NCBI RefSeq assembly: GCF_002280785.1
Contig: NZ_NCEQ01000013.1
Span: 62,001-126,000 of the forward strand
Direction of reading: 5' to 3'
DNA length: 64,000 nucleotides
From: Brevundimonas subvibrioides
GTDB lineage: Bacteria; Pseudomonadota; Alphaproteobacteria; Caulobacterales; Caulobacteraceae
Of the stretch, positions 1 to 64,000 are shown piece after piece. Below the pieces are notes generated by a model that had not been told where the DNA came from, did no database searches, and saw only the letters and a list, made by a program, of their open reading frames with translations. The position numbers and the translations under genes are program-made. Position 1 is the first letter of the stretch, and each line of letters begins with the position of its first letter.

Positions 1-16
1 ATTCGCCGTCCGATTC

Positions 17-38
17 TGCTGACAGCCTGCTGTCAGCA
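17..38. promoter_or_regulatory. Perfect 10-bp inverted repeat upstream of uvrB
   Basis: Two perfect 10-bp arms (left arm TGCTGACAGC) face each other across a 2-bp centre, about 60 bp upstream of the uvrB start. The compact shape suits a dimeric repressor operator. It could also be the end of a terminator for a gene to the left of the window, but no T-run follows. The function is not known. Confidence 0.4.
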
Positions 39-95
39 TCCGCATCGGCCGCCCGCGCCTTGACTGGCGACATCTCCCCTCGCGCACTAAGTTCC

Positions 96-110
96 GTTCA
101 TGAACCGTTC
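96..110 (+). promoter_or_regulatory. SOS (LexA) box overlapping the uvrB start codon
   Basis: The sequence GTTCATGAACCGTTC matches the alphaproteobacterial LexA operator GTTC-N7-GTTC exactly. The uvrB ATG lies inside it, at 100-102. A possible -35 (TTGACT, 60-65) and an ACTAA-containing -10 region (about 84-90) lie upstream, which would put transcription start very close to the ATG. This suggests a leaderless mRNA with LexA sitting on the start site. UvrB is a classic SOS gene, which fits. The box is seen directly; binding is inferred. Confidence 0.75.
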
Positions 111-2472
111 TTCGACCCCCAAGGGCTCGGCGCCCGTCATCAAGAAGCCTGTCCACATCCCGAACCAGGGCGTGGCGGAGGCGCCGTCGGCCTTCCTGCG
201 CGACGACAGGACGCCTCTCCCGAAGGCGATGAAAAACATGCCGATGTTCGCGCCGGTCACCGGCCCGCGCCTGACGCCGGAGGAGGCGCCGACCGGCCCC
301 GGCGACTGGGTTCCCCACCGCCCCGACCGCCCGGCCAAGAGCCTCAAGGGCCGCCAGAACAATCGCTTCCGGCTGGAGACCAGCTACACCCCCGCCGGCG
401 ACCAGCCCGCCGCCATCGCCGAACTGGTGTCCCAGGCGGCCCAGGGCGACCGCGACCAGGTGCTGCTGGGCGTCACCGGCTCGGGCAAGACCTTCACCAT
501 GGCCAAGGTGATCGAGGCGACCCAGCGCCCGGCCCTGATCCTGGCCCCCAACAAGACCCTGGCGGCCCAGCTCTACAGCGAGTTCAAGAGCTTCTTCCCC
601 GACAACGCCGTCGAGTATTTCGTCAGCTACTACGACTACTACCAGCCCGAAGCCTACGTCCCCCGGACCGACACCTATATCGAGAAGGACTCCTCCATCA
701 ACGAGCAGATCGACCGGATGCGCCACTCGGCGACGCGGTCGATCCTGGAGCGGGACGACGTCATCGTGGTGGCGAGCGTCAGCTGCATCTACGGCATCGG
801 CTCGGTCGAGACCTATACCGCCATGACCTTCGACCTGAAGGTCGGGGACCAGATCGACGAGTCCAAGCTGCGCGCCGACCTGATCGCCCTGCAGTACAAG
901 CGCAACGACGTCGCCTTCGACCGCGGCATGTTCCGCAAACGCGGCGACACGGTCGAGATCTTCCCCGTCCACCTCGACGACCGGGCCTGGCGCGTCAGCC
1001 TGTTCGGCGACGAGATCGAGTCGATCGCCGAGTTCGACCCCCTGACCGGCAAGAAGACCGCCGAGCTGAAGGAGGTCACCGTCTATGCCGCCAGCCACTA
1101 CGTCACCCCGCGCCCGACGCTGAACCAGGCGCTCGGCGGCATCAAGGCCGAGCTGAAGGAGACGCTCGACTGGATGATCGAGAACGGCAAGCTGCTGGAG
1201 GCCCAGCGGCTGGAACAGCGCGTGCGCTTCGACCTGGAAATGATGGAGGCCACCGGCTCCTGCGCCGGGATCGAGAACTACAGCCGCTGGCTGACCGGCC
1301 GCAGCCCCGGCGAGCCGCCGCCGACCTTCTTCGAATATATCCCCGACAACGCCCTGCTGTTCGTGGACGAGAGCCACGTCACCATCGGCCAGATCAACGG
1401 CATGTTCCGGGGCGACTACCGCCGCAAATCGACCCTGGCGGAGTACGGCTTCCGCCTGCCCTCCTGCATCGACAACCGCCCGCTCAAGTTCGACGAATGG
1501 GAGGCGATGCGGCCCCAGACGGTGCACGTCTCGGCCACCCCGGGCCCGTGGGAGATGGAACAGACCGGCGGCGTCTTCGTCGAACAGGTCATCCGCCCCA
1601 CCGGCCTGATCGACCCCCCGGTCGAGATCCGCCCCGTCAGTGGCCAGACCCGCAACCAGGTCGACGACGTCATCGACGAGGTCAAGGCCGTGGCCCGCCA
1701 GGGCTACCGCTCCCTGGTCACCGTCCTGACCAAGAAGATGGCCGAGGACCTGACCGAATACATGCACGAACAGGGGGTGCGCGTGCGCTACATGCACTCC
1801 GACGTCGACACGATGGAGCGGATCGAGATCATCCGCGACCTGCGGCTGGGCTCCTTCGACGTCCTGATCGGCATCAACCTCCTGCGCGAAGGGCTCGACA
1901 TCCCCGAGTGCGGCCTGGTCGCCATCCTCGACGCGGACAAGGAGGGCTTCCTGCGCTCCGAGACCTCCCTGATCCAGACCATCGGCCGCGCGGCCCGCAA
2001 CGTCGATGGCCGCGTCATCCTCTATGCCGACCGCGTCACCGGCTCGATGGAGCGCGCCATGGCCGAGACCAACCGCCGCCGCGAGCGCCAGGAGGCCTAC
2101 AACCTCGAACACGGCATCACGCCCGAGAGCGTCAAGCGCGACATCAAGGAGATCCTGGCCAGCCCCTATGAGAAGGACCGCGTCCTGGTCCCCACCGGCG
2201 TCAAGGAGGAGAGCCGCCCCTTCGTCGGCAACAATTTCCAGGCCACGCTGCGCGACATGGAAGGCAAGATGCGCGAGGCCGCCAGCAATCTGGAGTTCGA
2301 GGAGGCCGGCCGTCTCCGCGACGAGATCAAGAAGCTGAAACTCCTCGACCTGGAGTTCGCCAACGAGATCCTGACCGGGGACGGGCAGGACGTGGATGCG
2401 TCAGCGCCGAAACGCTGGCGCAAGGAGGCGCAGGCGGAGGCGCAGGAGCGGTTCAGGAAGGGGCGGCTGTAG
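100..2472 (+). CDS. uvrB: Excinuclease ABC subunit UvrB
   Basis: UvrB is the damage-verifying helicase-like subunit of nucleotide excision repair. It is loaded by UvrA and recruits UvrC. The 790-aa product shows Walker A GVTGSGKT (about residues 124-131), the beta-hairpin region with [11 protein letters not shown], the DESH box, motif [11 protein letters not shown], and a C-terminal UVR motif (about 715-747) that contacts UvrC. The conserved core starts near residue 86 ([16 protein letters not shown]), so there is a basic, proline-rich N-terminal extension of about 85 residues. The start at 100 was chosen because the reading frame is open from there and an SOS box covers it; a later start at the MKNMPMF methionine cannot be excluded. 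No gene follows closely, so it is probably monocistronic. Confidence 0.96.
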
Positions 2473-2814
2473 GGGGGCATCGCGCTGGTTCCGGATGATG
2501 AACAGTCGGCGGTCTGCGCCGAGTTCGAATCTCAGGTTGTTCGGCACAATCGTAAAGTGGTCTCAAGCTCAATTTCGACCCAAGCAGGTTCCGTAGAGCG
2601 GCTTCTGCATCACAGGCCGCCCACAGCGCGAATGCGGACTTTGCTCTCCAGCACCCGCCCAAGGTTCAATAAAGAACATAGGGTAGGATATACCGAGTAA
2701 AAATACTGCAATTTTCCAAATTGACTTGATTTAGGAAAATAAAAACTTCGTTAGACTCCCGCAGTAAGCGAGGTCTAGCGTGTCCTCGCGCAATAATAGC
2801 GCATGGGGGCTAAC
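2473..2814. other. Intergenic, no gene recognised; becomes AT-rich
   Basis: No convincing coding region. From about 2660 the base composition falls sharply towards AT (poly-A and poly-T tracts around 2690-2750), unlike the surrounding high-GC DNA. This marks the left edge of an accessory patch and probably holds the promoter of the lipoprotein gene that follows. A T-arm-like sequence near 2521-2533 was examined and rejected as a tRNA. Confidence 0.6.
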
Positions 2815-3204
2815 ATGAAAATGAAACTGGCTGCGGCATTATGTGTCGCAATGACTTCTTCTGCGTGCACCACGACTGAGAAAGTAAATGTCATGCAGCC
2901 GGGCGACCAGGCGATGACGTGCGCTGCACTGAGAGCCGAGTTCGTCAAATTGGACGAAATCAAGCTGGACGGCCAAAGCGACCAAGGCGTGAACGGAGCG
3001 AACGTGGCGGCGGTCCTCTTCTTCTGGCCGGCAGCCGTCGGGAACTACATGTCAGCGCGCGACGCATTGGCGGTCGCTGAACGTCGCCATAGCCATTTGA
3101 TGACGATCTACGACGGAAAAAACTGTGATAATCCTGCAAACGCGAACCTGACCTTTATGGTCCCCCGCGAACTGCTGACTCCCGAAGGCGGCGTGTCACA
3201 CTAG
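2815..3204 (+). CDS. Small lipoprotein of unknown function
   Basis: A 129-aa protein with a lipoprotein signal peptide: positively charged start (MKMK), hydrophobic stretch, and lipobox SSAC with the acylated Cys near residue 18. The mature part has three more Cys residues (at TCAALR, NCDN and the lipid Cys region) and a short hydrophobic segment (AAVLFFWPAAVGNYM), which resembles small outer-membrane lipoproteins of phages and proteobacteria. The start at 2815 is preferred over 2803 because a GGGGG stretch sits just before it and it gives a normal signal peptide. Base composition is less GC-rich than the neighbours, suggesting recent acquisition. No family was recognised with certainty. Confidence 0.7.
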   Translation: MKMKLAAALCVAMTSSACTTTEKVNVMQPGDQAMTCAALRAEFVKLDEIKLDGQSDQGVNGANVAAVLFFWPAAVGNYMSARDALAVAERRHSHLMTIYDGKNCDNPANANLTFMVPRELLTPEGGVSH

Positions 3205-3610
3205 ATACTGAAGCCTTTCGCCCGTTCGCCGAATACGCGGGCGGGCGGAGGGTTATCCCATGGATCCGGCTATTATATTAATAAAATTAAAAATCTTATC
3301 TTGGTCTCTGAATAAAACTCGTCACGAAATTTAGGACAATAATTGGCATTTATTAATCAGCACCTGACAATTGGCGCTGAGCGTTTTTAACATCTTAAAT
3401 GCATTGACGAGCAGAGAAATTCGGGGGCGCGGACCTTGACTGTATACAACTAACCACCTGGGCCGGCACGGAGATAGTTGAAACCGAACCGCCCCTGCGC
3501 CTTCACCTGCGTGGCCTGCGTCCAGGTTGCGGGCGGGAGGCGCTGACGGAGCCCGGGCCTCAACTGGGGGCGGGCAAAGCAATGCCGGCGGCCGACCCGA
3601 AGGGCGGCGC
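3205..3610. other. Intergenic, AT-rich then GC-rich; no intact gene
   Basis: The first half (about 3260-3420) is strongly AT-rich, with A/T runs and no plausible ORF. The second half returns to high GC and leads into a DpnI-like remnant. No complete regulatory element was recognised. Composition and content suggest an old insertion scar. Confidence 0.5.
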
Positions 3611-3742
3611 GTCACCAACGCCTTCTGTCCAAGCTGCGGCGCAACGCCCCTGACCGCCTTCGCGGCCAAGGCGCCGGTGGCCGACGTCCATTGCGGCGTC
3701 TGCGCCGAGGACGACGAACTCAGGGCCGCCAGGGGCCGCACG
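3611..3742 (+). pseudogene. Remnant of a DpnI-family (methyl-directed) restriction endonuclease
   Basis: About 44 codons read VTNAFCPSCGA..PL..F....PVADVHCGVCAEDDELRAARGR. This matches the catalytic zinc-binding segment of DpnI, which has the same CPxCG...PVAD..C..C.E..EL spacing. DpnI cuts G(m6A)TC and uses D, E and K of a D..ELK site; here D and E remain but the K position is R (DELRA). The rest of the enzyme is missing: upstream is unrelated low-complexity sequence and downstream a palindromic repeat begins within 25 bp. The match to DpnI is from memory of the family motif. It is a dead fragment, not a working gene. Confidence 0.65.
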
Positions 3743-3766
3743 GATGCGAGGACGGCGTGACCAGGT

Positions 3767-3926
3767 CCTTCTCCCCTTGCGGGAGAAGGTGGCAGCCGAA
3801 GGCTGACGGATGAGGGGTCGCACGGGCGGTCGGAGTGAGCGAAAGCCACGCAGGGCTTTGAGGTCAGCGTGACCCCTCATCCGACCTCGCTTCGCTCGGC
3901 CACCTTCTCCCGCAAGGGGAGAAGGG
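3767..3926. repeat. Palindromic intergenic repeat, family A
   Basis: Two perfect 26-bp inverted arms (3767-3792 and 3901-3926) each form their own hairpin (CTTCTCCC...GGGAGAAG). Inside them is a second inverted pair, GATGAGGGGTC / GACCCCTCATC. The centre of about 70 bp is not coding. The same arms recur around 6207-6254, 6653-6700, 36235-36442, 37728-37877 and 46343-46491. Confidence 0.85.
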
Positions 3927-3986
3927 CTCAAACCAACTCCACCTTCAACGAATGCCCCAGCACCCGCGCCGCGCGGCTCAGGGCAG

Positions 3987-4255
3987 CCAGCGTCACATTG
4001 GAGGCGTTCGGGTCGAGGACGCGGTTCAGCTGCGCCCGACCTGATCCCTCTCCCGGTGGGAGAGGGCTTGAGCCCCCGATCAAGTCGGGGGGCAGCGATG
4101 CGGCTAAGCCGAAAGGGTGAGGGGCGTGCCCTCACCGGTTGGCGACAAACCCCTCACCCTTTCGCGCGAAGAACACTCGCTGACGCTCGTGTGCTCAGCG
4201 TCTCCAGCGTCACATTGGAGGCGTTCGGGTCGAGGACGCGGTTCAGTTGCGCCCG
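3987..4255. repeat. 52-bp direct repeat flanking the inserted element
   Basis: Positions 3987-4038 and 4204-4255 are identical except for one base (4030 versus 4247). Both code for the same HTH segment of the broken regulator on the minus strand. Between them is 165 bp holding the family B repeat. Beyond the 52 bp the copies differ (codons for AAL versus ETL), so this is either a long target duplication that later drifted or recombination between two paralogues. Confidence 0.8.
4042..4192. repeat. Palindromic repeat, family B, copy 1
   Basis: Starts TGATCCCTCTCCC with a hairpin (CCCTCTCCC ggt GGGAGAGGG), and holds a second inverted pair GGGTGAGGGG / CCCCTCACCC. The 99-bp core 4094-4192 is identical to 5157-5255. 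It interrupts the XRE-like gene. Confidence 0.85.
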
Positions 4256-4417
4256 GCTGGCAGCCATCCGCGCGACATCACGACGGGCGGGCAGTCTTCT
4301 GGTCGGCCATCGCCTGCTGGAGCTGGAGGGCGATCACGCTCTTGACCGCGCGCAGCGTCACCGCCTCGCGGATGCCCTCCTCGTCGAGGAAGTCGTCGAG
4401 GGTGCTCAGGCTGATGC

Positions 4418-5035
4418 TCATGTCGCGGGCTTCTTGCGTGGCGCGGCCTTCCGACGGGCAGGTTTGCGAGCGCCCGCGACGACTTGACCTGCGATATCGC
4501 CCAGGGCGTTCGACCCCAGGACGCCGCGCGCCATGCCGATAGCCGCACCGAAGGCCGCGCCGGCAACTGGACCGACGATGGGGATCGGCACGGCAATCAG
4601 GGCTCCGACGACGGCGCCGGCCGCTGCATCCTTGGTGATCTCGCTGCGAGCCACCGACTTGCCCAGTTCGCCGGCTTCGCGGGACACCACAGCGGCCGCC
4701 CGGCCTGCTGCGTCTCTGGCGATCCTGAAGTCCGCCTCGTCGATCTTGCCGTCGCCGTTCAGGTCCCCGACCGCGTGCATGGCCGCGTTGCCAGCCCGTC
4801 CCGCCGCCTTGGCCGTCACCCCTGCGGAGCGTCCGATATCGCCACCCGCCTTCGCCAGACCTGCCCCGGCCCTGCCCGCCGCGACGCGCGTCGCCTCCAT
4901 CCCGGACTGAAAGGACGTTCGGGCGCTGTCGCCCAGCCGCCCGGCCCTCTCCATCAGGCTTGGCGAAGCGAGCGCTTCGGTCTCGACGACGACAGGCGCG
5001 AGCGCCCGCTCTTTCGATTTCGGTGTCTTGGTCAT
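4418..5035 (-). CDS. EF-hand / glycine-zipper membrane protein, unknown function
   Basis: A 205-aa Ala/Gly-rich protein. The N-terminal 90 residues look amphipathic and helical. Residues 91-102 (DLNGDGKIDEAD) form a canonical EF-hand or dockerin-like calcium loop. Residues about 137-170 form a hydrophobic glycine-zipper segment (VVGALIAVPIPIVGPVAG), followed by a Lys/Arg-rich tail (KPARRKAAPRKKP). No signal peptide is evident. Its stop overlaps the start of the broken XRE regulator by ATGA, so it was once translated together with a repressor- or antitoxin-like partner. The combination could be a regulated membrane-active protein, but this is inference; no named family was recognised. Confidence 0.7.
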   Translation of the reverse strand: MTKTPKSKERALAPVVVETEALASPSLMERAGRLGDSARTSFQSGMEATRVAAGRAGAGLAKAGGDIGRSAGVTAKAAGRAGNAAMHAVGDLNGDGKIDEADFRIARDAAGRAAAVVSREAGELGKSVARSEITKDAAAGAVVGALIAVPIPIVGPVAGAAFGAAIGMARGVLGSNALGDIAGQVVAGARKPARRKAAPRKKPAT

Positions 5036-5112
5036 GTTTCCCCCAGCGCCGCAGTGGAGTGGGATCAGAGGACAACGTCAAGTGGCTGGCACAGGCGCGA
5101 CCGCGCATGAGT

Positions 5113-5255
5113 TGATCCCTCTCCCGGTGGGAGAGGGCTTGAGGCTCGCAGAGCGGAGCGATGCGGCTAAGCCGAAAGGGTGAGGGGCGTGCCCTCACCG
5201 GTTGGCGACAAACCCCTCACCCTTTCGCGCGAAGAACACTCGCTGACGCTCGTGT
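5113..5255. repeat. Palindromic repeat, family B, copy 2
   Basis: Same start (TGATCCCTCTCCC) and the same 99-bp core as copy 1 at 4042-4192. The segment just inside the first hairpin differs in length and sequence. It lies about 75 bp upstream of the EF-hand gene start, so it may affect that promoter. Confidence 0.85.
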
Positions 5256-5465
5256 CGCGACCCGGAGGGCGGCGCGTCGCAGCCAACCTGTCGCACACGG
5301 TTTCGCTGAGACATTTCGCCTTCGCTTCGGCGCCGCTGGGTCCCCCGGTCTCGCTGCGCTCGCCGGAGGATGACGAAAGGGGCGGGCGGGGGACGTACCG
5401 GCGGACGAACTGATCCCTTCTCCCCTTGCGGGAGAGGGATCGGAGTTTCGTGGTGAAGGATGGCG
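5256..5465. other. Intergenic, partial repeat copies
   Basis: No gene. Around 5318-5376 there is a partial repeat ending GGAGGATGACGAAAGG, related to the element at 5' of def (53813-53870). At 5412-5448 there is half of a family A hairpin (CTTCTCCCCTTGCGGGAGA). The stretch looks like nested, decayed repeats. Confidence 0.6.
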
Positions 5466-5607
5466 TCTCCTCCCCGTCGCGCAGCGATGGGGAGGTGGCT
5501 CGGAGCGAAGCGGAGAGACGGAGGGGGTCTTCCCGCGCGCAGAACCCCTCCGTCTGCTCGCGAAGAGCTCGCATCCACCTCCCCGTCGCTGCGCGACAGG
5601 GAGGAGA
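5466..5607. repeat. Palindromic repeat, family C, copy 1
   Basis: Inverted arms of 33 bp (5466-5498 and 5575-5607) match with two mismatches. They begin TCTCCTCCCCGTCGC. An inner pair, GACGGAGGGG / CCCCTCCGTC, sits between them. A second copy is at 30294-30442. Confidence 0.85.
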
Positions 5608-5655
5608 CAGGGGCTACGTCCGCTTCCGGCGCACCCGCGCGCTAGCCTCCTCCCC

Positions 5656-6201
5656 ATGAGCGAACCGACACGCCGCAAGATCCGTCCCGAGGCTGTCTGG
5701 GCCGAGGCGCGCAAGGCGTGGGAGGACGGGCAGACGGCGCGGTCGGTGGCCAAACGCTATGACGTCGGGGTGCCGGCCCTGTGGAAACGGCGCGAGGCGG
5801 AGGGGTGGAGGCGGCCGGACCCTGTGTACGGGCCGGTCGAGCCGGCCGAGGGCTGGTCGATGTTCGCGCAGCGGACGTACGACGCCTTCGAAAGCCGGCT
5901 GGGCGAGGAACGGGACCTGGCCAGGGCGCTGTCGGCGGCGATGGTCGGGAAGCGGCCGGAGAACGTGCCGCTGTGGCATCTGCCCTTCGTCCTGCACTGG
6001 CGGGCCGAGCATCTGGGGGCCGAGGTCGCGGCGGAGGATCGGGAACGGAACCGGGAACAGGACTGGGCCGGGGCGGTCTGGGACGCCGAGGGGAGGATGG
6101 GGTCGGTGCAGGCGATGACGCTGGCGATCGTGCGGCTGAACCGGGCGGTGTGGCGGGAGCAGGCGGGGCTGCCGGAGGGGGCGGCGGAGGGGTGGCCTTA
6201 G
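5656..6201 (+). CDS. Conserved hypothetical protein with N-terminal HTH
   Basis: A 181-aa protein. Residues about 10-52 (WAEARKAWEDGQTARSVAKR, then YDVGVPALWKRREAEGWRR) look like a resolvase/terminase-small-subunit type helix-turn-helix, the pattern used to recognise DNA in Caulobacterales hypotheticals and phage packaging proteins. The rest is helical with many Trp and Glu residues and no catalytic motif. The gene stands alone, between repeat clusters on both sides; its stop is 5 bp before the inverted repeat enclosing the DUF559 gene. Function unknown; a DNA-binding role is inferred from the HTH only. Confidence 0.65.
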   Translation: MSEPTRRKIRPEAVWAEARKAWEDGQTARSVAKRYDVGVPALWKRREAEGWRRPDPVYGPVEPAEGWSMFAQRTYDAFESRLGEERDLARALSAAMVGKRPENVPLWHLPFVLHWRAEHLGAEVAAEDRERNREQDWAGAVWDAEGRMGSVQAMTLAIVRLNRAVWREQAGLPEGAAEGWP

Positions 6202-6206
6202 GAGTC

Positions 6207-6254
6207 CCTTCTCCCCTTGCGGGAGAAGGTGCCCCGGAGGGGCGGATGAGGGGT
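6207..6254 (+). repeat. Left arm of 48-bp inverted repeat around DUF559 gene
   Basis: A family A arm (starts CCTTCTCCCCTTGCGGGAGA). It is the reverse complement of 6653-6700 with one mismatch. It begins 5 bp after the stop of the HTH gene. Confidence 0.9.
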
Positions 6255-6287
6255 GAAACACCGCCGTTCGCCGGTTAGCCTCGGACC

Positions 6288-6647
6288 ATGTTGAAGCCGT
6301 CCGATCGCACCCGATCAAACGCCCGTCGCGGACGCAGCGATCCGACGCTCCCGGAAGCCCTCTTCTGGAAGGTCCTGAGGGATCGGCGGATGGAGGGGCT
6401 GAAGTTCCGACGGCAGATGCCGCTGGGGCCGTACATCGCAGACTTCGCCTGTCCCTCGATCCGGCTGATCCTTGAGCTGGACGGCGGGGTGCATGTGCTG
6501 AGGGCCGAAAGCGATGCGGTGCGGGATGCGTGGCTGAGCGCGAACGGCTGGACCGTGATGCGGTTTGCCAATGAGGCGGTGTTGCAGAATCCGGCGCTGC
6601 TGTTTCAAGCGGTTCGGGATCATGCGGTGGGGTTCGGCGAGGGCTGA
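6288..6647 (+). CDS. DUF559 (Vsr-like fold) endonuclease-domain protein
   Basis: A 119-aa protein of the DUF559 family, which belongs to the PD-(D/E)xK/Vsr-like nuclease group. Visible motifs: LPEALFWKVLRDRR, KFRRQMPLGPYIADF (D52), and LELDGGVH (E63, D65, H69), the usual metal- and catalytic-site residues. The length is normal for the family, and all key residues are present, so it looks intact. The whole gene lies between two near-identical inverted family A arms, starting 33 bp inside the left arm and ending 5 bp before the right arm. The cassette (6207-6700) fits exactly between the stops of two convergent genes. The biological substrate of DUF559 proteins is not established. Confidence 0.88.
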   Translation: MLKPSDRTRSNARRGRSDPTLPEALFWKVLRDRRMEGLKFRRQMPLGPYIADFACPSIRLILELDGGVHVLRAESDAVRDAWLSANGWTVMRFANEAVLQNPALLFQAVRDHAVGFGEG

Positions 6648-6652
6648 AGCTT

Positions 6653-6700
6653 ACCCCTCATCCGCCCCTGCGGGGCACCTTCTCCCGCAAGGGGAGAAGG
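6653..6700 (-). repeat. Right arm of 48-bp inverted repeat around DUF559 gene
   Basis: Reverse complement of 6207-6254 with a single mismatch. It ends 3 bp before the stop codon of the convergent oxidoreductase gene, and can form a hairpin by itself. Confidence 0.9.
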
Positions 6701-6703
6701 AAG

Positions 6704-7375
6704 TCAGGCCGCCGCCTGGTCCGCCGCGATCTTGCGCAGGGCCTCCTCGAAGACGGCGGCGGGCTGGCCGCCGGAGATCAGGTATCTGCCCTCGACCACC
6801 ACGGCGGGGACCGAGTTGATGCCGCGGCTGCGCCACAGGGCCTGTTCGGCGCGGACCTCGGCGGCGTAGCGGCCGGAGGCGAGCACCTCGGCCGCCCCGG
6901 CGCGGTCGAGACCGGCGGCCTCGGCGGCCCGGGTCAGGACGCCGGCGTCGGTCAGGTTGTTGCCGTCGGTGAAATGGGTGCGGAACAGGGCCGCCTTGAG
7001 CGCCTTCTGGGGCTCCGGCCCCTGTTCGCCGGCCCAGGCCAGCAGGCGGTGGGCGTCGAAGGTGTTCCAGATGCGGCTGTCGGCGCCCATCTTCATCTCG
7101 AATCCGGGCCAGGCCTCGGCCGTGCGGGCGGTGATCATGGCGCGGTTGGCGGCCGACTGTTCGGGGGTGGAGCCGTATTTGGCGGCGATGTGTTCGGTGA
7201 TGTTCTCGCCCTCAGCCGCCATGCCGGGGTTCAGCTCGAACGGCTGGAAGGCGATCTCGGCGGTGATGCCCTCGGCCTTGAGCGTGTCGAGGGCGGTCTC
7301 CAGCCCGCCGAGGCCGACGACGCACCAGGGGCAGACGACGTCCGAGACGAAGTCGATGTGAAGGGGCTTGGTCAT
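6704..7375 (-). CDS. DsbA-family oxidoreductase, FrnE-like
   Basis: A 223-aa thioredoxin-fold protein of the DsbA/FrnE group (2-hydroxychromene-2-carboxylate isomerase-like). The active site CPWC is at residues 15-18 (DFVSDVVCPWC), close to the N-terminus and with no signal peptide, so it acts in the cytoplasm. The cis-Pro region is INSVPAVVVEGRYLISGGQP near the C-terminus, typical for FrnE. Members reduce or isomerise disulfides, and some are linked to oxidative stress or polyketide maturation; the substrate here is unknown. Transcribed alone, divergent from the next gene. Confidence 0.88.
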   Translation of the reverse strand: MTKPLHIDFVSDVVCPWCVVGLGGLETALDTLKAEGITAEIAFQPFELNPGMAAEGENITEHIAAKYGSTPEQSAANRAMITARTAEAWPGFEMKMGADSRIWNTFDAHRLLAWAGEQGPEPQKALKAALFRTHFTDGNNLTDAGVLTRAAEAAGLDRAGAAEVLASGRYAAEVRAEQALWRSRGINSVPAVVVEGRYLISGGQPAAVFEEALRKIAADQAAA

Positions 7376-7439
7376 GATGGGCTCCGCAACGGTTCATGTT
7401 GCATATGGGTCTCCGAGCGGTCTGCGCTAGGGTGATGTC

Positions 7440-7955
7440 ATGGCTCACTACGCACGCATCCTGGCGACCCTCGTCCTGCTGGCCGCCGCCGCCGGCGGGG
7501 TGGTGTGGCGGCTGTGGAAACCCAAGGCGGAGCCCCTCTACGAGGAGCGGGCGATGCTGGGGGACGAGGTCCGGGCGCGGCTCCAGGCCCTGCGCGACGA
7601 GGACAAGTTCCACGCCGACGGGACCTATGCCGGGCCGAAGGGGCCGAAGAACCGGGCCACCCTGTCGGGGTGGGTCGATGGCGTGATCGACGACATCCTG
7701 GCCGAGGCGGACGGGCCGCTGGAGGCCTCGGACGTGGCCGGGCGGCTGGGGATCGCCATCGGGGCGGCGTCGAAACGGCCGGCGGCGGACCAGGCGCGGC
7801 TGCACGGCTATCTGATCGAGATCTGGTACATCCTCGGCTACCGCTCGGCGACGGGCTATTTCCCGGCCCCGGACGACGCGCCCGAGGGGTGGGCCGAGCC
7901 CCTGCCCCCCGGCTGGGCCGCGCCGGACCGGCCACGCCTGCTGACGCGGCGTTAA
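7440..7955 (+). CDS. Conserved hypothetical single-pass membrane protein
   Basis: A 171-aa protein with one N-terminal transmembrane helix (residues about 6-23, ILATLVLLAAAAGGVVW) and a soluble, mainly helical remainder. A segment around residues 82-125 (GWVDGVIDDILAEADGPLEA, then SDVAGRLGIAIG) could be helical but no motif is clear. The C-terminus is rich in Pro and Trp. No family recognised. It starts 65 bp from the divergent oxidoreductase and is followed at 49 bp by another small gene, perhaps co-transcribed. Confidence 0.6.
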   Translation: MAHYARILATLVLLAAAAGGVVWRLWKPKAEPLYEERAMLGDEVRARLQALRDEDKFHADGTYAGPKGPKNRATLSGWVDGVIDDILAEADGPLEASDVAGRLGIAIGAASKRPAADQARLHGYLIEIWYILGYRSATGYFPAPDDAPEGWAEPLPPGWAAPDRPRLLTRR

Positions 7956-8004
7956 CCGTTCAGGCGCAGGCTGGCTCCGGGGATACCGCCCGAGGAGGAC
8001 CAGA

Positions 8005-8406
8005 GTGTCCAGCATGATGACGTCCAGCAGCCGCATCCGCCGTGACCATTTCGAGCCCAGCGACAGCGACCCGCAGGAGCAGCGCAGGCTGCGCGGGCAT
8101 CTGGAACAGATCGACTACGCCGCCTTCGTCTCCAACCGGGAGGTGATCCCGCAGGTCCTGGGGCTGGGCGCCAACCATACCGAGCCGGCGGCCTTCCAGC
8201 GGCTGGCGGTGGCCGCTGCGACGGCGCGGGCGCGCTGGATCGCCGAGGCGCTGAGGCTGTCGGAGGCGGGCCAGGCCATCGGCCCGGCCGAGGCGGCGAG
8301 GCTTGCGGGCATGCGCGCCGCCTATGAGGAGCTGTCGGAGGCCTATGAAGGCCTGCGCCGCATGGTCGAGCGGGGCTACCTGCCCTACCGCGCGGCGGAG
8401 CGCTGA
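8005..8406 (+). CDS. Conserved hypothetical protein, helical
   Basis: A 133-aa protein, mainly alpha-helical by composition, without signal peptide or transmembrane helix. The region AAFQRLAVAAATARARWIAEA and the following helix suggest a small helical bundle. The GTG start at 8005 is chosen because a strong GAGGAGGA ribosome-binding site ends about 5 bases before it; the ATG at 8014 is the alternative. It follows the previous gene in the same direction and ends 9 bp from a convergent gene. Function not recognised. Confidence 0.6.
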   Translation: MSSMMTSSSRIRRDHFEPSDSDPQEQRRLRGHLEQIDYAAFVSNREVIPQVLGLGANHTEPAAFQRLAVAAATARARWIAEALRLSEAGQAIGPAEAARLAGMRAAYEELSEAYEGLRRMVERGYLPYRAAER

Positions 8407-8415
8407 GGCTTTGGT

Positions 8416-9372
8416 TCAGCGGCCCTGATTCAAGGGCTGGGGCGCGGTCGAAACGGGTGCATCCGGATCCGCCGGCGCGGGCGCGGCCGGGGTCGGCGGC
8501 TCCACGACCAGGGGCGCGGTCTGGATATAGGGCCGGGGCGCGGTCTCGACCGGCGCGGACGGAACCACCACGACGGGCGCGGCCTGGGTCGGGCGGCGCG
8601 GCTGGGTCGTGACTGGCGCGGCGGCAGCCGGCTCAGGGGCGGAGGTCGCGCGGACCGGCGCCGCAGTCTCGATCTCGGGTGCAGACTCCTCGACCTCCGT
8701 CGTCTCTGCGGGAGGCGCGGCGTCGGCGACCAGAGGCGTCGGGCCCGGAGCGACGGGCTGCGGGGCAGGCAGGGTGGCCAGCCAGATGAAGCCGCCGATG
8801 ACCACGAGGGCCGCGACGCCCGCGACGATCGGCCAGCGGTCGCCCCTGGCCACCTTCTGCATGGCCGCGCCCACGGTGGCGTAGATCGCCGGGGTCACGA
8901 CCACCGAAGGCAGTTCGCGTGGCTTGGCGGCCGGCTTCGCCTCGGTCGAGAGCGGCGGCGGCACGGTGACGGCGGGCTCCGGCGCCTCCGGCTCGATGAC
9001 GATTTCCTGCGCCGCAGGCGTCGGCTCGGGCGCGGCCTGGACCGGCTCGGGTTCGGGAGCGACGGGTTCGACGACAGGCTCAGGCGCGACCGGCTCTGGC
9101 TGGGGAGCCGCGGCCTCGACGACCGGCTCGACCGGAACTTCGGGCAGGACCTCGGCGGCGGGGGACGCAGCCCGGGCCGGGGGGATCATCGAGCCGGTCA
9201 GAATGCCTGCGCCCGACCGGCGGACGGGACGCGCCGCCGGGGCCGGGGCCACCCGCGGCAGGGGGCCGACGCGGAACACGGGCCGGGGCGGGCGCGACCA
9301 CACGATCTGGCCACGCACGAACGGCTCGGGCGGACGATTTTCGGCTGGGCCTAGAGGGGTCTCGGACGACAT
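8416..9372 (-). CDS. Proline/alanine-rich single-pass membrane protein
   Basis: A 318-aa protein. The N-terminal 150 residues are low-complexity Pro/Ala/Glu, then a cytosolic basic stretch, then one transmembrane helix (about residues 183-200, IVAGVAALVVIGGFIWLA), then a Pro/Ala/Thr-rich tail containing repeats like APVVVVPSAP and TAPRPYIQTAPLVVEPP. The design (disordered arm, one helix, disordered arm) suggests a cell-envelope spanning scaffold. It shares its layout with the protein at 16401-16943. No enzyme domain is visible. Low complexity makes homology assignment uncertain. Confidence 0.65.
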   Translation of the reverse strand: MSSETPLGPAENRPPEPFVRGQIVWSRPPRPVFRVGPLPRVAPAPAARPVRRSGAGILTGSMIPPARAASPAAEVLPEVPVEPVVEAAAPQPEPVAPEPVVEPVAPEPEPVQAAPEPTPAAQEIVIEPEAPEPAVTVPPPLSTEAKPAAKPRELPSVVVTPAIYATVGAAMQKVARGDRWPIVAGVAALVVIGGFIWLATLPAPQPVAPGPTPLVADAAPPAETTEVEESAPEIETAAPVRATSAPEPAAAAPVTTQPRRPTQAAPVVVVPSAPVETAPRPYIQTAPLVVEPPTPAAPAPADPDAPVSTAPQPLNQGR

Positions 9373-9435
9373 GGCAGGCGTCTTAGCGGCGAACGACGGG
9401 GGCGTCCAATGCCAGGACTTTAACCGACCGTACCG

Positions 9436-9717
9436 TCAGCGAACCTCGACGCCCTTCCAGAAAGCCATTCGACCGGCGATCTCGACGGCGGCGGACTTTG
9501 GCTCGGGATAGTACCAGACGGCGTCCTTGTTCTCCTTCCCGTCCACGACCAGCGAGGAATAGGAGGCCGTCCCCTTCCACGGGCAGATCGAGGTGGTCGT
9601 CGAGGCCTTCAACACGGCCGGATCCACCGCGTCACGCGGAAAATAGTGGTTGCCTTCGACCACCACGGTATCGTCCGAGCGGGCGATCACCACCCCGTTC
9701 CAGGTCGCAGTCGTCAT
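9436..9717 (-). CDS. DUF427 domain protein
   Basis: A 93-aa protein made entirely of a DUF427 domain: WNGVVIARSDDTVVVEGNHYFP at the start, then TTTSICPWKGTASYSSLVVDG and VWYYPEPKSAAVEIAGRMAFW. These conserved Cys-Pro-Trp-Lys-Gly and Tyr-Pro-Glu-Pro motifs define the family. The domain is a small beta fold of unknown function. It is 12 bp downstream of an ABC permease gene on the same strand, so it may be co-transcribed with the exporter. Confidence 0.9.
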   Translation of the reverse strand: MTTATWNGVVIARSDDTVVVEGNHYFPRDAVDPAVLKASTTTSICPWKGTASYSSLVVDGKENKDAVWYYPEPKSAAVEIAGRMAFWKGVEVR

Positions 9718-9729
9718 CTGTCATCTCCG

Positions 9730-10497
9730 TCAGGTTTTGAGCCGATAGCCGGTCTTGAAGATCCATCCGACGACCGCGAGGCAGGCGACGAGGAATCCGC
9801 ATGTCGCCAGTAGGGACCACACGATAGGCACGTCGCCGGTCCCGTAGAAGCTCCAGCGGAAGCCGGAGATCAGATAGACCACCGGATTGAAGTGGGTGAT
9901 CGTCCGCCACGGCTCCGGCAACATGTGGATCGAATAGAAGGAGCCGCCCAGGAAGGTCAGGGGCGTCACCACCAGCATCGGGATGAAGTTGAGCTGCTCG
10001 AAGCTCTGGGCCCAGATGCCGATGATGAAGCCGAACAGGCTGAAGGTCGTCGAGATCAGGATCAGGATGGCCAGCATCCAGACCGGGTGCAGGATCTGCA
10101 GCGGCACAAAGAGCGACGCCGTGGCCAGGATGATCAGACCCAGCACCGCCGACTTGGTCGCCGCCGCCCCGACATAGGCCAGGACGATCTCGAACGGCGA
10201 CACGGGCGCGCTGAGCAGTTCGTAGATCGTGCCGGTGAATTTCGGGAAATAGATGCCGAAGGAGGCGTTGAAGATCGACTGGGTGAACAGGCTGAGCATG
10301 ATCAGGCCAGGCACGATGAAGGCGCCGTAGGGCACGCCGTCGATCTCGGTCATGCGGCTGCCGATGGCCGAGCCAAAGACGACGAAATACAGGGCCGTCG
10401 TGATGACGGGCGTGACGATCGACTGCCACAGGGTGCGGAGGGCCCGCGCCATCTCGAACCTGTAGATGGCCCAGACGCCGTAACCGTTGAAGGTCAT
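9730..10497 (-). CDS. ABC-2 type transporter permease
   Basis: A 255-aa integral membrane protein with six predicted helices, of the ABC-2/NodJ-YadH group. The typical motifs [13 protein letters not shown] and [20 protein letters not shown] (the coupling-helix region) are present, as is [14 protein letters not shown]. It forms the channel for the ATPase encoded immediately upstream: its start overlaps that gene's stop by ATGA (10494-10497). The exported substrate is unknown; related pairs export lipids, polysaccharides or drugs. Confidence 0.92.
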
Positions 10498-11447
10498 GCG
10501 GCGGCTCCGGTGCTGGCGGCGGCCGGGTCGCGACGGACCAGGCTGACGAAGATGTCCTCCAGCGAGCTCTGGCGGGTGTTCAGGTCCTTGAAGGCGATGC
10601 CGAGGTCCGAGAGTTTGCGCAGCAGGGACGGCACGCCGGTCTGCTCGGCATTGGAATCGAACACGAACTCCAGCTCATTGCCCTCGTCGCGCAGGGTCAG
10701 GTCCCACTCCGCCAGTTCGGGCGGCAGGACCTCCAGCGGGTCCTGCAGGTTGAGGGTCAGGGTCTTCCTGCCCAGCTTCTTCATCAGCTCGGTCTTGTCC
10801 TGCACCAGGATCAGTTCGCCCTTGAGGATGACGCCCACCCGATCGGCCATCTCCTCGGCCTCCTCGATATAGTGGGTGGTCAGGATGATGGTGACGCCGC
10901 TCTCGCGCAGGCGACGCACCAGGTTCCACATGTCGCGACGCAGCTCGACGTCCACCCCGGCGGTCGGTTCGTCGAGGAACAGGATGTCAGGCTCGTGGCT
11001 GAGCGCCTTGGCGATCATGACCCGGCGCTTCATGCCGCCGGACAGGGTCATGATCTTTGCGTCCTTCTTGTCCCACAGGCTGAGGTCCTTGAGGACCTGT
11101 TCGATATGGGCGGGATTCGGGGCCTTGCCGAACAGACCCCGGCTCAGGGTCACCGTGGCCAGCACCGTCTCGAAGGCGTCGGTGGTCAGTTCCTGGGGCA
11201 CCAGGCCGATCTTCATCCGCGCCTGACGGTAATCCTTTTTGATGTCGTGGCCGTCGGCCGTGACCGTGCCGGTCGAGGGGGTGACGATGCCGCAGATGAT
11301 GGAGATCATCGTCGTCTTGCCGGCGCCGTTCGGGCCCAGCAGGGCGAAGATCTCGCCCTTGCCGATCTGGAGGTCGGTGGGTTTCAGCGCCTGCAGCCCG
11401 GAGGCGTAGGTCTTGCTCAGGCCCTTGATGTCGATGACCGGCGGCAT
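10494..11447 (-). CDS. ABC transporter ATP-binding protein (YadG-like)
   Basis: A 317-aa ATPase with Walker A GPNGAGKT (residues about 38-45), the signature [15 protein letters not shown], Walker [16 protein letters not shown] and the switch histidine in [13 protein letters not shown]. An extra C-terminal domain of about 90 residues is usual for this export subfamily. The ATG at 11447 was chosen over an ORF start 138 bp upstream because it has a GGAGA ribosome-binding site and starts directly with the ABC fold. It is translationally coupled to the permease. Confidence 0.93.
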
Positions 11448-11562
11448 TCGGCGCGTCTCCCCAGCGGCCGAAGCGCCGTGGCCGCAATATGGCGACGTTC
11501 GATCGCGGCTCAAGGCGCCGGAGGCGGGGAAGTCGCCAACGGCTGACATTTCGAAGCCGTAT

Positions 11563-11593
11563 GCGGACATGATCAATGTCCGCAATGGGTGGT
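11563..11593 (+). repeat. Short repeat, GCGGAC..ATGTCCGC..ATGGGTGG type, left copy
   Basis: Contains GCGGACAT-gatca-ATGTCCGC (an 8-bp inverted repeat) followed by AATGGGTGG. A related copy in the same orientation lies at 13328-13368, so the FAD dehydrogenase gene is flanked by direct copies. Such TGTCCGC..ATGGGT sequences are common short repeats in alphaproteobacterial genomes. Confidence 0.7.
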
Positions 11594-11704
11594 GGGCTCA
11601 ACTGACGTCTGCAACGGGTCGAGAGCGGTCTTTGAGCTTTCGCCGGGAAGGCGACGCCCATCTTCCTCATGCCTTTGGCGTCGCCAGCGGCTACAAGGCC
11701 GCCG

Positions 11705-13327
11705 ATGTTGCGCCTGTCCGAACTCAAACTGCCTCTCGACCACGCGCCGGAGGCCCTGCCCGCCGCGATCGCCGCGCGCCTCGGCGTGCCGGCGCACGAC
11801 CTGCTCTCCTGGTCGGTGTGGAAGCGGGCGCATGACGCGCGCAGGAAGTCGGCGATCCTGAAAGTCTATATCCTCGACGTCGAGGTGAAGGATGAAGCGG
11901 CGGTGCTGGCCCGCTTCGCGAACGACGTGCACGTGCAACCCACCCCGGACGTCGCCTATCGGCATGTCGCCGTCGCGCCCCGGGACGGAGGAAAGGCCGA
12001 GCGCCCTAGACCCGTCGTGATCGGGGCCGGGCCGTGCGGCCTGTTCGTCGGGCTGATCCTGGCCGAGATGGGCTTCAGGCCGATCATTCTCGACCGCGGC
12101 AAGGTGGTGCGGGAACGGACCAAGGACACCTGGGAACTGTGGCGCAAGGGCAAGCTGCACCCGGAATCCAACGTCCAGTATGGCGAGGGCGGCGCGGGCA
12201 CCTTCTCCGACGGCAAGCTCTACAGCCAGATCAAGGATCCGCGCTTCCTGGCCCGCAAGGTGCTGACCGAGTTCGTCGCGGCCGGGGCGCCGGAGGAGAT
12301 CCTGACTGACGCCCACCCGCACATCGGCACCTTCCGCCTCGTGACCATGGTCGAGTCCATGCGCAAGAAGATCGAGGCCCTGGGCGGCGAGTATCGGTTC
12401 GAACACCGGGTCACCGACATCGAACTCGACAAGGGCGCGATCCGGGGCGTGCGCCTGCACACCGGCGAAACCCTGGAGGCCGACCACGTGGTCTTCGCCA
12501 TCGGCCACTCGTCGCGCGACACCTTCCAGACGCTTTATGAGCGGGGCGTCCATATCGAGGCCAAGCCGTTCTCGATCGGCTTCCGCATCGAGCATCCGCA
12601 ATCCTGGATCGACCAGGCGATGTTCGGCCCCTGCGCCGGACACCCCGATCTGGGGGCGGCGGCCTATACGCTGTCGCACCACTGCAGCAACGGCCGCACC
12701 GTCTACAGCTTCTGCATGTGCCCGGGCGGCACGGTGGTGGCGGCGACCAGCGAGCCGGGCCGCGTCGTGACCAACGGCATGAGCCAGTATTCGCGCAACG
12801 AGCGGAACGCCAACTCCGGCTTCGTGGTCGGCATCTCGCCAGAAGATTACGGGAGCGACCACCCGCTGGCGGGCATCGAACTGCAAAAGGAACTGGAGAG
12901 CCTCGCCTACGTGGCCGGCGGCGGCGACTATTTCGCGCCAGGCCAGCTGGTCGGCGACTTCCTGGCGGGCCGCGCCTCGACCGATCTGGGGGAGGTGGTT
13001 CCCAGCTACAAGCCGGGCGTGCGCCCGACCGACCTGGCGCCGCTGATGCCCGACTATGTGATCGCCGCCATGCGCGAGGCCCTGCCTGTGTTCGGCCGCA
13101 AGATCGCCCGCTACGACGACGCCCAGGCGGTGCTGACCGGCGTCGAGACCCGGAGCTCGTCCCCGATCCGCATGACCCGCGGCGCCGACTTCCAGAGCCT
13201 GACCGTGCGCGGCCTGTTCCCGGCCGGCGAAGGCGCCGGCTATGCAGGCGGCATCCTCTCGGCCGCCGTCGACGGGATCAAGGTGGCCGAGGCCGTCGCC
13301 CGGTCGATGGTCGGCGAGGCGGCATAG
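11705..13327 (+). CDS. FAD-dependent dehydrogenase (COG2509-like)
   Basis: A 540-aa flavoprotein. The dinucleotide-binding motif is PVVIGAGPCGLFVGLILAEMG (about residues 106-126), preceded by an N-terminal domain of about 100 residues typical of this uncharacterised FAD dehydrogenase family. Other conserved stretches: ESNVQYGEGGAGTFSDGKL, CMCPGGTVVAATSEPG, and a C-terminal FAD site, GLFPAGEGAGYAGGILSAAVDG. Substrate unknown. The start at 11705 gives MLRLSELKLPLDHAP, the usual start. Single gene between two short repeats. Confidence 0.88.
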   Translation: MLRLSELKLPLDHAPEALPAAIAARLGVPAHDLLSWSVWKRAHDARRKSAILKVYILDVEVKDEAAVLARFANDVHVQPTPDVAYRHVAVAPRDGGKAERPRPVVIGAGPCGLFVGLILAEMGFRPIILDRGKVVRERTKDTWELWRKGKLHPESNVQYGEGGAGTFSDGKLYSQIKDPRFLARKVLTEFVAAGAPEEILTDAHPHIGTFRLVTMVESMRKKIEALGGEYRFEHRVTDIELDKGAIRGVRLHTGETLEADHVVFAIGHSSRDTFQTLYERGVHIEAKPFSIGFRIEHPQSWIDQAMFGPCAGHPDLGAAAYTLSHHCSNGRTVYSFCMCPGGTVVAATSEPGRVVTNGMSQYSRNERNANSGFVVGISPEDYGSDHPLAGIELQKELESLAYVAGGGDYFAPGQLVGDFLAGRASTDLGEVVPSYKPGVRPTDLAPLMPDYVIAAMREALPVFGRKIARYDDAQAVLTGVETRSSSPIRMTRGADFQSLTVRGLFPAGEGAGYAGGILSAAVDGIKVAEAVARSMVGEAA

Positions 13328-13368
13328 GCGGACCTGCTCGATGTCCGCCATGGGTGGGTAGCGGACAT
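13328..13368 (+). repeat. Short repeat, GCGGAC..ATGTCCGC..ATGGGTGG type, right copy
   Basis: Begins one base after the stop codon of the FAD dehydrogenase gene: GCGGACCTGCTCGATGTCCG followed by CCATGGGTGG and a further AGCGGACATG. Same orientation as 11563-11593. Confidence 0.7.
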
Positions 13369-13373
13369 GAAAA

Positions 13374-13399
13374 CGGCCCCGCCGTCGCCAGCGGGGCCG
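13374..13399 (-). terminator. Rho-independent terminator of the IPTL-CTERM gene
   Basis: A perfect 9-bp stem (CGGCCCCGC / GCGGGGCCG) with an 8-base loop. Read on the minus strand it is followed by TTTT, just downstream of the minus-strand stop at 13422. Confidence 0.75.
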
Positions 13400-13421
13400 A
13401 TCACAGATCGGGAAGAGCGGC

Positions 13422-14027
13422 CTAGACGGCCATCTGTCGCCGCTGGATGTAGAGCGCAGCCCCACCCGCCAGGATCAGGCCGAACAGGATCAGCGCCCAT
13501 TCCGACAGGGTTGGAACCGGGACCGGGGCAGCGACCTGAACGACTTCGAAGGTCGTATCGATGCCGGCCTGTAGACCCGTGCCACTAATGAAGCCGATCC
13601 CGCCCGCGTAGGTGCTTGCGGCGCCTCGCAGGGACGCTGCGTCGAACGAGAAACTGTAGACGTTACCCGACGTGACGGGCAGCGGCGTTCCGAGCGTTAT
13701 CGTCTGAAAGGCAAAGCCGGGCGTCGCGTCGGTCAAGTTGACGGCCTGGCTGTAAAGAGGCGAGCCGGCCGCATTAAAGACTCCAGTGCCTGTGCCGTTG
13801 TAGAACCGGACCGTCGTGGCGTTATTGGCCTCAGCCACGACCCGAATCTGGGTCACAGTACCCGTCACGGTCGCCGTGAAAGACTGCCCCACGAACGTAG
13901 ATGCGCCAAAGCTCCCGCCATTGGCTGGTACAGAGATTGTCTGGGCTGTGGCGGGAGCCGCGAGCGCGATCCCGAAACAAGCGATCAAAACGAGCCCGAA
14001 GGCACGCAGACTGGAAACGCTAGTCAT
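13422..14027 (-). CDS. Secreted protein with IPTL-CTERM sorting signal
   Basis: A 201-aa exported protein. Residues 1-28 are a Sec signal peptide ending APATAQT. The middle about 140 residues form a Gly/Ser/Thr-rich beta domain without Cys. The C-terminus carries VPTLSEWALILFGLILAGG then ALYIQRRQ, the IPTL-CTERM tripartite signal: (I/V)PTLSEW motif, hydrophobic helix, basic end. Such signals resemble PEP-CTERM and are presumably cut by an exosortase/rhombosortase-type enzyme; none is encoded in this window. Possibly a surface or matrix protein. Its own terminator follows. Codon use is less GC-rich than neighbours. Confidence 0.85.
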   Translation of the reverse strand: MTSVSSLRAFGLVLIACFGIALAAPATAQTISVPANGGSFGASTFVGQSFTATVTGTVTQIRVVAEANNATTVRFYNGTGTGVFNAAGSPLYSQAVNLTDATPGFAFQTITLGTPLPVTSGNVYSFSFDAASLRGAASTYAGGIGFISGTGLQAGIDTTFEVVQVAAPVPVPTLSEWALILFGLILAGGAALYIQRRQMAV

Positions 14028-14456
14028 GTTCTATTTCTCGAAAAGGGGATTGATTTTCCTCAGGTATAGCAAGCTTGACCGTAGTCAATCGACCGTTCCT
14101 GATGTCGTGTTTGGAGGGCTTGCTGTTCGCGCATCGGGCGAGATCGGGCTACGGAAGCGGACATCGAGCTTCCGCCGAAAAGACGACGCGGCCGCGTGGC
14201 TCAGCATTCGGTTTTCCGCGCGGGAGCCATCCCAAAACTCCGGCGTTGAACGGCTCCGCCTGTTCGAGACGACATGGCCGCTTCCCTCTCCAACCTCGGC
14301 ATCGGCCGCCTGCGTTCCGGCGTCAGTCGCCTGTTCGACCGCTTGCGCTTCCGGCGCATCCGCGTGCCGAAAGATCTGGCCGCCGAACGGTCCGGCGCGT
14401 CCGCCGGGGGAACTGACCTCGTATCTGTGGTTTTCCATTCAAAGCGAGGACTGCCG
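14028..14456. other. Divergent intergenic region, no gene recognised
   Basis: Contains the upstream region of the minus-strand IPTL-CTERM gene and of the plus-strand lipocalin. Several overlapping ORFs exist on both strands but none has a good ribosome-binding site or family-like sequence. A fragment GAAGCGGACATCGAGCTTCCGC (14154-14175, given as a landmark) resembles the GCGGACAT repeats nearby. Confidence 0.5.
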
Positions 14457-14996
14457 ATGTCGATCCGAACCCTGGTCATGGCCGCCGTCGCGGCCGTCGG
14501 CGTCAGCGCCTGCGCCACCTCCATACCCGCCGATCAGGTCCGCGCGCCCCAGCCGGCGCGAGCGGTGGATCTGGAGCGGTTCTACTCCGGCCGCTGGCTT
14601 GAGATCGCCCGCCTGCCGATGAGCCTGACCGACGGCTGCGTGGCCGGCGCGACCAACTATGTCATCCAGTCGCCGACCCGGATCGGCGTGCGCGACACGT
14701 GTCAGCAGGACACGCCGGACGGTCGCGAGAAGGCCATCGGCGCCTCGGGCACGATCCTCGACCCCGGCTTCAACGCCAAGCTCCGGGCGCGGTATCTGGG
14801 CGGTCTGATCACCTGGGAATACTGGGTGCTGGACCACGCCGAGGACTACAGCTGGTTCATCTCGGCCGATCCGAAGTTCGAGAAACTGTGGATCTACACA
14901 CGCGAGGTTCCCGACGCCGCCGAACGCGCCGCCCTCGTCGAGCGCGCCCGGTCGCTGGGCTATGATGTCAGCCGCCTCGAATTCCCCGCCTTCTAG
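14457..14996 (+). CDS. Lipocalin-family lipoprotein (Blc-like)
   Basis: A 179-aa lipoprotein: signal peptide with lipobox VSAC (Cys near residue 19), then a lipocalin domain. The diagnostic first motif appears as [14 protein letters not shown], and later [19 protein letters not shown] matches the conserved YxxxWVL..DxxYxW stretch of bacterial lipocalins; IYTREV is the third conserved region. Bacterial lipocalins are outer-membrane proteins that bind lysophospholipids or fatty acids during envelope stress. The start at 14457 is preceded by GAGGA. The next gene follows after 10 bp and is also a lipoprotein, suggesting an operon. Confidence 0.9.
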
Positions 14997-15006
14997 GATC
15001 CGAACC

Positions 15007-16326
15007 ATGCGCCACACCCCCCTCGTACTCACGGTCTGCGCGGCAGCCCTGACGCTCGCGGCCTGCGGAAGCGGACCGATCGCGCCCGAGGGCTCGACCT
15101 ATGGCGCCGGGCCGACCCTGGTCGAGCCGCACAGGAACCTGTTGGCGCCGACGGTGAATATCGCTCCGGCGGTCGGGTGGCCGGACGGCGTCAGGCCGAC
15201 CGCGCCACAGGGGTTCCGGGTCCAGGCCTTCGCGAGCGGCCTGGATCACCCGCGCTGGCTCTATCGCCTGCCCAACGGCGACATCCTCGTTGCCGAGACC
15301 AATGCGCCGCCCAGACCAGAGGGACAGTCGGGCGGGCTTCGCGGTTGGGTCATGGGTCTGGTGATGAAGCGGGCGGGCGCGGCGCCGCCGAGCCCCAACC
15401 GCATCATCCTGCTGCGCGACGCGGACGGCGACGGGGTGGCGGAGACCAGGTCGACCTTCGTTGATAACCTGATGTCGCCGTTCGGCATGGCCCTGGTCGG
15501 GGACCGGCTGTTCGTGGCCAATGCCGACGCCGTCGTCGCCTTCCCCTATCAGGCGGGCCAGACGCAGATCACTGCGCCGGCGACCAAGATCGCCGACCTG
15601 CCCGCAGGCCGGAACCACCACTGGACCAAGAGCCTGGTCGCCTCCGCGGACGGGACGAAGCTCTATGTCGGCGTCGGGTCCAACTCGAACATCGGCGAGA
15701 ACGGGATGGACGAGGAGGAAGGCCGCGCGGCCATCCACGAGATCGACATCGCCACGGGCGCCCAGCGGGTCTTCGCCTCGGGCCTGCGCAATCCGGTCGG
15801 TCTGGCCTGGCAGCCAGACAGCCAGGCGCTTTGGGTCGCGGTCAATGAGCGGGACGAGCTCGGCAACGACCTGGTGCCCGACTATATGACCTCGGTGCGG
15901 GACGGCGGCTTCTACGGCTGGCCCTGGAGCTATTACGGCCAGACGGTCGATGCTCGGGTCCAGCCCCAGGATGCGGCCAGGGTCGCCGCGGCCCTCGCGC
16001 CCGACTATGCGCTGGGCGCCCACACGGCGTCGCTCGGTCTGACCTTCTACCAAGGGACCGCCTTCCCGGCCGCCTACAGCCACGGCGCCTTCGTGGGTCA
16101 GCACGGATCGTGGAACCGGGAGCCGAAGGCCGGCTACAAGGTAATCTTCGTGCCCTTCGCCAACGGAAGGCCATCGGGCGCGCCGCAGGACTTCCTGACC
16201 GGCTTCCTCAACGCCGAGGGCGAGGCGATGGGCCGGCCAGTCGGGGTGCAGGTCGATCGGCTGGGCGCCCTGCTCGTCGCAGATGACGTGGGCAATGTCA
16301 TCTGGCGGGTCGTTCCGGCGACCTGA
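15007..16326 (+). CDS. PQQ-dependent sugar (sorbosone-like) dehydrogenase, lipoprotein
   Basis: A 439-aa lipoprotein (lipobox LAAC) with a six-bladed beta-propeller of the soluble glucose/sorbosone dehydrogenase family. Visible blocks: [106 protein letters not shown] and [16 protein letters not shown]. The catalytic His and the PQQ-binding Arg/Asn of the family lie in these blocks. It would oxidise a sugar or aldehyde in the periplasm and needs PQQ, whose biosynthesis genes are not in the window. A strong terminator follows. Confidence 0.88.
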
Positions 16327-16355
16327 GCGCGGGAACGCGGTAACGCGGACAGCAG

Positions 16356-16383
16356 AAAGCCCCCGGCGCGAACCGGGGGCTTT
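16356..16383. terminator. Bidirectional terminator between convergent genes
   Basis: An 11-bp stem (AAAGCCCCCGG / CCGGGGGCTTT) with a 6-base loop, lying between the stops of two convergent genes. The A and T ends allow it to work in both directions. Confidence 0.85.
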
Positions 16384-16400
16384 CCTGTCCTGGCCGCCAA

Positions 16401-16943
16401 TCAGGTCAGCGGGGTCGTCTGGATGGCCGGGACCGGCGGCGTCACGGTCGGCGCCGGCGCGGTCGGGGTCACGCCGGTCGAAGGCGAAGCGCTGTAAGGG
16501 ACCGGGCCGGTCGGTTCGGTCACGGCTTCCGTGCGCGGCGCCACGGCGGGGGTCGCAGCGGCGCGACTTTCGACGGCGCCGACACGACGCTGAACCGCGG
16601 GAGGCGGGGTCGGGGCGGCTTCACGAACGACCGGAACCGGAGCGGCGGCGGGGCTCGTCAGGGCGGCCGGCGCGACCGAGCTTTCCAGCGGGGCAGGCGC
16701 GGCCTCGAGGGGCCGGACGATCGGCGCGCCGGGTTGGGGCTCGACGAGGGGCTGGGTCCCGGTTCCGCCGCCCATCATCATGGCCGCGCCACCGCCGATC
16801 AGGACCAGGGCGCCGATCGGCGCGAGGATCATCCACGTCCGCACACCCTTGTTCGCGCGCCTGGCGCGGGCGTAGCGGGGCACAAAGTTATCGGCCTCGA
16901 CCGAAGTGTTCCGAATGGCGTTGTCCGTATAGGTCACAGTCAT
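16401..16943 (-). CDS. Single-pass membrane protein with Pro/Ala-rich tail
   Basis: A 180-aa protein: about 40 basic N-terminal residues (NFVPRYARARRANKGVRTW), one transmembrane helix (MILAPIGALVLIGGGAAMMM), then a disordered Pro/Ala/Val-rich periplasmic tail. The ATG at 16943 is used, not the longer ORF, because GGAGGA precedes it at proper spacing and the extra N-terminus has no coding character. The layout matches the larger protein at 8416-9372, and the two may have related roles in the envelope. Function unknown. Confidence 0.7.
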   Translation of the reverse strand: MTVTYTDNAIRNTSVEADNFVPRYARARRANKGVRTWMILAPIGALVLIGGGAAMMMGGGTGTQPLVEPQPGAPIVRPLEAAPAPLESSVAPAALTSPAAAPVPVVREAAPTPPPAVQRRVGAVESRAAATPAVAPRTEAVTEPTGPVPYSASPSTGVTPTAPAPTVTPPVPAIQTTPLT

Positions 16944-17158
16944 CTGTGTTCCTCCAAGGTTATGCCAGAAAAACAGCCGTCGGCGATCGAGGTTCCGAAA
17001 CAACTCCTGTGCCTTCAAGAAACACCATCATCGACACAAACCGGTCTCGGTCTGAGACAATCATGGCCAAACCTTGACCCAGGCCGCGTTCAGGAGCAGG
17101 TAATCTTGATTGGAGCCCTGCGGGAGACTCGGCCCAAAGGAGCCCCTGCCTCGGGTTT

Positions 17159-17195
17159 GCCCGGCGGCGCCGACGCAACGGCGCCACGCCCGGGC
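17159..17195. other. Strong imperfect hairpin in a 358-bp intergenic region
   Basis: The region 16944-17301 has no gene. Inside it, an outer 6-bp stem (GCCCGG / CCGGGC) and an inner 6-bp stem (GGCGCC / GGCGCC, 8-base loop) stack with a small asymmetric bulge. It could be a leader structure of the acyl-CoA synthetase mRNA or part of a small RNA. No T-run follows, so it is not a simple terminator. Confidence 0.35.
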
Positions 17196-17301
17196 GGAAA
17201 CGTCGCCGACCGGCGTTACGGATTCCCCTGCCGGTTGACCCCGTCCCGCCGGTTGTTCATCACCGGTTTGACTTACGCCTGCATACGGAGCGACTGCGAC
17301 C

Positions 17302-19101
17302 ATGGGTTTGGCGGCCAACATCCGACGCGATCTCAAGTTCGCGGCCGGTCTGCGTCGGCTGCTCAAGCGCATCAAGCCGATCGCCCTCGATAGCGACGTT
17401 CTGGTCTGCGACGACTTCGAGGAAGCGGTCGATAAATTCTCTGACAATATCGCGCTCGAGGACGAGCACCGTTCGCTGACCTATCGCGACCTCGACGGCA
17501 TGGCGAACCGCTATGCCCATTGGGCGCGCAGCCGGAACCTGCGGCGCACAGACGTCATCGCACTGGTGATGACCAACCGCGCGGAATACATCGCCGCCTG
17601 GATGGGGTTCTCGAAGGCCGGCATCGCCACCGCCCTGATCAACACCAACCTGACCGGCCAGGCCCTGGCCCACTGCCTCAACATCGCCGGCGTCGCCGTG
17701 GTCGTGGCCGACGAGGAGACCTGGCGGAAGTGCGAAGAGGCCCGGCCCTTCGTCAGCCGCACCATGATGCTGTGGGTCCTGGGCCTGAGGGACGCCGACG
17801 AGGTCTCCGAGCGGCGCGGACTGGACAACGCCGTGCGCAGCGGATCGTCGGTGCGACCGAACCGCAGCATCCGCGACGGCCTCACCAACCGCGACACCGC
17901 CCTCTACATCTACACCTCCGGCACGACCGGCATGCCGAAGGCGGCGCGCATCCACCATGCCCGGGCACGGACCTATATGCGCGCCTTCGCCGGCTGCACC
18001 CAATCGACGCCGACGGACCGGATCTTCAATGTCCTGCCGCTCTATCATTCGACCGGCGGCCTGGTCGGTGTCGGCCCCGCCCTGCTGAACGGCGGGCGGC
18101 TGATCCTGCGGCGCAAATTCTCGACGTCCAGCTTCTGGCAGGACGTGAACACCTCCGGCGCGACGATGTTCGTCTATATCGGCGAACTGTGCCGCTACCT
18201 GGTGAACGGCCCGCCGCAGGAGGGCGAGCGCGGCCACAAGATCCGCCTGGCCTTCGGCAACGGCCTGCGCCCCGACGTCTGGCCGGACTTCCAGTCCCGC
18301 TTCGCCATTCCCGAGATTCTGGAGTTCTACGGCTCCACCGAAGGCAATGTCTCGCTGTTCAATTTCGACGGCAAGCAGGGCGCCATCGGGCGGGTCCCGA
18401 AATTCCTCAAGAAGCAGATCAACATCCGCCTGGTCGCCTTCGACGTCGATACCGAAGAGCCCGTGCGCCTGGCCAATGGCCTGGTGCGTGAGGCCTCGGC
18501 CGGCGAGATCGGCGAGGCCATCGGCATGATCGGCGACAACATCCGCCATGACTTCTCCGGCTATGCCGACAAGGCCGCCTCGGAGAAGAAGATCCTGACC
18601 GACGTGTTCCAGCGCGGGGATCGCTGGTTCCGCACCGGCGACCTGATGCGTCAGGATTCGGAGGGCTATTTCTACTTCGTCGACCGGATCGGCGACACGT
18701 TCCGCTGGAAGGGCGAGAACGTCTCGACTGCCGAGGTCGAACAGCGGCTGGCCGACGCGCCCGGCGTCAACGAGGTCATCGCCTACGGCGTCCCGGTGCC
18801 GGGCACCGACGGCAAGGCCGGCATGGTCACCGTGGTGGTCGAGGGACGGTTCTCAGCCAAGGATTTCGCCGCCTGGGCCGACGAACAGCTTCCGCCCTAT
18901 GCGCGGCCCGTGTTCGTACGCCTGGCCAAGACGCTGGAGACGACCGGGACTTTCAAATACCGCAAGGTCGATCTGGTGGCCGAGGGCTTCGATCCGGCGA
19001 AGATCGACGGCCAGATCTACGTTCGGGGCGGCAAGTCCGGCTACACCAAGCTGACCGCCGATGGTTTCGCCGCCATCCAGAGCGGCCACAACCGGCTTTA
19101 G
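17302..19101 (+). CDS. Long/very-long-chain acyl-CoA synthetase (FATP-type)
   Basis: A 599-aa adenylate-forming enzyme that activates fatty acids as CoA thioesters. The AMP/P-loop motif YTSGTTGMPKAARIHH begins near residue 204. EFYGSTEGN is the adenine/acyl motif, RWFRTGDLMRQDSEGYFYFV and GDTFRWKGENVSTAEVEQ cover the hinge, and the catalytic Lys region is TGTFKYRKVDLV. The FWKGENVSTAEVE type and overall length match the FATP/very-long-chain group rather than classical FadD. The N-terminus has a basic amphipathic stretch that may bind membrane. Stands alone; a hairpin follows its stop directly. Confidence 0.92.
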   Translation: MGLAANIRRDLKFAAGLRRLLKRIKPIALDSDVLVCDDFEEAVDKFSDNIALEDEHRSLTYRDLDGMANRYAHWARSRNLRRTDVIALVMTNRAEYIAAWMGFSKAGIATALINTNLTGQALAHCLNIAGVAVVVADEETWRKCEEARPFVSRTMMLWVLGLRDADEVSERRGLDNAVRSGSSVRPNRSIRDGLTNRDTALYIYTSGTTGMPKAARIHHARARTYMRAFAGCTQSTPTDRIFNVLPLYHSTGGLVGVGPALLNGGRLILRRKFSTSSFWQDVNTSGATMFVYIGELCRYLVNGPPQEGERGHKIRLAFGNGLRPDVWPDFQSRFAIPEILEFYGSTEGNVSLFNFDGKQGAIGRVPKFLKKQINIRLVAFDVDTEEPVRLANGLVREASAGEIGEAIGMIGDNIRHDFSGYADKAASEKKILTDVFQRGDRWFRTGDLMRQDSEGYFYFVDRIGDTFRWKGENVSTAEVEQRLADAPGVNEVIAYGVPVPGTDGKAGMVTVVVEGRFSAKDFAAWADEQLPPYARPVFVRLAKTLETTGTFKYRKVDLVAEGFDPAKIDGQIYVRGGKSGYTKLTADGFAAIQSGHNRL

Positions 19102-19132
19102 TCCTCCCCCTGCGCTTGGCTTTGGGGAGGAC
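19101..19132. terminator. Hairpin after the acyl-CoA synthetase gene
   Basis: A 9-bp stem (GTCCTCCCC / GGGGAGGAC) starting at the last base of the stop codon. There is no T-run, so termination is uncertain; it may be a decayed fragment of a family D repeat, which has the same CCTCCCCC ends. Confidence 0.45.
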
Positions 19133-19198
19133 TAAGCGACCGTTAATCATTAATGGCGAAGGTCGGCATCTCTGCTCCCGGGGACGTCGGACCGCCAA

Positions 19199-20071
19199 AT
19201 GTTTCAGATCATCGGCATCGTCATGCTGTTCGGCATGGTGTTCGGCAGCTACGCCCTGGCCGGGGGCAAGTTCGAGGTCATCATCCACGCCGCGCCACAC
19301 GAGTTGATGGCCATTGGCGGTTCGGCCATCGCCGCCTTCCTGATCTCCAACTCGATCGGCGTCGTGAAGTCAGCCATGGGCGGATTAGGCAAGGCCTTCG
19401 CCGGGCCGAAGTGGAAGAAGCAGGACTACAAGGACCTGCTCAGCCTCCTGTTCGCCCTGACCAAGACGATGAAGTCCAAGGGCGTCATCGCCCTGGAAAG
19501 CCATATCGAGAAGCCCGGCGAGTCCACGATCTTCCAGAAGTATCCGAAGGTCATGAAGGACCATTTCGCGATCGATTTCATCTGCGACACCCTGCGGATG
19601 ATGACGATGAACCTCGAGGATCCTCACCAGATCGAGGACGCGATGGAAAAACAACTGGAGAAGCATCACCACGAGGCGGCCGGCGCGCCGCACGCGCTTC
19701 AGAACATGGCCGACGCCCTGCCCGCTCTCGGCATCGTCGCAGCCGTTCTGGGGGTCATCAAGACCATGGGATCGATCACCGAACCGCCGGAAGTCCTCGG
19801 CGGGATGATCGGGGGAGCCCTGGTCGGCACCTTCATGGGCGTATTCCTGGCCTATGGCCTGGTCGGACCGCTGGCGGCGCGCCTGCAGGCGATCGTCGAC
19901 GAGGAGGCGGCGTTCTACAAGATCATCCAGTCGGTGCTGGTCGCCCACCTGCACGGCAACGCGGCGCAGATCTCGGTCGAGATCGGACGCGGCGACATCC
20001 CGTCGTCGGCCCAGCCGTCGTTCATGGAGATGGAAGAACACCTTGCGGCGAACCCGCCCGAGGCCGCCTGA
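19199..20071 (+). CDS. motA: Flagellar motor stator protein MotA
   Basis: A 290-aa inner-membrane protein with four helices, two near the N-terminus (IIGIVMLFGMVFGSYALAGG and ELMAIGGSAIAAFLISNS) and two in the C-terminal half (LPALGIVAAVLGVIKTMG, GTFMGVFLAYGLVGPLA). Between them is the large cytoplasmic domain (FALTKTMKSKGVIALESHIE, FICDTLRMMTM) that touches the rotor protein FliG. With MotB it forms the proton-driven stator. MotB is not adjacent, which agrees with the unlinked motA and motB of Caulobacter. Length and motifs are complete. Confidence 0.96.
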   Translation: MFQIIGIVMLFGMVFGSYALAGGKFEVIIHAAPHELMAIGGSAIAAFLISNSIGVVKSAMGGLGKAFAGPKWKKQDYKDLLSLLFALTKTMKSKGVIALESHIEKPGESTIFQKYPKVMKDHFAIDFICDTLRMMTMNLEDPHQIEDAMEKQLEKHHHEAAGAPHALQNMADALPALGIVAAVLGVIKTMGSITEPPEVLGGMIGGALVGTFMGVFLAYGLVGPLAARLQAIVDEEAAFYKIIQSVLVAHLHGNAAQISVEIGRGDIPSSAQPSFMEMEEHLAANPPEAA

Positions 20072-20331
20072 TCATTTCGTTCGAGGGCGCCGGAACACGG
20101 CGTTCTCACGCAGGCTCCCGACAGGTCACGATCCCGTCAGCCCGGGGAGCGGCCCCCAGGGCGGTTGATCGAAGGCGGTAAACGGCTTCGCCCCTCGGGC
20201 GTAACCTTCCCCGAAGGCGGACGATCACGAAGCCGTGAGATTTCGCTTGCGAATCCGCTCACGATCCCGTTATCTCCCCAACGGAGAGGATTCATGACCT
20301 CTCTTGAACCCCCTTCTGAAGGATATACATC

Positions 20332-20607
20332 ATGCGCATCGTCGCCCTGATCGCCGCCTCCGCCGCCGCCCTGACCCTGGCTGCTTGCCAACCCGCCGCC
20401 GAAGACAAGGCCGCTGACGCTTCGGCTGACGCCACTGCCGCCGCCGACACCGCCACGGACGCTGCTGCGACCGCCGACGCTGCCGCCACGGACGCTGCTG
20501 CCGCTGCTGGTGAAGCCGCTGCCGCCGCTGCCCCGGCCGCTGAAGGCGCTATGGCCCCGGCTGCTGACGCCGCCGCCGCTGCTCCGGCCGCTCCGGCCGC
20601 TCACTAA
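20332..20607 (+). CDS. Very alanine-rich small lipoprotein
   Basis: A 91-aa lipoprotein: signal peptide with lipobox LAAC (Cys about residue 19), then almost only Ala, Asp, Thr and Glu (ADATAAADTATDAAATADAA) ending in PAAPAAH. The mature part is acidic and helical or disordered. It uses GCT alanine codons far more than its neighbours, a sign of high expression or of slippage-prone repeats. A GAAGGA ribosome-binding site lies 9 bases upstream. It has its own strong terminator. It may be an abundant envelope spacer; no function is known. Confidence 0.8.
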   Translation: MRIVALIAASAAALTLAACQPAAEDKAADASADATAAADTATDAAATADAAATDAAAAAGEAAAAAAPAAEGAMAPAADAAAAAPAAPAAH

Positions 20608-20629
20608 GTCCTCACGGACCTGGTATTCG

Positions 20630-20684
20630 GACGGAGTTCGCTCCGTCTGACGGAAAGGGATCGCCTCCGGGCGGTCCCTTTTTT
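20630..20684 (+). terminator. UUCG hairpin plus rho-independent terminator
   Basis: First a 7-bp stem with the very stable TTCG loop (GACGGAG-TTCG-CTCCGTC, 20630-20647), then a second stem GGGATCGCC / GGCGGTCCC (20657-20678) followed by six T's. Together they end the Ala-rich lipoprotein transcript and may protect its 3' end. Confidence 0.85.
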
Positions 20685-20722
20685 CGTGCCCGCGATACGC
20701 CACGCCGCCTATAGACCCCGCG

Positions 20723-22543
20723 ATGACCGATACGGATGACCGCGACCCCAGGCTGGTCTGGACCGAGGCCGGAGAGCCCCGGTCGGGCCGGTACGGCGAC
20801 GTCTATTTCTCGGCCGAAGACGGGCTGGCCGAAACCCGGGCGGTCTTCCTGACCGGATGCGGCCTGCCCGAGGCCTGGGCCGGTCGTCGGGATTTCACCG
20901 TCGCCGAGCTGGGCTTCGGCAGCGGGCTGAACATCGCCGCCCTGCTCGACCTGTGGCGGCGACATCGTCCCGAAGACGGGCGGCTGCACATCTTCTCCAT
21001 CGAGGGCTATCCGCTGGACGCCGACCAGGCGAGCCGCGCCCTGTCCGCCTGGCCCGAGATTCACGAGGCGACGGCGGCGCTCGTCGAGCGCTGGCCGGCC
21101 ACGACCCCGGGCTTCCATCGCATCGACCTGCCGGAGTTCCACGCCGTGCTCGACCTCGCCGTGGGCGAGGCGGAATGGGCCCTGGGTCAATGGACGGGCC
21201 GCGCCGACGCCTGGTTCCTGGACGGGTTCGCGCCCTCGGTGAACCCGGGCATGTGGTCCGAGGCCGTCTTCGATCAGATCGCCGCGAAGTCGGCGCCCGA
21301 CGCCCGCGTCGCGACCTTCACCGTCGCAGGCCTGGTTCGTCGCGGTCTGGCCGAGCGCGGCTTCGCCGTCGAGAAACGCCCCGGACACGGCCGCAAGCGC
21401 GAGCGGCTCGAGGCGCGCCGGACCGGTGATCCCGCCGTCGCCCCGCCGCCCCGCTGCGTGATCGTCATCGGCGCGGGGATCGCCGGAGCCGCTGTGGCGC
21501 GCGCCTTGACGGCTGCGGGTCTCACACCTGTTGTGATCGAGGCCGATGGCCCCGGAGCGGGCGCGTCCGGCTTTCCGGCCGCCCTGGTGACGCCGCGCTT
21601 CGATCTCGGCGACGAGCCGGTGGCCGCCCTGTTCGCCCAGGCGCTGGAGCGGGCCGGCGCCGTTTACAGCCTCTTGCCCGGCGCGGTCATTGCGCGCGGC
21701 GTGCTGCAACTCGCAGGCACGGAACGCGATGCCCGACGCTTCGAGCGGATCGCAACCCAGCCGATCTGGGCAGACGGCGAGATCACCCTGGCGAACGACA
21801 GCGAAGCGTCCCGCATCGCCGGCGAGCCGGTCGAGGGCCCGGGCCTGTGCATGGCCTCCGCCTTCGTCGTCGCTCCGCCCACGATCCTGAGGACGTGGCT
21901 CAGTCCCGACTCGGTACGCGCCGGAAAGGCGGCGCGCGTCGAACCTCATGCCGGAGGATGGCGGGTGCTTGATGCGACCGGCGCCCTGATCGCGGAGGCG
22001 GAAACGGTGGTGCTGTGCGCAGGCGCGGGCTCCATCGGCCTGGCGCCGGATCTGCGCCTGTCGCCGGTGCGGGGCCAGGCCGAATGGGTCGAAGGGGAAG
22101 GCGAACCCGCAGCCATGGCCTGGGGCGGCTATCTCGCGCCGACGGGGACCGGCTTCCTGTTCGGGGCCACCCACGACCGGGACGATACCGCCACGGACAT
22201 CCGTCCGGCCGACACGGAGCGGAATCTCGCCGCGCTCGCGGCCCGCCTGCCGGGTCTCGCCGCAGGCATCGCGCCGGACGCCGTCCGCTCCCGGGTCGCG
22301 ACCCGGGCGACCACGCGAGACCGCCTGCCGATCGCCGGCGCCGTGCCCGGCCATGCCGGCCTGTTCGTCCTTGGGGGCCTGGGATCGCGAGGCTTCTGCC
22401 TCGCGCCTCTGCTGGGAGAACATGTCGCCGCTCTGGTCTCGGGCCAGCCCTCGCCCCTGCCCCGCAATGTCATCGAGCGGATCACGCCGTCGCGAGCGGC
22501 CCTTGCGCCCGGCGCAAGGCCGGAGGACGGTCGCGGCGTCTAG
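20723..22543 (+). CDS. mnmC: Bifunctional tRNA modification enzyme MnmC
   Basis: A 606-aa two-domain protein. The N-terminal methyltransferase (MnmC2, residues about 1-230) shows ELGFGSGLNIAALLDLW (SAM site) and WFLDGFAPSVNPGMWSE. The C-terminal FAD oxidoreductase (MnmC1) begins at CVIVIGAGIAGAAVARAL (about 247) and ends with LFVLGGLGSRGFCLAPLL. The pair converts cmnm5U to mnm5U at the wobble base of certain tRNAs. It follows the lipoprotein terminator, so it has its own promoter, and a lipoprotein gene follows 21 bp after. Confidence 0.93.
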   Translation: MTDTDDRDPRLVWTEAGEPRSGRYGDVYFSAEDGLAETRAVFLTGCGLPEAWAGRRDFTVAELGFGSGLNIAALLDLWRRHRPEDGRLHIFSIEGYPLDADQASRALSAWPEIHEATAALVERWPATTPGFHRIDLPEFHAVLDLAVGEAEWALGQWTGRADAWFLDGFAPSVNPGMWSEAVFDQIAAKSAPDARVATFTVAGLVRRGLAERGFAVEKRPGHGRKRERLEARRTGDPAVAPPPRCVIVIGAGIAGAAVARALTAAGLTPVVIEADGPGAGASGFPAALVTPRFDLGDEPVAALFAQALERAGAVYSLLPGAVIARGVLQLAGTERDARRFERIATQPIWADGEITLANDSEASRIAGEPVEGPGLCMASAFVVAPPTILRTWLSPDSVRAGKAARVEPHAGGWRVLDATGALIAEAETVVLCAGAGSIGLAPDLRLSPVRGQAEWVEGEGEPAAMAWGGYLAPTGTGFLFGATHDRDDTATDIRPADTERNLAALAARLPGLAAGIAPDAVRSRVATRATTRDRLPIAGAVPGHAGLFVLGGLGSRGFCLAPLLGEHVAALVSGQPSPLPRNVIERITPSRAALAPGARPEDGRGV

Positions 22544-22564
22544 TTGGAAAGAGGAGACGCCGCT

Positions 22565-22975
22565 GTGCGCCGACCGATCGCCCTTGTCATCGTCCTGTCC
22601 AGCATCGCCGCATGCGCCCCCACCGAAGGCGCCGCGCCCGGCTCCGGGATCGGCACGCCCGACGGCGGCGCGCGCCAGTGCTTCCAGCCCGACCGGATCA
22701 CCAACTTCACGCGAGGCGGGACCGAGCAGATCTACGTCAAGGTCCTGGGCGGCGGCGTGTTCGCGATCCAGGCGGGCGGCTGCCCCGATATCGGAAACGC
22801 CAACGCCCTGGTCATCACGCCGGCGACGGGGATCGGCAGTCAGGTCTGCGTCGGCGACAGTGCACGGATCACCTTGCCGAACGCCCGCTTCGGCCCGGAC
22901 CAGTGCTTCGCGCGCATCGAACGCTCCCTGACCGAGGCCGAGGTCGAGGCCTTGCCGGGGCGCCAGCGCCCCTGA
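22565..22975 (+). CDS. DUF6491-type lipoprotein
   Basis: A 136-aa lipoprotein (lipobox IAAC) with the pattern CFQPDRITNF..., Y-V-K-V-LGGGVFAIQAGGCPDIGNANAL and VCVGDSARI seen in the DUF6491 family of Caulobacterales and sphingomonads. The GTG at 22565 was chosen because GAGGAG lies 8 bases upstream; the ORF could also start earlier at 22544. It probably shares the mnmC transcript. It ends one base from the convergent mutase gene. Four conserved Cys residues may form disulfides in the periplasm. Confidence 0.72.
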   Translation: MRRPIALVIVLSSIAACAPTEGAAPGSGIGTPDGGARQCFQPDRITNFTRGGTEQIYVKVLGGGVFAIQAGGCPDIGNANALVITPATGIGSQVCVGDSARITLPNARFGPDQCFARIERSLTEAEVEALPGRQRP

Positions 22976-22976
22976 T

Positions 22977-25121
22977 TCAGGCCTTCTGGGCGTATCCCAG
23001 CTTGCGATTCAGCTTCTCGATCAGGTCGATGGCCGTGTCGGCGATGACGGATCCGGGCGGGTAGACGGCGGCCACGCCCATATCCAGCAGGGTCTGGACG
23101 TCAGCGGGAGGAATGACCCCGCCGACCGTCACCATGATGTCGGAGCGGCCCAGCTTCTTCAGTTCGGCGATCAGCGCGGGCGCCAGGGTCAGGTGCCCGG
23201 CCGCCAGGGACGAGGCCCCGACGACGTGGACATTGTTGTTCACCGCATCGCGCGCCGCCTCTTCCGGTGTCTGGAACAGGGGACCGGCGACGGCGTCGAG
23301 ACCGAGGTCGCCAAAGGCGGTTGCGACGACCTTCTGGCCGCGGTCGTGACCGTCCTGGCCCAGTTTGGCGATCAGGATACGCGGCGGGCCGCCGTCGTTC
23401 TCGACGAAGGCGGCGACCATGTCGCGGGCGCGCGAGATCCTGGGATTGGCCCCGGCCTCCCTGGCATAGACTCCCGAGACGGTCTTCACCGTCGCGACGT
23501 GGCGGCCGAAGGCGGCTTCCAGCGCGTCGGACATCTCGCCGACCGTGGCGTGGGCGCGACCGGCGCGGACGCAGAGTTCGAGCAGGTTCTCCGTGCCCTT
23601 GGCGCCGGCAGTCAGGGCGTCGAGCGCGGCCTGGCATTTCGCCTCGTCGCGTTCGGCGCGGAGCCGCTTCAACTTCTCGATCTGCGCCGACAGCACGGCG
23701 GCGTTGTCGACCTTCATCACCGGAATGTCGTCCGCGACGTCGTTCAGGTAGCGGTTCACGCCCACGACCGTCTGCTGGCCGGTATCGATGCGGGCCTGTG
23801 TTCTTGCCGCCGCCTCCTCGATCCGCAGCTTGGGCAGGCCGGCCTCGATGGCCCTGGCCATGCCGCCGAGTTCACGGACCTCGGCCATGTGGGCGCGGGC
23901 GCGTTCGGCCAGTTCGTGGGTCAGGCGTTCGACGAAGAAGCTGCCGCCCCAGGGGTCGATGACCCGGGTCAGGCCGGTCTCGAGCTGCAGCAACAGCTGG
24001 GTGTTGCGCGCGATGCGGGCCGAGAAGTCGGTCGGCAGGGCGAGGGCCTCGTCGAGCGAATTGGTGTGCAGGGACTGGGTCTGGCCGCCCGCCGCGGCCA
24101 TGGCCTCGACCATGGTCCGGGGCACATTGTTGAACACGTCCTGGGCCGCCAGCGACCAGCCGGAGGTCTGGCAGTGGGCGCGCAGCGACAGGCTGCGTTG
24201 GTCCTTCGGCGCGAACTCGGCCTGGACCGCCTCGGCCCACAGCAGGCGGCCGGCGCGGAGCTTGGCCACCTCCATGAAATAGTCCATGCCGATGGCCCAG
24301 AAGAAGCTCAGGCGCGGCGCGAACCGGTCGACGTCCATGCCCGCCGCCACCCCGGCGCGGATGTATTCCAGCCCGTCGGACAGGGTGTAGGCCAGCTCCA
24401 GGTCAGCGGAGGCCCCGGCCTCCTGCATGTGATAGCCGGAGATGGAGATGGAGTTGAACTTCGGCGTCTCCTGCGCCGTCCAGGCGAAGATGTCGGCGAT
24501 GATCCGCATCGAGGGCCCGGGCGGATAGATGTAGGTGTTGCGGACCATGAACTCCTTGAGGATGTCGTTCTGGATGGTCCCGGTCAGGGCCTTGTGCTCG
24601 ACGCCCTGCTCTTCCGCCGCGACGACATAAAGGGCCAGGATCGGCAGGACGGCGCCGTTCATGGTCATCGACACCGACATCTGGTCCAGCGGAATGCCGT
24701 CAAACAGGGTCCGCATGTCGAGGATGGAATCGATGGCCACGCCGGCCATGCCGACGTCGCCGGCGACGCGCGGGTGGTCGGAGTCGTAGCCCCGGTGGGT
24801 GGCCAGGTCGAAGGCGATGCTGAGCCCCTTCTGACCGGCCGCGAGGTTGCGGCGATAGAAGGCGTTGGAGGCCTCGGCGGTGGAGAAGCCGGCGTACTGG
24901 CGGACGGTCCAGGGGTTGGATGCGTACATGGTCGGATAGGGGCCGCGCACGAACGGCGCGAACCCGGGCAGGCCGTCGGTGAAGCCGAGGTCGGCGGTGG
25001 CGGCCGCGTCATAGGCGGAGGCGATGTCGATGCCTTCGGGCGTGCGGATGGGCGCGCGGTCGAGGGCGCCGTTCAGCGGCGACAGGTCGAGGGCGGTTCT
25101 GGTAAAATCAGGGGTGGTCAT
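22977..25121 (-). CDS. mutB: Methylmalonyl-CoA mutase large subunit
   Basis: A 714-aa B12-dependent mutase that interconverts methylmalonyl-CoA and succinyl-CoA in propionate and odd-chain/branched catabolism. The TIM-barrel domain shows [20 protein letters not shown] near residue 60, [14 protein letters not shown] and [15 protein letters not shown]. The cobalamin-binding domain has [13 protein letters not shown] (about residue 587 on), the DxHxxG motif. Complete length. Its start overlaps the stop of the small subunit by ATGA. No meaB or epimerase is adjacent. Confidence 0.96.
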
Positions 25122-26509
25122 GCCGCCGTCTCCTGCTCAAAGGCTTCGGCCCAGCGCAAGGGCGGCAGAGGCGGACAGCGGTCGCCGCCGGAGCCCGGGG
25201 TTTGGGCGGTCGAGGGCTCGACGGACACGGGGCGGACGTCAGCGTCGACGAACTTCGTAACCCCGACCATCTGGCCGCCGCCTTCGGACAGGGCGGCCTT
25301 GCCGGAAGCGCGAGAGGCGGCAATCCGCTGCTGGAGGGCGCCGCCGCGCAGGGAGGCGACGATGCCGCCCTCGCGCTCGATGCGCTGGAACTCGGCCCAG
25401 CCGGCTTCGGCGAGATCGCGGGTGCGGTGATCAAGATACCAGGACCCTGCCGCAGGATCAGCGACGCGGCCGATGTGGGCCTCTTCCATCAGGATCAGCT
25501 GGGTGTTGCGGGCCTGACGACGGGCGGAGGCGTCGGGACGGCCGAGCGCGCGGCTGAAGCCGTCGAGCACCACCGCATCCGCCCCGCCCACAGCCCCGGC
25601 GAAGCCGGCGGCGGTGAGGCGCAGCAGGTTTGGCCAGGGGTCCTTGGCCGCCAGCATTCGGCGCGAGGAGCGGGCCTCGATCCGGGCGGAGGTCTCATGG
25701 CCGAAGGCCCCGGAAATCGAACGCCAGATCAGGCGCAGCGCCCGGACCTTGGCCAGGCTATCGAAATACTCGGCGTCGACGCTGACGCCCAGGACCGTCC
25801 CGGTCAGGCCGCGCTCGATGGGCAGGCCCGCGTCCACGGCGGCATTCAGACAGGCGGCGGCGGCGGCGGCGGCGAAGCCCAGTTCCTGGCCGGCGGAGCC
25901 ACCGGCCTCGTGCGCGGCCCGGCCGGTGGCGAGGAAGAAACTGGCTTCCGGATAGGCCCCGGCGTGGCGGGCCGCGGTGTTGGCGGCGAGGCTGATATGC
26001 TCCTCGATCGAACGGGGCGAGCCGCCCGTCGCGGCGAAGGCGCTCACCGGGTCCATGTGGAACATCAGCTTCGCGCGGGGGGAACCCTTGGCGACGACGG
26101 CCAGGGCGTTGGCGGCGTCCGGTCCGGCGAGACCGGCGTCGAGGCCGACAGGGGCCAGCTCCAGCGCCACGCCGTGCAGCGCCCGGCCGAGTGGTCCGCT
26201 ATCGGTCAGAACCTCGCCTGAGAGGATGACCGAGGCGGCGCCGCCTTCGAGATCGGCGAGGACCGCCGCATTGGCGGCCTCGGGGTCATCGCTCTCGACC
26301 TGGGTGCGCAGGTCCCAGGGGCGACCATCGGCGTCCGATGTCCGGGGCGCGAAGACCGCCGCGGTCGCATTGGCCCGGCCGTATAGCGGACGCGTCGTCA
26401 GGTGGTCGGCGTCGAGATGGACGAGGCCCTCGACCGGCCTGCCCTTCAGCGCCTTCTCGGCCTCGGCGCGCCAATCGGCGGGCGACGGGATCGGGAAGGG
26501 CTGGGACAT
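25118..26509 (-). CDS. mutA: Methylmalonyl-CoA mutase small subunit
   Basis: A 463-aa paralogue of the large subunit. It keeps the barrel fold ([38 protein letters not shown]) but lacks the DxHxxG cobalamin motif and the catalytic residues, as expected for the structural subunit. It forms the heterodimer with MutB. The ATG at 26509 is used because a GGAG site precedes it; the ORF's earlier ATG at 26530 has none. Transcribed first, directly coupled to mutB. Confidence 0.93.
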
Positions 26510-26776
26510 GCGGGCTCCGGCGAGGTTCATGCGCCGTATTGCTACTCTGGCCGCCGGGCGTCCAGCCGGATCGATCCAACATCCGGACTACAAAACACCG
26601 TCCGAAGCGTTCGAAGCGTCCGGAATGACCGGACCGTTTGGTCGCCGCCGTCAGCCCTCGGCACAGGAAGACAGTATGCGCCCGTTTCAGACCGTGATGG
26701 ACAAAAGGCGTCTGAACAGGGCCACGCCTTGATCCGATTAAGGAAATCGGCGCGTCCGTTGATGGGTATGGGCCGA
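26510..26776. other. Intergenic, mutAB promoter region
   Basis: No gene recognised. Short overlapping direct repeats (TCCGAAGCGTTCGAAGCGTCC, near 26600-26620, landmark only) and a GTCCGGAATGACCGGAC inverted repeat (about 26617-26633) sit upstream of mutA and could be regulator sites. No riboswitch-like structure was identified. Confidence 0.35.
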
Positions 26777-26804
26777 AACCCCTCTCCCGTTCAGGAGAGG
26801 GGTT
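26777..26804 (-). terminator. Terminator of the MFS transporter gene
   Basis: An 11-bp stem (AACCCCTCTCC / GGAGAGGGGTT) with a 6-base loop, located just past the minus-strand stop of the transporter. On the minus strand it ends GGGGTTTCGG. Confidence 0.7.
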
Positions 26805-26811
26805 AAAGGGC

Positions 26812-28122
26812 TCAGACCCTGGCCGGCTCGTAGCGCGGCGACAGGAGGTGAATGATCACCAGGGCGATAAGATAGGCCGAGGCGGCGACGACGAAGATCG
26901 GGGTGTAGCTGCCGATCTGGTCGAGGACGTAGCCGGCGTATTTGGCCATGGCCATGCCGCCGAAGCCGCCGATCATGCCGCCGATGCCGACCACCGACCC
27001 CACAGCCGAGCGCGGGAAGACGTCGCCGGGCATGGCGTAGAGGTTGGCCGAAAAGCCCTGGTGGGCGGCCGTGGCGACGCCGATGACCAGCACCGCCAGC
27101 CACATGTTGTCGATATTGCCGGCGAAGGCGACGGGCGTGACCGCAAGGGCGCAGATCAGCATGGTCAGCTTGCGTGCGGCCCCCAGGCTCATGCCGCGCT
27201 TCAAGAACTGTCCCGACAACCAGCCGCCGCCCACCGACCCCACGTCGCTCAGCAGATAGATGGCGATGAGCGGCGGGCCGAAGGTCAGGATGTTCAGGTC
27301 ATATTGCTTCTGCAGGAAGCCCGGCAGCCAGAACAGGAAGAACCACCAGATCGGATCGATCAGGAACTTGCCGAGCGCATAGGCCCAGGTCTCCTTGACC
27401 GTCAGCAGCTTCAGCCAGCCGACCTTGTGCACGGGATCGGGCGCGTCCTGGGCGATCCAGTTCAGCTCGGCCGGGGTGACGCGGCTGTGTTCGCCGGGGC
27501 GCTTGTAGACCGCGAACCAGATGGGCACCCAGATGAAGCCGGCGACGCCGACGATGATCAGCGCCATCTGCCAGTTGGGCTCGGCCACCGTGCCCAGCCA
27601 GATCGAGGCGATGAAGGGGATGATCAGAGGCGTGATGATCGCGCCGATGTTGGTCCCGGCGTTGAAGATGCCGACGGCGAAGGCGCGTTCCTTCTTGGGG
27701 AACCACTCGGTCACGGCCTTGATGCCGGCGGGGAAGCCGCCGCCCTCGCCGATGCCCAGGGCGACCCGGGCGAAGATGGCGGTGTTCAGGCTGCGGATGC
27801 CTGCATGGGCGATGAAGGCGATCTGCCAGATGATGAAGGCCAGGCCGAAGCCCCAGCGGGCCCCGATCCTGTCCACCAGCCGCCCCCACAGCAGATAGGA
27901 CACCGCGTAGGAGGCCTGGAACCAGAAGACGATGTCGGCATAGTTGCCCTCGGTCCAGCCGAACTCGTCCATCAGGGTCGGCTTCAGGACGCCCAGCGCC
28001 TGGCGGTCGACGTAGTTGATGACCATGGCCGCGAACAGCAGCCAGACCACGACCCAGCGGTACTTGCCCGCCGGCGGCTGGATCTGGATTGGTTCGACCC
28101 TGGTCGAAGCAGCGTCTGTCAT
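26812..28122 (-). CDS. MFS transporter, hexuronate (ExuT/ACS) family
   Basis: A 436-aa transporter with twelve helices in two halves. Near the start, MVINYVDRQALGVLKPTLM is the typical first helix of the anion:cation symporter family, and LWGRLVDRIGARWGFGLAF is the conserved loop 2-3 motif. GGFPAGIKAVTEWFPKKERA is the loop 4-5 motif. Members import galacturonate, glucuronate or related acids with protons or sodium. Placement in a pectin/uronate cluster supports uronate uptake. It lies 78 bp downstream of the hydratase gene on the same strand, probably one operon. Confidence 0.88.
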   Translation of the reverse strand: MTDAASTRVEPIQIQPPAGKYRWVVVWLLFAAMVINYVDRQALGVLKPTLMDEFGWTEGNYADIVFWFQASYAVSYLLWGRLVDRIGARWGFGLAFIIWQIAFIAHAGIRSLNTAIFARVALGIGEGGGFPAGIKAVTEWFPKKERAFAVGIFNAGTNIGAIITPLIIPFIASIWLGTVAEPNWQMALIIVGVAGFIWVPIWFAVYKRPGEHSRVTPAELNWIAQDAPDPVHKVGWLKLLTVKETWAYALGKFLIDPIWWFFLFWLPGFLQKQYDLNILTFGPPLIAIYLLSDVGSVGGGWLSGQFLKRGMSLGAARKLTMLICALAVTPVAFAGNIDNMWLAVLVIGVATAAHQGFSANLYAMPGDVFPRSAVGSVVGIGGMIGGFGGMAMAKYAGYVLDQIGSYTPIFVVAASAYLIALVIIHLLSPRYEPARV

Positions 28123-28200
28123 GGACCCCGTCCTTACTGTTTCCGCGTCCTGACCCGCCTTGTCACCGCGAGCGGCGCGACGGGTTCCTGGATGGTTGAA

Positions 28201-29013
28201 CTACGTCTCGGCCGAAACGACCGTGCAATGGATTTCGCCGACGCCCGAGAAGGCGCAGACGGATTGGGCGCCGATCTCGACGCGGTGAACGCCGGTGACG
28301 GCGCCGGTCGAGATCAGGGTTCCCTCCCTCACCGGCCGTCCGCGACGGGCCAGGTGTTCGATCAGGAAACGCACCGATTCCAGCACGCCCATGGGGATCG
28401 CGGCCGCCGTGGCCGTGCCGATGGCCACGCCGTCGACGAAGGTTTGAACCTCGATGCCGTCCAGGCGCGCGGCCCAGTCCTCGATCTCGACGCCCAGCAC
28501 CAGGCCGCCGTTGTTGCCAAAGTCGGAGGCGACCACGGCCGAGCCCAGGTCGTTGATCGTCGAAAGCGGGCTGCCCGCCAGTTCGACGCCGATATGCATG
28601 GCGGCGACGGCGGCGGTCGCCTCGTCCAGGGTCCAGTCGAGCCTCGACGGATCGACCTTGCCGATGCGGGCGACGAACTCGGCCTCGATCGCGGCGAACC
28701 CGCCGGGGATGGCCGGCAGCGGGGTCGGTTCGGACGAGGTCGACCAGAAATTGCGGCGGAAGATCGGGCCGGCCAGGCGGTGCGTCTGCAGGGTCGGCTG
28801 CTGGGCCGGGGGCACCATGCCGACCTTCCAGCCGATGATCTCGTCCGGGAACAGGTCTATGGCCGCGTCCTGGATGGCGTAGGCGGTCGCCATGTCGATC
28901 GGACGATCGCCCGGATAGTCCGACAGCGCGGTGTGCGACAGGCGCGCGTCAACGAAACGCGCGGCGATGTCCGACACGCTGTCGTTCAGGCCCTGGGCGT
29001 TCGCCGCGCTCAT
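28201..29013 (-). CDS. FAH-fold hydratase (2-keto-4-pentenoate hydratase-like)
   Basis: A 270-aa protein of the MhpD/fumarylacetoacetate hydrolase superfamily. Typical stretches: DIAARFVDARLSHTAL at the N-terminus, IGWKVGMVPPAQQPTL, IEAEFVARIGK (metal Glu), and the end region GAVTGVHRVEIGAQ. Classical members add water to 2-keto-4-enoates from aromatic breakdown, but no aromatic genes are here. In this locus it more likely acts on a keto-deoxy sugar acid; that is inference. Start at 29013 was taken because upstream sequence to 29169 is the divergent control region holding an operator. Confidence 0.82.
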   Translation of the reverse strand: MSAANAQGLNDSVSDIAARFVDARLSHTALSDYPGDRPIDMATAYAIQDAAIDLFPDEIIGWKVGMVPPAQQPTLQTHRLAGPIFRRNFWSTSSEPTPLPAIPGGFAAIEAEFVARIGKVDPSRLDWTLDEATAAVAAMHIGVELAGSPLSTINDLGSAVVASDFGNNGGLVLGVEIEDWAARLDGIEVQTFVDGVAIGTATAAAIPMGVLESVRFLIEHLARRGRPVREGTLISTGAVTGVHRVEIGAQSVCAFSGVGEIHCTVVSAET

Positions 29014-29114
29014 GCCGCGACCGCCGAATGGTGATGAATGCCCGTCACGCGCCGTCCCGATGTCATTTGCCAGAAGCCGATCTTCTCGTCGGTTGGGGGA
29101 TGATTGAAGGGGAA

Positions 29115-29130
29115 GGAAACCGGTGTCAAC
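29115..29130. promoter_or_regulatory. Predicted LacI-family operator, site 1
   Basis: GGAAACCGGTGTCAAC lies between the divergent hydratase and lacI-type regulator genes. The core AACCGGTGTCA is shared with sites at 31188-31204 and 33346-33361. The centre is the palindrome ACCGGT, as in LacI-type operators. Confidence 0.6.
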
Positions 29131-29212
29131 GCCCTTGCTGAGATCACCGCCGGCGGCAAGTGTGGGCATGGCGTCACAGCCGGACCGGTTGTAAGGCTGG
29201 ACGGCTCACAGC

Positions 29213-30283
29213 ATGAGGTCGAGCTTGACCGACGACGACACGACATCCGCCCGCGCGGGGATGAGGCCCGGAAAACGGCCCACGATCAACGACGTGGCGC
29301 GTATTGCCTCGGTCTCGAAGAAGACGGTTTCGCGGGTCATCAACCAGTCGCCCTTCGTGCGCGAGGAAACGCGCGGGCGGGTCAATGCGGTCATTGAGGA
29401 ACTGGGCTTCACCCCGGACCTGCAGGCGCGCGGTCTCGCCTTCCGCCGATCCTTCCTGGTGGGCCTGATCTACGACAATCCCAGCCCGAACTATGTCGTG
29501 AACATGCAGCAGGGCGTGCTGGACGCGCTGCGCGGCTCGGGCCTGGAGCTTGTGGTCCACCCCTGCGTGCGGACCGCCGACACCGTGGTGAATGACATCC
29601 GCACCTTCGTGGAGCGCCAGAAGCTGTTCGGCGTCATCCTGCCGCCATCGATGTCCGAGGACGAGCGGGTCATCCAGGTTCTGCGCGACCTCGACTGTCC
29701 CTATGTCCGCATCGCCTCGGTGTCGCTGGACGAGCCCGGCTCCATGCTGGTCACGAACGATCATATAGGCGCGGCCGAGGCCGGCCGGCACCTGGCCGAC
29801 CTGGGCCACAGCCGCATCGGCTTCATCTCGGGCCCCGAACTGTTCCGCTCCAGCGCGGTGCGCGGCGGCGGCTTCCGCGAGGCCCTCGCCGAAAAGGGGC
29901 TGACGCTGGACGACCGCTATGTCGCCGTCGGCGCCTATACGTTCGAATCGGGGGTGGAGGCGGCCAGGACCCTGCTCGCCCTCGACCCGCCGCCGACCGC
30001 CATCTTCACCGGCAACGACGAGATGGCGCTGGGCGTGTTCAAGGTCGCCCGCGACATGGGTCTGGAGATTCCGCGCGACCTGTCGGTGGTCGGCTATGAC
30101 GACCTGCCGATGGCGTCGCGGGTGTGGCCGAACCTGACCTCGGTGCGCCTGCCGATCCGCGACATGGGCCGGATGGCGGCGGAGAAGCTGCTGGCGCCGA
30201 TGCGCGGCCTGGACCCGGCCAAGCTGAACCAGCCGGAGGTGCGGCCGTCACTGGTGGTCAGGGATTCGGCGCGGGCGTTGTAG
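29213..30283 (+). CDS. LacI-family transcriptional regulator (uronate regulon)
   Basis: A 356-aa repressor. The HTH is at residues about 23-48 (PTINDVARIASVSKKTVSRV), followed by the hinge helix ending TPDLQARGLAF and a periplasmic-binding-protein-like effector domain (VGLIYDNPSPNYV..., DHIGAAEAGRHLADLGH, FTGNDEMALGVFKVA, VGYDDLPMASRVWP). The effector is probably an intermediate such as KDG or an uronate; not shown by sequence. A candidate operator lies 80 bp upstream, suggesting autoregulation. A second start at 29261 would trim 16 residues. Confidence 0.9.
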   Translation: MRSSLTDDDTTSARAGMRPGKRPTINDVARIASVSKKTVSRVINQSPFVREETRGRVNAVIEELGFTPDLQARGLAFRRSFLVGLIYDNPSPNYVVNMQQGVLDALRGSGLELVVHPCVRTADTVVNDIRTFVERQKLFGVILPPSMSEDERVIQVLRDLDCPYVRIASVSLDEPGSMLVTNDHIGAAEAGRHLADLGHSRIGFISGPELFRSSAVRGGGFREALAEKGLTLDDRYVAVGAYTFESGVEAARTLLALDPPPTAIFTGNDEMALGVFKVARDMGLEIPRDLSVVGYDDLPMASRVWPNLTSVRLPIRDMGRMAAEKLLAPMRGLDPAKLNQPEVRPSLVVRDSARAL

Positions 30284-30293
30284 CGGCGGAAAC

Positions 30294-30442
30294 CGTCTCC
30301 TCCCCGTCCGAAGGATGGGGAGGTGGCAGCGAGCCCTTCGCGAGCTGACGGAGGGGTTCTTTCCGCCGTTAGAACCCCTCCGTCTCTTCGCTTCGCTACG
30401 AGCCACCTCCCCATTCGCCAAGCCGCGAACGGGGAGGAGACG
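30294..30442. repeat. Palindromic repeat, family C, copy 2
   Basis: Inverted ends CGTCTCCTCCCCGT / ACGGGGAGGAGACG, with inner pair GACGGAGGGGTTCT / AGAACCCCTCCGTC. It fills the gap between two convergent genes, 11 bp after the regulator's stop and 15 bp before the isomerase's stop. Confidence 0.85.
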
Positions 30443-30457
30443 TTTGGCGATCGTGAT

Positions 30458-31117
30458 TCAGGCGGTTTCGAGAACGTTCGCGCCGACGAGGCCCTTGACG
30501 TAGTCGCGGATGCCCTCGTCCGTGGCGTTGGCGAAGAAATACTCCTGGAACTTCTCGCCGGCGACGGCGGCCTTGAGCAGGTCCTGGTCGACGGTCTTCA
30601 GCACCGTCAGCATGTCGTGGCAGGTCACGGCCTTCAGCGACTTCAGGATGCCGCGGTTCCTGGCCATGATCTCGGCGCGTTCCCTGGGATAGCCCAGGCC
30701 GCGCTCACCCTCGAAGAGCTTGCGATAGACGTCCTGCAGGTTCAGCTCGGCCGCCCAGCCGAAGCCCTTGGCGTAGGGCATCGAAATGGCGTTGCCGTCA
30801 TTGATCTGGCCGAACAGGAAGGCGTCGGTCGGGTCGATCACCAGGCCGCAGAAGACGCCCGGCATGGCGTTGCAGGCCAGCATCGAGCCCATGCCCGTGC
30901 CGCAGCCGGTGACGACGAAGTCGGCGGCGCCCGAGTTCAACAGGATGCCGGTCAGCAGGCCGTTCATGACGTAGGTCAGCGACGCCTTATCCTCGGCCGT
31001 GTACATGCCGTAGTTGAAGACCTGATGGCCCAGGGGCACGGCCACGGCGGTCAGGGCGTCGTGGATGATGGCGTTCTTCGCGGCCTGGCTGTTCTCGGTG
31101 ATCAGGGCGATTTTCAT
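30458..31117 (-). CDS. RpiB/LacA/LacB-family isomerase, probable DKI isomerase
   Basis: A 219-aa sugar-phosphate-isomerase-fold protein. Motifs: MKIALITENSQAAKN at the start, DFVVTGCGTGMGSMLACNAM (the RpiB GCGTG loop) and FGQINDGNAISMPYAKGFG. It is longer than ordinary RpiB (about 150 aa). In streptococci a long RpiB-family protein (DhuI) replaces KduI in isomerising 4-deoxy-L-threo-5-hexosulose uronate, working with an SDR dehydrogenase. Here the same pairing appears: it is divergent from kduD across an operator, and no KduI is present. DKI isomerase is therefore the favoured inference. Confidence 0.8.
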   Translation of the reverse strand: MKIALITENSQAAKNAIIHDALTAVAVPLGHQVFNYGMYTAEDKASLTYVMNGLLTGILLNSGAADFVVTGCGTGMGSMLACNAMPGVFCGLVIDPTDAFLFGQINDGNAISMPYAKGFGWAAELNLQDVYRKLFEGERGLGYPRERAEIMARNRGILKSLKAVTCHDMLTVLKTVDQDLLKAAVAGEKFQEYFFANATDEGIRDYVKGLVGANVLETA

Positions 31118-31187
31118 GGGTGTCCTCTCGGCAAGACTGGGGGGCTGGCGAGGGCTTTACCCCTTCGCGGGATCATTTGCATCTGGT

Positions 31188-31204
31188 TTTGACACCGGTT
31201 ACCA
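31188..31204. promoter_or_regulatory. Predicted LacI-family operator, site 2
   Basis: TTTGACACCGGTTACC, whose reverse complement GGTAACCGGTGTCAAA matches sites 1 and 3. It lies between the divergent isomerase gene and the kduD operon. A second partial match (ACACCGGTG, 31215-31223) is close by. Confidence 0.6.
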
Positions 31205-31235
31205 AGCCACGCAAACACCGGTGGGAGGATCGCGC

Positions 31236-31400
31236 ATGGATCGCAAGACTGACCCCGTCACCCGTCTGGATTCGAAGGTGGGCGCGAGCGATGACGATCT
31301 GGGCGACCGCGATCTGATCACGGACTACACCTTCGTCCGGGCGATGGGCGGCGAGACCATCGATCATACCGACCTGACGTCCTCGACGTCAGCCAACTGA
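31236..31400 (+). CDS. Small 54-aa ORF ahead of kduD
   Basis: MDRKTDPVTRLDSKVGASDD then DLGDRDLITDYTFVRAMGGE and TIDHTDLTSSTSAN: an acidic, soluble peptide without signal or membrane segment. A clear GGGAGGA ribosome-binding site lies 6 bases before the ATG, and the stop is 11 bp before kduD. Its own good ribosome site and close spacing make it a plausible real gene, first in the kduD-kdgK operon. Function unknown. Confidence 0.6.
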   Translation: MDRKTDPVTRLDSKVGASDDDLGDRDLITDYTFVRAMGGETIDHTDLTSSTSAN

Positions 31401-31411
31401 AGTAGGGACCC

Positions 31412-32170
31412 ATGGGCAATCCATTCAGCCTGCAAGGCAAGGTCGCCGTCGTCACCGGCGGCAATACCGGTATCGGTCAGGGCATCGCCCTGGCCCTCGC
31501 TGACGCAGGAGCGTCCATCGCCTCGGTCGCGCGCCGCGCCTCTGACGATACCGTCGGCCAGTGCCTGGCCAAGGGGGTGAAGGCCATCTCGATCCAGGCC
31601 GACCTCGGCTCCATGGAGCCGATCGAGCGCATCGTGGCCGAGACGACCAGAGGCCTCGGCCCCATCGACATCCTGGTCAACAACGCCGGCATCATCCGCC
31701 GCGCCGACGCCGTCGACTTCACCGAGGAAGACTGGGATGCGGTCCTGAACGTCAATCTGAAGTCGGTCTTCTTCCTGTCGCAGGCCGTGGTGCGCGACAT
31801 GATCGCCGGCGGCCGCAAGGGCAAGATCATCAACACCGCCTCGATGCTGTCCTATCAGGGCGGGATCCGGGTGCCGTCCTATACGGCGTCAAAGTCGGGC
31901 GTCGCCGGCCTGACCAAGCTGATGGCCAATGAGTGGGCGAAGCACGGCATCAACGCCAACGCCATCGCCCCCGGATATTTCGCCACCGACAACACCCAGG
32001 CGCTGCAGGACGACCCGGTGCGTTCGAAAGAGATCCTGGGGCGCATCCCGGCCGGCCGCTGGGGCCAGCCGTCGGACATCGGCGGGGCGGCGGTCTTCCT
32101 GTCGTCGGCGGCCTCCGACTACGTCCAGGGCATCACGCTTCCGGTCGACGGCGGCTGGCTCGCACGCTGA
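31412..32170 (+). CDS. kduD: 2-dehydro-3-deoxy-D-gluconate 5-dehydrogenase (KduD)
   Basis: A 252-aa classical SDR. Cofactor motif TGGNTGIGQGIALALADAG (residues about 14-32), NNAGIIRRADAVDFTEEDWD (typical KduD wording), catalytic Ser in NTASMLSYQGGIRVPSYTAS and the YTASK Tyr/Lys pair, and C-terminal LPVDGGWLAR. KduD reduces 2,5-diketo-3-deoxygluconate (DKII) to KDG. It sits between the small ORF and kdgK in one operon, and opposite the DKI isomerase. Substrate is inferred from family wording plus context. Confidence 0.9.
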   Translation: MGNPFSLQGKVAVVTGGNTGIGQGIALALADAGASIASVARRASDDTVGQCLAKGVKAISIQADLGSMEPIERIVAETTRGLGPIDILVNNAGIIRRADAVDFTEEDWDAVLNVNLKSVFFLSQAVVRDMIAGGRKGKIINTASMLSYQGGIRVPSYTASKSGVAGLTKLMANEWAKHGINANAIAPGYFATDNTQALQDDPVRSKEILGRIPAGRWGQPSDIGGAAVFLSSAASDYVQGITLPVDGGWLAR

Positions 32171-32190
32171 TCAGCGACTAGCTTAGCGCC

Positions 32191-33201
32191 ATGACGATCC
32201 TTTGCTTCGGCGAGATGCTGCTGCGTCTCACGCCCAACGACGGCGAACTGTTGATGCAGTCGCCCGGCCTGACCGTCCGCCCCGGCGGGGCCGAGGCCAA
32301 TGTCGCCGTGTCCCTGGCCCGCTACGGCGCGCCTGCCGCCCTGGCGACGGTCCTGCCTGACAATCCGCTGGGTCATGCCGCTCGCGACGAGGTGCGCAAG
32401 CATGGGGTCGACACACGCGGCATCGTCTTCAAGCCCGGCCGGATGGGGCTCTATTTCCTGACGCCGGGCGCCGTGCGCCGTCCTTCGGACGTCCTCTACG
32501 ACCGCGCCGCCTCGGCCTTCGTCCAGCATGTCGACGGGGCGCTGGACTGGGCGACGCTGCTGGAGGGCGTCGAGTGGCTGCATCTGTCGGGGGTGACGCC
32601 GGCGACCGGTCCGACCGGTTCGGCCGCCGCCCTCGCTGCCATCGCCGCCGCGAGCAAGGCAGGCGTCAAGGTCAGTTTCGACGGCAATTTCCGCGGCAAG
32701 CTGTGGGCCGAATGGGCCGGCGATCCGCCGCGCGTCCTGGGCCAGATGCTGGCGGGGTCCAGCCTCGCCTTCGCCGACGACCGCGACTTCGCCCTCGTGC
32801 TGGGCGTGAAGTTCGAGCACGCCGACCCGGCCGAGCGCCGTCGCGCCGCCGCCAGGGCCGCGTTCAAGACCTGGCCGACGCTCGAGCGGATCTGCTGCAC
32901 CCTGCGGGTCAACGACAGTGTCGACGACCAGACCCTGTCGGCCGTCATGATCACCCGCGACGGCGAGCATCACGCAGCCCCTATCGCCCTGACCGGCGTC
33001 GTGGACCGGGTCGGCGGCGGCGACGCCTTCGCCTCGGGCGTCCTGTTCGGCCTCTACAAGGGCTGGTCGAACGCCGAGGCCCTGGCCTTCGGCCTGGCGG
33101 CGGCCGGCCTGAAGCATTCGGTGCCCGGGGACTTCAACCTGTTCGACGAGGCCCAGGTGCGCGCCGCCATGGCCGCCGAAGGCTTCGATATCCGGCGCTG
33201 A
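32191..33201 (+). CDS. kdgK: 2-dehydro-3-deoxygluconokinase (KdgK)
   Basis: A 336-aa PfkB-family sugar kinase. The first motif is LCFGEMLLRLTPNDGELL and the second signature is DRVGGGDAFASGVLFGLY, with the catalytic Asp. VRPGGAEANVAVSLARYG is the substrate lid region usual for KdgK. It phosphorylates KDG to KDPG, which then feeds the Entner-Doudoroff aldolase (not in this window). Directly follows kduD (20-bp gap). Confidence 0.93.
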   Translation: MTILCFGEMLLRLTPNDGELLMQSPGLTVRPGGAEANVAVSLARYGAPAALATVLPDNPLGHAARDEVRKHGVDTRGIVFKPGRMGLYFLTPGAVRRPSDVLYDRAASAFVQHVDGALDWATLLEGVEWLHLSGVTPATGPTGSAAALAAIAAASKAGVKVSFDGNFRGKLWAEWAGDPPRVLGQMLAGSSLAFADDRDFALVLGVKFEHADPAERRRAAARAAFKTWPTLERICCTLRVNDSVDDQTLSAVMITRDGEHHAAPIALTGVVDRVGGGDAFASGVLFGLYKGWSNAEALAFGLAAAGLKHSVPGDFNLFDEAQVRAAMAAEGFDIRR

Positions 33202-33203
33202 GC

Positions 33204-33337
33204 ATTCCTCCCCCATCGGGGGAGGGGGACCGCTCTTGCGGTGGAGGGGGCCAACCGCAGACGCCGACTTCGGGGCTGGCCCCCTCCGTCACGGCGCAGA
33301 AGAAGCGCCGCGCCACCTCCCCCAATGGGGGAGGAAT
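33204..33337. repeat. Palindromic repeat, family D, copy 1
   Basis: Inverted ends ATTCCTCCCCCAT / ATGGGGGAGGAAT, each with its own hairpin, and an inner pair GGAGGGGGCCA / TGGCCCCCTCC. It begins 3 bp after the kdgK stop. A close copy lies at 62779-62910, inside a gene. Confidence 0.88.
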
Positions 33338-33345
33338 AGCCTCTA

Positions 33346-33361
33346 GGAAACCGGTGTCATT
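33346..33361. promoter_or_regulatory. Predicted LacI-family operator, site 3
   Basis: GGAAACCGGTGTCATT lies about 72 bp upstream of the pectate lyase start. Its first 14 bases equal those of site 1. It would place polymer cleavage under the same repressor. Confidence 0.6.
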
Positions 33362-33432
33362 GATGTATCGTGATTTCAAACGAGCGTCAGACTCGTGATC
33401 GTCTGTCCCCAGGAAACGACCCGGAGTTCCCC

Positions 33433-35079
33433 ATGTCGCCGACCCCGTCGCGCCGCGCCCTGCTCGCTGGAGGCGCCGCGCTGACCGCCCTGGCCGCCAC
33501 GCCCGTCGCCGCCTTCGCGCAAACGCCCCCCGACCGCGCGTCCATCCTGGCGACGATGAAGCGGGCCACGGCCTTCATGACCGACGAGGTCGCCGTCGGC
33601 GGCGGATACGTGTGGAACGTCCTGCCCGACTTCTCGCGCCGCTGGGGGGAGCTGGAAGCCTCGCCGACCATGATCTGGGTCCAGCCTCCGGGCACGGCGA
33701 CCGTGGGTCACGCCTATCTCGACGCCTATCACGCCACCGGCGACGAGCAGTTCTACGACGCCGCCAGGGCCGCCGCAGACGCGCTCATTGCCGGACAGCA
33801 TCCGCGCGGCGGGTGGAACTACGTCATCGACACGGCGGGCGAGGACAGCCTGAAGGACTGGTACGCCCGGATCGGCGGCAACGCCTGGCGGCTGGAGGAA
33901 TTTCAGCACTACTACGGCAACGCCACCTTCGACGACGCCGGCACGGCCGAGGCCTCGCAGCTGCTGCTGCGGGTCTATCTGGAGAAGCGCGAGCGCAGAT
34001 ACCGGGCGCCGCTCGACAAGGCGATCCAGTTCGTCCTCGACGCCCAGTATCCGAACGGCGGATGGCCGCAGCGCTTTCCGTTCGTCGAGGGCGCCGGGGG
34101 CCTGCACGGTAACCCTGACTACACCCCCTACATCACCTTCAACGACGACGTGGCGGGGGAGAACATCGAGTTCCTGCTCTACTGCCACCAGGCCCTCGGT
34201 TCGAACGACCGGCGGCTGGTCGATGCGATCCAGCGCGGCATGGACATCTTCGTCGCCACCCAGCAGCCCCTGCCCCAGCCGGCCTGGGGCCTGCAGCACT
34301 ATCCCGACACCCTGAAGCCGGCGCCGGCCCGCACGATCGAGCCGCGCGCCTTCGCCACCCACACGACGGCGACCAACATCCGGTCGATGATCGGCTTCTA
34401 CAAACTGACGGGCGACCGCAAATACCTGGCCCGTCTGCCCGAGGCGCTGGACTGGCTGGACCAGGTCAGGACGCCCCAGACCCTGATCGCGCCGGGACGG
34501 ACGCATCCGACCTTCATCCTCGAGGGCTCGAACACCCCGGTCTATATCCACCGCAGGGGGTCGAACATCAGGAACGGCCGCTATTACGCCGACGAGAACC
34601 CGACCAATCTGGTCATCCACTACGGCTCCTTCCGGAACCTCGACACGGCCGCCCTGCGCGCCGAGTACGAGGCGGCCGCCGCCATGGATCCGGCGGCCCT
34701 GATCGCCGCCTCGCCGCTGAAGGCGCGGCCGGGCGCGCTGAAGCTGCCGAAGTATTTCACCCTGCGCGACGTCAGCATCTGGGACATGTCGACCGACGGC
34801 CGCCGTCCGCGCGCCTTGGCGGCAGGGCGGGCGGCGGAGCTGGCGGCGAGCCTCAACACGCGCGGCTACTGGCCGACGCCGATGACCACGACGTCGAACC
34901 CCTATATCGGCCCGTCGCCCGAGGCGGTCACCGGGGGCGAGTACCAGACCACCCGCGTCGGCGACCTGTGGGACACCTCGCCCTACAACACCGACTTCCC
35001 GGTGGAATGCATCTCGACAGAAGCCTTCGTGCGCAACCTCGGCGATCTGATCGAGGCTCTGGCCGCACCGGTCGCCTGA
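33433..35079 (+). CDS. Pectate lyase, PL10-type, Tat-exported
   Basis: A 548-aa secreted lyase. The N-terminus has a twin-arginine signal (SRRALLAGGAALTALAATPV). The mature domain shows family 10 pectate lyase features: GHAYLDAYHATGDEQFYDAA, QHPRGGWNYVID, DAQYPNGGWPQRFP and YITFNDDVAGENIEFLL, where Asp and Arg residues bind calcium and substrate. It would cut polygalacturonate by beta-elimination and release unsaturated oligouronides. An operator-like site lies upstream. Its stop overlaps the next gene's start (TGATG), so it is translated together with the epimerase. Confidence 0.9.
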   Translation: MSPTPSRRALLAGGAALTALAATPVAAFAQTPPDRASILATMKRATAFMTDEVAVGGGYVWNVLPDFSRRWGELEASPTMIWVQPPGTATVGHAYLDAYHATGDEQFYDAARAAADALIAGQHPRGGWNYVIDTAGEDSLKDWYARIGGNAWRLEEFQHYYGNATFDDAGTAEASQLLLRVYLEKRERRYRAPLDKAIQFVLDAQYPNGGWPQRFPFVEGAGGLHGNPDYTPYITFNDDVAGENIEFLLYCHQALGSNDRRLVDAIQRGMDIFVATQQPLPQPAWGLQHYPDTLKPAPARTIEPRAFATHTTATNIRSMIGFYKLTGDRKYLARLPEALDWLDQVRTPQTLIAPGRTHPTFILEGSNTPVYIHRRGSNIRNGRYYADENPTNLVIHYGSFRNLDTAALRAEYEAAAAMDPAALIAASPLKARPGALKLPKYFTLRDVSIWDMSTDGRRPRALAAGRAAELAASLNTRGYWPTPMTTTSNPYIGPSPEAVTGGEYQTTRVGDLWDTSPYNTDFPVECISTEAFVRNLGDLIEALAAPVA

Positions 35080-36233
35080 TGCATCTGGACCGCCGCACCC
35101 TGCTGACCGGACTGGCGGCGGCGCCGCTGGCTGGATGCATGTCGATGCCCCGGATGGCGATGCCGTCGATGCCGTTCATGCGGACGCCGCCGGTCGATCA
35201 GAAGGACTGGGGGACGCTGGCGGACGGCCAGGAAGTGACCATGTTCACCCTCACCAATGACCGGGGATCGCAGGCGAGAGTCATGACCTGGGGCGGCATC
35301 CTGCAGTCGCTGACCCTGCCGGATCGCGACGGGCGGATGGCGGAGGTCGTCCTCGGCCTCGATACCCTGGCCGACTATGTCGAGCGGTCGCGCAATTTCG
35401 GAGCCACCGTCGGTCGCTACGCCGGGCGGATCGCCAACGGGCGGTTCGAACTGGGCGGCCGCGAGGTCCAGCTCGATGTCGGAACAGGACCGCACTCGAG
35501 CCACGGCGGCCCGGTGGGGTTTGCCAGACGCAACTGGATGGGACGGCCCGACCTGACCGACGAGGGGCCGGGCGTGGTCCTGACCCTGGTCAGCGCCGAC
35601 GGCGACCAGGGCTTCCCCGGGCGGCTGACGATCTCGGTCACATACCGGCTGACGCACGACGACCGGTTGATCCTCTCCTACCTGGCCCTCACCGACCGGG
35701 CGACGGTGCTGAACCCGACCCACCATTCCTATTTCAACCTGTCGGGCGATCCGGCACGGCTGATCCTCGATCACGAGCTGCAGATCGAGGCCGAGGCCTT
35801 CGCCGCCTATGCGCCGGACAAGATCGTCACCGGAGACCTGGCACCCGTCGCGGGCACGCCGTTCGACTTCCGCACGCCCAAACCGATCGGCCGGGACCTG
35901 TTCGAGGTGAACGATCAGCTGCGCATCGGCGGAGGCTACGACCACAGTTTCGCGGTGCGCGGCGCGGGGCTGCGCCGCGCCGGGCGGCTATCGGACGGTT
36001 TCAGCGGACGGGCGCTGGAGGTCTGGACCACCGAGCCGGCGCTTCATGTCTATACGGCCAACACGATCGAACTGGTCGGGCGCGGCGGGGCCGCGTATCG
36101 GCCGCACTGCGGGGTCGCGCTGGAGACCCAGCACTATCAGAACAGCCCCAACCGGCCGGGCTTCCCCTCGACCGTGCTGCGGCCGGGCGAGACCTTCCGA
36201 TCGCGGACCGAGTACCGGTTCAGCGCAGGTTAG
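35079..36233 (+). CDS. Aldose 1-epimerase (galactose mutarotase), exported lipoprotein
   Basis: A 384-aa protein. The N-terminus MHLDRRTLLTGLAAAPLAGC has both a twin-arginine and a lipobox (LAGC), so it is probably a Tat-exported lipoprotein. The mutarotase domain contains NFGATVGRYAGRIANGRF, catalytic His in NPTHHSYFNLSG, and the catalytic Glu in GVALETQHYQNSPNRPGF. It would interconvert anomers of sugars or uronates in the periplasm. The start overlaps the pectate lyase stop. Confidence 0.9.
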   Translation: MHLDRRTLLTGLAAAPLAGCMSMPRMAMPSMPFMRTPPVDQKDWGTLADGQEVTMFTLTNDRGSQARVMTWGGILQSLTLPDRDGRMAEVVLGLDTLADYVERSRNFGATVGRYAGRIANGRFELGGREVQLDVGTGPHSSHGGPVGFARRNWMGRPDLTDEGPGVVLTLVSADGDQGFPGRLTISVTYRLTHDDRLILSYLALTDRATVLNPTHHSYFNLSGDPARLILDHELQIEAEAFAAYAPDKIVTGDLAPVAGTPFDFRTPKPIGRDLFEVNDQLRIGGGYDHSFAVRGAGLRRAGRLSDGFSGRALEVWTTEPALHVYTANTIELVGRGGAAYRPHCGVALETQHYQNSPNRPGFPSTVLRPGETFRSRTEYRFSAG

Positions 36234-36234
36234 C

Positions 36235-36442
36235 CCCCTCTCCCCTTGCGGGAGAGGGAGATCGCGCACGGCGGCGCAGCCGTCGTTCTGGCGCGGTCGG
36301 GTGAGGGGTTTCACCGTCCGGTGAGCGTGAATGTCTACAGATAATCGGCAAGGTCGGCGCGACCCCTCATCCGACCTCGCTTCGCTCGGCCACCCCTCCT
36401 CGGATCGCATGCGATCCTTCGTCGACCCGCAAGGGGAGAAGG
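36235..36442. repeat. Family A repeat, diverged
   Basis: Left part CCCTCTCCCCTTGCGGGAGA (about 36236-36260), right part with ACCCCTCATCCGACCTCGCT (36362 on) ending CCGCAAGGGGAGAAGG (36427-36442). The right half matches 3876-3926 closely but contains an extra palindrome CGGATCGCATGCGATCC. Together with the terminator that follows it fills the 302-bp gap before rplS. Confidence 0.75.
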
Positions 36443-36450
36443 ACAGAGAA

Positions 36451-36480
36451 AAGGGCCCCGGCGTTTCCGCCGAGGCCCTT
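36451..36480 (-). terminator. Terminator of the trmD-rplS transcript
   Basis: AAGGGCC / GGCCCTT outer stem with further pairing inside (CGGCG / CGCCG). On the minus strand it is followed by TTTTCTC, about 55 bp after the rplS stop. Confidence 0.8.
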
Positions 36481-36535
36481 ACTCAGGTCATTCGCGCTCA
36501 AGTAGCCCGAAGGGCGGTAGCGCAAAAAGAACGTC

Positions 36536-36964
36536 CTACGCCTCGTCGGCAGGCTTGTCGGCGGTACCGGTGACCGGGACCACGGCGCCCTTGGCGGGGC
36601 GGACGGTCTGGCGTTCGGCGATACGGGCCGACTTACCGCGACGGTCGCGCAGGTAGTACAGCTTGGCGCGCCGGACGACGCCGCGACGCTTCACTTCGAT
36701 CGACTCGATGTTCGGCGACAGGATCGGGAAGACGCGCTCGACGCCCTCGCCGAAGGAGATTTTGCGGACGGTGAAGTTCTCGTTCACGCCGCCGCCGGCG
36801 CGGGCGATGCAGACGCCTTCGAAGGCCTGGACGCGCTCGCGCTCGCCTTCCTTGATCTTGACGTTGACGCGAAGCGTGTCGCCGGGCTGGAAGACCGGGA
36901 TCGCGCGCACGGCGATCAAACGGGCTTTTTCTTCCGCCTCGAGCGTCTGAAGGATGTTGGCCAT
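36536..36964 (-). CDS. rplS: 50S ribosomal protein L19
   Basis: A 142-aa ribosomal protein at the 30S-50S interface. Conserved stretches: [40 protein letters not shown], and [20 protein letters not shown] followed by [20 protein letters not shown]. The C-terminal extension of about 25 residues beyond the E. coli length is common in alphaproteobacteria. It follows trmD by 4 bp. Confidence 0.98.
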
Positions 36965-36968
36965 GGTT

Positions 36969-37715
36969 CTATTCTCCTCGGGCTTTGGCGCCCTTTAGCT
37001 TTGATTTGGCGGAAGGTTCCGCAGGTCTTGTTTCCAGGTGCGCCGCCCAGAGGTCTGGACGTCGTTCCCGGGTCGTCTCTTCCCTTTGCGCCTGACGCCA
37101 GGCCGCCATCTTGCGATGGTCGCCGGACAACAGGATCTCCGGGATGTCGATCCCCTCGAACGTCCGCGGTCGCGTGTACTGCGGATGCTCCAGAAGACCG
37201 TCCTCAAAGCTTTCGGAACTCAGGCTTTCGGCCTGGCCCAGAACGCCGGGGATCAGTCGTACGCACGCCTCGATCACCACCATCGCCGCCGCCTCGCCAC
37301 CGGCCAGGACCGCGTCTCCGACGGAGACCTCCTCGAACCCGCGGGCGTCGAGCACCCGCTGGTCCACCCCCTCGAACCGGCCGCAGAGAACGACAATGCC
37401 GTCCGCCTTTGCCCAGTCCTTCACTCGCGCCTGCGTCAGGGGTCGACCGCGTGCGCTCATGTACAAAAGCGGCCGGGGCGACCCTGTCAGGCTGTCTAGA
37501 GCCCGGGCCACCACGTCCGCTTTGAGTACCTGTCCGGGGCCGCCACCCGCGGGGGTGTCGTCCAGGAAGCCGCGCTTATCTTCGGAAAAGTCGCGAATGT
37601 CCAGTGTTTGCAGGTCCCACAGCCCCTTCTCGCGCCAGGCCGTGCCGATCAACGACACGCCGAGCGGGCCCGGAAAGGCCTCGGGGAACATGGTCAGGAC
37701 GGTGGCGGTGAACAT
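36969..37715 (-). CDS. trmD: tRNA (guanine37-N1)-methyltransferase TrmD
   Basis: A 248-aa SPOUT methyltransferase that methylates G37 beside the anticodon and prevents frameshifting. It shows [77 protein letters not shown], and the knot region [20 protein letters not shown] and [14 protein letters not shown]. The usual rpsP-rimM partners are not upstream; a family A repeat and trxA are there instead. Cotranscribed with rplS. Confidence 0.97.
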
Positions 37716-37727
37716 CCGCAGGCCATA

Positions 37728-37877
37728 CCCCTTCTCCCCTCGGGGGAGAAGGTGAGCCCGAAGGGCTCGGATGAGGGGGCGGGTTCAGCGCCCGCATCGG
37801 CGAGAGCGAGGGGGCGGACACACCCCCCTCATCCGTCAGGCTCCGCCTGCCACCTTCTCCCCCGAGAGGGAGAAGGG
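37728..37877. repeat. Family A repeat between trmD and trxA
   Basis: Ends CCCCTTCTCCCCTCGGGGGA and CCCCCGAGAGGGAGAAGG form inverted arms with some mismatches, and GGATGAGGGGG / CCCCCTCATCC forms the inner pair. It fills nearly the whole gap between trmD's start (37715) and trxA's stop (37884). Confidence 0.85.
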
Positions 37878-37883
37878 TTGAGC

Positions 37884-38219
37884 CTAGGCCTTCGCCGCGA
37901 TGCCCGTCTCGGCGAGCCATTCGAGGATCTTGCCCTTGGGCATGGCGCCGACCTTGAGCGAGGTCATCTGGCCGTCCTTGAACAGCATCAGGGTCGGGAT
38001 GCCCTTCACGCCCAGTTTCGACGGGGTCATGGGGCTGTCGTCGATGTTGATCTTGGCGATGGTGACCTGACCGCCCAGTTCGTCGGAGATCTGCTCCAGG
38101 GCCGGGCCGATCTGCTTGCAGGGGCCGCACCACTCCGCCCAGAAGTCCACCAGCACGGGCGTGGATGATTTCAGGACGTCGGCGTCAAAGCTCTCGTCGG
38201 TGACCTTGACCGTGGCCAT
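37884..38219 (-). CDS. trxA: Thioredoxin
   Basis: A 111-aa cytoplasmic thioredoxin with the active site [15 protein letters not shown] (Cys near residues 34 and 37) and the cis-Pro region [14 protein letters not shown]. It reduces disulfides in ribonucleotide reductase and others. In many alphaproteobacteria trxA directly follows addBA; here an SDR gene lies between. A family A repeat separates it from trmD. Confidence 0.97.
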
Positions 38220-38322
38220 AGGGGGTATCTCCTCAAGGGCGGCGTCGGCGCGCCCGGTGTTCTGTTGGTTTGAGATGTGGGGCGATTCTGGGGGAAATCA
38301 ACGGAGGCCCAAGCGGTCTGAT

Positions 38323-39000
38323 CTACTCGGCGTAAATCATCTTGCGGGTCATGCCACCGTCGACCGTCAGGACCTGGCCGGTAACGAAGCCGGCCCCCGC
38401 CAGATAAAGGACGGCGCCCGCGATGTCGTCGGGGCGACCAACGCGGCCGACCGGGTGCTGCGCGTGGTCGATGGGCCGGAGGTCCTGTCCGTCGGAAATC
38501 CAGCCCGGCGCGATGGCGTTGACCCGCACTTTCGGCCCGAGGCTGATCGCCATGGCATGGGTCAGGGCGACGATGGCGCCCTTGGAGGCGGCGTAGACCT
38601 CGGTGTTCGGCTCGGACATGAAGGCGCGCGTCGAGACCATGTGGATAATGGCGCCGTCGTCGCCGAGCAGGGGGATGGACGCGCGGCTCATGAGGAAGGC
38701 GCCGGTCAGATGGCTGTCGGTGACCTTGCGCCATTCGGCGAGAGACAGCTCGGCCATCGCTCCGCGATCCGGCCCGGCGATGCCCGCATTGTTGACCAGA
38801 AGATCCAAGGCGTCCCACCCCAACTCGTCGAAAGCAGCCTGTACCGAAGCCTCCTCGCCGACGTCGCAGATGACGGACCGGGTGTTCTCCGGACCCGGCT
38901 TCAGATCGAACGCGGCCACGGTCCAGCCGTCGGCGATCAGGGCCTGGCAGATTCCGCGCCCGATCAGGCCCGCAGCTCCTGTGACGATGGCTGTCTTCAT
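38323..39000 (-). CDS. Short-chain dehydrogenase/reductase, unknown substrate
   Basis: A 225-aa classical SDR: cofactor loop TGAAGLIGRGICQALIADG (residues 7-25), NNAGIAGPDRGAMAELSLAE, active Ser in HMVSTRAFMSEPNTEVYAAS with YAASK, and C-terminal QVLTVDGGMTRKM. The short length and a rather short substrate loop do not identify the substrate. It lies between addA (60 bp away) and trxA (103 bp), interrupting a usually conserved order. Confidence 0.85.
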   Translation of the reverse strand: MKTAIVTGAAGLIGRGICQALIADGWTVAAFDLKPGPENTRSVICDVGEEASVQAAFDELGWDALDLLVNNAGIAGPDRGAMAELSLAEWRKVTDSHLTGAFLMSRASIPLLGDDGAIIHMVSTRAFMSEPNTEVYAASKGAIVALTHAMAISLGPKVRVNAIAPGWISDGQDLRPIDHAQHPVGRVGRPDDIAGAVLYLAGAGFVTGQVLTVDGGMTRKMIYAE

Positions 39001-39060
39001 GTGGATCTCAAGGGATGAGCGGCCGATCCGGTTCCGGCGAGCCGCTTCGATCTGAGCACC

Positions 39061-42000
39061 TCAGCGCAGCCCCGCCAACGCCTCATCCATCAGTCCCTGC
39101 GGCACCGGCATCAGCTTCGGCCCGTCGGTCCAGACCAGGGCCGCCTCGACCGGGCGATCCGGATACAGCCGCGCGAGCACCGCGACATAGGTCGCCATCT
39201 GGGCGACGTAGGCGGGGTCGGCGTCCTCGATGCGGTCGGGGGCGGGGCGGTTGGTCTTGTAGTCGACGACGAGGACCCGCTCGGGCGTGACCACCAGCCG
39301 GTCGATGCGGCCGTTGATGACGACGCCGGGACGCAGGGTCCCGGCGCCGCCGGTCAGGGCGATCTCGGCGCGGGAGCCGGGGCCGAAGACGGCGTGGAAG
39401 CGGGCGTCGTCGAGCACGCGGAAGGCGGCGGCGATCATCTCGGCGCGCTGGGGCTCGGACAGGTCGCGCTCCTTCGCCAGCAGTCGGGCGGCGGCGTCGG
39501 GTCGGTCGGCGGCGGCGATCTCGGGCAGGCGTTCGAGCAGCAGGTGGATCAGGTCGCCGCGCCGGAAGCGGCCGAGAACCGCCCCCTCCCCGGTCAAGGC
39601 GACGGCCAGGGGCGACGGGGCGGCGATGCGTGTGGCGCCCTCCATCTGCGACGGGGAGAGGTAGCGGGCGGACGGATCGACCGGCGGCAGGGTGCGGGCC
39701 CAGGCGGGAACAAGGGCGCCCGGGAATGGCACGACCCGCGAGGTCGCCATCACCACCGGATCGACGCCATAGCGGCGGCGACCATGGCCGATGTCGCGGA
39801 CCTGTCCGCCGAGGCGTTCGAAGGTCTCGGTCAGGACGGCCCACCAGCTGCCGTCCTCATAGCCCTGTTTCGACCGGCCCGAGCCGCGCCCGAGGATGAC
39901 GATCCGGTCGCGGGCGCGGGTCAGGGCGACGTAGAGGAGGCGCAGGGTCTCGTCGTCGACCCGTTGCTGGCGAACGGCGCGGGCGGCGGCCGAGGCCTCG
40001 CAGTCCTCCTTCTCCGACCCGGGGCACATCAGCCAGGCCTCGGATCCATCGGCCAGTTCGACCGGCATCAGGGTCGGACCCTGGGCCTTCGCACGGGCCG
40101 TGGTGTCGGGCAGGATCACCACCGGCGCCTCCAGCCCCTTCGAGCCGTGGACGGTCATGACGCGGACCTCGCCGCGCGCGCCTTCCAGCTCGCGCTTCAC
40201 CTCGACGTCGGCCTGTTCCAGCATCGACAGGGCGGTCTCCAGATCGAGGCCGCCGCGCTGTTCGGCCGCCAGCACCTGGTTCAGGGTCTCGTCGATGGCC
40301 TCCTCCGCCTCGCGGCCGAGGCGGGACAGGATGCGGGCGCGGCCCGAGCGGCCGGTCTCGTCGACCCGGTTCAGCAGGGCGGCGAAGAAGGCGAAGGGGT
40401 CGCGGCCGCGCTGGTCGATGGCGAAGGCCAGCAGGTCGCGGGCGCGGGCCCATTCCGGCCGTTCGGCGGCGCGGCGTTGCAGGACAGGCCAGAGTCGACC
40501 CCTGCGATGCTCGGCCCCGGCGAGGTCGAACAGACTGTCCTCGTCCAGGTCGCAGAAGGGGCTGCGCAGGATGCCAGCGAGGCTGAGGTCGTCGTCGGGG
40601 TAGAGGGCGAAGCGGGCCACGGCGATCAGGTCGTCGAAGGCGATGTGCGACGACAGCTTCAGCCGGTCGGCGCCGGCCACCGGCACGCCCGCTGCCTTCA
40701 GGGCGCGGATGATCTCCTCGAAGGTCGCGTCGCGGCGGCGGACGAGAATGAGGAAGTCGCCGTAGCCGGCGGGGCGCAGGCTGCGGGTCTTGCGGTCCTG
40801 CACGGCGACCCCGGTCTCGACCTGGCGTCTGATCTCGCGGGCGAGGTCGGCGGCCATCCGCTTGCGCGCGCCCTGGACCGGCTCCTGATCGACGGGGTCG
40901 TCCCAGGCGTCGCGCTCGGGCGGCTTCTCGTCCTCATAGAGGGGCCAGAGGTCGATACAGCCCTGATCCTCGGCGCGCATGGCCTTGTGGGCGGGGATGG
41001 CGCCGACCTGTTCGCCGACGAGGGCGCGGGTGCGTTCGGGGCCTTCGAACACCGCATCGACGAACTTGAGAACCTCCGGCGTCGAACGGAAGGAGGTGGC
41101 CAGTTCGACGCCCGTGTAGGCGAAGCCGGCGCCGCGAACGAGGGTCTCGTAGGACTGGGCCTCGCGGTTCAGCCGCTCGGGCCGGGCGCCCTGGAAGGAG
41201 TAGATCGACTGTTTTTCGTCGCCGACGGCGAAGACGGTGCGCTCGACCTTGCCGGCCCCGAAGCGACGCGATCCGGCGCCCGAGAAGAAGCCCTCGGTCA
41301 GGGCGCGGATGATGTCCCACTGTTCCGGAGCGGTGTCCTGGGCCTCGTCGATCAGAACGTGTTCGACCCCGCCGTCGAGCTTGTAGAGGACCCAGGCGGC
41401 GTTGGCGCGGACGGTCAGAAGCTCGACCGTGCGGGCGACGAGGTCGCCGAAATCGAGGGCGCCGCGCCGGGCCTTGGCCTGGTCGTAGAGGGCGCCGTGG
41501 GCCTGGGCCAGGGTCAGGACGTGGACGGTGTCCTCGGCGACGCGCGCCTTGCGGACCTGGCCGAGGGTGGCGACCACCTTGTCCTGCAGGGCTGTCAGCC
41601 AGTCGCGGGCGCGGGCGGGCGCCGATTTGGTCGCCATCGACTTGCGCGGCGCGCCCGAGGTCAGGAAGACCGAGGCCACCTCCGGGAAGGTCCAGTCGGC
41701 GGCGTACATGCGGTCAGCGCAGCCCTGGTCCGTAACCGAGCCCGTCGACATCAGCTCGGCCATCTCCAGCCAGTCGCCCCGGTCGAGGAAGCGCATGAAG
41801 TCGGACTGGATCGACGCCACGTCGCCGTGGGGATCGGCGCCGACGAGGGCGTAGGGGCTGATCGTGGGGTCGGCGGCGATGCGGGCGACATAGTCGATCA
41901 GCCGGGCGCGGTCCTGCTCGATGCGGGCCAGCAGGCTCTCGAAACTGGCCCAGTCGAGCTCGACGGCGAAATGGGCGTAGGCGCGGCCGATGCGGCCGTC

Positions 42001-42537
42001 GGCGTCGGCGAGCGCCGCCCGGGCCAGGTCCTCGCGCGCGCCGTGGGACAGGGCCAGGGCCGCCTGATCCTCCAGCACGCTGAAGCCGGGGGTGACCCCG
42101 GCCTCCAGCGGGAAGCGGCGCAGCAGCTTTTCACAGAAGGCGTGCAGGGTCTGGATCTTCAGCCCGCCGGGCGTATCGAGCGCCTTGGCGAAGAGGTTGC
42201 GCGCCTTGGAAAGTTCGTCGGATGACAACGTCGCCCGGACCTGACCGCCGAGGTCCGCCAACGAATCCTCCAACGCTTCATCACCCATGACCGCCCAGTC
42301 GCCGAGGCGCTGGAACAGCCGCGCCTGCATCTCGGCGGCGGCGGCCTTGGTGTAGGTGACGCAGAGGATCTCGCCGGGCTGGACCTCCTCCAGCAGCAGC
42401 CGGGCCACACGATCGACGAGGGTCGAGGTCTTGCCCGAGCCCGCGTTGGCGGTGACGAAGACCGACTGGCGCGGGTCGGCCGCCGCGATCTGGGCGGAGT
42501 CGGGCAGGATGCGGACAGAGGTCTCAGGGGCGCTCAT
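39061..42537 (-). CDS. addA: Double-strand break repair helicase-nuclease AddA
   Basis: A 1158-aa UvrD-like helicase with a C-terminal nuclease domain. Walker A is VFVTANAGSGKTSTLVDRVA near residue 27; motif II is VLIDEAQDTAPEQWDIIRAL; DEKQSIYSFQGA is motif III; EVRVMTVHGSKGLEAPVV and LLYVALTRARDRIVILGRGS are motifs V-VI; RVLVVDYKTNRP is the nuclease motif. With AddB it resects broken DNA ends for RecA. The ATG at 42537 overlaps addB's stop (ATGA) and is chosen over an upstream frame that would run inside addB. Confidence 0.96.
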   Translation of the reverse strand: MSAPETSVRILPDSAQIAAADPRQSVFVTANAGSGKTSTLVDRVARLLLEEVQPGEILCVTYTKAAAAEMQARLFQRLGDWAVMGDEALEDSLADLGGQVRATLSSDELSKARNLFAKALDTPGGLKIQTLHAFCEKLLRRFPLEAGVTPGFSVLEDQAALALSHGAREDLARAALADADGRIGRAYAHFAVELDWASFESLLARIEQDRARLIDYVARIAADPTISPYALVGADPHGDVASIQSDFMRFLDRGDWLEMAELMSTGSVTDQGCADRMYAADWTFPEVASVFLTSGAPRKSMATKSAPARARDWLTALQDKVVATLGQVRKARVAEDTVHVLTLAQAHGALYDQAKARRGALDFGDLVARTVELLTVRANAAWVLYKLDGGVEHVLIDEAQDTAPEQWDIIRALTEGFFSGAGSRRFGAGKVERTVFAVGDEKQSIYSFQGARPERLNREAQSYETLVRGAGFAYTGVELATSFRSTPEVLKFVDAVFEGPERTRALVGEQVGAIPAHKAMRAEDQGCIDLWPLYEDEKPPERDAWDDPVDQEPVQGARKRMAADLAREIRRQVETGVAVQDRKTRSLRPAGYGDFLILVRRRDATFEEIIRALKAAGVPVAGADRLKLSSHIAFDDLIAVARFALYPDDDLSLAGILRSPFCDLDEDSLFDLAGAEHRRGRLWPVLQRRAAERPEWARARDLLAFAIDQRGRDPFAFFAALLNRVDETGRSGRARILSRLGREAEEAIDETLNQVLAAEQRGGLDLETALSMLEQADVEVKRELEGARGEVRVMTVHGSKGLEAPVVILPDTTARAKAQGPTLMPVELADGSEAWLMCPGSEKEDCEASAAARAVRQQRVDDETLRLLYVALTRARDRIVILGRGSGRSKQGYEDGSWWAVLTETFERLGGQVRDIGHGRRRYGVDPVVMATSRVVPFPGALVPAWARTLPPVDPSARYLSPSQMEGATRIAAPSPLAVALTGEGAVLGRFRRGDLIHLLLERLPEIAAADRPDAAARLLAKERDLSEPQRAEMIAAAFRVLDDARFHAVFGPGSRAEIALTGGAGTLRPGVVINGRIDRLVVTPERVLVVDYKTNRPAPDRIEDADPAYVAQMATYVAVLARLYPDRPVEAALVWTDGPKLMPVPQGLMDEALAGLR

Positions 42538-45500
42538 TCCGCGTCTCCATCGGCGCCGGCGACCGCCCATTCCCAGACGCGGGCGAGGTGGTCGTAGTTG
42601 CCGCCGAAATTGCCCATGAACTGGGGCGCGACCCAGCTCAGGTAGGGGGTCGTCTGGTCGTCGAACCGGGCGACACGGGCCTTGAGGCCGGCCAGGGCCG
42701 CCATCGACAGGTCCGACGCCTCGCCGCCCTGGGCGCGCACGGCCGCCTCGCCGGGGACCTTGCGGCCGATGACCCGGACATAGGTCAGTTCCTCGGGCTC
42801 GACGGGGCCGGAGGTCTTGAGCCCCGCCTCGGCCAGGATGGCGCCGGTCAGGGTCAGCTGGGGCGCGAAGCCGGACTTGACCTGTTTGGCCGAGGGGGCC
42901 GCCCCGGTCTTGAAGTCGAGGATGGCCGCGCCGGTGGAGGACAGTTCGATCCGGTCCGCCTTGGCCGTCAGGGTGAAGGGCCCGGCCGGGGCGTCAAAGG
43001 TCATCGACACCTCCTCCTCGACGCGGATCTCGATGCCGCGCGCGCGGCGACGCATCTCGAACCCGGCCAGCCAGCGGGCGCTGTTGCGGGCCAGGGGCCC
43101 CTCGCGCGCCATGGCTGCGTCCTCGAAGCCGTGGTGGGTCAGCTCGTCGTGCAGCAGGGTCACGATCTCGGCCTCGCAGTCGTCAGGCAGGACGTCGGGC
43201 CAGCTGAGCGTCAGCCGCTCGACGGCCTTGTGGACGGCCTGACCGCGCGCCAGGGCCTCGGCCGACTGACCCGGCCGGTCGAGCTGGCGCAGGTTCAGCA
43301 CATAGCGGGCGTAGACGGCATAGGGATCGCGCACCCAGCGCTCGACGCCGGTGACGGGCAGCTGACGCGGACGGCGGTCGACGGGCGGCTTCGGGGCCGG
43401 GCGTCTCGCGAGCCCGCCCTGACCGGCGACGGGCGCATCGAGGGCGCGGGCGGCGGCGAGGGTTTCGGACGGGCGGTCGATCTCCACCCCGGCGCCGCGT
43501 GTGAGCATATCCAGCCGCCACAGCCAGCGGGAGCGGACGGCGGGCTGGCCGCCGCGGCGTTCGGAATGGACGAGGATGGCCTCGGGGGCGCAGGCGGCCT
43601 GGACGAAATCCTGGGCCGTCTGACCGACCCGGCGCTCGGGCGGGGGCAGACCGAGGGCCTTGCGCATCGGGCGCGACAGGAAGGGGTCGATCGGCGCGCC
43701 CTGCGGCCAGACCCCCTCCTCCAGCCCGGCCAGGATCATCCGGTCGGCCCGGACCAGACGCGCCTCGATAGCGCCGAGGATGCGCAGGGACGGATGGGTC
43801 GCGCCGCCGGTGCGGACCGTGACGTCGTGCAGCAGGGCGGCGACCAGTTCGGCGAACTCGGCGGCGGTCACGGCGCCCAGGGACGCCCCGCCCTCGATCA
43901 GTTGCGACAGCAGGGAGGCCGCCGCCTCTCCGTCCGGTCCGGCCCAGACGTCGACGCCGGCGAGGGCCTCGACCAGGGCGGTCAGGTTGCGAGCGGCCTG
44001 GTCGAGCGGAGCCGCACGACCGAGGGCGGCGGCAGCGGCGAGGGCCTGAAGCCGGCCGGCGAGCGCGGTCGCCTCCGCGACGCGGACGAGAGTCGTTTCG
44101 GAGGGCGGCTGGCCGTCCCGGCGGGGTTCGGCGGACTGGGTCAGGCGGGTCTCGATCCGGGTCCAGTCGCGGGTGCGGGGGCCGCGGAAGGCGACCTTCT
44201 CCAGCTCGGCGGCGGCGTGGGGCGTGGCCTCAGCCAGGGTCGTCAGATCGTGCTTGATCAGGGCCAGCACGGTCTGGGGCTTCAGCGGATCGGCGATGAA
44301 GCGGGCGGCCAGATCGACGAGAACGCCGACGGGCATCTGGTCCAGCGTCGCGCCCGAAGAGCTGTCAGCGACGACGCCCCAGCGCTCCAGACGGGCGCCG
44401 ACGCGACGGCCCAGGGCGAGATCCGGGGTGACGAGGGCGCAGGTCCGGCCGGGGGTCTCCAGCGTCTCGCGCATCATCAGGGCGATGGTTGCGGCGGCGT
44501 CCTCCTCGGTGCGGGTCGCGACGACGGACAGACCTTCGAGGCCGAGCGCGATGGGGTCGGCGACCTGGCCCGCCTCGGCGGCGTCGGCGCGCAGGCGGGC
44601 GATCTCGGCGCGCCAGTCGGCGGTGGCCTCGGCGGGGCGGAGGGCCTCGTTGATCAGTCGCTGGCGGGCGAGGCCGCGCGCCTCGACAGCGGGCACGGCC
44701 GGGCGACGGAACCAGGGGCGGACGGCGGCGCGGTCGGCGCCGGCGCGTTCAAGGAACCGTTTCAGCGCGCTCTGCGGATGCTGTTCCTCGATGGCGTCCC
44801 AGGCGGCTTCGCTGAGGTCACGGTCGAGGCCGGGGAGGACGACGCAGCCCTGGGGCGCCCTGGCCACGGCGATCAGGACGTCGGCGGCGGCCTTGACCGT
44901 GCCGGTCGAACCGGCGGCGATGACGGGGCCCTGCGGCGGGTGGCTGTCCCAGCGTTCGGCCAGAAGGCGCAGCAGCTTCGTCCGCCGCCACGAGGCGTCA
45001 ACGAGGCCGAGTTCGGCCAGCCGCCGGGGCCAGGCCTCGACGGCGAGACCGAGGAACTGCGCGGACTGACGCCAGTGCTCGGCGAAGTCCTCCTCGACGA
45101 GGGTGGCGATGCGCTCGGGGGCCTCGACCTCCTCGATGTGGCAGGAATCGAGGAAGGCCCCGAGGCTGTCGGCCAGCTCCAGGGCGCGCATCGGAGACAG
45201 CGCAGCATCGTGCTGCTCGACGATCAGACGCGCCATCTCGAACCGACGCGTCAGGGGGGCGATGGCGGGCGGCAGGTCCAGACCCAGTTCGCCGGGGGTG
45301 AACGGCGGCTCGTCCTCCTCCAGATCGCCCAGCGGGCGAACCTGGGGCAGGAGGACGGGCCTGTCGCCGCTCAGGGTCGAAAGGGCGCTGGTAAAGGCCC
45401 GCGCCGCCCGGCGATTGGGCAGGAGGATGGTGGCGTCGGACAGGGTCTCCGGCGCCTGGTCGCCCAGCCAGTCGAGCACGCCGGCCGCCAGGTCTTCGAG

Positions 45501-45584
45501 GAAGGGTCGGTGCGGGGGGATGACGAACCAGCGCGGGTCGTCCTTGCCGCCGTCTCCCGGGAAGGGGTTGAACGCTGTGCTCAC
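42534..45584 (-). CDS. addB: Double-strand break repair protein AddB
   Basis: A 1016-aa AddB of the alphaproteobacterial type. The N-terminal inactivated helicase begins FVIPPHRPFLEDLAAGVLDW and TILLPNRRAARAFTSAL. The C-terminal nuclease shows TLTAKADRIELSSTGAAILD followed by FKTGAAPS, the family's nuclease motif, and TYVRVIGRKVPGEA. It starts with GTG (45584). It forms the AddAB heterodimer with the overlapping addA. It follows murU after 49 bp, in the usual tsaE-amgK-murU-addBA order. Confidence 0.94.
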   Translation of the reverse strand: MSTAFNPFPGDGGKDDPRWFVIPPHRPFLEDLAAGVLDWLGDQAPETLSDATILLPNRRAARAFTSALSTLSGDRPVLLPQVRPLGDLEEDEPPFTPGELGLDLPPAIAPLTRRFEMARLIVEQHDAALSPMRALELADSLGAFLDSCHIEEVEAPERIATLVEEDFAEHWRQSAQFLGLAVEAWPRRLAELGLVDASWRRTKLLRLLAERWDSHPPQGPVIAAGSTGTVKAAADVLIAVARAPQGCVVLPGLDRDLSEAAWDAIEEQHPQSALKRFLERAGADRAAVRPWFRRPAVPAVEARGLARQRLINEALRPAEATADWRAEIARLRADAAEAGQVADPIALGLEGLSVVATRTEEDAAATIALMMRETLETPGRTCALVTPDLALGRRVGARLERWGVVADSSSGATLDQMPVGVLVDLAARFIADPLKPQTVLALIKHDLTTLAEATPHAAAELEKVAFRGPRTRDWTRIETRLTQSAEPRRDGQPPSETTLVRVAEATALAGRLQALAAAAALGRAAPLDQAARNLTALVEALAGVDVWAGPDGEAAASLLSQLIEGGASLGAVTAAEFAELVAALLHDVTVRTGGATHPSLRILGAIEARLVRADRMILAGLEEGVWPQGAPIDPFLSRPMRKALGLPPPERRVGQTAQDFVQAACAPEAILVHSERRGGQPAVRSRWLWRLDMLTRGAGVEIDRPSETLAAARALDAPVAGQGGLARRPAPKPPVDRRPRQLPVTGVERWVRDPYAVYARYVLNLRQLDRPGQSAEALARGQAVHKAVERLTLSWPDVLPDDCEAEIVTLLHDELTHHGFEDAAMAREGPLARNSARWLAGFEMRRRARGIEIRVEEEVSMTFDAPAGPFTLTAKADRIELSSTGAAILDFKTGAAPSAKQVKSGFAPQLTLTGAILAEAGLKTSGPVEPEELTYVRVIGRKVPGEAAVRAQGGEASDLSMAALAGLKARVARFDDQTTPYLSWVAPQFMGNFGGNYDHLARVWEWAVAGADGDAE

Positions 45585-45633
45585 TCACCCGCCCTCAAGC
45601 AGCGAGCCGCCGCGCCGTGAGCGATAGGGCGCT

Positions 45634-46413
45634 TCATGTGCTCAGCCTGGCCTCGGCCTCGTCGCGCGCCTGGGGGTCGCCGACGTGCATCCAGTCGCCG
45701 TCGAGGACGCAGCCGTACAGTCGTCCGGCCGCAGCCGACGCCCGCCACAACGGGCTCAGCGAGAAGGGTCCGTCCGGCCCGCCGTCGGCATAGTCCGGCC
45801 GGGTGATGTGGACGCCCATATAGGCGAAGGGCGCAGAGGGAGCCTCGCCCCGGAAGGTCAGGCGTCCGTCGTCAGCGAGGAAGAAGTCGCCGTCGCCCTC
45901 GAAGCCGATCGCGCCCTCGCGGGTGGCGAGCAGCAGGCAGGCGTCCATCGTCACCGGGTCCCACAGGCGGACCAGTGCGTCGGCCCACGGGGCGTCGCCG
46001 CGATCCATCCAGACGCTGTCGATATTGGCCACGAAGACGGGCGCATCGCCGAGCAGGGGATGGGCCTTCTTCAAGCCGCCGCCGGTCTCCAGCAGTTCGG
46101 CGCGCTCGTCGGAAATGACGATCCCGGGGCCGCGTCCGCGCGCGGCCAGATGCGCCTCCAGCCGGTCGGCGAACCAGTGAGTATTGACCACCGCCTTCGT
46201 CACGCCCGCTTCCGCCAGCCTGTCCAGGACGTGGTCGATCAGGGCCCGGCCGCCGACCTCGACGAGGGCCTTGGGCCGGTCGTCGGTCAGGGGCCGCATC
46301 CGCGTGCCGAGGCCGGCGGCGAGAACCATGGCTGTGCGTGGTCCTTCTCCCCTCGGGGGAGAAGGCGCCCGGAGGGCGGATGAGGGGGAGATGTCCACGA
46401 ATTCGCTGCTCAC
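45634..46413 (-). CDS. murU: N-acetylmuramate 1-phosphate uridylyltransferase MurU
   Basis: A nucleotidyltransferase of cell-wall recycling that makes UDP-MurNAc from MurNAc-1-P. Motif TAMVLAAGLGTRMRPLTDDR begins at residue 27, then RPKALVEVGGRALIDHVLDR and the metal site VANIDSVW. The frame starts at GTG 46413 inside a palindromic repeat, with GGAGG 7 bases upstream, giving about 26 extra residues (SSALRAPSPPRGEGPR) coded by the repeat. If it starts at ATG 46329 the product is 231 aa but begins unusually close to the nucleotide motif. The GTG overlaps the stop of a 32-codon ORF, which in turn overlaps amgK's stop. Confidence 0.85.
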   Translation of the reverse strand: MSSEFVDISPSSALRAPSPPRGEGPRTAMVLAAGLGTRMRPLTDDRPKALVEVGGRALIDHVLDRLAEAGVTKAVVNTHWFADRLEAHLAARGRGPGIVISDERAELLETGGGLKKAHPLLGDAPVFVANIDSVWMDRGDAPWADALVRLWDPVTMDACLLLATREGAIGFEGDGDFFLADDGRLTFRGEAPSAPFAYMGVHITRPDYADGGPDGPFSLSPLWRASAAAGRLYGCVLDGDWMHVGDPQARDEAEARLST

Positions 46414-46491
46414 CGGTTGGCCTCCGTTTTGGAGGCGGCAGCCCCCTCATCCGCCCGCTTCGCGGCCACCTTCTCCCCCGAGGGGAGAAGG
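46343..46491. repeat. Family A repeat inserted at the 5' end of murU
   Basis: Inverted arms CCTTCTCCCCTCGGGGGAGA (46343 on) and TTCTCCCCCGAGGGGAGAAG (46471-46490), with inner pair GGATGAGGGGG / CCCCCTCATCC. The central part supplies a ribosome site and GTG start for murU on the minus strand. Confidence 0.88.
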
Positions 46492-46508
46492 GACATGAGG
46501 GCGGTCAT
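46410..46508 (-). CDS. 32-codon relay ORF between amgK and murU
   Basis: ATG at 46508 overlaps the amgK stop (ATGA). The ORF reads MTALMSLLPSGEKVAAKRAD and so on, mostly coded by the palindromic repeat, and ends with a TGA that overlaps murU's GTG (GTGA). The first codons are probably the original murU start, cut off by the insertion. The peptide itself is not expected to have a function; its translation would keep ribosomes moving from amgK to murU. Confidence 0.5.
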   Translation of the reverse strand: MTALMSLLPSGEKVAAKRADEGAAASKTEANR

Positions 46509-47605
46509 GCGCGCAGCTCCGCAGGGACATGCTTGTCGAACCAGCGGGCCACGCCTTCGAGGCCGGGCTGGGTCAGGTTGGCGTTCAGGTGGGCCCACAT
46601 GCGCGGCATGAAGGCGGCGTAGCGCGGCTTGCCGTCGCGCACGATCAGCCGGGCGAAAATGCCGAGGATGCGGGCCTCGTTCAGGGCCGCAAGCCCGGCG
46701 TAGGCGCGCAGGAAGGCGGGGCGGTCGGCGACCTCGGCCATCTCGAAATACCGCTCCAGCGCCTCGGCCTCGAGCGACGGCGACACATCGCGGCGGGCGT
46801 CCTGGAGCAGGGAGTGCAGGTCCCACGACGGGTGGGCGCGCACCGCGTCCTGGAAGTCGATCATGCCGACCCGGGCCGGGCCTTCGCGCTCGGGCAGCCA
46901 GATCAGGTTCTCGGCGTGGTAGTCGCGGTGGGCCACCACCGAGGCGCCGGCCTCCCCCTCCATGACGATGGGCGCCCAGGCGGCATGCCAGTCCGTGATC
47001 GCGGCGTCGTCGAAGCGGAGTTCGGGCTTGAGCTTCGGCATCCATTCGACGAACAGATCGGCCCCGCCCTGGAGGGCGGTCCGGTCATAGACCTGCAGCG
47101 GCCAGGGACCCGCCGCGCCGGTCAGCATCGGCGGCGTCGGCGCCGCATGCAGTTCGGCCAGGGCGTCGACGGCGGCGAGGTAGAGGGGCGTCTCCTCCTG
47201 ACCGGCCTCGATCACGCGGGCGAACAGGTCGTCGCCGAAATCCTCGAGCACGGCGAGACCCGCAGCGGCGTCGAGCGCGACGATGGCAGGCGCCGACAAC
47301 CCGACCGAACGCAGGTGGGAGGCGACGGCGGCGAAGGCCTCGATACGGCCGGCGGACAGGCGGGCGATGGCGTTCCAGCCCTCGGCCTTGCGACGCTCGG
47401 GCGACCAGGAGGGATCGGCCGGCGGGCTCTCGGCGGCGGCGACCTGGTCCATCAGCATCAGGCCCGGACCGTTGGGGGGCGTCAGCCGCTCATACCGGCG
47501 CGTGGAGGCGTCGCCGGCCAGGGGCGCGCGGCGGGCGTCGGCGAGGCCGACCCCGGTCAGGAAGGCGACCCTCTGGGTCTCTCGATCGGTCAGGGCGTCA
47601 GACAT
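46505..47605 (-). CDS. amgK: N-acetylmuramate/N-acetylglucosamine anomeric kinase AmgK
   Basis: A 366-aa aminoglycoside-phosphotransferase-fold kinase. It has the nucleotide loop near GDASTRRYERL, the catalytic VVAHRDYHAENLIWLPEREG (Brenner-type HRDYHAEN) and the metal Asp in VGMIDFQDAVRAHPSWDL. It makes MurNAc-1-P for MurU, allowing peptidoglycan recycling that bypasses MurA (fosfomycin target). Its start overlaps tsaE's stop by 8 bases. Confidence 0.92.
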   Translation of the reverse strand: MSDALTDRETQRVAFLTGVGLADARRAPLAGDASTRRYERLTPPNGPGLMLMDQVAAAESPPADPSWSPERRKAEGWNAIARLSAGRIEAFAAVASHLRSVGLSAPAIVALDAAAGLAVLEDFGDDLFARVIEAGQEETPLYLAAVDALAELHAAPTPPMLTGAAGPWPLQVYDRTALQGGADLFVEWMPKLKPELRFDDAAITDWHAAWAPIVMEGEAGASVVAHRDYHAENLIWLPEREGPARVGMIDFQDAVRAHPSWDLHSLLQDARRDVSPSLEAEALERYFEMAEVADRPAFLRAYAGLAALNEARILGIFARLIVRDGKPRYAAFMPRMWAHLNANLTQPGLEGVARWFDKHVPAELRA

Positions 47606-48083
47606 TCAGGCTCTTTGGCAGGCTTTCGACGACGGCGTTGATCTTCTCTGCCCATGCCCCTGCGCCGGAAACGGTCGCATGCCGTCCCTCGCCGCGGTCT
47701 TCCAGGACGATGGTCAGGCGGTCGGGGCCGAGCGCGCGGGCGGGATCGTCGCCCAGCCGCTCGGGCCATTCGATCAGGGCGGCGCCGACGTCCAGCGCCT
47801 CGTCGAGGCCGATCTCGAACGCCTCCTCCGGCCGGGTCAGGCGGTAGAGGTCGAAATGGGCGACGGGCGGGTCGGTCTCGTAGAACTGGACGAGGGTGAA
47901 GGTCGGCGACGGCACGTCCTCGTCCTCGCCGGCGAGGGCCCGGATCAGGCCTCGGGCCAGGGTCGATTTGCCCATGCCGAGCGGGCCGTAGAGCAGGACG
48001 GCCTCGCCGGGCTCGAGACGCGGGGCCACAGCGCGCCCGAGCGCCGTGGTCGCCTCCGCATCGGCCAGATCGATCCCGACCAT
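47598..48083 (-). CDS. tsaE: tRNA t6A37 synthesis ATPase TsaE
   Basis: A 161-aa P-loop ATPase, LLYGPLGMGKSTLARGLIRA (Walker A near residue 34), with SPTFTLVQFYET and HFDLYRLTRPEEAFEIGLDE, all hallmarks of TsaE. It helps TsaD/TsaB make threonylcarbamoyl-adenosine in tRNAs reading ANN codons. The ATG at 48083 shares one base with the previous stop (TGATG). A longer ORF reading upstream was rejected since it overlaps the acyltransferase. Confidence 0.94.
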   Translation of the reverse strand: MVGIDLADAEATTALGRAVAPRLEPGEAVLLYGPLGMGKSTLARGLIRALAGEDEDVPSPTFTLVQFYETDPPVAHFDLYRLTRPEEAFEIGLDEALDVGAALIEWPERLGDDPARALGPDRLTIVLEDRGEGRHATVSGAGAWAEKINAVVESLPKSLNV

Positions 48084-48964
48084 CAGGCGAAGTCCGCGTC
48101 GGGCTGGCCGGGCAGAACCCGCTCGACGAAGGCCTTCAGCGCATAGGTCGCACGGGTCGCGTCGATATCGAGACGGGTCGGCGGGATCGGCTTGCCGACG
48201 CTGAGGCGGAAGGGCTTCTTCCGCTTGTTCAGCAACTCGTGGAACAGGGTGATGTCCCGCAGCTCCGGCGACACCCGGTTGAACAGGTGGAACAGGGTCG
48301 ACCAGGGGCCGCTGACATGGATGGGAATGGTCGGTGCATTGTATTTCCGCGCCAGCGACGTCGCGGTCGATGCCCACTCCGGGTCGGTCAGCTGTCCGTC
48401 CTTTCCCACGCGGGAAATCCGTCCCGCAGGGAACATGACCACGCAGCGTTCCGCCTCGAACGCGGTCTTCGCGGCGTCCAGGGTGACGCGGGTCTTCGCC
48501 CGCGTGCGTTTGTCGACCACCCATTCGACCGGGATCAGGACCTCGTCCAGCCGGGGCGAGACGCGGACGGCGTCTGCGTTGGCGAAGTAGATGGCGTCGG
48601 ACCGGCGTCGCCTGATGGCATCATAGACGGCGATTCCGTCGGCGATCCCGGTCGGATGGTTGCAGACGACGATGCAGCGCCCGGTGGCGGGCAGCCGATC
48701 GAGGTTCAGGCTCAACACCTTCAGGTCCAGCAGGCTCGACACATGATCCAGCGCCGCCTGTCCCGACAGGGGCGTGATGGCGTCGGCCATGTCCCGCGCC
48801 TGGCCGTAGCCGAGGATCGAGTAAAACACCGGGCGAACCACCGGCCAGAGGATCGACCCCGTCAGCTGCGGCGCCCGCTCGGCGATCAGGACGTCGACGA
48901 CGTGATCCGACCGTCGCGCGGGGACGGCGGCAGGCTCGGTCGTGGCGGGCGGCGAAGCGATCAT
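48083..48964 (-). CDS. PlsC-like lysophospholipid/glycerol acyltransferase
   Basis: A 293-aa membrane-associated acyltransferase. The catalytic box is CIVVCNHPTGIADGIAV (HPTGIAD replacing the usual HxxxxD as N-H-P-T-G-x-x-D), and VMFPAGRISRVGKDG is the FPxGxxS-like motif. It would acylate a lysophospholipid or similar acceptor. Start at 48964 was chosen; the frame continues upstream only by reading through the family E repeat. First gene of the tsaE-amgK-murU-addBA transcription unit. Confidence 0.85.
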   Translation of the reverse strand: MIASPPATTEPAAVPARRSDHVVDVLIAERAPQLTGSILWPVVRPVFYSILGYGQARDMADAITPLSGQAALDHVSSLLDLKVLSLNLDRLPATGRCIVVCNHPTGIADGIAVYDAIRRRRSDAIYFANADAVRVSPRLDEVLIPVEWVVDKRTRAKTRVTLDAAKTAFEAERCVVMFPAGRISRVGKDGQLTDPEWASTATSLARKYNAPTIPIHVSGPWSTLFHLFNRVSPELRDITLFHELLNKRKKPFRLSVGKPIPPTRLDIDATRATYALKAFVERVLPGQPDADFA

Positions 48965-49018
48965 CCGCGCCCCTTGTCGCCTCTGGCGGGAACACAGGCA
49001 AGCGTGTCCGCCCCTTCC

Positions 49019-49135
49019 GTGCCCCCCGGCGAAGGCCGGGGTCCAGATCGAGGATACAGGGGACCGGGCTTGCGAGGGCGACGTGACCAGAGCCCTGCCT
49101 TTTCCGTCTGGACCCCGGCCTTCGCCGGGGTGCAC
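49019..49135. repeat. Palindromic repeat, family E
   Basis: Arms of 28 bp (49019-49046 and 49108-49135) are inverted copies with one mismatch; each holds a hairpin of CCCCGGC / GCCGGGG around GAAG. CCCCGGCGAAGGCCGGGGTC repeats are frequent in alphaproteobacteria. It lies between two divergent genes. Confidence 0.88.
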
Positions 49136-49161
49136 GGTGGGGAGATACCGAGGGGGCTCCC

Positions 49162-51252
49162 ATGAAGTTCAGCATTTCCACCGCCGCGCTGGCGCTCGCA
49201 CTGTCGACCGCGCCGATGACCGCCTCGGCCCAGCAGGCGTCGCCTCCCGGCGCCGACGTGGCTGCCTTGCCCGGCGGTCTGTCGATGCGGGCCCTGGCCA
49301 TGATGGACCGGGTCTCGGACCCGCGCCTGTCTCCGGACGGGCGGCGCGTGCTCTATTCTGTCCGTTCGACCGACTGGGACGGCAACCGGGGCGTCAGCGC
49401 CCTGTGGGTCGCGGACCTGAGCGGCGCGGAGCCGAGGAAGCTGGCCGTCTCGACCGGCGGCGCCTCGACCGGGCGGTGGGCCGTCGATGGTCAGGCGATC
49501 TATTTCCTGTCCTCGCGCGGGGGATCGAACCAGGTGTGGCGCGCGGATGCCGAGGGCAACGCGGCTGTGCAGGTCACGACCTATCCCGTCGATGTCGTGG
49601 CCTTCAAGGTCTCGCCGGACGGGCGGAACCTGATCCTCGCCCTGCCGATCTTCGTCGACTGCGACACCCTCCAGTGCACGAAGGACCGGATCGAGGCGGA
49701 CAATCGCTCGCCGTCCACCGTCACTGGCTATGACCGCATGCCGCTGCGCCAGTTCGATCACTGGAACGATGGACGACGCCAGCATCTGTTCGTCCAGGCG
49801 TTGGATGGATCGGGTCTGGCCGACGGCGCGCCGCGCAACCTGATGGCCGGAATCGACGCCGACACGCCGTCCCAGCCGCAGGGAACCGAGGATGATTTCA
49901 CTCTTTCGCCCGACGGCCGCACCCTCGTCTATTCGACCCAGACGCAGGGGTCGGGAGAGGCCTTCACCAACAACTCCGACCTGTTCCGCGTCTCCCTGGA
50001 TGGCGGGGCGGCCGTGAACCTGACGGACACCAACGAAGGTTCAGACGGCGCGCCGGCCTTCTCGCCGGACGGACGCCGCCTGGCCTGGCTGGCGGGGCGC
50101 CGCGAGAACGTCGGCGGCGATCAGGCCGTAGTCATCCTCGCCGACGCCGATGGATCGAACCCGCGCCCGTTGACGCCCGACTGGGATCGCGGTCCCGGCT
50201 CGCTGAGCTGGTCCTCGGACGGTCGCAGCCTGCTCGCCACCGCCTCCGACGACGGCCAGAACCGGCTGTTCCGCATCGACGCCCGCACCGGCGAGGTCAC
50301 ACCCTTGACCGGACGCGGCGCGATCTCCGGCGTGGAGAGCCGGGCGAACGTGCTCGTCTACGCCCGCGACGGCTTCGATGCCCCGACCCGGATCATGACG
50401 GGGACCGGCGACGACGCCCGCCCCCTGACGACCCACAACGCAGAGGCCACAGCCGCCCTCAACCTGCCCGAGGCCGAGGCCTTCACCTTCGCCGGATGGA
50501 ACGGCGAGGACGTGAGCGGCTGGGTGTTCCAACCCGTCGGCTATGTCGAGGGGCAAACCTATCCGGCCGTCTATCTGATCCACGGCGGGCCCAAGTCGCC
50601 CTGGACCGAGAGCTGGTCCTATCGCTGGAACCCGCAGATCTACACCTCGGCCGGATACGCCGTGGTGATGGTCAATTTCCACGGCTCGCCCGGCTACGGA
50701 CAGGCGTTCACCGACGCCATCAACGACCACTGGGGCGACCGGCCGCTGGAAGACCTGCAGAAGGGCTGGGCGGCGGCGCTGTCCGCGAACCGCTTCATCG
50801 ACGGCGACCGGGCCTGCGCGCTCGGCGCCTCCTACGGCGGATACATGGTCAATCTGATCGCCGGGAAGTGGAACGGGCCCTGGGCCTGTCTGGTCAACCA
50901 TGCCGGGGTCTTCGACGTGCCCCAGCTGATGAACGCCATGGATATCGGCAACTTCATCTGGGAGTTCGGCGGGCCGTCCTGGGAGCGGATGGATCTGTAC
51001 CGCGCCTTCTCGCCCGGCGACTTCGCGGGCGACTGGACCAAACCCATGCTGGTCCTGCACGGTTCGCGCGACTTCCGCGTGCCGATCGAGCAGGGCCTGG
51101 CCACCTTCTCGGCCCTCCAGCGTCAGGGCATTCCCAGCCGCTTCGTCCAGGTCCCGGACGAGAACCACTGGGTGCTCAAACCGCGCAACTATGTCGACTG
51201 GCAGAGGGAAATTCTCGACTGGACCGCGCGCTGGACGGCGCCGACGCCGTAA
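49162..51252 (+). CDS. S9 family prolyl-oligopeptidase-like peptidase (first of tandem pair)
   Basis: A 696-aa secreted serine peptidase. Signal peptide MKFSISTAALALALSTAPMT then ASAQ. The N-terminal beta-propeller has several SPDGR(R/T) WD-like blades. The C-terminal alpha/beta hydrolase has the oxyanion HGGPKSPW and the triad Ser557 (GASYGGY), Asp637 (HGSRDFRVP) and His669 (PDENHWV). Such enzymes cleave dipeptides or acylated residues from peptides in the periplasm. A paralogue follows after 70 bp. Confidence 0.94.
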   Translation: MKFSISTAALALALSTAPMTASAQQASPPGADVAALPGGLSMRALAMMDRVSDPRLSPDGRRVLYSVRSTDWDGNRGVSALWVADLSGAEPRKLAVSTGGASTGRWAVDGQAIYFLSSRGGSNQVWRADAEGNAAVQVTTYPVDVVAFKVSPDGRNLILALPIFVDCDTLQCTKDRIEADNRSPSTVTGYDRMPLRQFDHWNDGRRQHLFVQALDGSGLADGAPRNLMAGIDADTPSQPQGTEDDFTLSPDGRTLVYSTQTQGSGEAFTNNSDLFRVSLDGGAAVNLTDTNEGSDGAPAFSPDGRRLAWLAGRRENVGGDQAVVILADADGSNPRPLTPDWDRGPGSLSWSSDGRSLLATASDDGQNRLFRIDARTGEVTPLTGRGAISGVESRANVLVYARDGFDAPTRIMTGTGDDARPLTTHNAEATAALNLPEAEAFTFAGWNGEDVSGWVFQPVGYVEGQTYPAVYLIHGGPKSPWTESWSYRWNPQIYTSAGYAVVMVNFHGSPGYGQAFTDAINDHWGDRPLEDLQKGWAAALSANRFIDGDRACALGASYGGYMVNLIAGKWNGPWACLVNHAGVFDVPQLMNAMDIGNFIWEFGGPSWERMDLYRAFSPGDFAGDWTKPMLVLHGSRDFRVPIEQGLATFSALQRQGIPSRFVQVPDENHWVLKPRNYVDWQREILDWTARWTAPTP

Positions 51253-51322
51253 TCTGAGGACCGCTTCCTCCCGACTTCCCCCGGTGCTACGCCAGCGCCA
51301 ACGAAGTCCCAGGAGCCGTCCG

Positions 51323-53407
51323 ATGCGTCACCGTTCCCTGCTTTCCGCCTGCGCCGCACTGGCGATGCTGACCGCCCTGCCCGCCCTCGCCGAGGCTCCC
51401 GCCGCGCCGACGGCTCAGGCCGCGGAACCCGCGTTCACCTATACCGACATGCTGAACGCCAACCGGCTCTCGGACCCGCGCGTGTCGCCGGACGGCCGGC
51501 ACGTCGTCTACAATGTGCGCGCCACGGACATGGAGGCCAACCGCGGCGTCTCCAGCCTGATGATCCAGGCCCTCACGGGCGAGGGCGAGCCGCGTCGCCT
51601 GGCCATCTCCGACGGCGGCGCCAACACCGCCCGCTGGGGTTCGGACGGCGCCCTGTACTTCCTCTCGGGCCGTTCGGGGTCCAGCCAGGTCTGGAAGACG
51701 GACTCGACCGGCGCCACGGCGACCCAGGTCACCGACCTGCCGCTGGACGTCAATGCCTATCGCCTCAGCCCCGACGCCTCGAAGGTCGTGGCGTCCCTGG
51801 CCGTCTACCCGACCTGCGACGATCTGGCCTGCTCGGTCGCGCGCGGCACGGAAGCCGCCGCCCGCAAGTCGACGGGTCAGGTCTATGACCGGATGTTCGT
51901 GCGCCATTGGGACACCTGGGCCGACGGCACCCAGAACCACCTGTTCGTGGTCAACGCCGACGGCTCGGGCGATCCGGTCTGGGTCACCCACGGCTTCGAC
52001 GGCGACACCCCCTCCAAGCCCTTCGGCGACGAGGGGGAGTTCACCTTCACCCCCGAGGGCGACGCCATCGTCTTCTCGGCCCGCGTCGCCGGCCAGACCG
52101 AGCCGTGGAGCACAAATTTCGACCTGTTCAGGACCAACGGCCTGACGGGCAAAGGCTTCACCAACCTGACCGACGGCAACGACGCCTGGGACACCGGCCC
52201 GGTCTTCTCGCCGGACGGCCGCACCCTGGCCTATCGCGCCATGGCCCGCCCGGGCTTCGAGGCCGATCGCTGGCAGATCGTGCTGATGGACGTGGCCACG
52301 GGCGCCAGGCGCGAGGTCGCCGCCAACTGGGACCGTTCGGCAGACAGCCTGCAATGGTCCGCCGACGGCCGAACCCTGTATGTCGTCGCCGGTGATGTCG
52401 GCCAGACCCGGCTGTTCTCCATCGATGTCGCCAACGGCGCCGTCGTCCCGATCACTGGCCCCGGCCACGTCTCGGCGGTCGAATTGACCCCGTCCGGCTT
52501 CGTCTTCGCCCAGGACAGTCTGACCTCGCCGTCGGAGCTGTTCGTGAAGACCTTCCGCGGCCGTGAGATGCCGCGCCAGATCACCGACGTGAACCCGGAA
52601 CTCGACAGCCGCATGTTCGGCGAGGCCGAGCAGTTCTCGTTCGAGGGCTGGAACGACGAGACGGTCCACGGTTACGTCATCAAGCCCGCCGGCTATGTCG
52701 AGGGCCGCAAATACCCGGTCGCCTTCCTGATCCATGGCGGGCCGCAAGGCTCATTCGGCAACTCCTGGTCCTACCGCTGGAACCCGGAAAGCTACGCCGG
52801 CGCCGGCTACGCGGTGGTGATGATCGATTTCCACGGCTCCACCGGCTACGGCCAGGCCTTCACCGACGCGATCTCCGAGCACTGGGGCGACCGTCCGCTG
52901 GAAGACCTGCAGAAGGGCTGGGCGGCGGCGCAGGAGCGCTACTCGTTCCTGGACGGCGACAACGCCTGCGCGCTCGGCGCCTCCTATGGCGGCTATATGA
53001 TCAACTGGATCGCCGGGCGCTGGTCGGACGAGTTCAAATGCCTGGTCAACCACGACGGCGTCTTTGACGTGCGCGGCATGGGCTATTCCACCGAGGAACT
53101 GTGGTTCACCGAGTGGGAATACGGCGGCACGCCGTGGGAAAACCCCGAGGGCTATGAGCGCTTCAATCCGGTCAATCATGTCGACCAGTGGAAGACGCCG
53201 ATGCTGGTGATCCAGGGCGACCGCGACTTCCGCATCCCGACGGCCCAGGGCCTGTCGACCTTCACGGCCCTGCAGCGTCGCGGCATCGAGAGCCGGCTGA
53301 TCGTCTTCCCGGACGAGAACCACTGGGTGCTGAAGCCGCAGAACAGCCTGCAATGGCACAACGAGGTGTTCCGCTGGCTGGACCAGCACCTCCAGCCCCA
53401 GGACTAG
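51323..53407 (+). CDS. S9 family peptidase (second of tandem pair)
   Basis: A 694-aa paralogue of the preceding protein with the same order of elements: signal peptide (SLLSACAALAMLTALPALAE), WD-like blades, HGGPQGSFGNSWSYRWNPES, and triad Ser554 (GASYGGYM), Asp635 (GDRDFRIP) and His667 (PDENHWV). Long stretches such as HWGDRPLEDLQKGWAAA are identical in the two. The start at 51323 was chosen to give a normal signal peptide. Clear tandem duplication with retained active sites, so both are probably functional with different substrates. Confidence 0.94.
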   Translation: MRHRSLLSACAALAMLTALPALAEAPAAPTAQAAEPAFTYTDMLNANRLSDPRVSPDGRHVVYNVRATDMEANRGVSSLMIQALTGEGEPRRLAISDGGANTARWGSDGALYFLSGRSGSSQVWKTDSTGATATQVTDLPLDVNAYRLSPDASKVVASLAVYPTCDDLACSVARGTEAAARKSTGQVYDRMFVRHWDTWADGTQNHLFVVNADGSGDPVWVTHGFDGDTPSKPFGDEGEFTFTPEGDAIVFSARVAGQTEPWSTNFDLFRTNGLTGKGFTNLTDGNDAWDTGPVFSPDGRTLAYRAMARPGFEADRWQIVLMDVATGARREVAANWDRSADSLQWSADGRTLYVVAGDVGQTRLFSIDVANGAVVPITGPGHVSAVELTPSGFVFAQDSLTSPSELFVKTFRGREMPRQITDVNPELDSRMFGEAEQFSFEGWNDETVHGYVIKPAGYVEGRKYPVAFLIHGGPQGSFGNSWSYRWNPESYAGAGYAVVMIDFHGSTGYGQAFTDAISEHWGDRPLEDLQKGWAAAQERYSFLDGDNACALGASYGGYMINWIAGRWSDEFKCLVNHDGVFDVRGMGYSTEELWFTEWEYGGTPWENPEGYERFNPVNHVDQWKTPMLVIQGDRDFRIPTAQGLSTFTALQRRGIESRLIVFPDENHWVLKPQNSLQWHNEVFRWLDQHLQPQD

Positions 53408-53411
53408 GTTC

Positions 53412-53807
53412 GTGACCGTTCCCTCCCCGGAAACGCCCGACGGCATGCTGGTCGGGCGGGTCATCGCCATGCCCGCCGACACCAACCCCGAAGGCGACAT
53501 CTTCGGCGGCTGGCTGCTGGCCCAGATGGACCTGGCCGGCTCGACCCCCGCCTTCGATATCGCCCAGGGTCGATGCGCCACCATCGCGGTCGACGCCATG
53601 GTGTTTCACCAGCCGGTCTCGGTCGGTGACGAGGTGTCCCTCTACGCCACGGTCCTGAAGACCGGCCGCACCTCGATCCGCGTCCGCGTCGAGGCATGGA
53701 AACGGCCGCGCTCGACCCACGAAGTCTCCCGCGTGACCGAGGGCGTCTTCACCTATGTCGCCATCGACGAGGACCGGAAGCCGAGGCCGCTCCCGGGTCA
53801 GAGCTGA
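53412..53807 (+). CDS. Acyl-CoA thioesterase, hotdog fold (YciA-like)
   Basis: A 131-aa thioesterase. PADTNPEGDIFGGWLLAQMD is the typical NxxGxxFGGxLxxxxD active-site motif, followed by TIAVDAMVFHQPVSVGDEVS and TRTSIRVRVEAW-like strands (here KTGRTSIRVRVEAWKR). Starts with GTG 4 bp after the peptidase stop. It hydrolyses acyl-CoAs; the chain-length range is unknown. Possibly read through from the peptidase pair. Confidence 0.92.
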   Translation: MTVPSPETPDGMLVGRVIAMPADTNPEGDIFGGWLLAQMDLAGSTPAFDIAQGRCATIAVDAMVFHQPVSVGDEVSLYATVLKTGRTSIRVRVEAWKRPRSTHEVSRVTEGVFTYVAIDEDRKPRPLPGQS

Positions 53808-53812
53808 TTTTT

Positions 53813-53870
53813 CTTTCGTCATCCCCTGGTCTGCGCCGCGAGGCCGCAGCTGGCCGGAGGATGACGGAAG
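53813..53870. repeat. Short GTCATCC / GGATGAC repeat
   Basis: An inverted pair CGTCATCC / GGATGACG with an inner hairpin rich in GGCCGC. A partial copy lies around 5318-5376. It separates the thioesterase and def. Confidence 0.65.
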
Positions 53871-53915
53871 AGAGGCAAACTTGACCCTCCCGGCCCTCGC
53901 GCCTACCTGACGGCC

Positions 53916-54488
53916 ATGGCCATCCGACGCATCCTGACCATCGACAACACCGCCGACCTGGCGATCCTCAAGCAGGTGTCAAAGCCCGTGGAGGTCGTCG
54001 ACGACGCCCTGCGCGCCCTGATGGATGACATGCTGGAGACCATGTACGACGCCCCGGGCATCGGCCTGGCCGCCGTGCAGATCGGCGAGCTGAAGCGTGT
54101 CGTGGTCATGGATCTGGGCGACGGCCCCCTGCCTGAAGGCGCCGAGGAGCCGGCCGAGGGCGAAGAAAGCCGCGTTCCCAATCCGCGCGCCTTCGTCAAT
54201 CCGGAGATCCTCTGGGCCTCGGACGAGACCTATTGCTACGAAGAGGGTTGCCTCTCGATCCCCGAGTATTTCGACGAGGTCGAACGCCCCGCCCGCGTCC
54301 GGGTCACCCATCTGGATCGCGACGGAAACCGCATCGAGGAAGAGATCGAGGGCCTGTACGCCGTCTGCTACCAGCACGAACTCGACCACCTGAACGGCGT
54401 CCTGTTCATCGACCACCTGTCGCGCCTGCGCCGCGACCGCGCCATGTCCAAGGTCAAGAAGACCATGCGCCTGAGAGAGGACGCCTGA
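53916..54488 (+). CDS. def: Peptide deformylase
   Basis: A 190-aa metalloenzyme that removes the N-formyl group from new proteins. All three motifs are present: [20 protein letters not shown] and [16 protein letters not shown] (the Cys and two His bind the metal). There is an acidic insertion after motif 1 ([20 protein letters not shown]) longer than in E. coli. Followed by a small membrane gene and fmt, a functional grouping because Fmt adds the formyl group. Confidence 0.97.
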
Positions 54489-54706
54489 TGTCCCGCCGCA
54501 AGTCCTACGTCATCGATCCCACCGGCCGCCGTCGCCTGACCCGATCCGAAACGATCGGCATCGGCTCCGTCGCGACCCTGATCGGCGTCGCCGCCCTGGG
54601 CATCATCGCCGGGGTCCTGCTGGACCGTCTGCTGGTGTTCGACGACGCGCTCGACGCCGGCGGCGAATGGGACGAGGGCGGCGGCGTCTCCACCCGCTGG
54701 CAGTAA
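54488..54706 (+). CDS. Small membrane protein between def and fmt
   Basis: A 72-aa protein: basic N-terminus with SRRKSYVIDPTGRRRLTRSE, one transmembrane helix (IGSVATLIGVAALGIIAGVLL) and an acidic Gly-rich tail. Its ATG overlaps the def stop (TGATG), and fmt begins 27 bp later, so it is in the operon. Function unknown. Confidence 0.75.
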   Translation: MSRRKSYVIDPTGRRRLTRSETIGIGSVATLIGVAALGIIAGVLLDRLLVFDDALDAGGEWDEGGGVSTRWQ

Positions 54707-54733
54707 CTGGCTTCTGCGTCTAAAGGCGGCCCC

Positions 54734-55660
54734 ATGCGCCTCGCCTTCATGGGTACCCCCGACTTCGCCGTGCCGTCCCTGGCCGAGCTCATCGCCTCGG
54801 GCCACGAGATCGTCGCCGTCTATTCCCAGCCGCCCCGACCCAAGGGTCGCGGCCGGAAACTGACGCCGTCGCCGGTCCACGCCTTCGCCGAGGCCATGGG
54901 GCTGCCGGTCTTCACGCCGGAGTCGATGAAGGCCCCCGAAGCCATCGAGACGTTCGTCAGCCTCGACCTCGATGCAGCCTGCGTCGTCGCCTACGGCCAG
55001 ATCCTGAAGCCCGCCGTGCTGGAGGCTCCCCGTCTCGGCTGTTTCAACCTGCATGGCTCCCTGCTGCCTCGCTGGCGCGGCGCCGCCCCGATCCAGCGCG
55101 CCATCATGGCCGGAGACCGCGAGACCGGCGTCCAGATCATGCGGATGTCGGAGGGGCTCGACGAGGGCGCGATCCTGCTCAGCGAGATCCTGCCGATCCG
55201 GCCCGACGACACCGCCGCCAGCCTGTCGGAGCGGATGTCGACGGTCGGCGCCACCCTGTGGACCCGGGCCCTCGCCGCCATCGAACGCGGCGGCGTCACC
55301 GAGACCCCGCAGACCGGCGAACCGACCTACGCGAAGAAAATCACCCCCGCGGAGGCCCGTATCGACTGGACCCGTCCGGCCGCAGAGATCGACTGCCACA
55401 TCCGCGGCCTGTCGCCCTTCCCCGGCGCCTGGTTCGAGGCCCCTGGCCCTGACGGCCCCGTGCGCGTGAAGGCGTTGCTATCCTGCCTGTCCAGCGAGGG
55501 CGCAGGGACGCCCGGCGAGTTGCTGGAAGGCGGGCTGCTGATCGCCTGCGGAGACGGAGCCGTCCGCCTGCTTCGCGTCCAGCGCGAGGGCAAGGCGCAG
55601 TCGTCGCCCGCCGACTTCCTCAACGGCTTCGCCCTGCCGGTCGGGACCATACTGGGCTGA
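54734..55660 (+). CDS. fmt: Methionyl-tRNA formyltransferase
   Basis: A 308-aa enzyme that formylates initiator Met-tRNA using 10-formyl-THF. [20 protein letters not shown], the catalytic [20 protein letters not shown] (Asn, His) and [20 protein letters not shown] are present, and the C-terminal OB-like domain follows ([20 protein letters not shown]). In the def-fmt-truA operon; its stop overlaps truA's start by one base. Confidence 0.97.
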
Positions 55661-56403
55661 TGCCCCGCTACCGGCTGGACATCGAATACGACGGCGGCCC
55701 CTACAACGGCTTCCAGGCCCAGGACGGCCTGCCCACGGTTCAGGGCGCGATCGAGACGGCCATCCACGCCTTCTGCGGCGAGACTGTGCGCATCGCCGCG
55801 GCCGGCCGCACCGACAGCGGGGTCCACGCCACAGGCCAGGTCGCCCATGTCGACCTCGACAAGGACTGGCCCGCCGCCACGGTGATGAACGCCCTGAACG
55901 CCCATCTGATCAGGGAAGGCGTCGCCATCCTCGACTGCCGGGCCGTGGCCGATGACTGGCATGCCCGCTTCTCGGCCACGGGCCGCAAATACCTGTACCG
56001 CATTCTCAACCGCCCCGGCCGCCCGGCGCTGGAACGGGGCCGGGTCTGGCACGTCCGCAAACCGCTCGATGCCGGGGCCATGCAGGCCGGCGCCAACCAC
56101 CTGATCGGCCACCACGACTTCACCACCTTCCGCGACCTGGCCTGCCAGTCGAAGTCGCCGGAGAAGACCCTCGACGTGGCGACGGTCCGACGCGTGGACG
56201 AGGAGGTGCATCTGGTGTTCGAGGCCCGCTCCTTCCTGCACCGCCAGGTCCGGTCCATGGCGGGCACCCTGGTTGAAGCCGGCCTCGGACGCTGGACGCC
56301 CGACGACGTGAAGGCGGCGCTGGAGGCGAGGGAACGTACCGCCTGCGGACCCGTGGCGCCGTCCGATGGGCTCTACCTGACCGGCGTCGATTACGGTTCT
56401 TGA
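55660..56403 (+). CDS. truA: tRNA pseudouridine(38-40) synthase TruA
   Basis: A 247-aa synthase with the catalytic Asp in [20 protein letters not shown], and [20 protein letters not shown] and [20 protein letters not shown] motifs. It isomerises U38-U40 in tRNA anticodon arms. Last gene of the def-fmt-truA group. Confidence 0.97.
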
Positions 56404-56434
56404 CAAGGTTTATGGTGGGGCGGACGCTTCGGCC

Positions 56435-56686
56435 ATGGCGGCGATGAAAATCACCCTTCCAGACCAGATGAAGGCTTGGGTCGAGGCCCAGACCGACGAT
56501 GGTCGCCATGCCAGTTCCAGCGCCTACATTCGCGCCCTGATCCGCAAGGATCAAATCGCCAACATGCAGCGTCTGGTCGATGAGGCGCGAGCAGGCGGGA
56601 TCAGCGACAGGACGACTGATCAAATCTTTGCCGAGGTCCGAGAGCGAGCATTGGCTCACATCGCTGCACGCGATCTGGAAAGTTGA
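56435..56686 (+). CDS. ParD-like antitoxin without toxin (orphan)
   Basis: An 83-aa ribbon-helix-helix protein: MKITLPDQMKAWVEAQTDDG then RHASSSAYIRALIRKD is the ParD/CopG-type N-terminal DNA-binding part, and the acidic/basic C-terminus (SDRTTDQIFAEVRERALA) would normally wrap a ParE toxin. No ParE/RelE gene follows: the next ORF is a membrane protein. It may be a solitary regulator, an anti-addiction gene or the remainder of a lost module. The start at 56444 is an alternative. Base composition is lower in GC than truA. Confidence 0.8.
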   Translation: MAAMKITLPDQMKAWVEAQTDDGRHASSSAYIRALIRKDQIANMQRLVDEARAGGISDRTTDQIFAEVRERALAHIAARDLES

Positions 56687-56713
56687 ACCGTCCGGGCCAA
56701 CGAGGTCGGTGAG

Positions 56714-57268
56714 ATGAGCACGTCACCCAGTTCAAAGGTTGCAGGTCTGCTGATGGCCAGCATCGTTGCTTGGGCTTTGACAACGCTCTTCGATATCGGC
56801 CCGATCATTCTCGGCGCAGCCGGCGAACGTATCATGGGCTTCGAGAATCTGACGCCGATGGACCCTGTCCAACTCCGAAATATCGTCACGCTCTACGCCT
56901 TTTTCGGCTTGCCCGTTGCCGTCGTATTCGTGCCCCTCGTAGGATATCCGATCTGGAAGCGCGCAGAGCGTCATGGCCAGACGACACTTCGAAACGCCCT
57001 TTGGGCGGGAGGGCTAGTGGGCTTGATCCTCGGCTTCGCGCTCGCGGCCTACATCTTCATCTACGGCTTGCAGACGATGGCAAACCCGAACGCCAGTTTC
57101 GACTCATGGACCTACGGCTATCAAACGATGGACGACGGCATGCCGACTGTTCTTGGCTGGAGTTTCCAGCTCATGGATGTTGTGTTTACTGGAGTAACCG
57201 GCGCCTTGGCGGGACTAGCCGCCTGGACGGTTGCAGCGACGATGAACCGCCGACGGAATCCCGAATGA
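56714..57268 (+). CDS. Multi-pass membrane protein of unknown function
   Basis: A 184-aa protein with about four transmembrane helices (residues about 10-30, 58-78, 95-115 and 145-170) and no recognised motif. It is 27 bp after the ParD-like gene and overlaps the DUF72 gene by 4 bases (ATGA). Its lower GC and position next to the orphan antitoxin suggest that the two genes arrived together. Confidence 0.65.
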   Translation: MSTSPSSKVAGLLMASIVAWALTTLFDIGPIILGAAGERIMGFENLTPMDPVQLRNIVTLYAFFGLPVAVVFVPLVGYPIWKRAERHGQTTLRNALWAGGLVGLILGFALAAYIFIYGLQTMANPNASFDSWTYGYQTMDDGMPTVLGWSFQLMDVVFTGVTGALAGLAAWTVAATMNRRRNPE

Positions 57269-58014
57269 CCCACCCCATCCATGTCGGTATCGGCGGCTGG
57301 ACCTTCGAGCCCTGGCGCGGCGTCTTCTATCCGTCGGACCTGACGCAGAAGCGCGAGCTGGAATATGCCTCGCGGGCCCTGACCTCGATCGAGATCAACG
57401 GCACCTACTATTCGACGTTCAAGCCTGACAGCTGGATGAAATGGCGCGACGAGACGCCGGAGGCCTTCGTCTTTTCCGTGAAGGCCAGCCGCTACTGCAC
57501 CAACCGGAAAATCCTGTCCGAGGGCGGCGAGAGCTTCGCGCGGTTCCTCGACCAGGGCCTGACCCTGCTGGGCGACAAGCTGGGCCCGATCAACTGGCAG
57601 TTCATGGGGACCAAGAAGTTCGATCCCGAGGATTTCGAGGGCTTCCTGAAGTTGCTGCCGATGGAGAAGGACGGGGTCCGTCTGAGGCACGCGCTTGAGG
57701 TCCGCAACCCGACCTTCGCCACCGCACAGTTCTATGATCTGGCGGCCAGATACGGCGCCGCCATCGTCTATGCCGTCGACGACGAGGAACCGACCTGGCC
57801 GCAGATCGATGAGCCGACCGCCGACTTTACCTACGCGCGTCTGATGTCCAGCCGCGAGGACGAGCCGACCGGCATGACCTCGGGCGAGCTGGACGCGGTG
57901 GCGCAGCAGACGAGGGCCTGGGCCGAACGCGGCGAGGTGTTCGCCTATTTCATCTCGGGTGCGAAGGTGCGGAACCCGGCTGCGGCGCAGGCCCTGATCG
58001 CCCGGCTCGCCTAG
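57265..58014 (+). CDS. DUF72 TIM-barrel protein
   Basis: A 249-aa DUF72 protein. IHVGIGGWTFEPWRGVFYP at the N-terminus is the family signature, followed by LTSIEINGTYYSTFKPDSWM and FVFSVKASRYCTNRKIL. LRHALEVRNPTF and AYFISGAKVRNPAAAQALIA continue the barrel. The function of DUF72 proteins is not established. It starts by overlapping the membrane gene (ATGA). Confidence 0.92.
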   Translation: MTHPIHVGIGGWTFEPWRGVFYPSDLTQKRELEYASRALTSIEINGTYYSTFKPDSWMKWRDETPEAFVFSVKASRYCTNRKILSEGGESFARFLDQGLTLLGDKLGPINWQFMGTKKFDPEDFEGFLKLLPMEKDGVRLRHALEVRNPTFATAQFYDLAARYGAAIVYAVDDEEPTWPQIDEPTADFTYARLMSSREDEPTGMTSGELDAVAQQTRAWAERGEVFAYFISGAKVRNPAAAQALIARLA

Positions 58015-58125
58015 CCGCGGATTAATTGTAACCGTAGGTGATGCGAATTCGCTTGAACCAGCACGAGCCAGTCCCTTTATATGAAACCGCTGCTGATGCA
58101 GTTATAGATTTTAAGGGGTTTCCCA

Positions 58126-58740
58126 ATGGCTTTCGACTCTCTCCCCGCCCGAGACGTCCCGCTCACTGACGCGGCCCTGGCCCAGGTCTTCACCGAGGCC
58201 CGCACGCGCAACGGCTGGACCGACCGTCCCGTGCCGACCGAGTTGTTGCACCGCCTGTATGACCTGACCAGATTTGGCCCGACGGCGGTGAACAACACGC
58301 CGGCCCGGTTTGTCTTCGTTACGTCGCCCGAGGCCAGGGCGCGCCTCGTGCCGCTGATGAGCGAGGGCAACCAGGCCAAGACCGCCCAGGCGCCGGTCAC
58401 GGTCATCCTCGGCTACGACATGAATTTCCACGATCACCTGCCGCACCTGTTTCCGCATGCGCCGGGCGCCCGCGACTGGTTCGGCGAAGAGACCGGACGT
58501 CGTGAAAGCGCCTTCCGCAACTCCTCGCTGCAGGGCGGCTATTTCCTGCTCGCCGCCCGCGCCCTGGGTCTCGATGTCGGTCCCATGTCCGGCTTCGATC
58601 CGGCGAGCGTGAAGGCCGAGTTCTTCCCCGACGGCGACATCGAGCCGAATTTCATCATCAACCTCGGCTACGGCAACGACGACAATCTCTTCCCGCGCAG
58701 CCCCCGGCTGACCTTCGACGAGGCTGCGAAGATCGTCTGA
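58126..58740 (+). CDS. rutE: Malonic semialdehyde reductase RutE-like nitroreductase
   Basis: A 204-aa flavin nitroreductase-fold protein. [36 protein letters not shown] and [20 protein letters not shown] are typical of the RutE/HadB subgroup, which reduces malonic semialdehyde to 3-hydroxypropionate in uracil breakdown. No other rut genes are near, so a general detoxification role is possible. Preceded by an AT-rich promoter region (58015-58125). Confidence 0.87.
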
Positions 58741-58845
58741 CGAATCAGGCGCAACCACGACTTTCCGCGCAACCCGCCACAGGCTAGTGATTTCCCTGAC
58801 AAAGGTTCGGCGCCAGACCGGACCGTCAGGGAAACAGGAACGCAC

Positions 58846-59571
58846 ATGGCTCGAGTGGCTCTCGTCACGGGTGGAACCCGCGGTATCGGAAAGGCGATCG
58901 TTCAGCGTCTGAAGGAAGACGGCATGTCCGTCGCCGCCGGCTATTCCGGCAATGCGGAGGCGGCCGAGGCCACGGCCCGCGAGCTGGGCGTCATGGTGGT
59001 GAAGGGCAATGTCGGCTCCTACGAGGACTGCGCCCGCGCCGTCGCCGACGTGGAGGCCGAGTTCGGCCCCATCGACGTGCTGATCAACAATGCCGGCATC
59101 ACCCGCGACGGCTTCTTCCACAAGATGAGCGCCGACCAGTGGTCCGACGTCATCCGCGTCAACATGGACAGCGTCTTCAACATGACGCGCCAGGTGATCA
59201 ACGGCATGCGCGACCGCGGCTTCGGCCGCATCGTCAACATCTCCTCGATCAACGGCCAGAAGGGCCAGGTCGGCCAGACCAACTATTCCGCCGCCAAGGC
59301 CGGGATGATCGGCTTCACCAAGGCCCTGGCCCTGGAAAACGCGCGCAAGGGCGTCACCGTGAACTGTATCGCGCCCGGCTATATCGATACGGAAATGGTC
59401 GGAGCGATGGACGAGAAGGTCCTGGCCGGCATCATCGCCCAGATCCCCGTGGGCCGTCTCGGCAAGGGCGAGGAGATCGCCGACATGGTGTCCTGGCTGT
59501 CGGGCGAGCGTGCCGGATATGTCACAGGCTGCACGCTGTCGCTGAACGGCGGTCAATACTTGGTCGGCTGA
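58846..59571 (+). CDS. phbB: Acetoacetyl-CoA reductase (PhaB/PhbB)
   Basis: A 241-aa NADPH-dependent SDR: TGGTRGIGKAIVQRLKEDG at the N-terminus, NNAGITRDGFFHKMSADQWS, SSINGQKGQVGQTNYSAAKA (Ser and YSAAK) and LSLNGGQYLVG at the C-terminus, all characteristic of PhaB. It makes (R)-3-hydroxybutyryl-CoA for polyhydroxybutyrate. PhaA and PhaC are not adjacent. The wording GQTNYSAAKAG separates it from FabG. Confidence 0.92.
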   Translation: MARVALVTGGTRGIGKAIVQRLKEDGMSVAAGYSGNAEAAEATARELGVMVVKGNVGSYEDCARAVADVEAEFGPIDVLINNAGITRDGFFHKMSADQWSDVIRVNMDSVFNMTRQVINGMRDRGFGRIVNISSINGQKGQVGQTNYSAAKAGMIGFTKALALENARKGVTVNCIAPGYIDTEMVGAMDEKVLAGIIAQIPVGRLGKGEEIADMVSWLSGERAGYVTGCTLSLNGGQYLVG

Positions 59572-59621
59572 CCTTTTCGCCGCCCAAAATCCGCCGCGGC
59601 TCCCGCGCAACGCTTTCGGCC

Positions 59622-60404
59622 ATGAGTTCAAGGGTCAAGCACGAGACGGCGCGATCGCCGGTCCCGGCGACGATGGCGTTCGCCGTCGTCGTTCTGGCGA
59701 TCATGGTCGCTTCGGCCGCCGAGGCCCAGGTGCGCGGCAACGCCCAGGCCGAGCAGAATCAGACCTTCCAGAACGACAGCCAGCGCGGCCTCCCGGCCAA
59801 CGGCCTCTATGCCTCCGACGTCGGTGAGCGGTTCATCTTCGACGGCCGGGGCACGCGCCCGCTGTTCCGGTTCGAGCGCCGGGAAGAGACCTGGGTGTTG
59901 CGCTCGACGCCCGCGCCGCGCGGCGACGTCATCTATCGCAACGACGGCGGGGCCCAGATCCTGCGTGTCACGCCGGACGGCGGCCTGACCCTCTATACGA
60001 CCCGCACGCCGAACGGCTCTCCGGCCTCGCGCATCGGGGTGGCCCCGCCGCTTGAACTGCCGACGCTGGGCCCGATCCGGCTGTTTACCCTGATGAACCA
60101 GCGCGGCAGTCTGGTCAGCCAGGCCCTGGGCCGGCTAATCGTCGTCAACCTGACGGGCGAACAGTCCGAGGCCCTGATGGTCGACGCCCTGATCGTGACC
60201 ACCGAGGCGGTCATCCGCATGGCCCGCACCCCGACCTTCCGCGACCGTGTCAACGGCCTGCGCAGCATCACTCTGGTCGAGGGCGCCCGCAGCTCCGTGA
60301 CCTTCTCGCGCGGCGATCTGCGGGTCGTGGTCGATCCGCGTCAGGGACAGGCCGGACGGCCGTCGTCCTCCAGCATCATCCAGGCCGTCGCAACGCGGGA
60401 CTAG
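59622..60404 (+). CDS. DUF4908 secreted protein
   Basis: A 260-aa exported protein with signal peptide (AFAVVVLAIMVASAAEAQ). The mature part (FIFDGRGTRPLFRFERREET, IYRNDGGAQILRVTPDGG, PTFRDRVNGLRSITLVEGAR) matches DUF4908, a family known mainly from Caulobacterales. It is rich in beta strands. Function unknown. Ends 4 bases into the convergent gloB gene's end region. Confidence 0.8.
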   Translation: MSSRVKHETARSPVPATMAFAVVVLAIMVASAAEAQVRGNAQAEQNQTFQNDSQRGLPANGLYASDVGERFIFDGRGTRPLFRFERREETWVLRSTPAPRGDVIYRNDGGAQILRVTPDGGLTLYTTRTPNGSPASRIGVAPPLELPTLGPIRLFTLMNQRGSLVSQALGRLIVVNLTGEQSEALMVDALIVTTEAVIRMARTPTFRDRVNGLRSITLVEGARSSVTFSRGDLRVVVDPRQGQAGRPSSSSIIQAVATRD

Positions 60405-61129
60405 ACGGCGAACGAATCCTTCGCTGCGCGACGCCGGGCGAACTCTTCCGCGTTGCCGGCGGTCAGGAACGGATTGAGGGCCCGCTCGATCTTCATGGTC
60501 GTCGGCACCGTCGGCTCGCCCCGTTCGCGCGCCGCGAAGATCGCCCCCGCATGCGCCCTCACCTCCAGCCGATCATCAACACTGAGGGTGAAACGGGCAT
60601 TGGCCGCCGTATATTCGTGCGCCCCGTACAGCACCGTCTCGTCGGGCCAGCCCAGCAGACGGCTCAGGCTGTCCCACATCTGCTCCGGCGTGCCTTCGAA
60701 CAGCCGCCCGCAGCCCAGCGGGAACAGGGTGTCGCCGGTGAAGGCGATGGCGTCCGCCGCCGAACGGAAGACCACATGGCCCAGCGTGTGACCCGGCGTC
60801 GCGGTCACATGCAGGGGCGTGGCGCCGATCATGACCATGTCGCCCTCCTCGACCACCCGATCCAGCGGCGCGACCTTTCGCACCTCCTCCGGCCCCCAGA
60901 TGTCGCAACCGGTCTCGGCCTGAAGCCGGGCATTCCCCTCGGTGTGATCGGGATGCCAGTGGGTATTGATGATCCGGTCCAGCCTGCCCCAGCCGAGGCT
61001 GGCGATCCCGTCCAGGATCACCTGGGCGTCCGGCGTGTCGATGGCCGCGACCGTCCCCGTCGCCTCGTCCCGCGCCAGGAAGGCGTAGTTGTCGGTCCGC
61101 GCCGGAAACAGGTGAACGGTCAGGGGCAT
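60401..61129 (-). CDS. gloB: Hydroxyacylglutathione hydrolase (glyoxalase II)
   Basis: A 242-aa metallo-beta-lactamase-fold enzyme with the metal motif NTHWHPDHTEGN, later His/Asp ligands in VTATPGHTLGHVVF and FTGDTLFPLGCGRLFEGTPE, and the C-terminal substrate domain (YGAHEYTAANARFTLSVD). It hydrolyses S-lactoylglutathione to lactate and glutathione in methylglyoxal detoxification. Divergent from the methyltransferase gene; the two starts are 46 bp apart. Confidence 0.95.
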   Translation of the reverse strand: MPLTVHLFPARTDNYAFLARDEATGTVAAIDTPDAQVILDGIASLGWGRLDRIINTHWHPDHTEGNARLQAETGCDIWGPEEVRKVAPLDRVVEEGDMVMIGATPLHVTATPGHTLGHVVFRSAADAIAFTGDTLFPLGCGRLFEGTPEQMWDSLSRLLGWPDETVLYGAHEYTAANARFTLSVDDRLEVRAHAGAIFAARERGEPTVPTTMKIERALNPFLTAGNAEEFARRRAAKDSFAV

Positions 61130-61175
61130 GGGTCGTCCTTGGTTCGGTAAGCCTCATCGCCATATAGTCAGGACC

Positions 61176-61955
61176 ATGCGCCGCGCCATCGAAGACCTGC
61201 GATCCTTCTACGGCGAGCCGACCGGTGCGCTGGTGCGTCGGCTGCTGGCGAAGCGGCTGGAGGATGCCTGGGGCGAGGCGCCGGGCTGCGACGTGCTCGG
61301 CATCGGCTACGCGACGCCCTGGCTGGACGCCTTCGTCGGCGCCCGCCGTGTCATCGCCGCCATGCCTTCGGGCCAGGGCGTCGAGGTCTGGCCCGCCGCC
61401 GGGCGCAACCGCACCCTTCTGGTCGACGACAGGCGGCTGCCCTTCCCGGCCGGATCGTTCGACCGCGTGCTTCTGGTCCATGCGCTGGAGGAGGCGGACG
61501 ATCCCGCCCAGCTGCTGACCGAAGCCGTGCGCGCCCTGGCCCCGGCCGGACGGATTATTCTGGCCGCCGCCGCGCGGGGCGGGATGTGGGCCCGGGCCGA
61601 AAGCACCCCCTTCGGCCACGGCCGCCCCTTTACCCGGGGCCAGCTGGAACGGCTGGTCCGCGCCGCGGGCCTGGAGCCGACCGCCTGGTCCCAGACCCTC
61701 TATGTTCCGCCATGGACTCCGCTGCTGGGCCTCGCCGACGGGTTCGAACAGATCGGTCGCCATATCGCGCCGGGCGCCGCCGGGGTGATTCTGCTGGAGG
61801 CGACCCGTCAGGCCTACGCCCGCATCCGTCCCTCGGGCGCGACCCTGCGCGTGCGCGCCGAGGCGCCCGGGCTACAGCCCCAGCCCGTCACGCGTGGACC
61901 GATCACGCGTAATCCTCTGTCTCGAAGACTGGATACAGACGCCGAACCTCTTTAA
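61176..61955 (+). CDS. Class I SAM-dependent methyltransferase, substrate unknown
   Basis: A 259-aa methyltransferase. CDVLGIGYATPWLDAF replaces the usual GxGxG motif I, and SFDRVLLVHALEEADDPAQL is motif II/III of the class I (methyltransferase 11) fold. It is often beside gloB in alphaproteobacteria, but its substrate is not known. A short gap then leads to the SixA-like gene on the same strand. Confidence 0.85.
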   Translation: MRRAIEDLRSFYGEPTGALVRRLLAKRLEDAWGEAPGCDVLGIGYATPWLDAFVGARRVIAAMPSGQGVEVWPAAGRNRTLLVDDRRLPFPAGSFDRVLLVHALEEADDPAQLLTEAVRALAPAGRIILAAAARGGMWARAESTPFGHGRPFTRGQLERLVRAAGLEPTAWSQTLYVPPWTPLLGLADGFEQIGRHIAPGAAGVILLEATRQAYARIRPSGATLRVRAEAPGLQPQPVTRGPITRNPLSRRLDTDAEPL

Positions 61956-61965
61956 GCGCGGGCCC

Positions 61966-62478
61966 ATGCACCGCCTGATCCTGATGCGCCACGCCAAGAC
62001 CGAGCGGGCCGCCGAAAGCGGCCTCGACCGTGATCGCGCCCTGACGCCGCGCGGCCTGGACGACGCCGCCCTGATGGGCCGTATTCTGGCCGACAAGGGC
62101 CTGCGGCCCGACCTCGCCCTCGTGTCCTCGGCCACCCGGACGCGACAGACCTGGGAGGCGATGCACGACTCGCTCGGGGACGTCGAGGTCCGCATCGAGC
62201 CCCGTCTCTACGACGCCACCACCGACACCATCCGCCGCTTTGTCGAGGATGCGGAGGACAAGGCGGGTTGTTTGCTCGTGATGGCCCACAATCCGGGCGT
62301 CCAGTTGCTGGCCATGGAATATCTGACCGAGAGCGCCGCCTCCCCGTCGGTGCTCGACCGGATGGCGGGTGGTTTCCCAACGGGCGCGGCCGCCATCTTC
62401 GAGATCGATGTCGCCGGTCGCTGCGCCTACGACGGCTTCCTCACGCCCAAGGCCTTCGGCGGCGGGGCCGAGGACTGA
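61966..62478 (+). CDS. SixA-like histidine phosphatase
   Basis: A 170-aa member of the histidine phosphatase superfamily: catalytic LILMRHAKTERAAESGLDRD (RHA), SSATRTRQTWEAM and the second His in VMAHNPGVQLLAMEYL. SixA removes phosphate from phosphohistidines on HPt/PTS proteins; substrate here is unproven. Its stop overlaps the next start (TGATG), suggesting coupling. Confidence 0.9.
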   Translation: MHRLILMRHAKTERAAESGLDRDRALTPRGLDDAALMGRILADKGLRPDLALVSSATRTRQTWEAMHDSLGDVEVRIEPRLYDATTDTIRRFVEDAEDKAGCLLVMAHNPGVQLLAMEYLTESAASPSVLDRMAGGFPTGAAAIFEIDVAGRCAYDGFLTPKAFGGGAED

Positions 62479-62912
62479 TGACCGAGACCGTCGCCTACAA
62501 GATCATCGACGCTGCCGAATGGCGCGAGGCTGTGGCCGAGGGCGTCTATGCCGGGTCCGCCTTCGATCTGGCGGACGGCTACATTCACCTGTCGACCGCC
62601 GATCAGCTGGATGAGACCGCGCGCAAACACTACGCCGGGCGCGAAAACCTGGTGCTGCTGACCGTCGATCTGACGGCGCTCGACGACACGACCGTCTGGG
62701 AGGCCTCGCGCGGCGGCGCCCTGTTCCCGCATATCTACGGCCTCCTGCCTGTAAAGGCGGTCACCGAGACTGTGGCCTATTCCTCCCCCATCGGGGGAGG
62801 GGGACCGCGAAACGGTGGAGGGGGCCAACCCCGGACACCGAATCCGGATCGGGCCCCCTCCGTCACGGCGCAAAGAAGCGCCGCGCCACCTCCCCCCACG
62901 GGGGAGGAATAG
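62478..62912 (+). CDS. DUF952 protein with repeat-encoded C-terminal tail
   Basis: A 144-aa protein. Residues about 1-100 are a DUF952 domain: AYKIIDAAEWREAV, SAFDLADGYIHLSTADQLDE, RENLVLLTVDLTAL and GALFPHIYGLLPVKAV. The remaining 44 residues (Gly/Pro-rich, SSPIGGGGPRNGGGGQPRTP and on) are coded by a family D palindromic repeat that keeps the frame open; the stop uses its last base. DUF952 function is not known. The stop is directly followed by the pyrD ATG. Confidence 0.88.
   Translation: MTETVAYKIIDAAEWREAVAEGVYAGSAFDLADGYIHLSTADQLDETARKHYAGRENLVLLTVDLTALDDTTVWEASRGGALFPHIYGLLPVKAVTETVAYSSPIGGGGPRNGGGGQPRTPNPDRAPSVTAQRSAAPPPPTGEE
62779..62910. repeat. Palindromic repeat, family D, copy 2 (in coding frame)
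   Basis: Near-identical to 33204-33337, with the same inverted ends ATTCCTCCCCCAT / GGGGGAGGAAT and the same inner pair GGAGGGGGCC / GGCCCCCTCC. It overlaps the 3' end of the DUF952 gene and ends 2 bp before the pyrD start. Confidence 0.9.
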
Positions 62913-63959
62913 ATGCCCGTCCCTGACTTCGGCGCCGCGATCCTGCGTCGGCTTGACCCCGAGACGGCGCACGGCCTCGCCATCCAGGCTCTGAAGACCA
63001 TCCCCCTGCCCGCGCCGCGTGCCGACGACCCGATCCTGGCGACCCGGATCGCGGGCCTGAACCTGTCCAACCCGATCGGCCTCGCCGCCGGGTTCGACAA
63101 GAACGGCGAAGCCCTGCGCGGCCTCGCCCGCCTCGGCTTCGGCTTCGTCGAATGTGGCTCGGTCACCCCCCTGCCCCAGGCCGGCAATCCGAAACCCCGC
63201 CTGTTCCGCCTGTCGCAGGACCGGGCCATCATCAACCGGATGGGCTTCAACAACACCGGGCTCGAGGCCTTCGCGGACCATTTGTCCGCCCGCCCCTCGG
63301 GCGCTGTGATCGGCGCCAATCTGGGCGCCAACAAGGACACAGACGATCGCGCGGCCGACTATGTCACCGGCCTCAAACGCCTCGCCGGCCTCAGCGACTA
63401 TTTCACCATCAACATCTCCTCGCCCAACACGCCCGGCCTGCGCGCGCTGCAGGGGCGGGAGGCGCTGGACGACCTGCTGGGCCGCATCGCCGAGGCCCGG
63501 ACCACCGCCGCGCCCGTCTTCCTCAAGATCGCGCCGGACCTGACCTTCGCCGAGATCGCCATGATCGTCGAGGCGGCCCTGGTCCACCGGATCGACGCCC
63601 TGATCGTGTCGAACACCACGCTCGACCGTCCCGACAGCCTGACCTCGCCCGACCGCGCCGAAGCCGGCGGCCTCAGCGGCGCGCCCCTGCGCGGCAGGGC
63701 CCTGGCCGCGCTCCGGGACGCCGCCGAGGCCGCCGAAGGCCGCCTGCCCCTGATCGGCGTCGGCGGCATCGCCTCGGGCCAGGACGCCTGGGAACGGCTC
63801 CGCGCGGGCGCGTCAGCCATCCAGATCTATTCCGCCCTGATCTACGACGGCCCCGGTCTGGTCGGCCGGATCAAACGCGATCTCGCCGCACGTCTGCGCG
63901 CCGAAGGTTTTTCCAGCGTCGCAGAGGCGGTTTCGGCGGGTCCGTTGACGGAGCGTTAG
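62913..63959 (+). CDS. pyrD: Dihydroorotate dehydrogenase (quinone), class 2
   Basis: A 348-aa membrane-associated flavoenzyme of pyrimidine synthesis. An N-terminal helix segment (LDPETAHGLAIQALKTIP) anchors to the membrane. NPIGLAAGFDKNGEALRGLA, GFGFVECGSVTPLPQAGNPK, GVIGANLGANKDT-like (here AVIGANLGANKDT), FTINISSPNTPGLRALQGRE with catalytic Ser, and IGVGGIASGQDAWERLRAGA are all present. It passes electrons from dihydroorotate to quinone. An ATG near 63984 may open a further gene that runs off the window. Confidence 0.97.
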   Translation: MPVPDFGAAILRRLDPETAHGLAIQALKTIPLPAPRADDPILATRIAGLNLSNPIGLAAGFDKNGEALRGLARLGFGFVECGSVTPLPQAGNPKPRLFRLSQDRAIINRMGFNNTGLEAFADHLSARPSGAVIGANLGANKDTDDRAADYVTGLKRLAGLSDYFTINISSPNTPGLRALQGREALDDLLGRIAEARTTAAPVFLKIAPDLTFAEIAMIVEAALVHRIDALIVSNTTLDRPDSLTSPDRAEAGGLSGAPLRGRALAALRDAAEAAEGRLPLIGVGGIASGQDAWERLRAGASAIQIYSALIYDGPGLVGRIKRDLAARLRAEGFSSVAEAVSAGPLTER

Positions 63960-64000
63960 GGGCAAGCCGGGCATAGTCTTCCGATGCGTGGAGAAGACCG

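What the first reader, a model, noticed from the sequence alone, without database searches (positions are those of the whole stretch)
6207..6700. DUF559 nuclease gene enclosed between the arms of a palindromic repeat
Two 48-bp arms, inverted and identical but for one base, flank an intact DUF559 (Vsr-like fold) gene. The whole 494-bp unit sits exactly between the stops of two convergent genes. The same arms at 3767-3926 and other sites enclose only about 70-110 bp of non-coding DNA. So the nuclease version looks like a full, possibly active form of the common repeat, with the short ones as internally deleted copies. This parallels REP elements with their transposases (RAYTs), but with a different protein family. 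I know of no description of DUF559 as the partner of such repeats.
Basis: partly seen in the sequence, partly recalled or inferred. Interest (0 to 1): 0.85.

Follow-up and report, generated by a model that had tools for sequence, protein, structure and literature searches.

The report
Nuclease gene paired with palindromic repeats
A small DNA-cutting enzyme of unknown role (DUF559) often sits, in bacteria from several phyla, between or beside palindromic repeats that match its own lineage, which looks like a second, independently evolved version of the REP-repeat and transposase partnership and may explain who spreads these common repeats.

Summary
In detail: a 119-aa DUF559 nuclease gene (6288-6647) lies between inverted 48-bp arms (47/48 identical) that fill the gap between two convergent genes. 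The association is general. In the same genus 96 of 135 usable DUF559 genes have inverted flanking arms scoring above all 5301 background windows, against 0 of 27 ParE genes. It recurs in part of the DUF559 genes of other Proteobacteria and of several other phyla. Repeat families follow the nuclease tree (17 label changes; shuffled mean 54). Two repeat subfamilies are more numerous in genomes holding their own nuclease clade, not each other's. RAYT-type transposases were found in 1 of 41 genomes. Arms fold into two hairpins; the second covaries and mostly has a GNA loop. At one orthologous site 15 genomes are empty, 13 hold the nuclease element and 11 hold short inserts; the seven short inserts read were of other repeat families. 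Near-identical nucleases share their site; relocation is rare. So it works like RAYT/REPIN but with an unrelated EDxHD (Vsr-like) nuclease. Mobilisation itself is inferred, not shown.

The parts
6207..6254 (+). left arm, repeat family A: HP1 hairpin, HP2 hairpin (GGA triloop), GGATGAGGGGT tail facing the gene
6288..6647 (+). DUF559 (EDxHD / Vsr-like) nuclease gene, 119 aa
   Evidence: PF04480 E 1.4e-33; E23, D52, E63, D65, H69, D76 invariant in 92 genus domains; fold like 3hrl and I-Bth0305I
6653..6700 (-). right arm, family A, inverted (GCA triloop)
3767..3925 (.). short family-A element, 159 bp: two inverted arms, 55-bp spacer, no gene
37730..37876 (.). short family-A element of the CTCGG-loop type (A2), 147 bp
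46343..46491 (.). short family-A element of the A2 type
   Evidence: (I24)
5465..5608 (.). short element of the GTCTCCTCCCC type (family B/C-like)
   Evidence: I7
4046..4123 (+). arm of family E2
5117..5186 (+). arm of family E2

Best explanation
DUF559 is the dedicated partner enzyme of a large class of intergenic palindromic repeats, the counterpart of the RAYT transposase for REPs/REPINs. SHOWN by sequence: nuclease clades are flanked by their own repeat families; the same families recur in the genome as gene-less arms and arm pairs; for two subfamilies repeat number follows the cognate nuclease; arms conserve hairpins; the catalytic residues are kept under purifying selection; insert-bearing and empty orthologous sites both exist. 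INFERRED: the nuclease binds the folded arm (HP1, GNA-looped HP2 and G-rich tail), most likely when one strand is single-stranded at replication, cuts at its foot, and host repair or template switching copies the arm pair into a new intergenic site. A hydrolytic nuclease of this fold is not expected to rejoin strands itself (general knowledge), so joining would be the host's. The nuclease gene mostly stays in place and is inherited vertically; it moves with its arms only rarely.
For: Flanking arms: genus 96 of 135 usable loci (136 of 150 matches fetched) at score >=20.5, background maximum 19.5 of 5301 windows with the same 450-bp flanks; ParE control 0 of 27 usable of 30, maximum 17. Breadth: 34 of 70 phylum loci outside the genus at >=20 against 5 of 864 background windows; 54 of 78 usable of 80 named loci, or 43 of 66 after taking out 12 Brevundimonas or near-Brevundimonas records, against 3 of 975 background windows. 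Cognate families: 17 label changes on the DUF559 tree against a shuffled mean of 54.1; in 484 kb of the own genome the five families found are those whose nucleases it carries, the four others are absent. Copy number, arms beside nucleases removed: A1 repeats median 7.5 with (16 genomes) against 2 without (25) the A1 nuclease, p 0.0006; A2 5 against 0, p 0.007; crossed controls p 0.39 each. Structure: HP2 98.1% paired in 42 arms against 64.7% shuffled, GNA loop in 40 of 42. RAYT-type transposase in 1 of 41 genomes, none in the own. Site states. dN/dS median 0.16.
Against: No movement was seen, and no within-species polymorphism was found: four A. brasilense records all carry the gene at one site. 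39 of 135 genus loci, 36 of 70 phylum loci and 24 of 78 named loci lack paired arms at the threshold. The own genome has A2-type repeats (8 pattern hits) without an A2 nuclease, and several other genomes without the cognate nuclease hold a few to 23 copies. G013 (85% complete) and G025 (70%) have 17 and 6 hairpins of the general pattern without a detected DUF559. DUF559 genes of E. coli, N. gonorrhoeae, Methylobacterium aquaticum, Thermoactinomyces, Synechocystis and Picosynechococcus records have no paired arms. No target-site duplication was found. GNA loops are not dominant in families C, E, E2 and F. One of 44 added genus loci lacks the ExDGxxH motif. A Caulobacter DUF559 protein (VsrA) has been proposed as a mismatch-repair enzyme (PMC12907096, passages).
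Confidence: 0.65

Rival explanations
1. The repeats are mobilised by other machinery (or are terminators under selection), and the DUF559 nuclease only binds the palindromes beside it, for example as operator or protected substrate; DUF559 is a passenger or host repair factor.
For: Arms are strong hairpins; a Caulobacter DUF559 is reported to affect DNA damage and was proposed as a VSP-repair enzyme (PMC12907096, passages); short elements occur without the partner.
Against: Does not predict that repeat family tracks nuclease clade or that dispersed copy number follows the cognate and not the other clade; ParE genes in the same genomes are not flanked.
Confidence: 0.2
2. It is a homing-endonuclease element: the nuclease cuts arm-free target sites and is copied in by recombination; the arms are its ends and short copies are relics.
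For: The nearest fold outside the family is the EDxHD homing endonuclease I-Bth0305I; occupied and empty alleles of one site exist.
Against: Homing copies into the same allele and needs flanking homology (general knowledge); repeats lie at many unrelated sites, and the seven short inserts read at one site were not of the nuclease's own family there.
Confidence: 0.09
3. Ordinary IS/MITE: DUF559 as transposase with terminal inverted repeats, the short copies being internal deletions.
For: Inverted arms around one gene; short gene-less copies; a slight excess of spacer similarity to nuclease interiors.
Against: No target-site duplication in 76 elements; short spacers largely unlike the nuclease interior; near-identical nucleases share their site; the arms are composite hairpins whose HP2 often differs between the two ends.
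Confidence: 0.06

Closest known systems
REP/REPIN repeats with RAYT (TnpA-REP) transposases
   Same: dedicated enzyme gene beside its own palindromic repeat family; inverted pairs (REPIN-like) dispersed in intergenic DNA; several enzyme-repeat pairs per genome; matched lineages; mostly vertical enzyme; no target duplication seen
   Different: enzyme is an EDxHD/Vsr-like nuclease, not a HUH tyrosine transposase; arms carry no GTAG tag and in the genus consist of two hairpins plus a G-rich tail; found where RAYT-type transposases are nearly absent
CGTC-tagged REPs (PMC3733652, passages), described there as lacking a dedicated transposase and present in C. crescentus
   Same: palindromic repeats without a known enzyme; 11 of 22 family-B arms carry CGTC near the 5' foot
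   Different: 20 of 243 arms in all carry it there, so it does not define the class; identity with the published families was not tested
EDxHD homing endonucleases (I-Bth0305I) and Vsr mismatch endonucleases
   Same: fold and catalytic residues
   Different: no intron or intein, stand-alone domain, flanked by dispersed palindromes
Caulobacter VsrA (CCNA_02930), a DUF559 protein proposed for VSP repair (PMC12907096)
   Same: DUF559 domain according to that paper
   Different: that paper's main text holds neither 'palindrom' nor 'inverted repeat'; its flanks were not examined here

Membership tests
REP/REPIN-RAYT | HUH Y1 transposase (PF01797) as partner | tested here: not met
   0 in own genome, 1 of 41 genus genomes; the partner gene is PF04480
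REP/REPIN-RAYT | GTAG tag at the foot of the palindrome | tested here: not met
   GTAG near the 5' foot in 3 of 243 arms; definition from PMC3733652 and PMC8266576 (passages)
CGTC-tagged REPs | CGTC tag at the foot of the palindrome | tested here: inconclusive
   20 of 243 arms, of which 11 of the 22 family-B arms
REP/REPIN-RAYT | enzyme gene flanked by its own repeat family, families matched to enzyme lineages | tested here: met
REP/REPIN-RAYT | repeats occur as inverted pairs | tested here: met
   A pairs of 139-159 bp in the own genome; 35 short pairs in the genus loci
REP/REPIN-RAYT | enzyme acts on single-stranded cognate repeat | not testable with these tools
   only hairpin covariation and strand-asymmetric GNA loops
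IS/MITE | target-site duplication | tested here: not met
   76 elements; k=2,3,5-9 at or below expectation, k=4 2 against 0.34 expected
IS/MITE | short copies are internal deletions of the full element | tested here: not met
   32 spacers, slight excess only
EDxHD / Vsr-like nuclease fold | fold and catalytic residues | tested here: met
   PDB profile search 3hrl 8e-36, 3r3p 9e-4; Foldseek 3hrl 1.2e-7, 3r3p 3.6e-3, Vsr 1cw0 0.18; invariant residues
VSP-repair Vsr | T:G mismatch cleavage, partner cytosine methyltransferase | not tested
   no assay possible; linkage to methyltransferases not surveyed
Homing endonuclease | cuts the empty site and is copied into it | tested here: inconclusive
   empty and occupied alleles seen, cleavage not testable

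The most novel reading that the evidence does not exclude
A second, independently evolved class of enzyme-repeat symbiosis, spread over several bacterial phyla, in which hydrolytic EDxHD nucleases (DUF559) instead of HUH transposases spread and maintain cognate palindromic repeats; it would account for a large part of the pyrimidine-rich CCCTCTCCC-type intergenic palindromes of bacteria and give DUF559 its function.
Probability: 0.6. Interest if true: 0.92.

Novelty: new variant of a known kind. Interest (0 to 1): 0.86.

Why it matters
DUF559 is a widespread family named only as unknown function or endonuclease domain, and such pyrimidine-rich palindromes are common repeats for which I found no known mover. 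Pairing the two makes both testable: which DNA the nuclease cuts, and who copies the repeats. It would show that the RAYT/REPIN lifestyle evolved more than once from unrelated enzymes, and it gives another reading for DUF559 proteins now taken for mismatch-repair enzymes.

Tried and rejected
Rejected: chance; RAYT as hidden mobiliser; phage-borne cargo (4 of 50,697 phage records at E 1e-5; 1 locus in viral contigs by a single-protein scan that reaches close relatives only); short copies as deleted nuclease elements; ordinary TSD-making IS. Led nowhere: strain-level empty sites in Azospirillum brasilense (four records, all occupied) and S. meliloti (no interpretable empty site in the 30 of 150 records listed); the window's own site in G022 (different neighbour), while G401 has the same convergent pair with a ~150-bp short element of another family and no DUF559. 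A first flank comparison by tblastx without masking gave spurious sharing in GC-rich DNA and was replaced by blastn. The first backgrounds used 400-bp flanks while the genes were scored with 450-bp flanks; one search repeats the backgrounds with 450 bp: genus unchanged (96 of 135), own genome weaker (3 of 7 instead of 5 of 7 above every window). Dropped rows: 14 of 150 genus DUF559 matches (mostly fragments or contig ends) were not fetched; 1 of 136 was too near a contig end; 3 of 30 ParE loci were truncated; 2 of 80 named loci too short. Labels set by hand: L086 to B, L212 to none, E+E2 rows to E. The 44 loci added were classed by nearest neighbour, not by a new tree. The copy-number tests treat genomes as independent. 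Paper search listed 10 of 4444 papers and cannot show absence; one search was run instead.

Full report
WHAT IS THERE. The window lies in a 3.31-Mb genome (handle G000), probably Brevundimonas: the nearest named relatives are Brevundimonas and Caulobacteraceae records, and one of them, Brevundimonas sp. AAP58, has a contig of the same length as one of a same-genus handle. The gene 6288-6647 encodes 119 aa matching PF04480/DUF559 (E 1.4e-33). Arms 6207-6254 and 6653-6700 are inverted and 47/48 identical. Each arm folds as single-stranded DNA into two hairpins followed by the tail GGATGAGGGGT (z -3.5 and -2.8); the one mismatch between the arms is the middle base of the HP2 triloop (GGA/GCA). 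The element fills the space between the stop of a 181-aa ORF (6201) and the stop of a DsbA-like gene (6704).

IS IT MORE THAN CHANCE. I scored the best inverted local alignment between the flanks of each DUF559 domain. In 484 kb of the own genome the window gene scores 48; with 450-bp flanks the background maximum is 23 of 4633 windows and 3 of the 7 DUF559 genes exceed it; with 400-bp flanks 5 of 7 exceed all 4645 windows. Two genes have repeats on one side only. In 41 genomes of the genus 38 carry DUF559, 150 matches in all. I fetched 136: 96 of 135 usable score at least 20.5 (450-bp flanks), while the maximum of 5301 background windows is 19.5. As a control with another small, sporadic gene, ParE toxins of the same genomes give 0 of 27 usable (of 30), maximum 17.

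REPEAT FAMILIES ARE COGNATE. Nine arm families were written as patterns; at least one arm was found within 450 bp of 82 of 92 genes. On a maximum-likelihood tree of the 92 domains the family label needs 17 changes (least possible 9) against a shuffled mean of 54.1, 0 of 200 as low; family D is one clade at 100/100, while E2 is not clustered by itself and the 'none' rows hardly are. A few labels were set by hand (see Tried and rejected). In the own-genome sample, which includes all seven nuclease loci, five families occur (A 20, D 10, E2 9, C 9, B 5 arms), all with a nuclease in the genome; the other four patterns and the reversed-sequence control give 0. Leaving out arms within 450 bp of a nuclease, I count A 16, E2 8, D 6, C 6, B 3 from the positions. 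Against strictness: within A, the subtype A2 occurs in the own genome without an A2 nuclease.

COPY NUMBER FOLLOWS THE COGNATE NUCLEASE. Pattern counts in the 41 genomes, with arms beside nucleases removed: A1 repeats median 7.5 in 16 genomes with an A1-type nuclease, 2 in 25 without (p 0.0006); A2 repeats 5 in 16 against 0 in 25 (p 0.007). Crossed comparisons: p 0.39 and 0.39. In genomes at least 90% complete: p 0.0013 and 0.019. Ranges overlap (a genome without the A1 nuclease has 23 copies, one with it has none outside its locus). Genomes are not independent; no phylogenetic correction was made. G024 (99% complete, no DUF559 found) has no hairpin of the general pattern; G013 (85%) and G025 (70%), also without DUF559, have 17 and 6.

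ARM STRUCTURE. In 42 distinct 51-nt A arms the HP2 stem pairs in 98.1% of cells (shuffled mean 64.7, maximum 71.4; slid 25-34%) with 2-4 Watson-Crick types per pair, and the loop is GNA in 40 of 42. Over 243 arms, among those with an HP2 stem, GNA triloops are 76 of 88 in A, 10 of 10 in Ac, 21 of 22 in B, 15 of 20 in D, but 3 of 10 in E, 7 of 16 in E2, 2 of 5 in F, 2 of 8 in C; none of the 5 Ad arms has such a stem; the complementary TNC loop was found once, so one strand is favoured. That GCGNAGC mini-hairpins are unusually stable in DNA is recalled, not looked up. HP1 does not vary in these arms and so says nothing about pairing. GTAG, the REP tag, is near the 5' foot in 3 of 243 arms; CGTC is there in 20, of which 11 of the 22 family-B arms, a lead towards the CGTC REPs that PMC3733652 describes as lacking a transposase.

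THE ENZYME. E23, R41, R42, D52, E63, D65, G66, H69, D76 and R92 are invariant in the 92 genus domains, and R16, E23, D52, E63, D65, G66, H69, D76, R79 and R92 in the 77-row alignment A1. One of the 44 loci added later lacks the ExDGxxH motif, and one match contains a stop. The AlphaFold2 model (pLDDT 84, pTM 0.79) matches 3hrl, then the EDxHD homing endonuclease I-Bth0305I (3r3p), and more weakly Vsr; profile search agrees for the first two. Median dN/dS is 0.16 over pairs at 70% identity or more (99 of 107 with a value).

SITES AND MOVEMENT. With the joined flanks of the own D element (response-regulator stop / kinase start) as query, 41 genomes give 15 continuous empty sites, 13 inserts of about 460-555 bp with a DUF559, 11 inserts of about 130-160 bp, and 2 undetermined (G005, G023) in a listing that was cut at its end (33 loci read, 32 placed). 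The seven short inserts read belong to other families: four GTGGCGAGTGACGAG-like, two CCTCCCCC-like, one other. So the same tiny spot seems to have been invaded independently. Among the first 92 genes, pairs at 85% identity or more share flanks in 21 of 21 cases, 70-85% in 33 of 88, 60-70% in 45 of 231, 50-60% in 25 of 463. Seven named relatives of the window nuclease (57-87%, L353-L359) all have family-A arms but share no flank with the window or with each other by blastn, and neither neighbour protein of the window is near them. So the gene is mostly inherited in place and sometimes relocates with its arms. 76 elements show no target-site duplication (k=4: 2 against 0.34 expected; the other lengths at or below expectation).

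BREADTH. Loci of the phylum outside the genus: 34 of 70 at 20 or more (18 of 37 in the same class, 16 of 33 in other classes), background 5 of 864 windows with 450-bp flanks. Named loci: 54 of 78 usable of 80, background 3 of 975 windows; 12 of these 80 are Brevundimonas or near-Brevundimonas records that partly repeat genus loci, and without them it is 43 of 66. Records titled Nitrospirae/Nitrospira, Chloroflexi, Verrucomicrobia, Gemmataceae, NC10 and Binatia are among the positives. Plasmid-collection records: 6 of 12 (three of three Deinococcus, Pseudanabaena, Qipengyuania, Sphingomonas; not E. coli, N. gonorrhoeae, Methylobacterium, Thermoactinomyces, Synechocystis or Picosynechococcus) and 3 of 7 (Azospirillum lipoferum, Sphingomonas, S. 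meliloti; not the four A. brasilense records; the two whose letters were printed show an element upstream). The samples are biased to good family matches.

KNOWN WORK. RAYT/REPIN features were taken from passages of PMC3116915, PMC8266576 and PMC3733652: dedicated single-copy enzyme, cognate repeats beside it, inverted pairs, single-strand processing, GTAG tags. Architecture and inheritance agree; the enzyme superfamily and the GTAG tag do not. RAYT-type Y1 transposases are in 1 of 41 genomes. Library searches for DUF559 (14 papers), DUF559 with repeat (9), DUF559 with palindrom- (2, on CRISPR/secretion in Aliivibrio and on NAD metabolism), PF04480 (1) and Vsr with palindromic repeat and transposase (3) gave, from listings, no paper on such a partnership. 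Most subscription papers are outside this library. PMC12907096 (passages) describes a Caulobacter DUF559 protein, VsrA, as a putative mismatch endonuclease.

VERDICT. The association and its cognate nature are well supported in the genus and the association recurs well beyond it; that DUF559 mobilises or maintains the repeats is the best reading but rests on pattern, not on an observed reaction.

Noticed in passing
own genome C35:288534-288989 and orthologous sites (L230-L259): The gap between a response-regulator stop and a kinase start is an insertion hotspot: empty in 15 of 41 genomes, otherwise filled by different repeat families, including a GTGGCGAGTGACGAG/CTCGTCACTCGCCAC family with no enzyme identified.
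   Followed up: partly
family-B arms in genus loci: 11 of 22 family-B arms carry CGTC near the 5' foot, the tag of a published REP superfamily said to lack a transposase; whether they are the same repeats was not tested.
   Followed up: partly
L228 (S. meliloti Ak57 pSymB record): DUF559 gene lies between two near-identical whole palindromic elements in inverted orientation (score 104).
   Followed up: no
L229 (Vibrio phage 1.265.O): A DUF559-like stretch lies antisense within a gene annotated as hedgehog/hint domain protein, possibly an intein-associated nuclease.
   Followed up: no
window 49012-49142: Another inverted repeat type (CCCCGGCGAAGGCCGGGGTCCAG, arms 82% complementary, 31 nt apart).
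   Followed up: no
window 5487-5587 and 30314-30414: Two copies of a GTCTCCTCCCC-type short element, 86% complementary to each other.
   Followed up: no
L227, L349 (Sphingomonas parapaucimobilis records): DUF559 genes sit tightly inside core gene neighbourhoods, e.g. between a GatB/YqeY gene and dnaG and between transhydrogenase genes.
   Followed up: no
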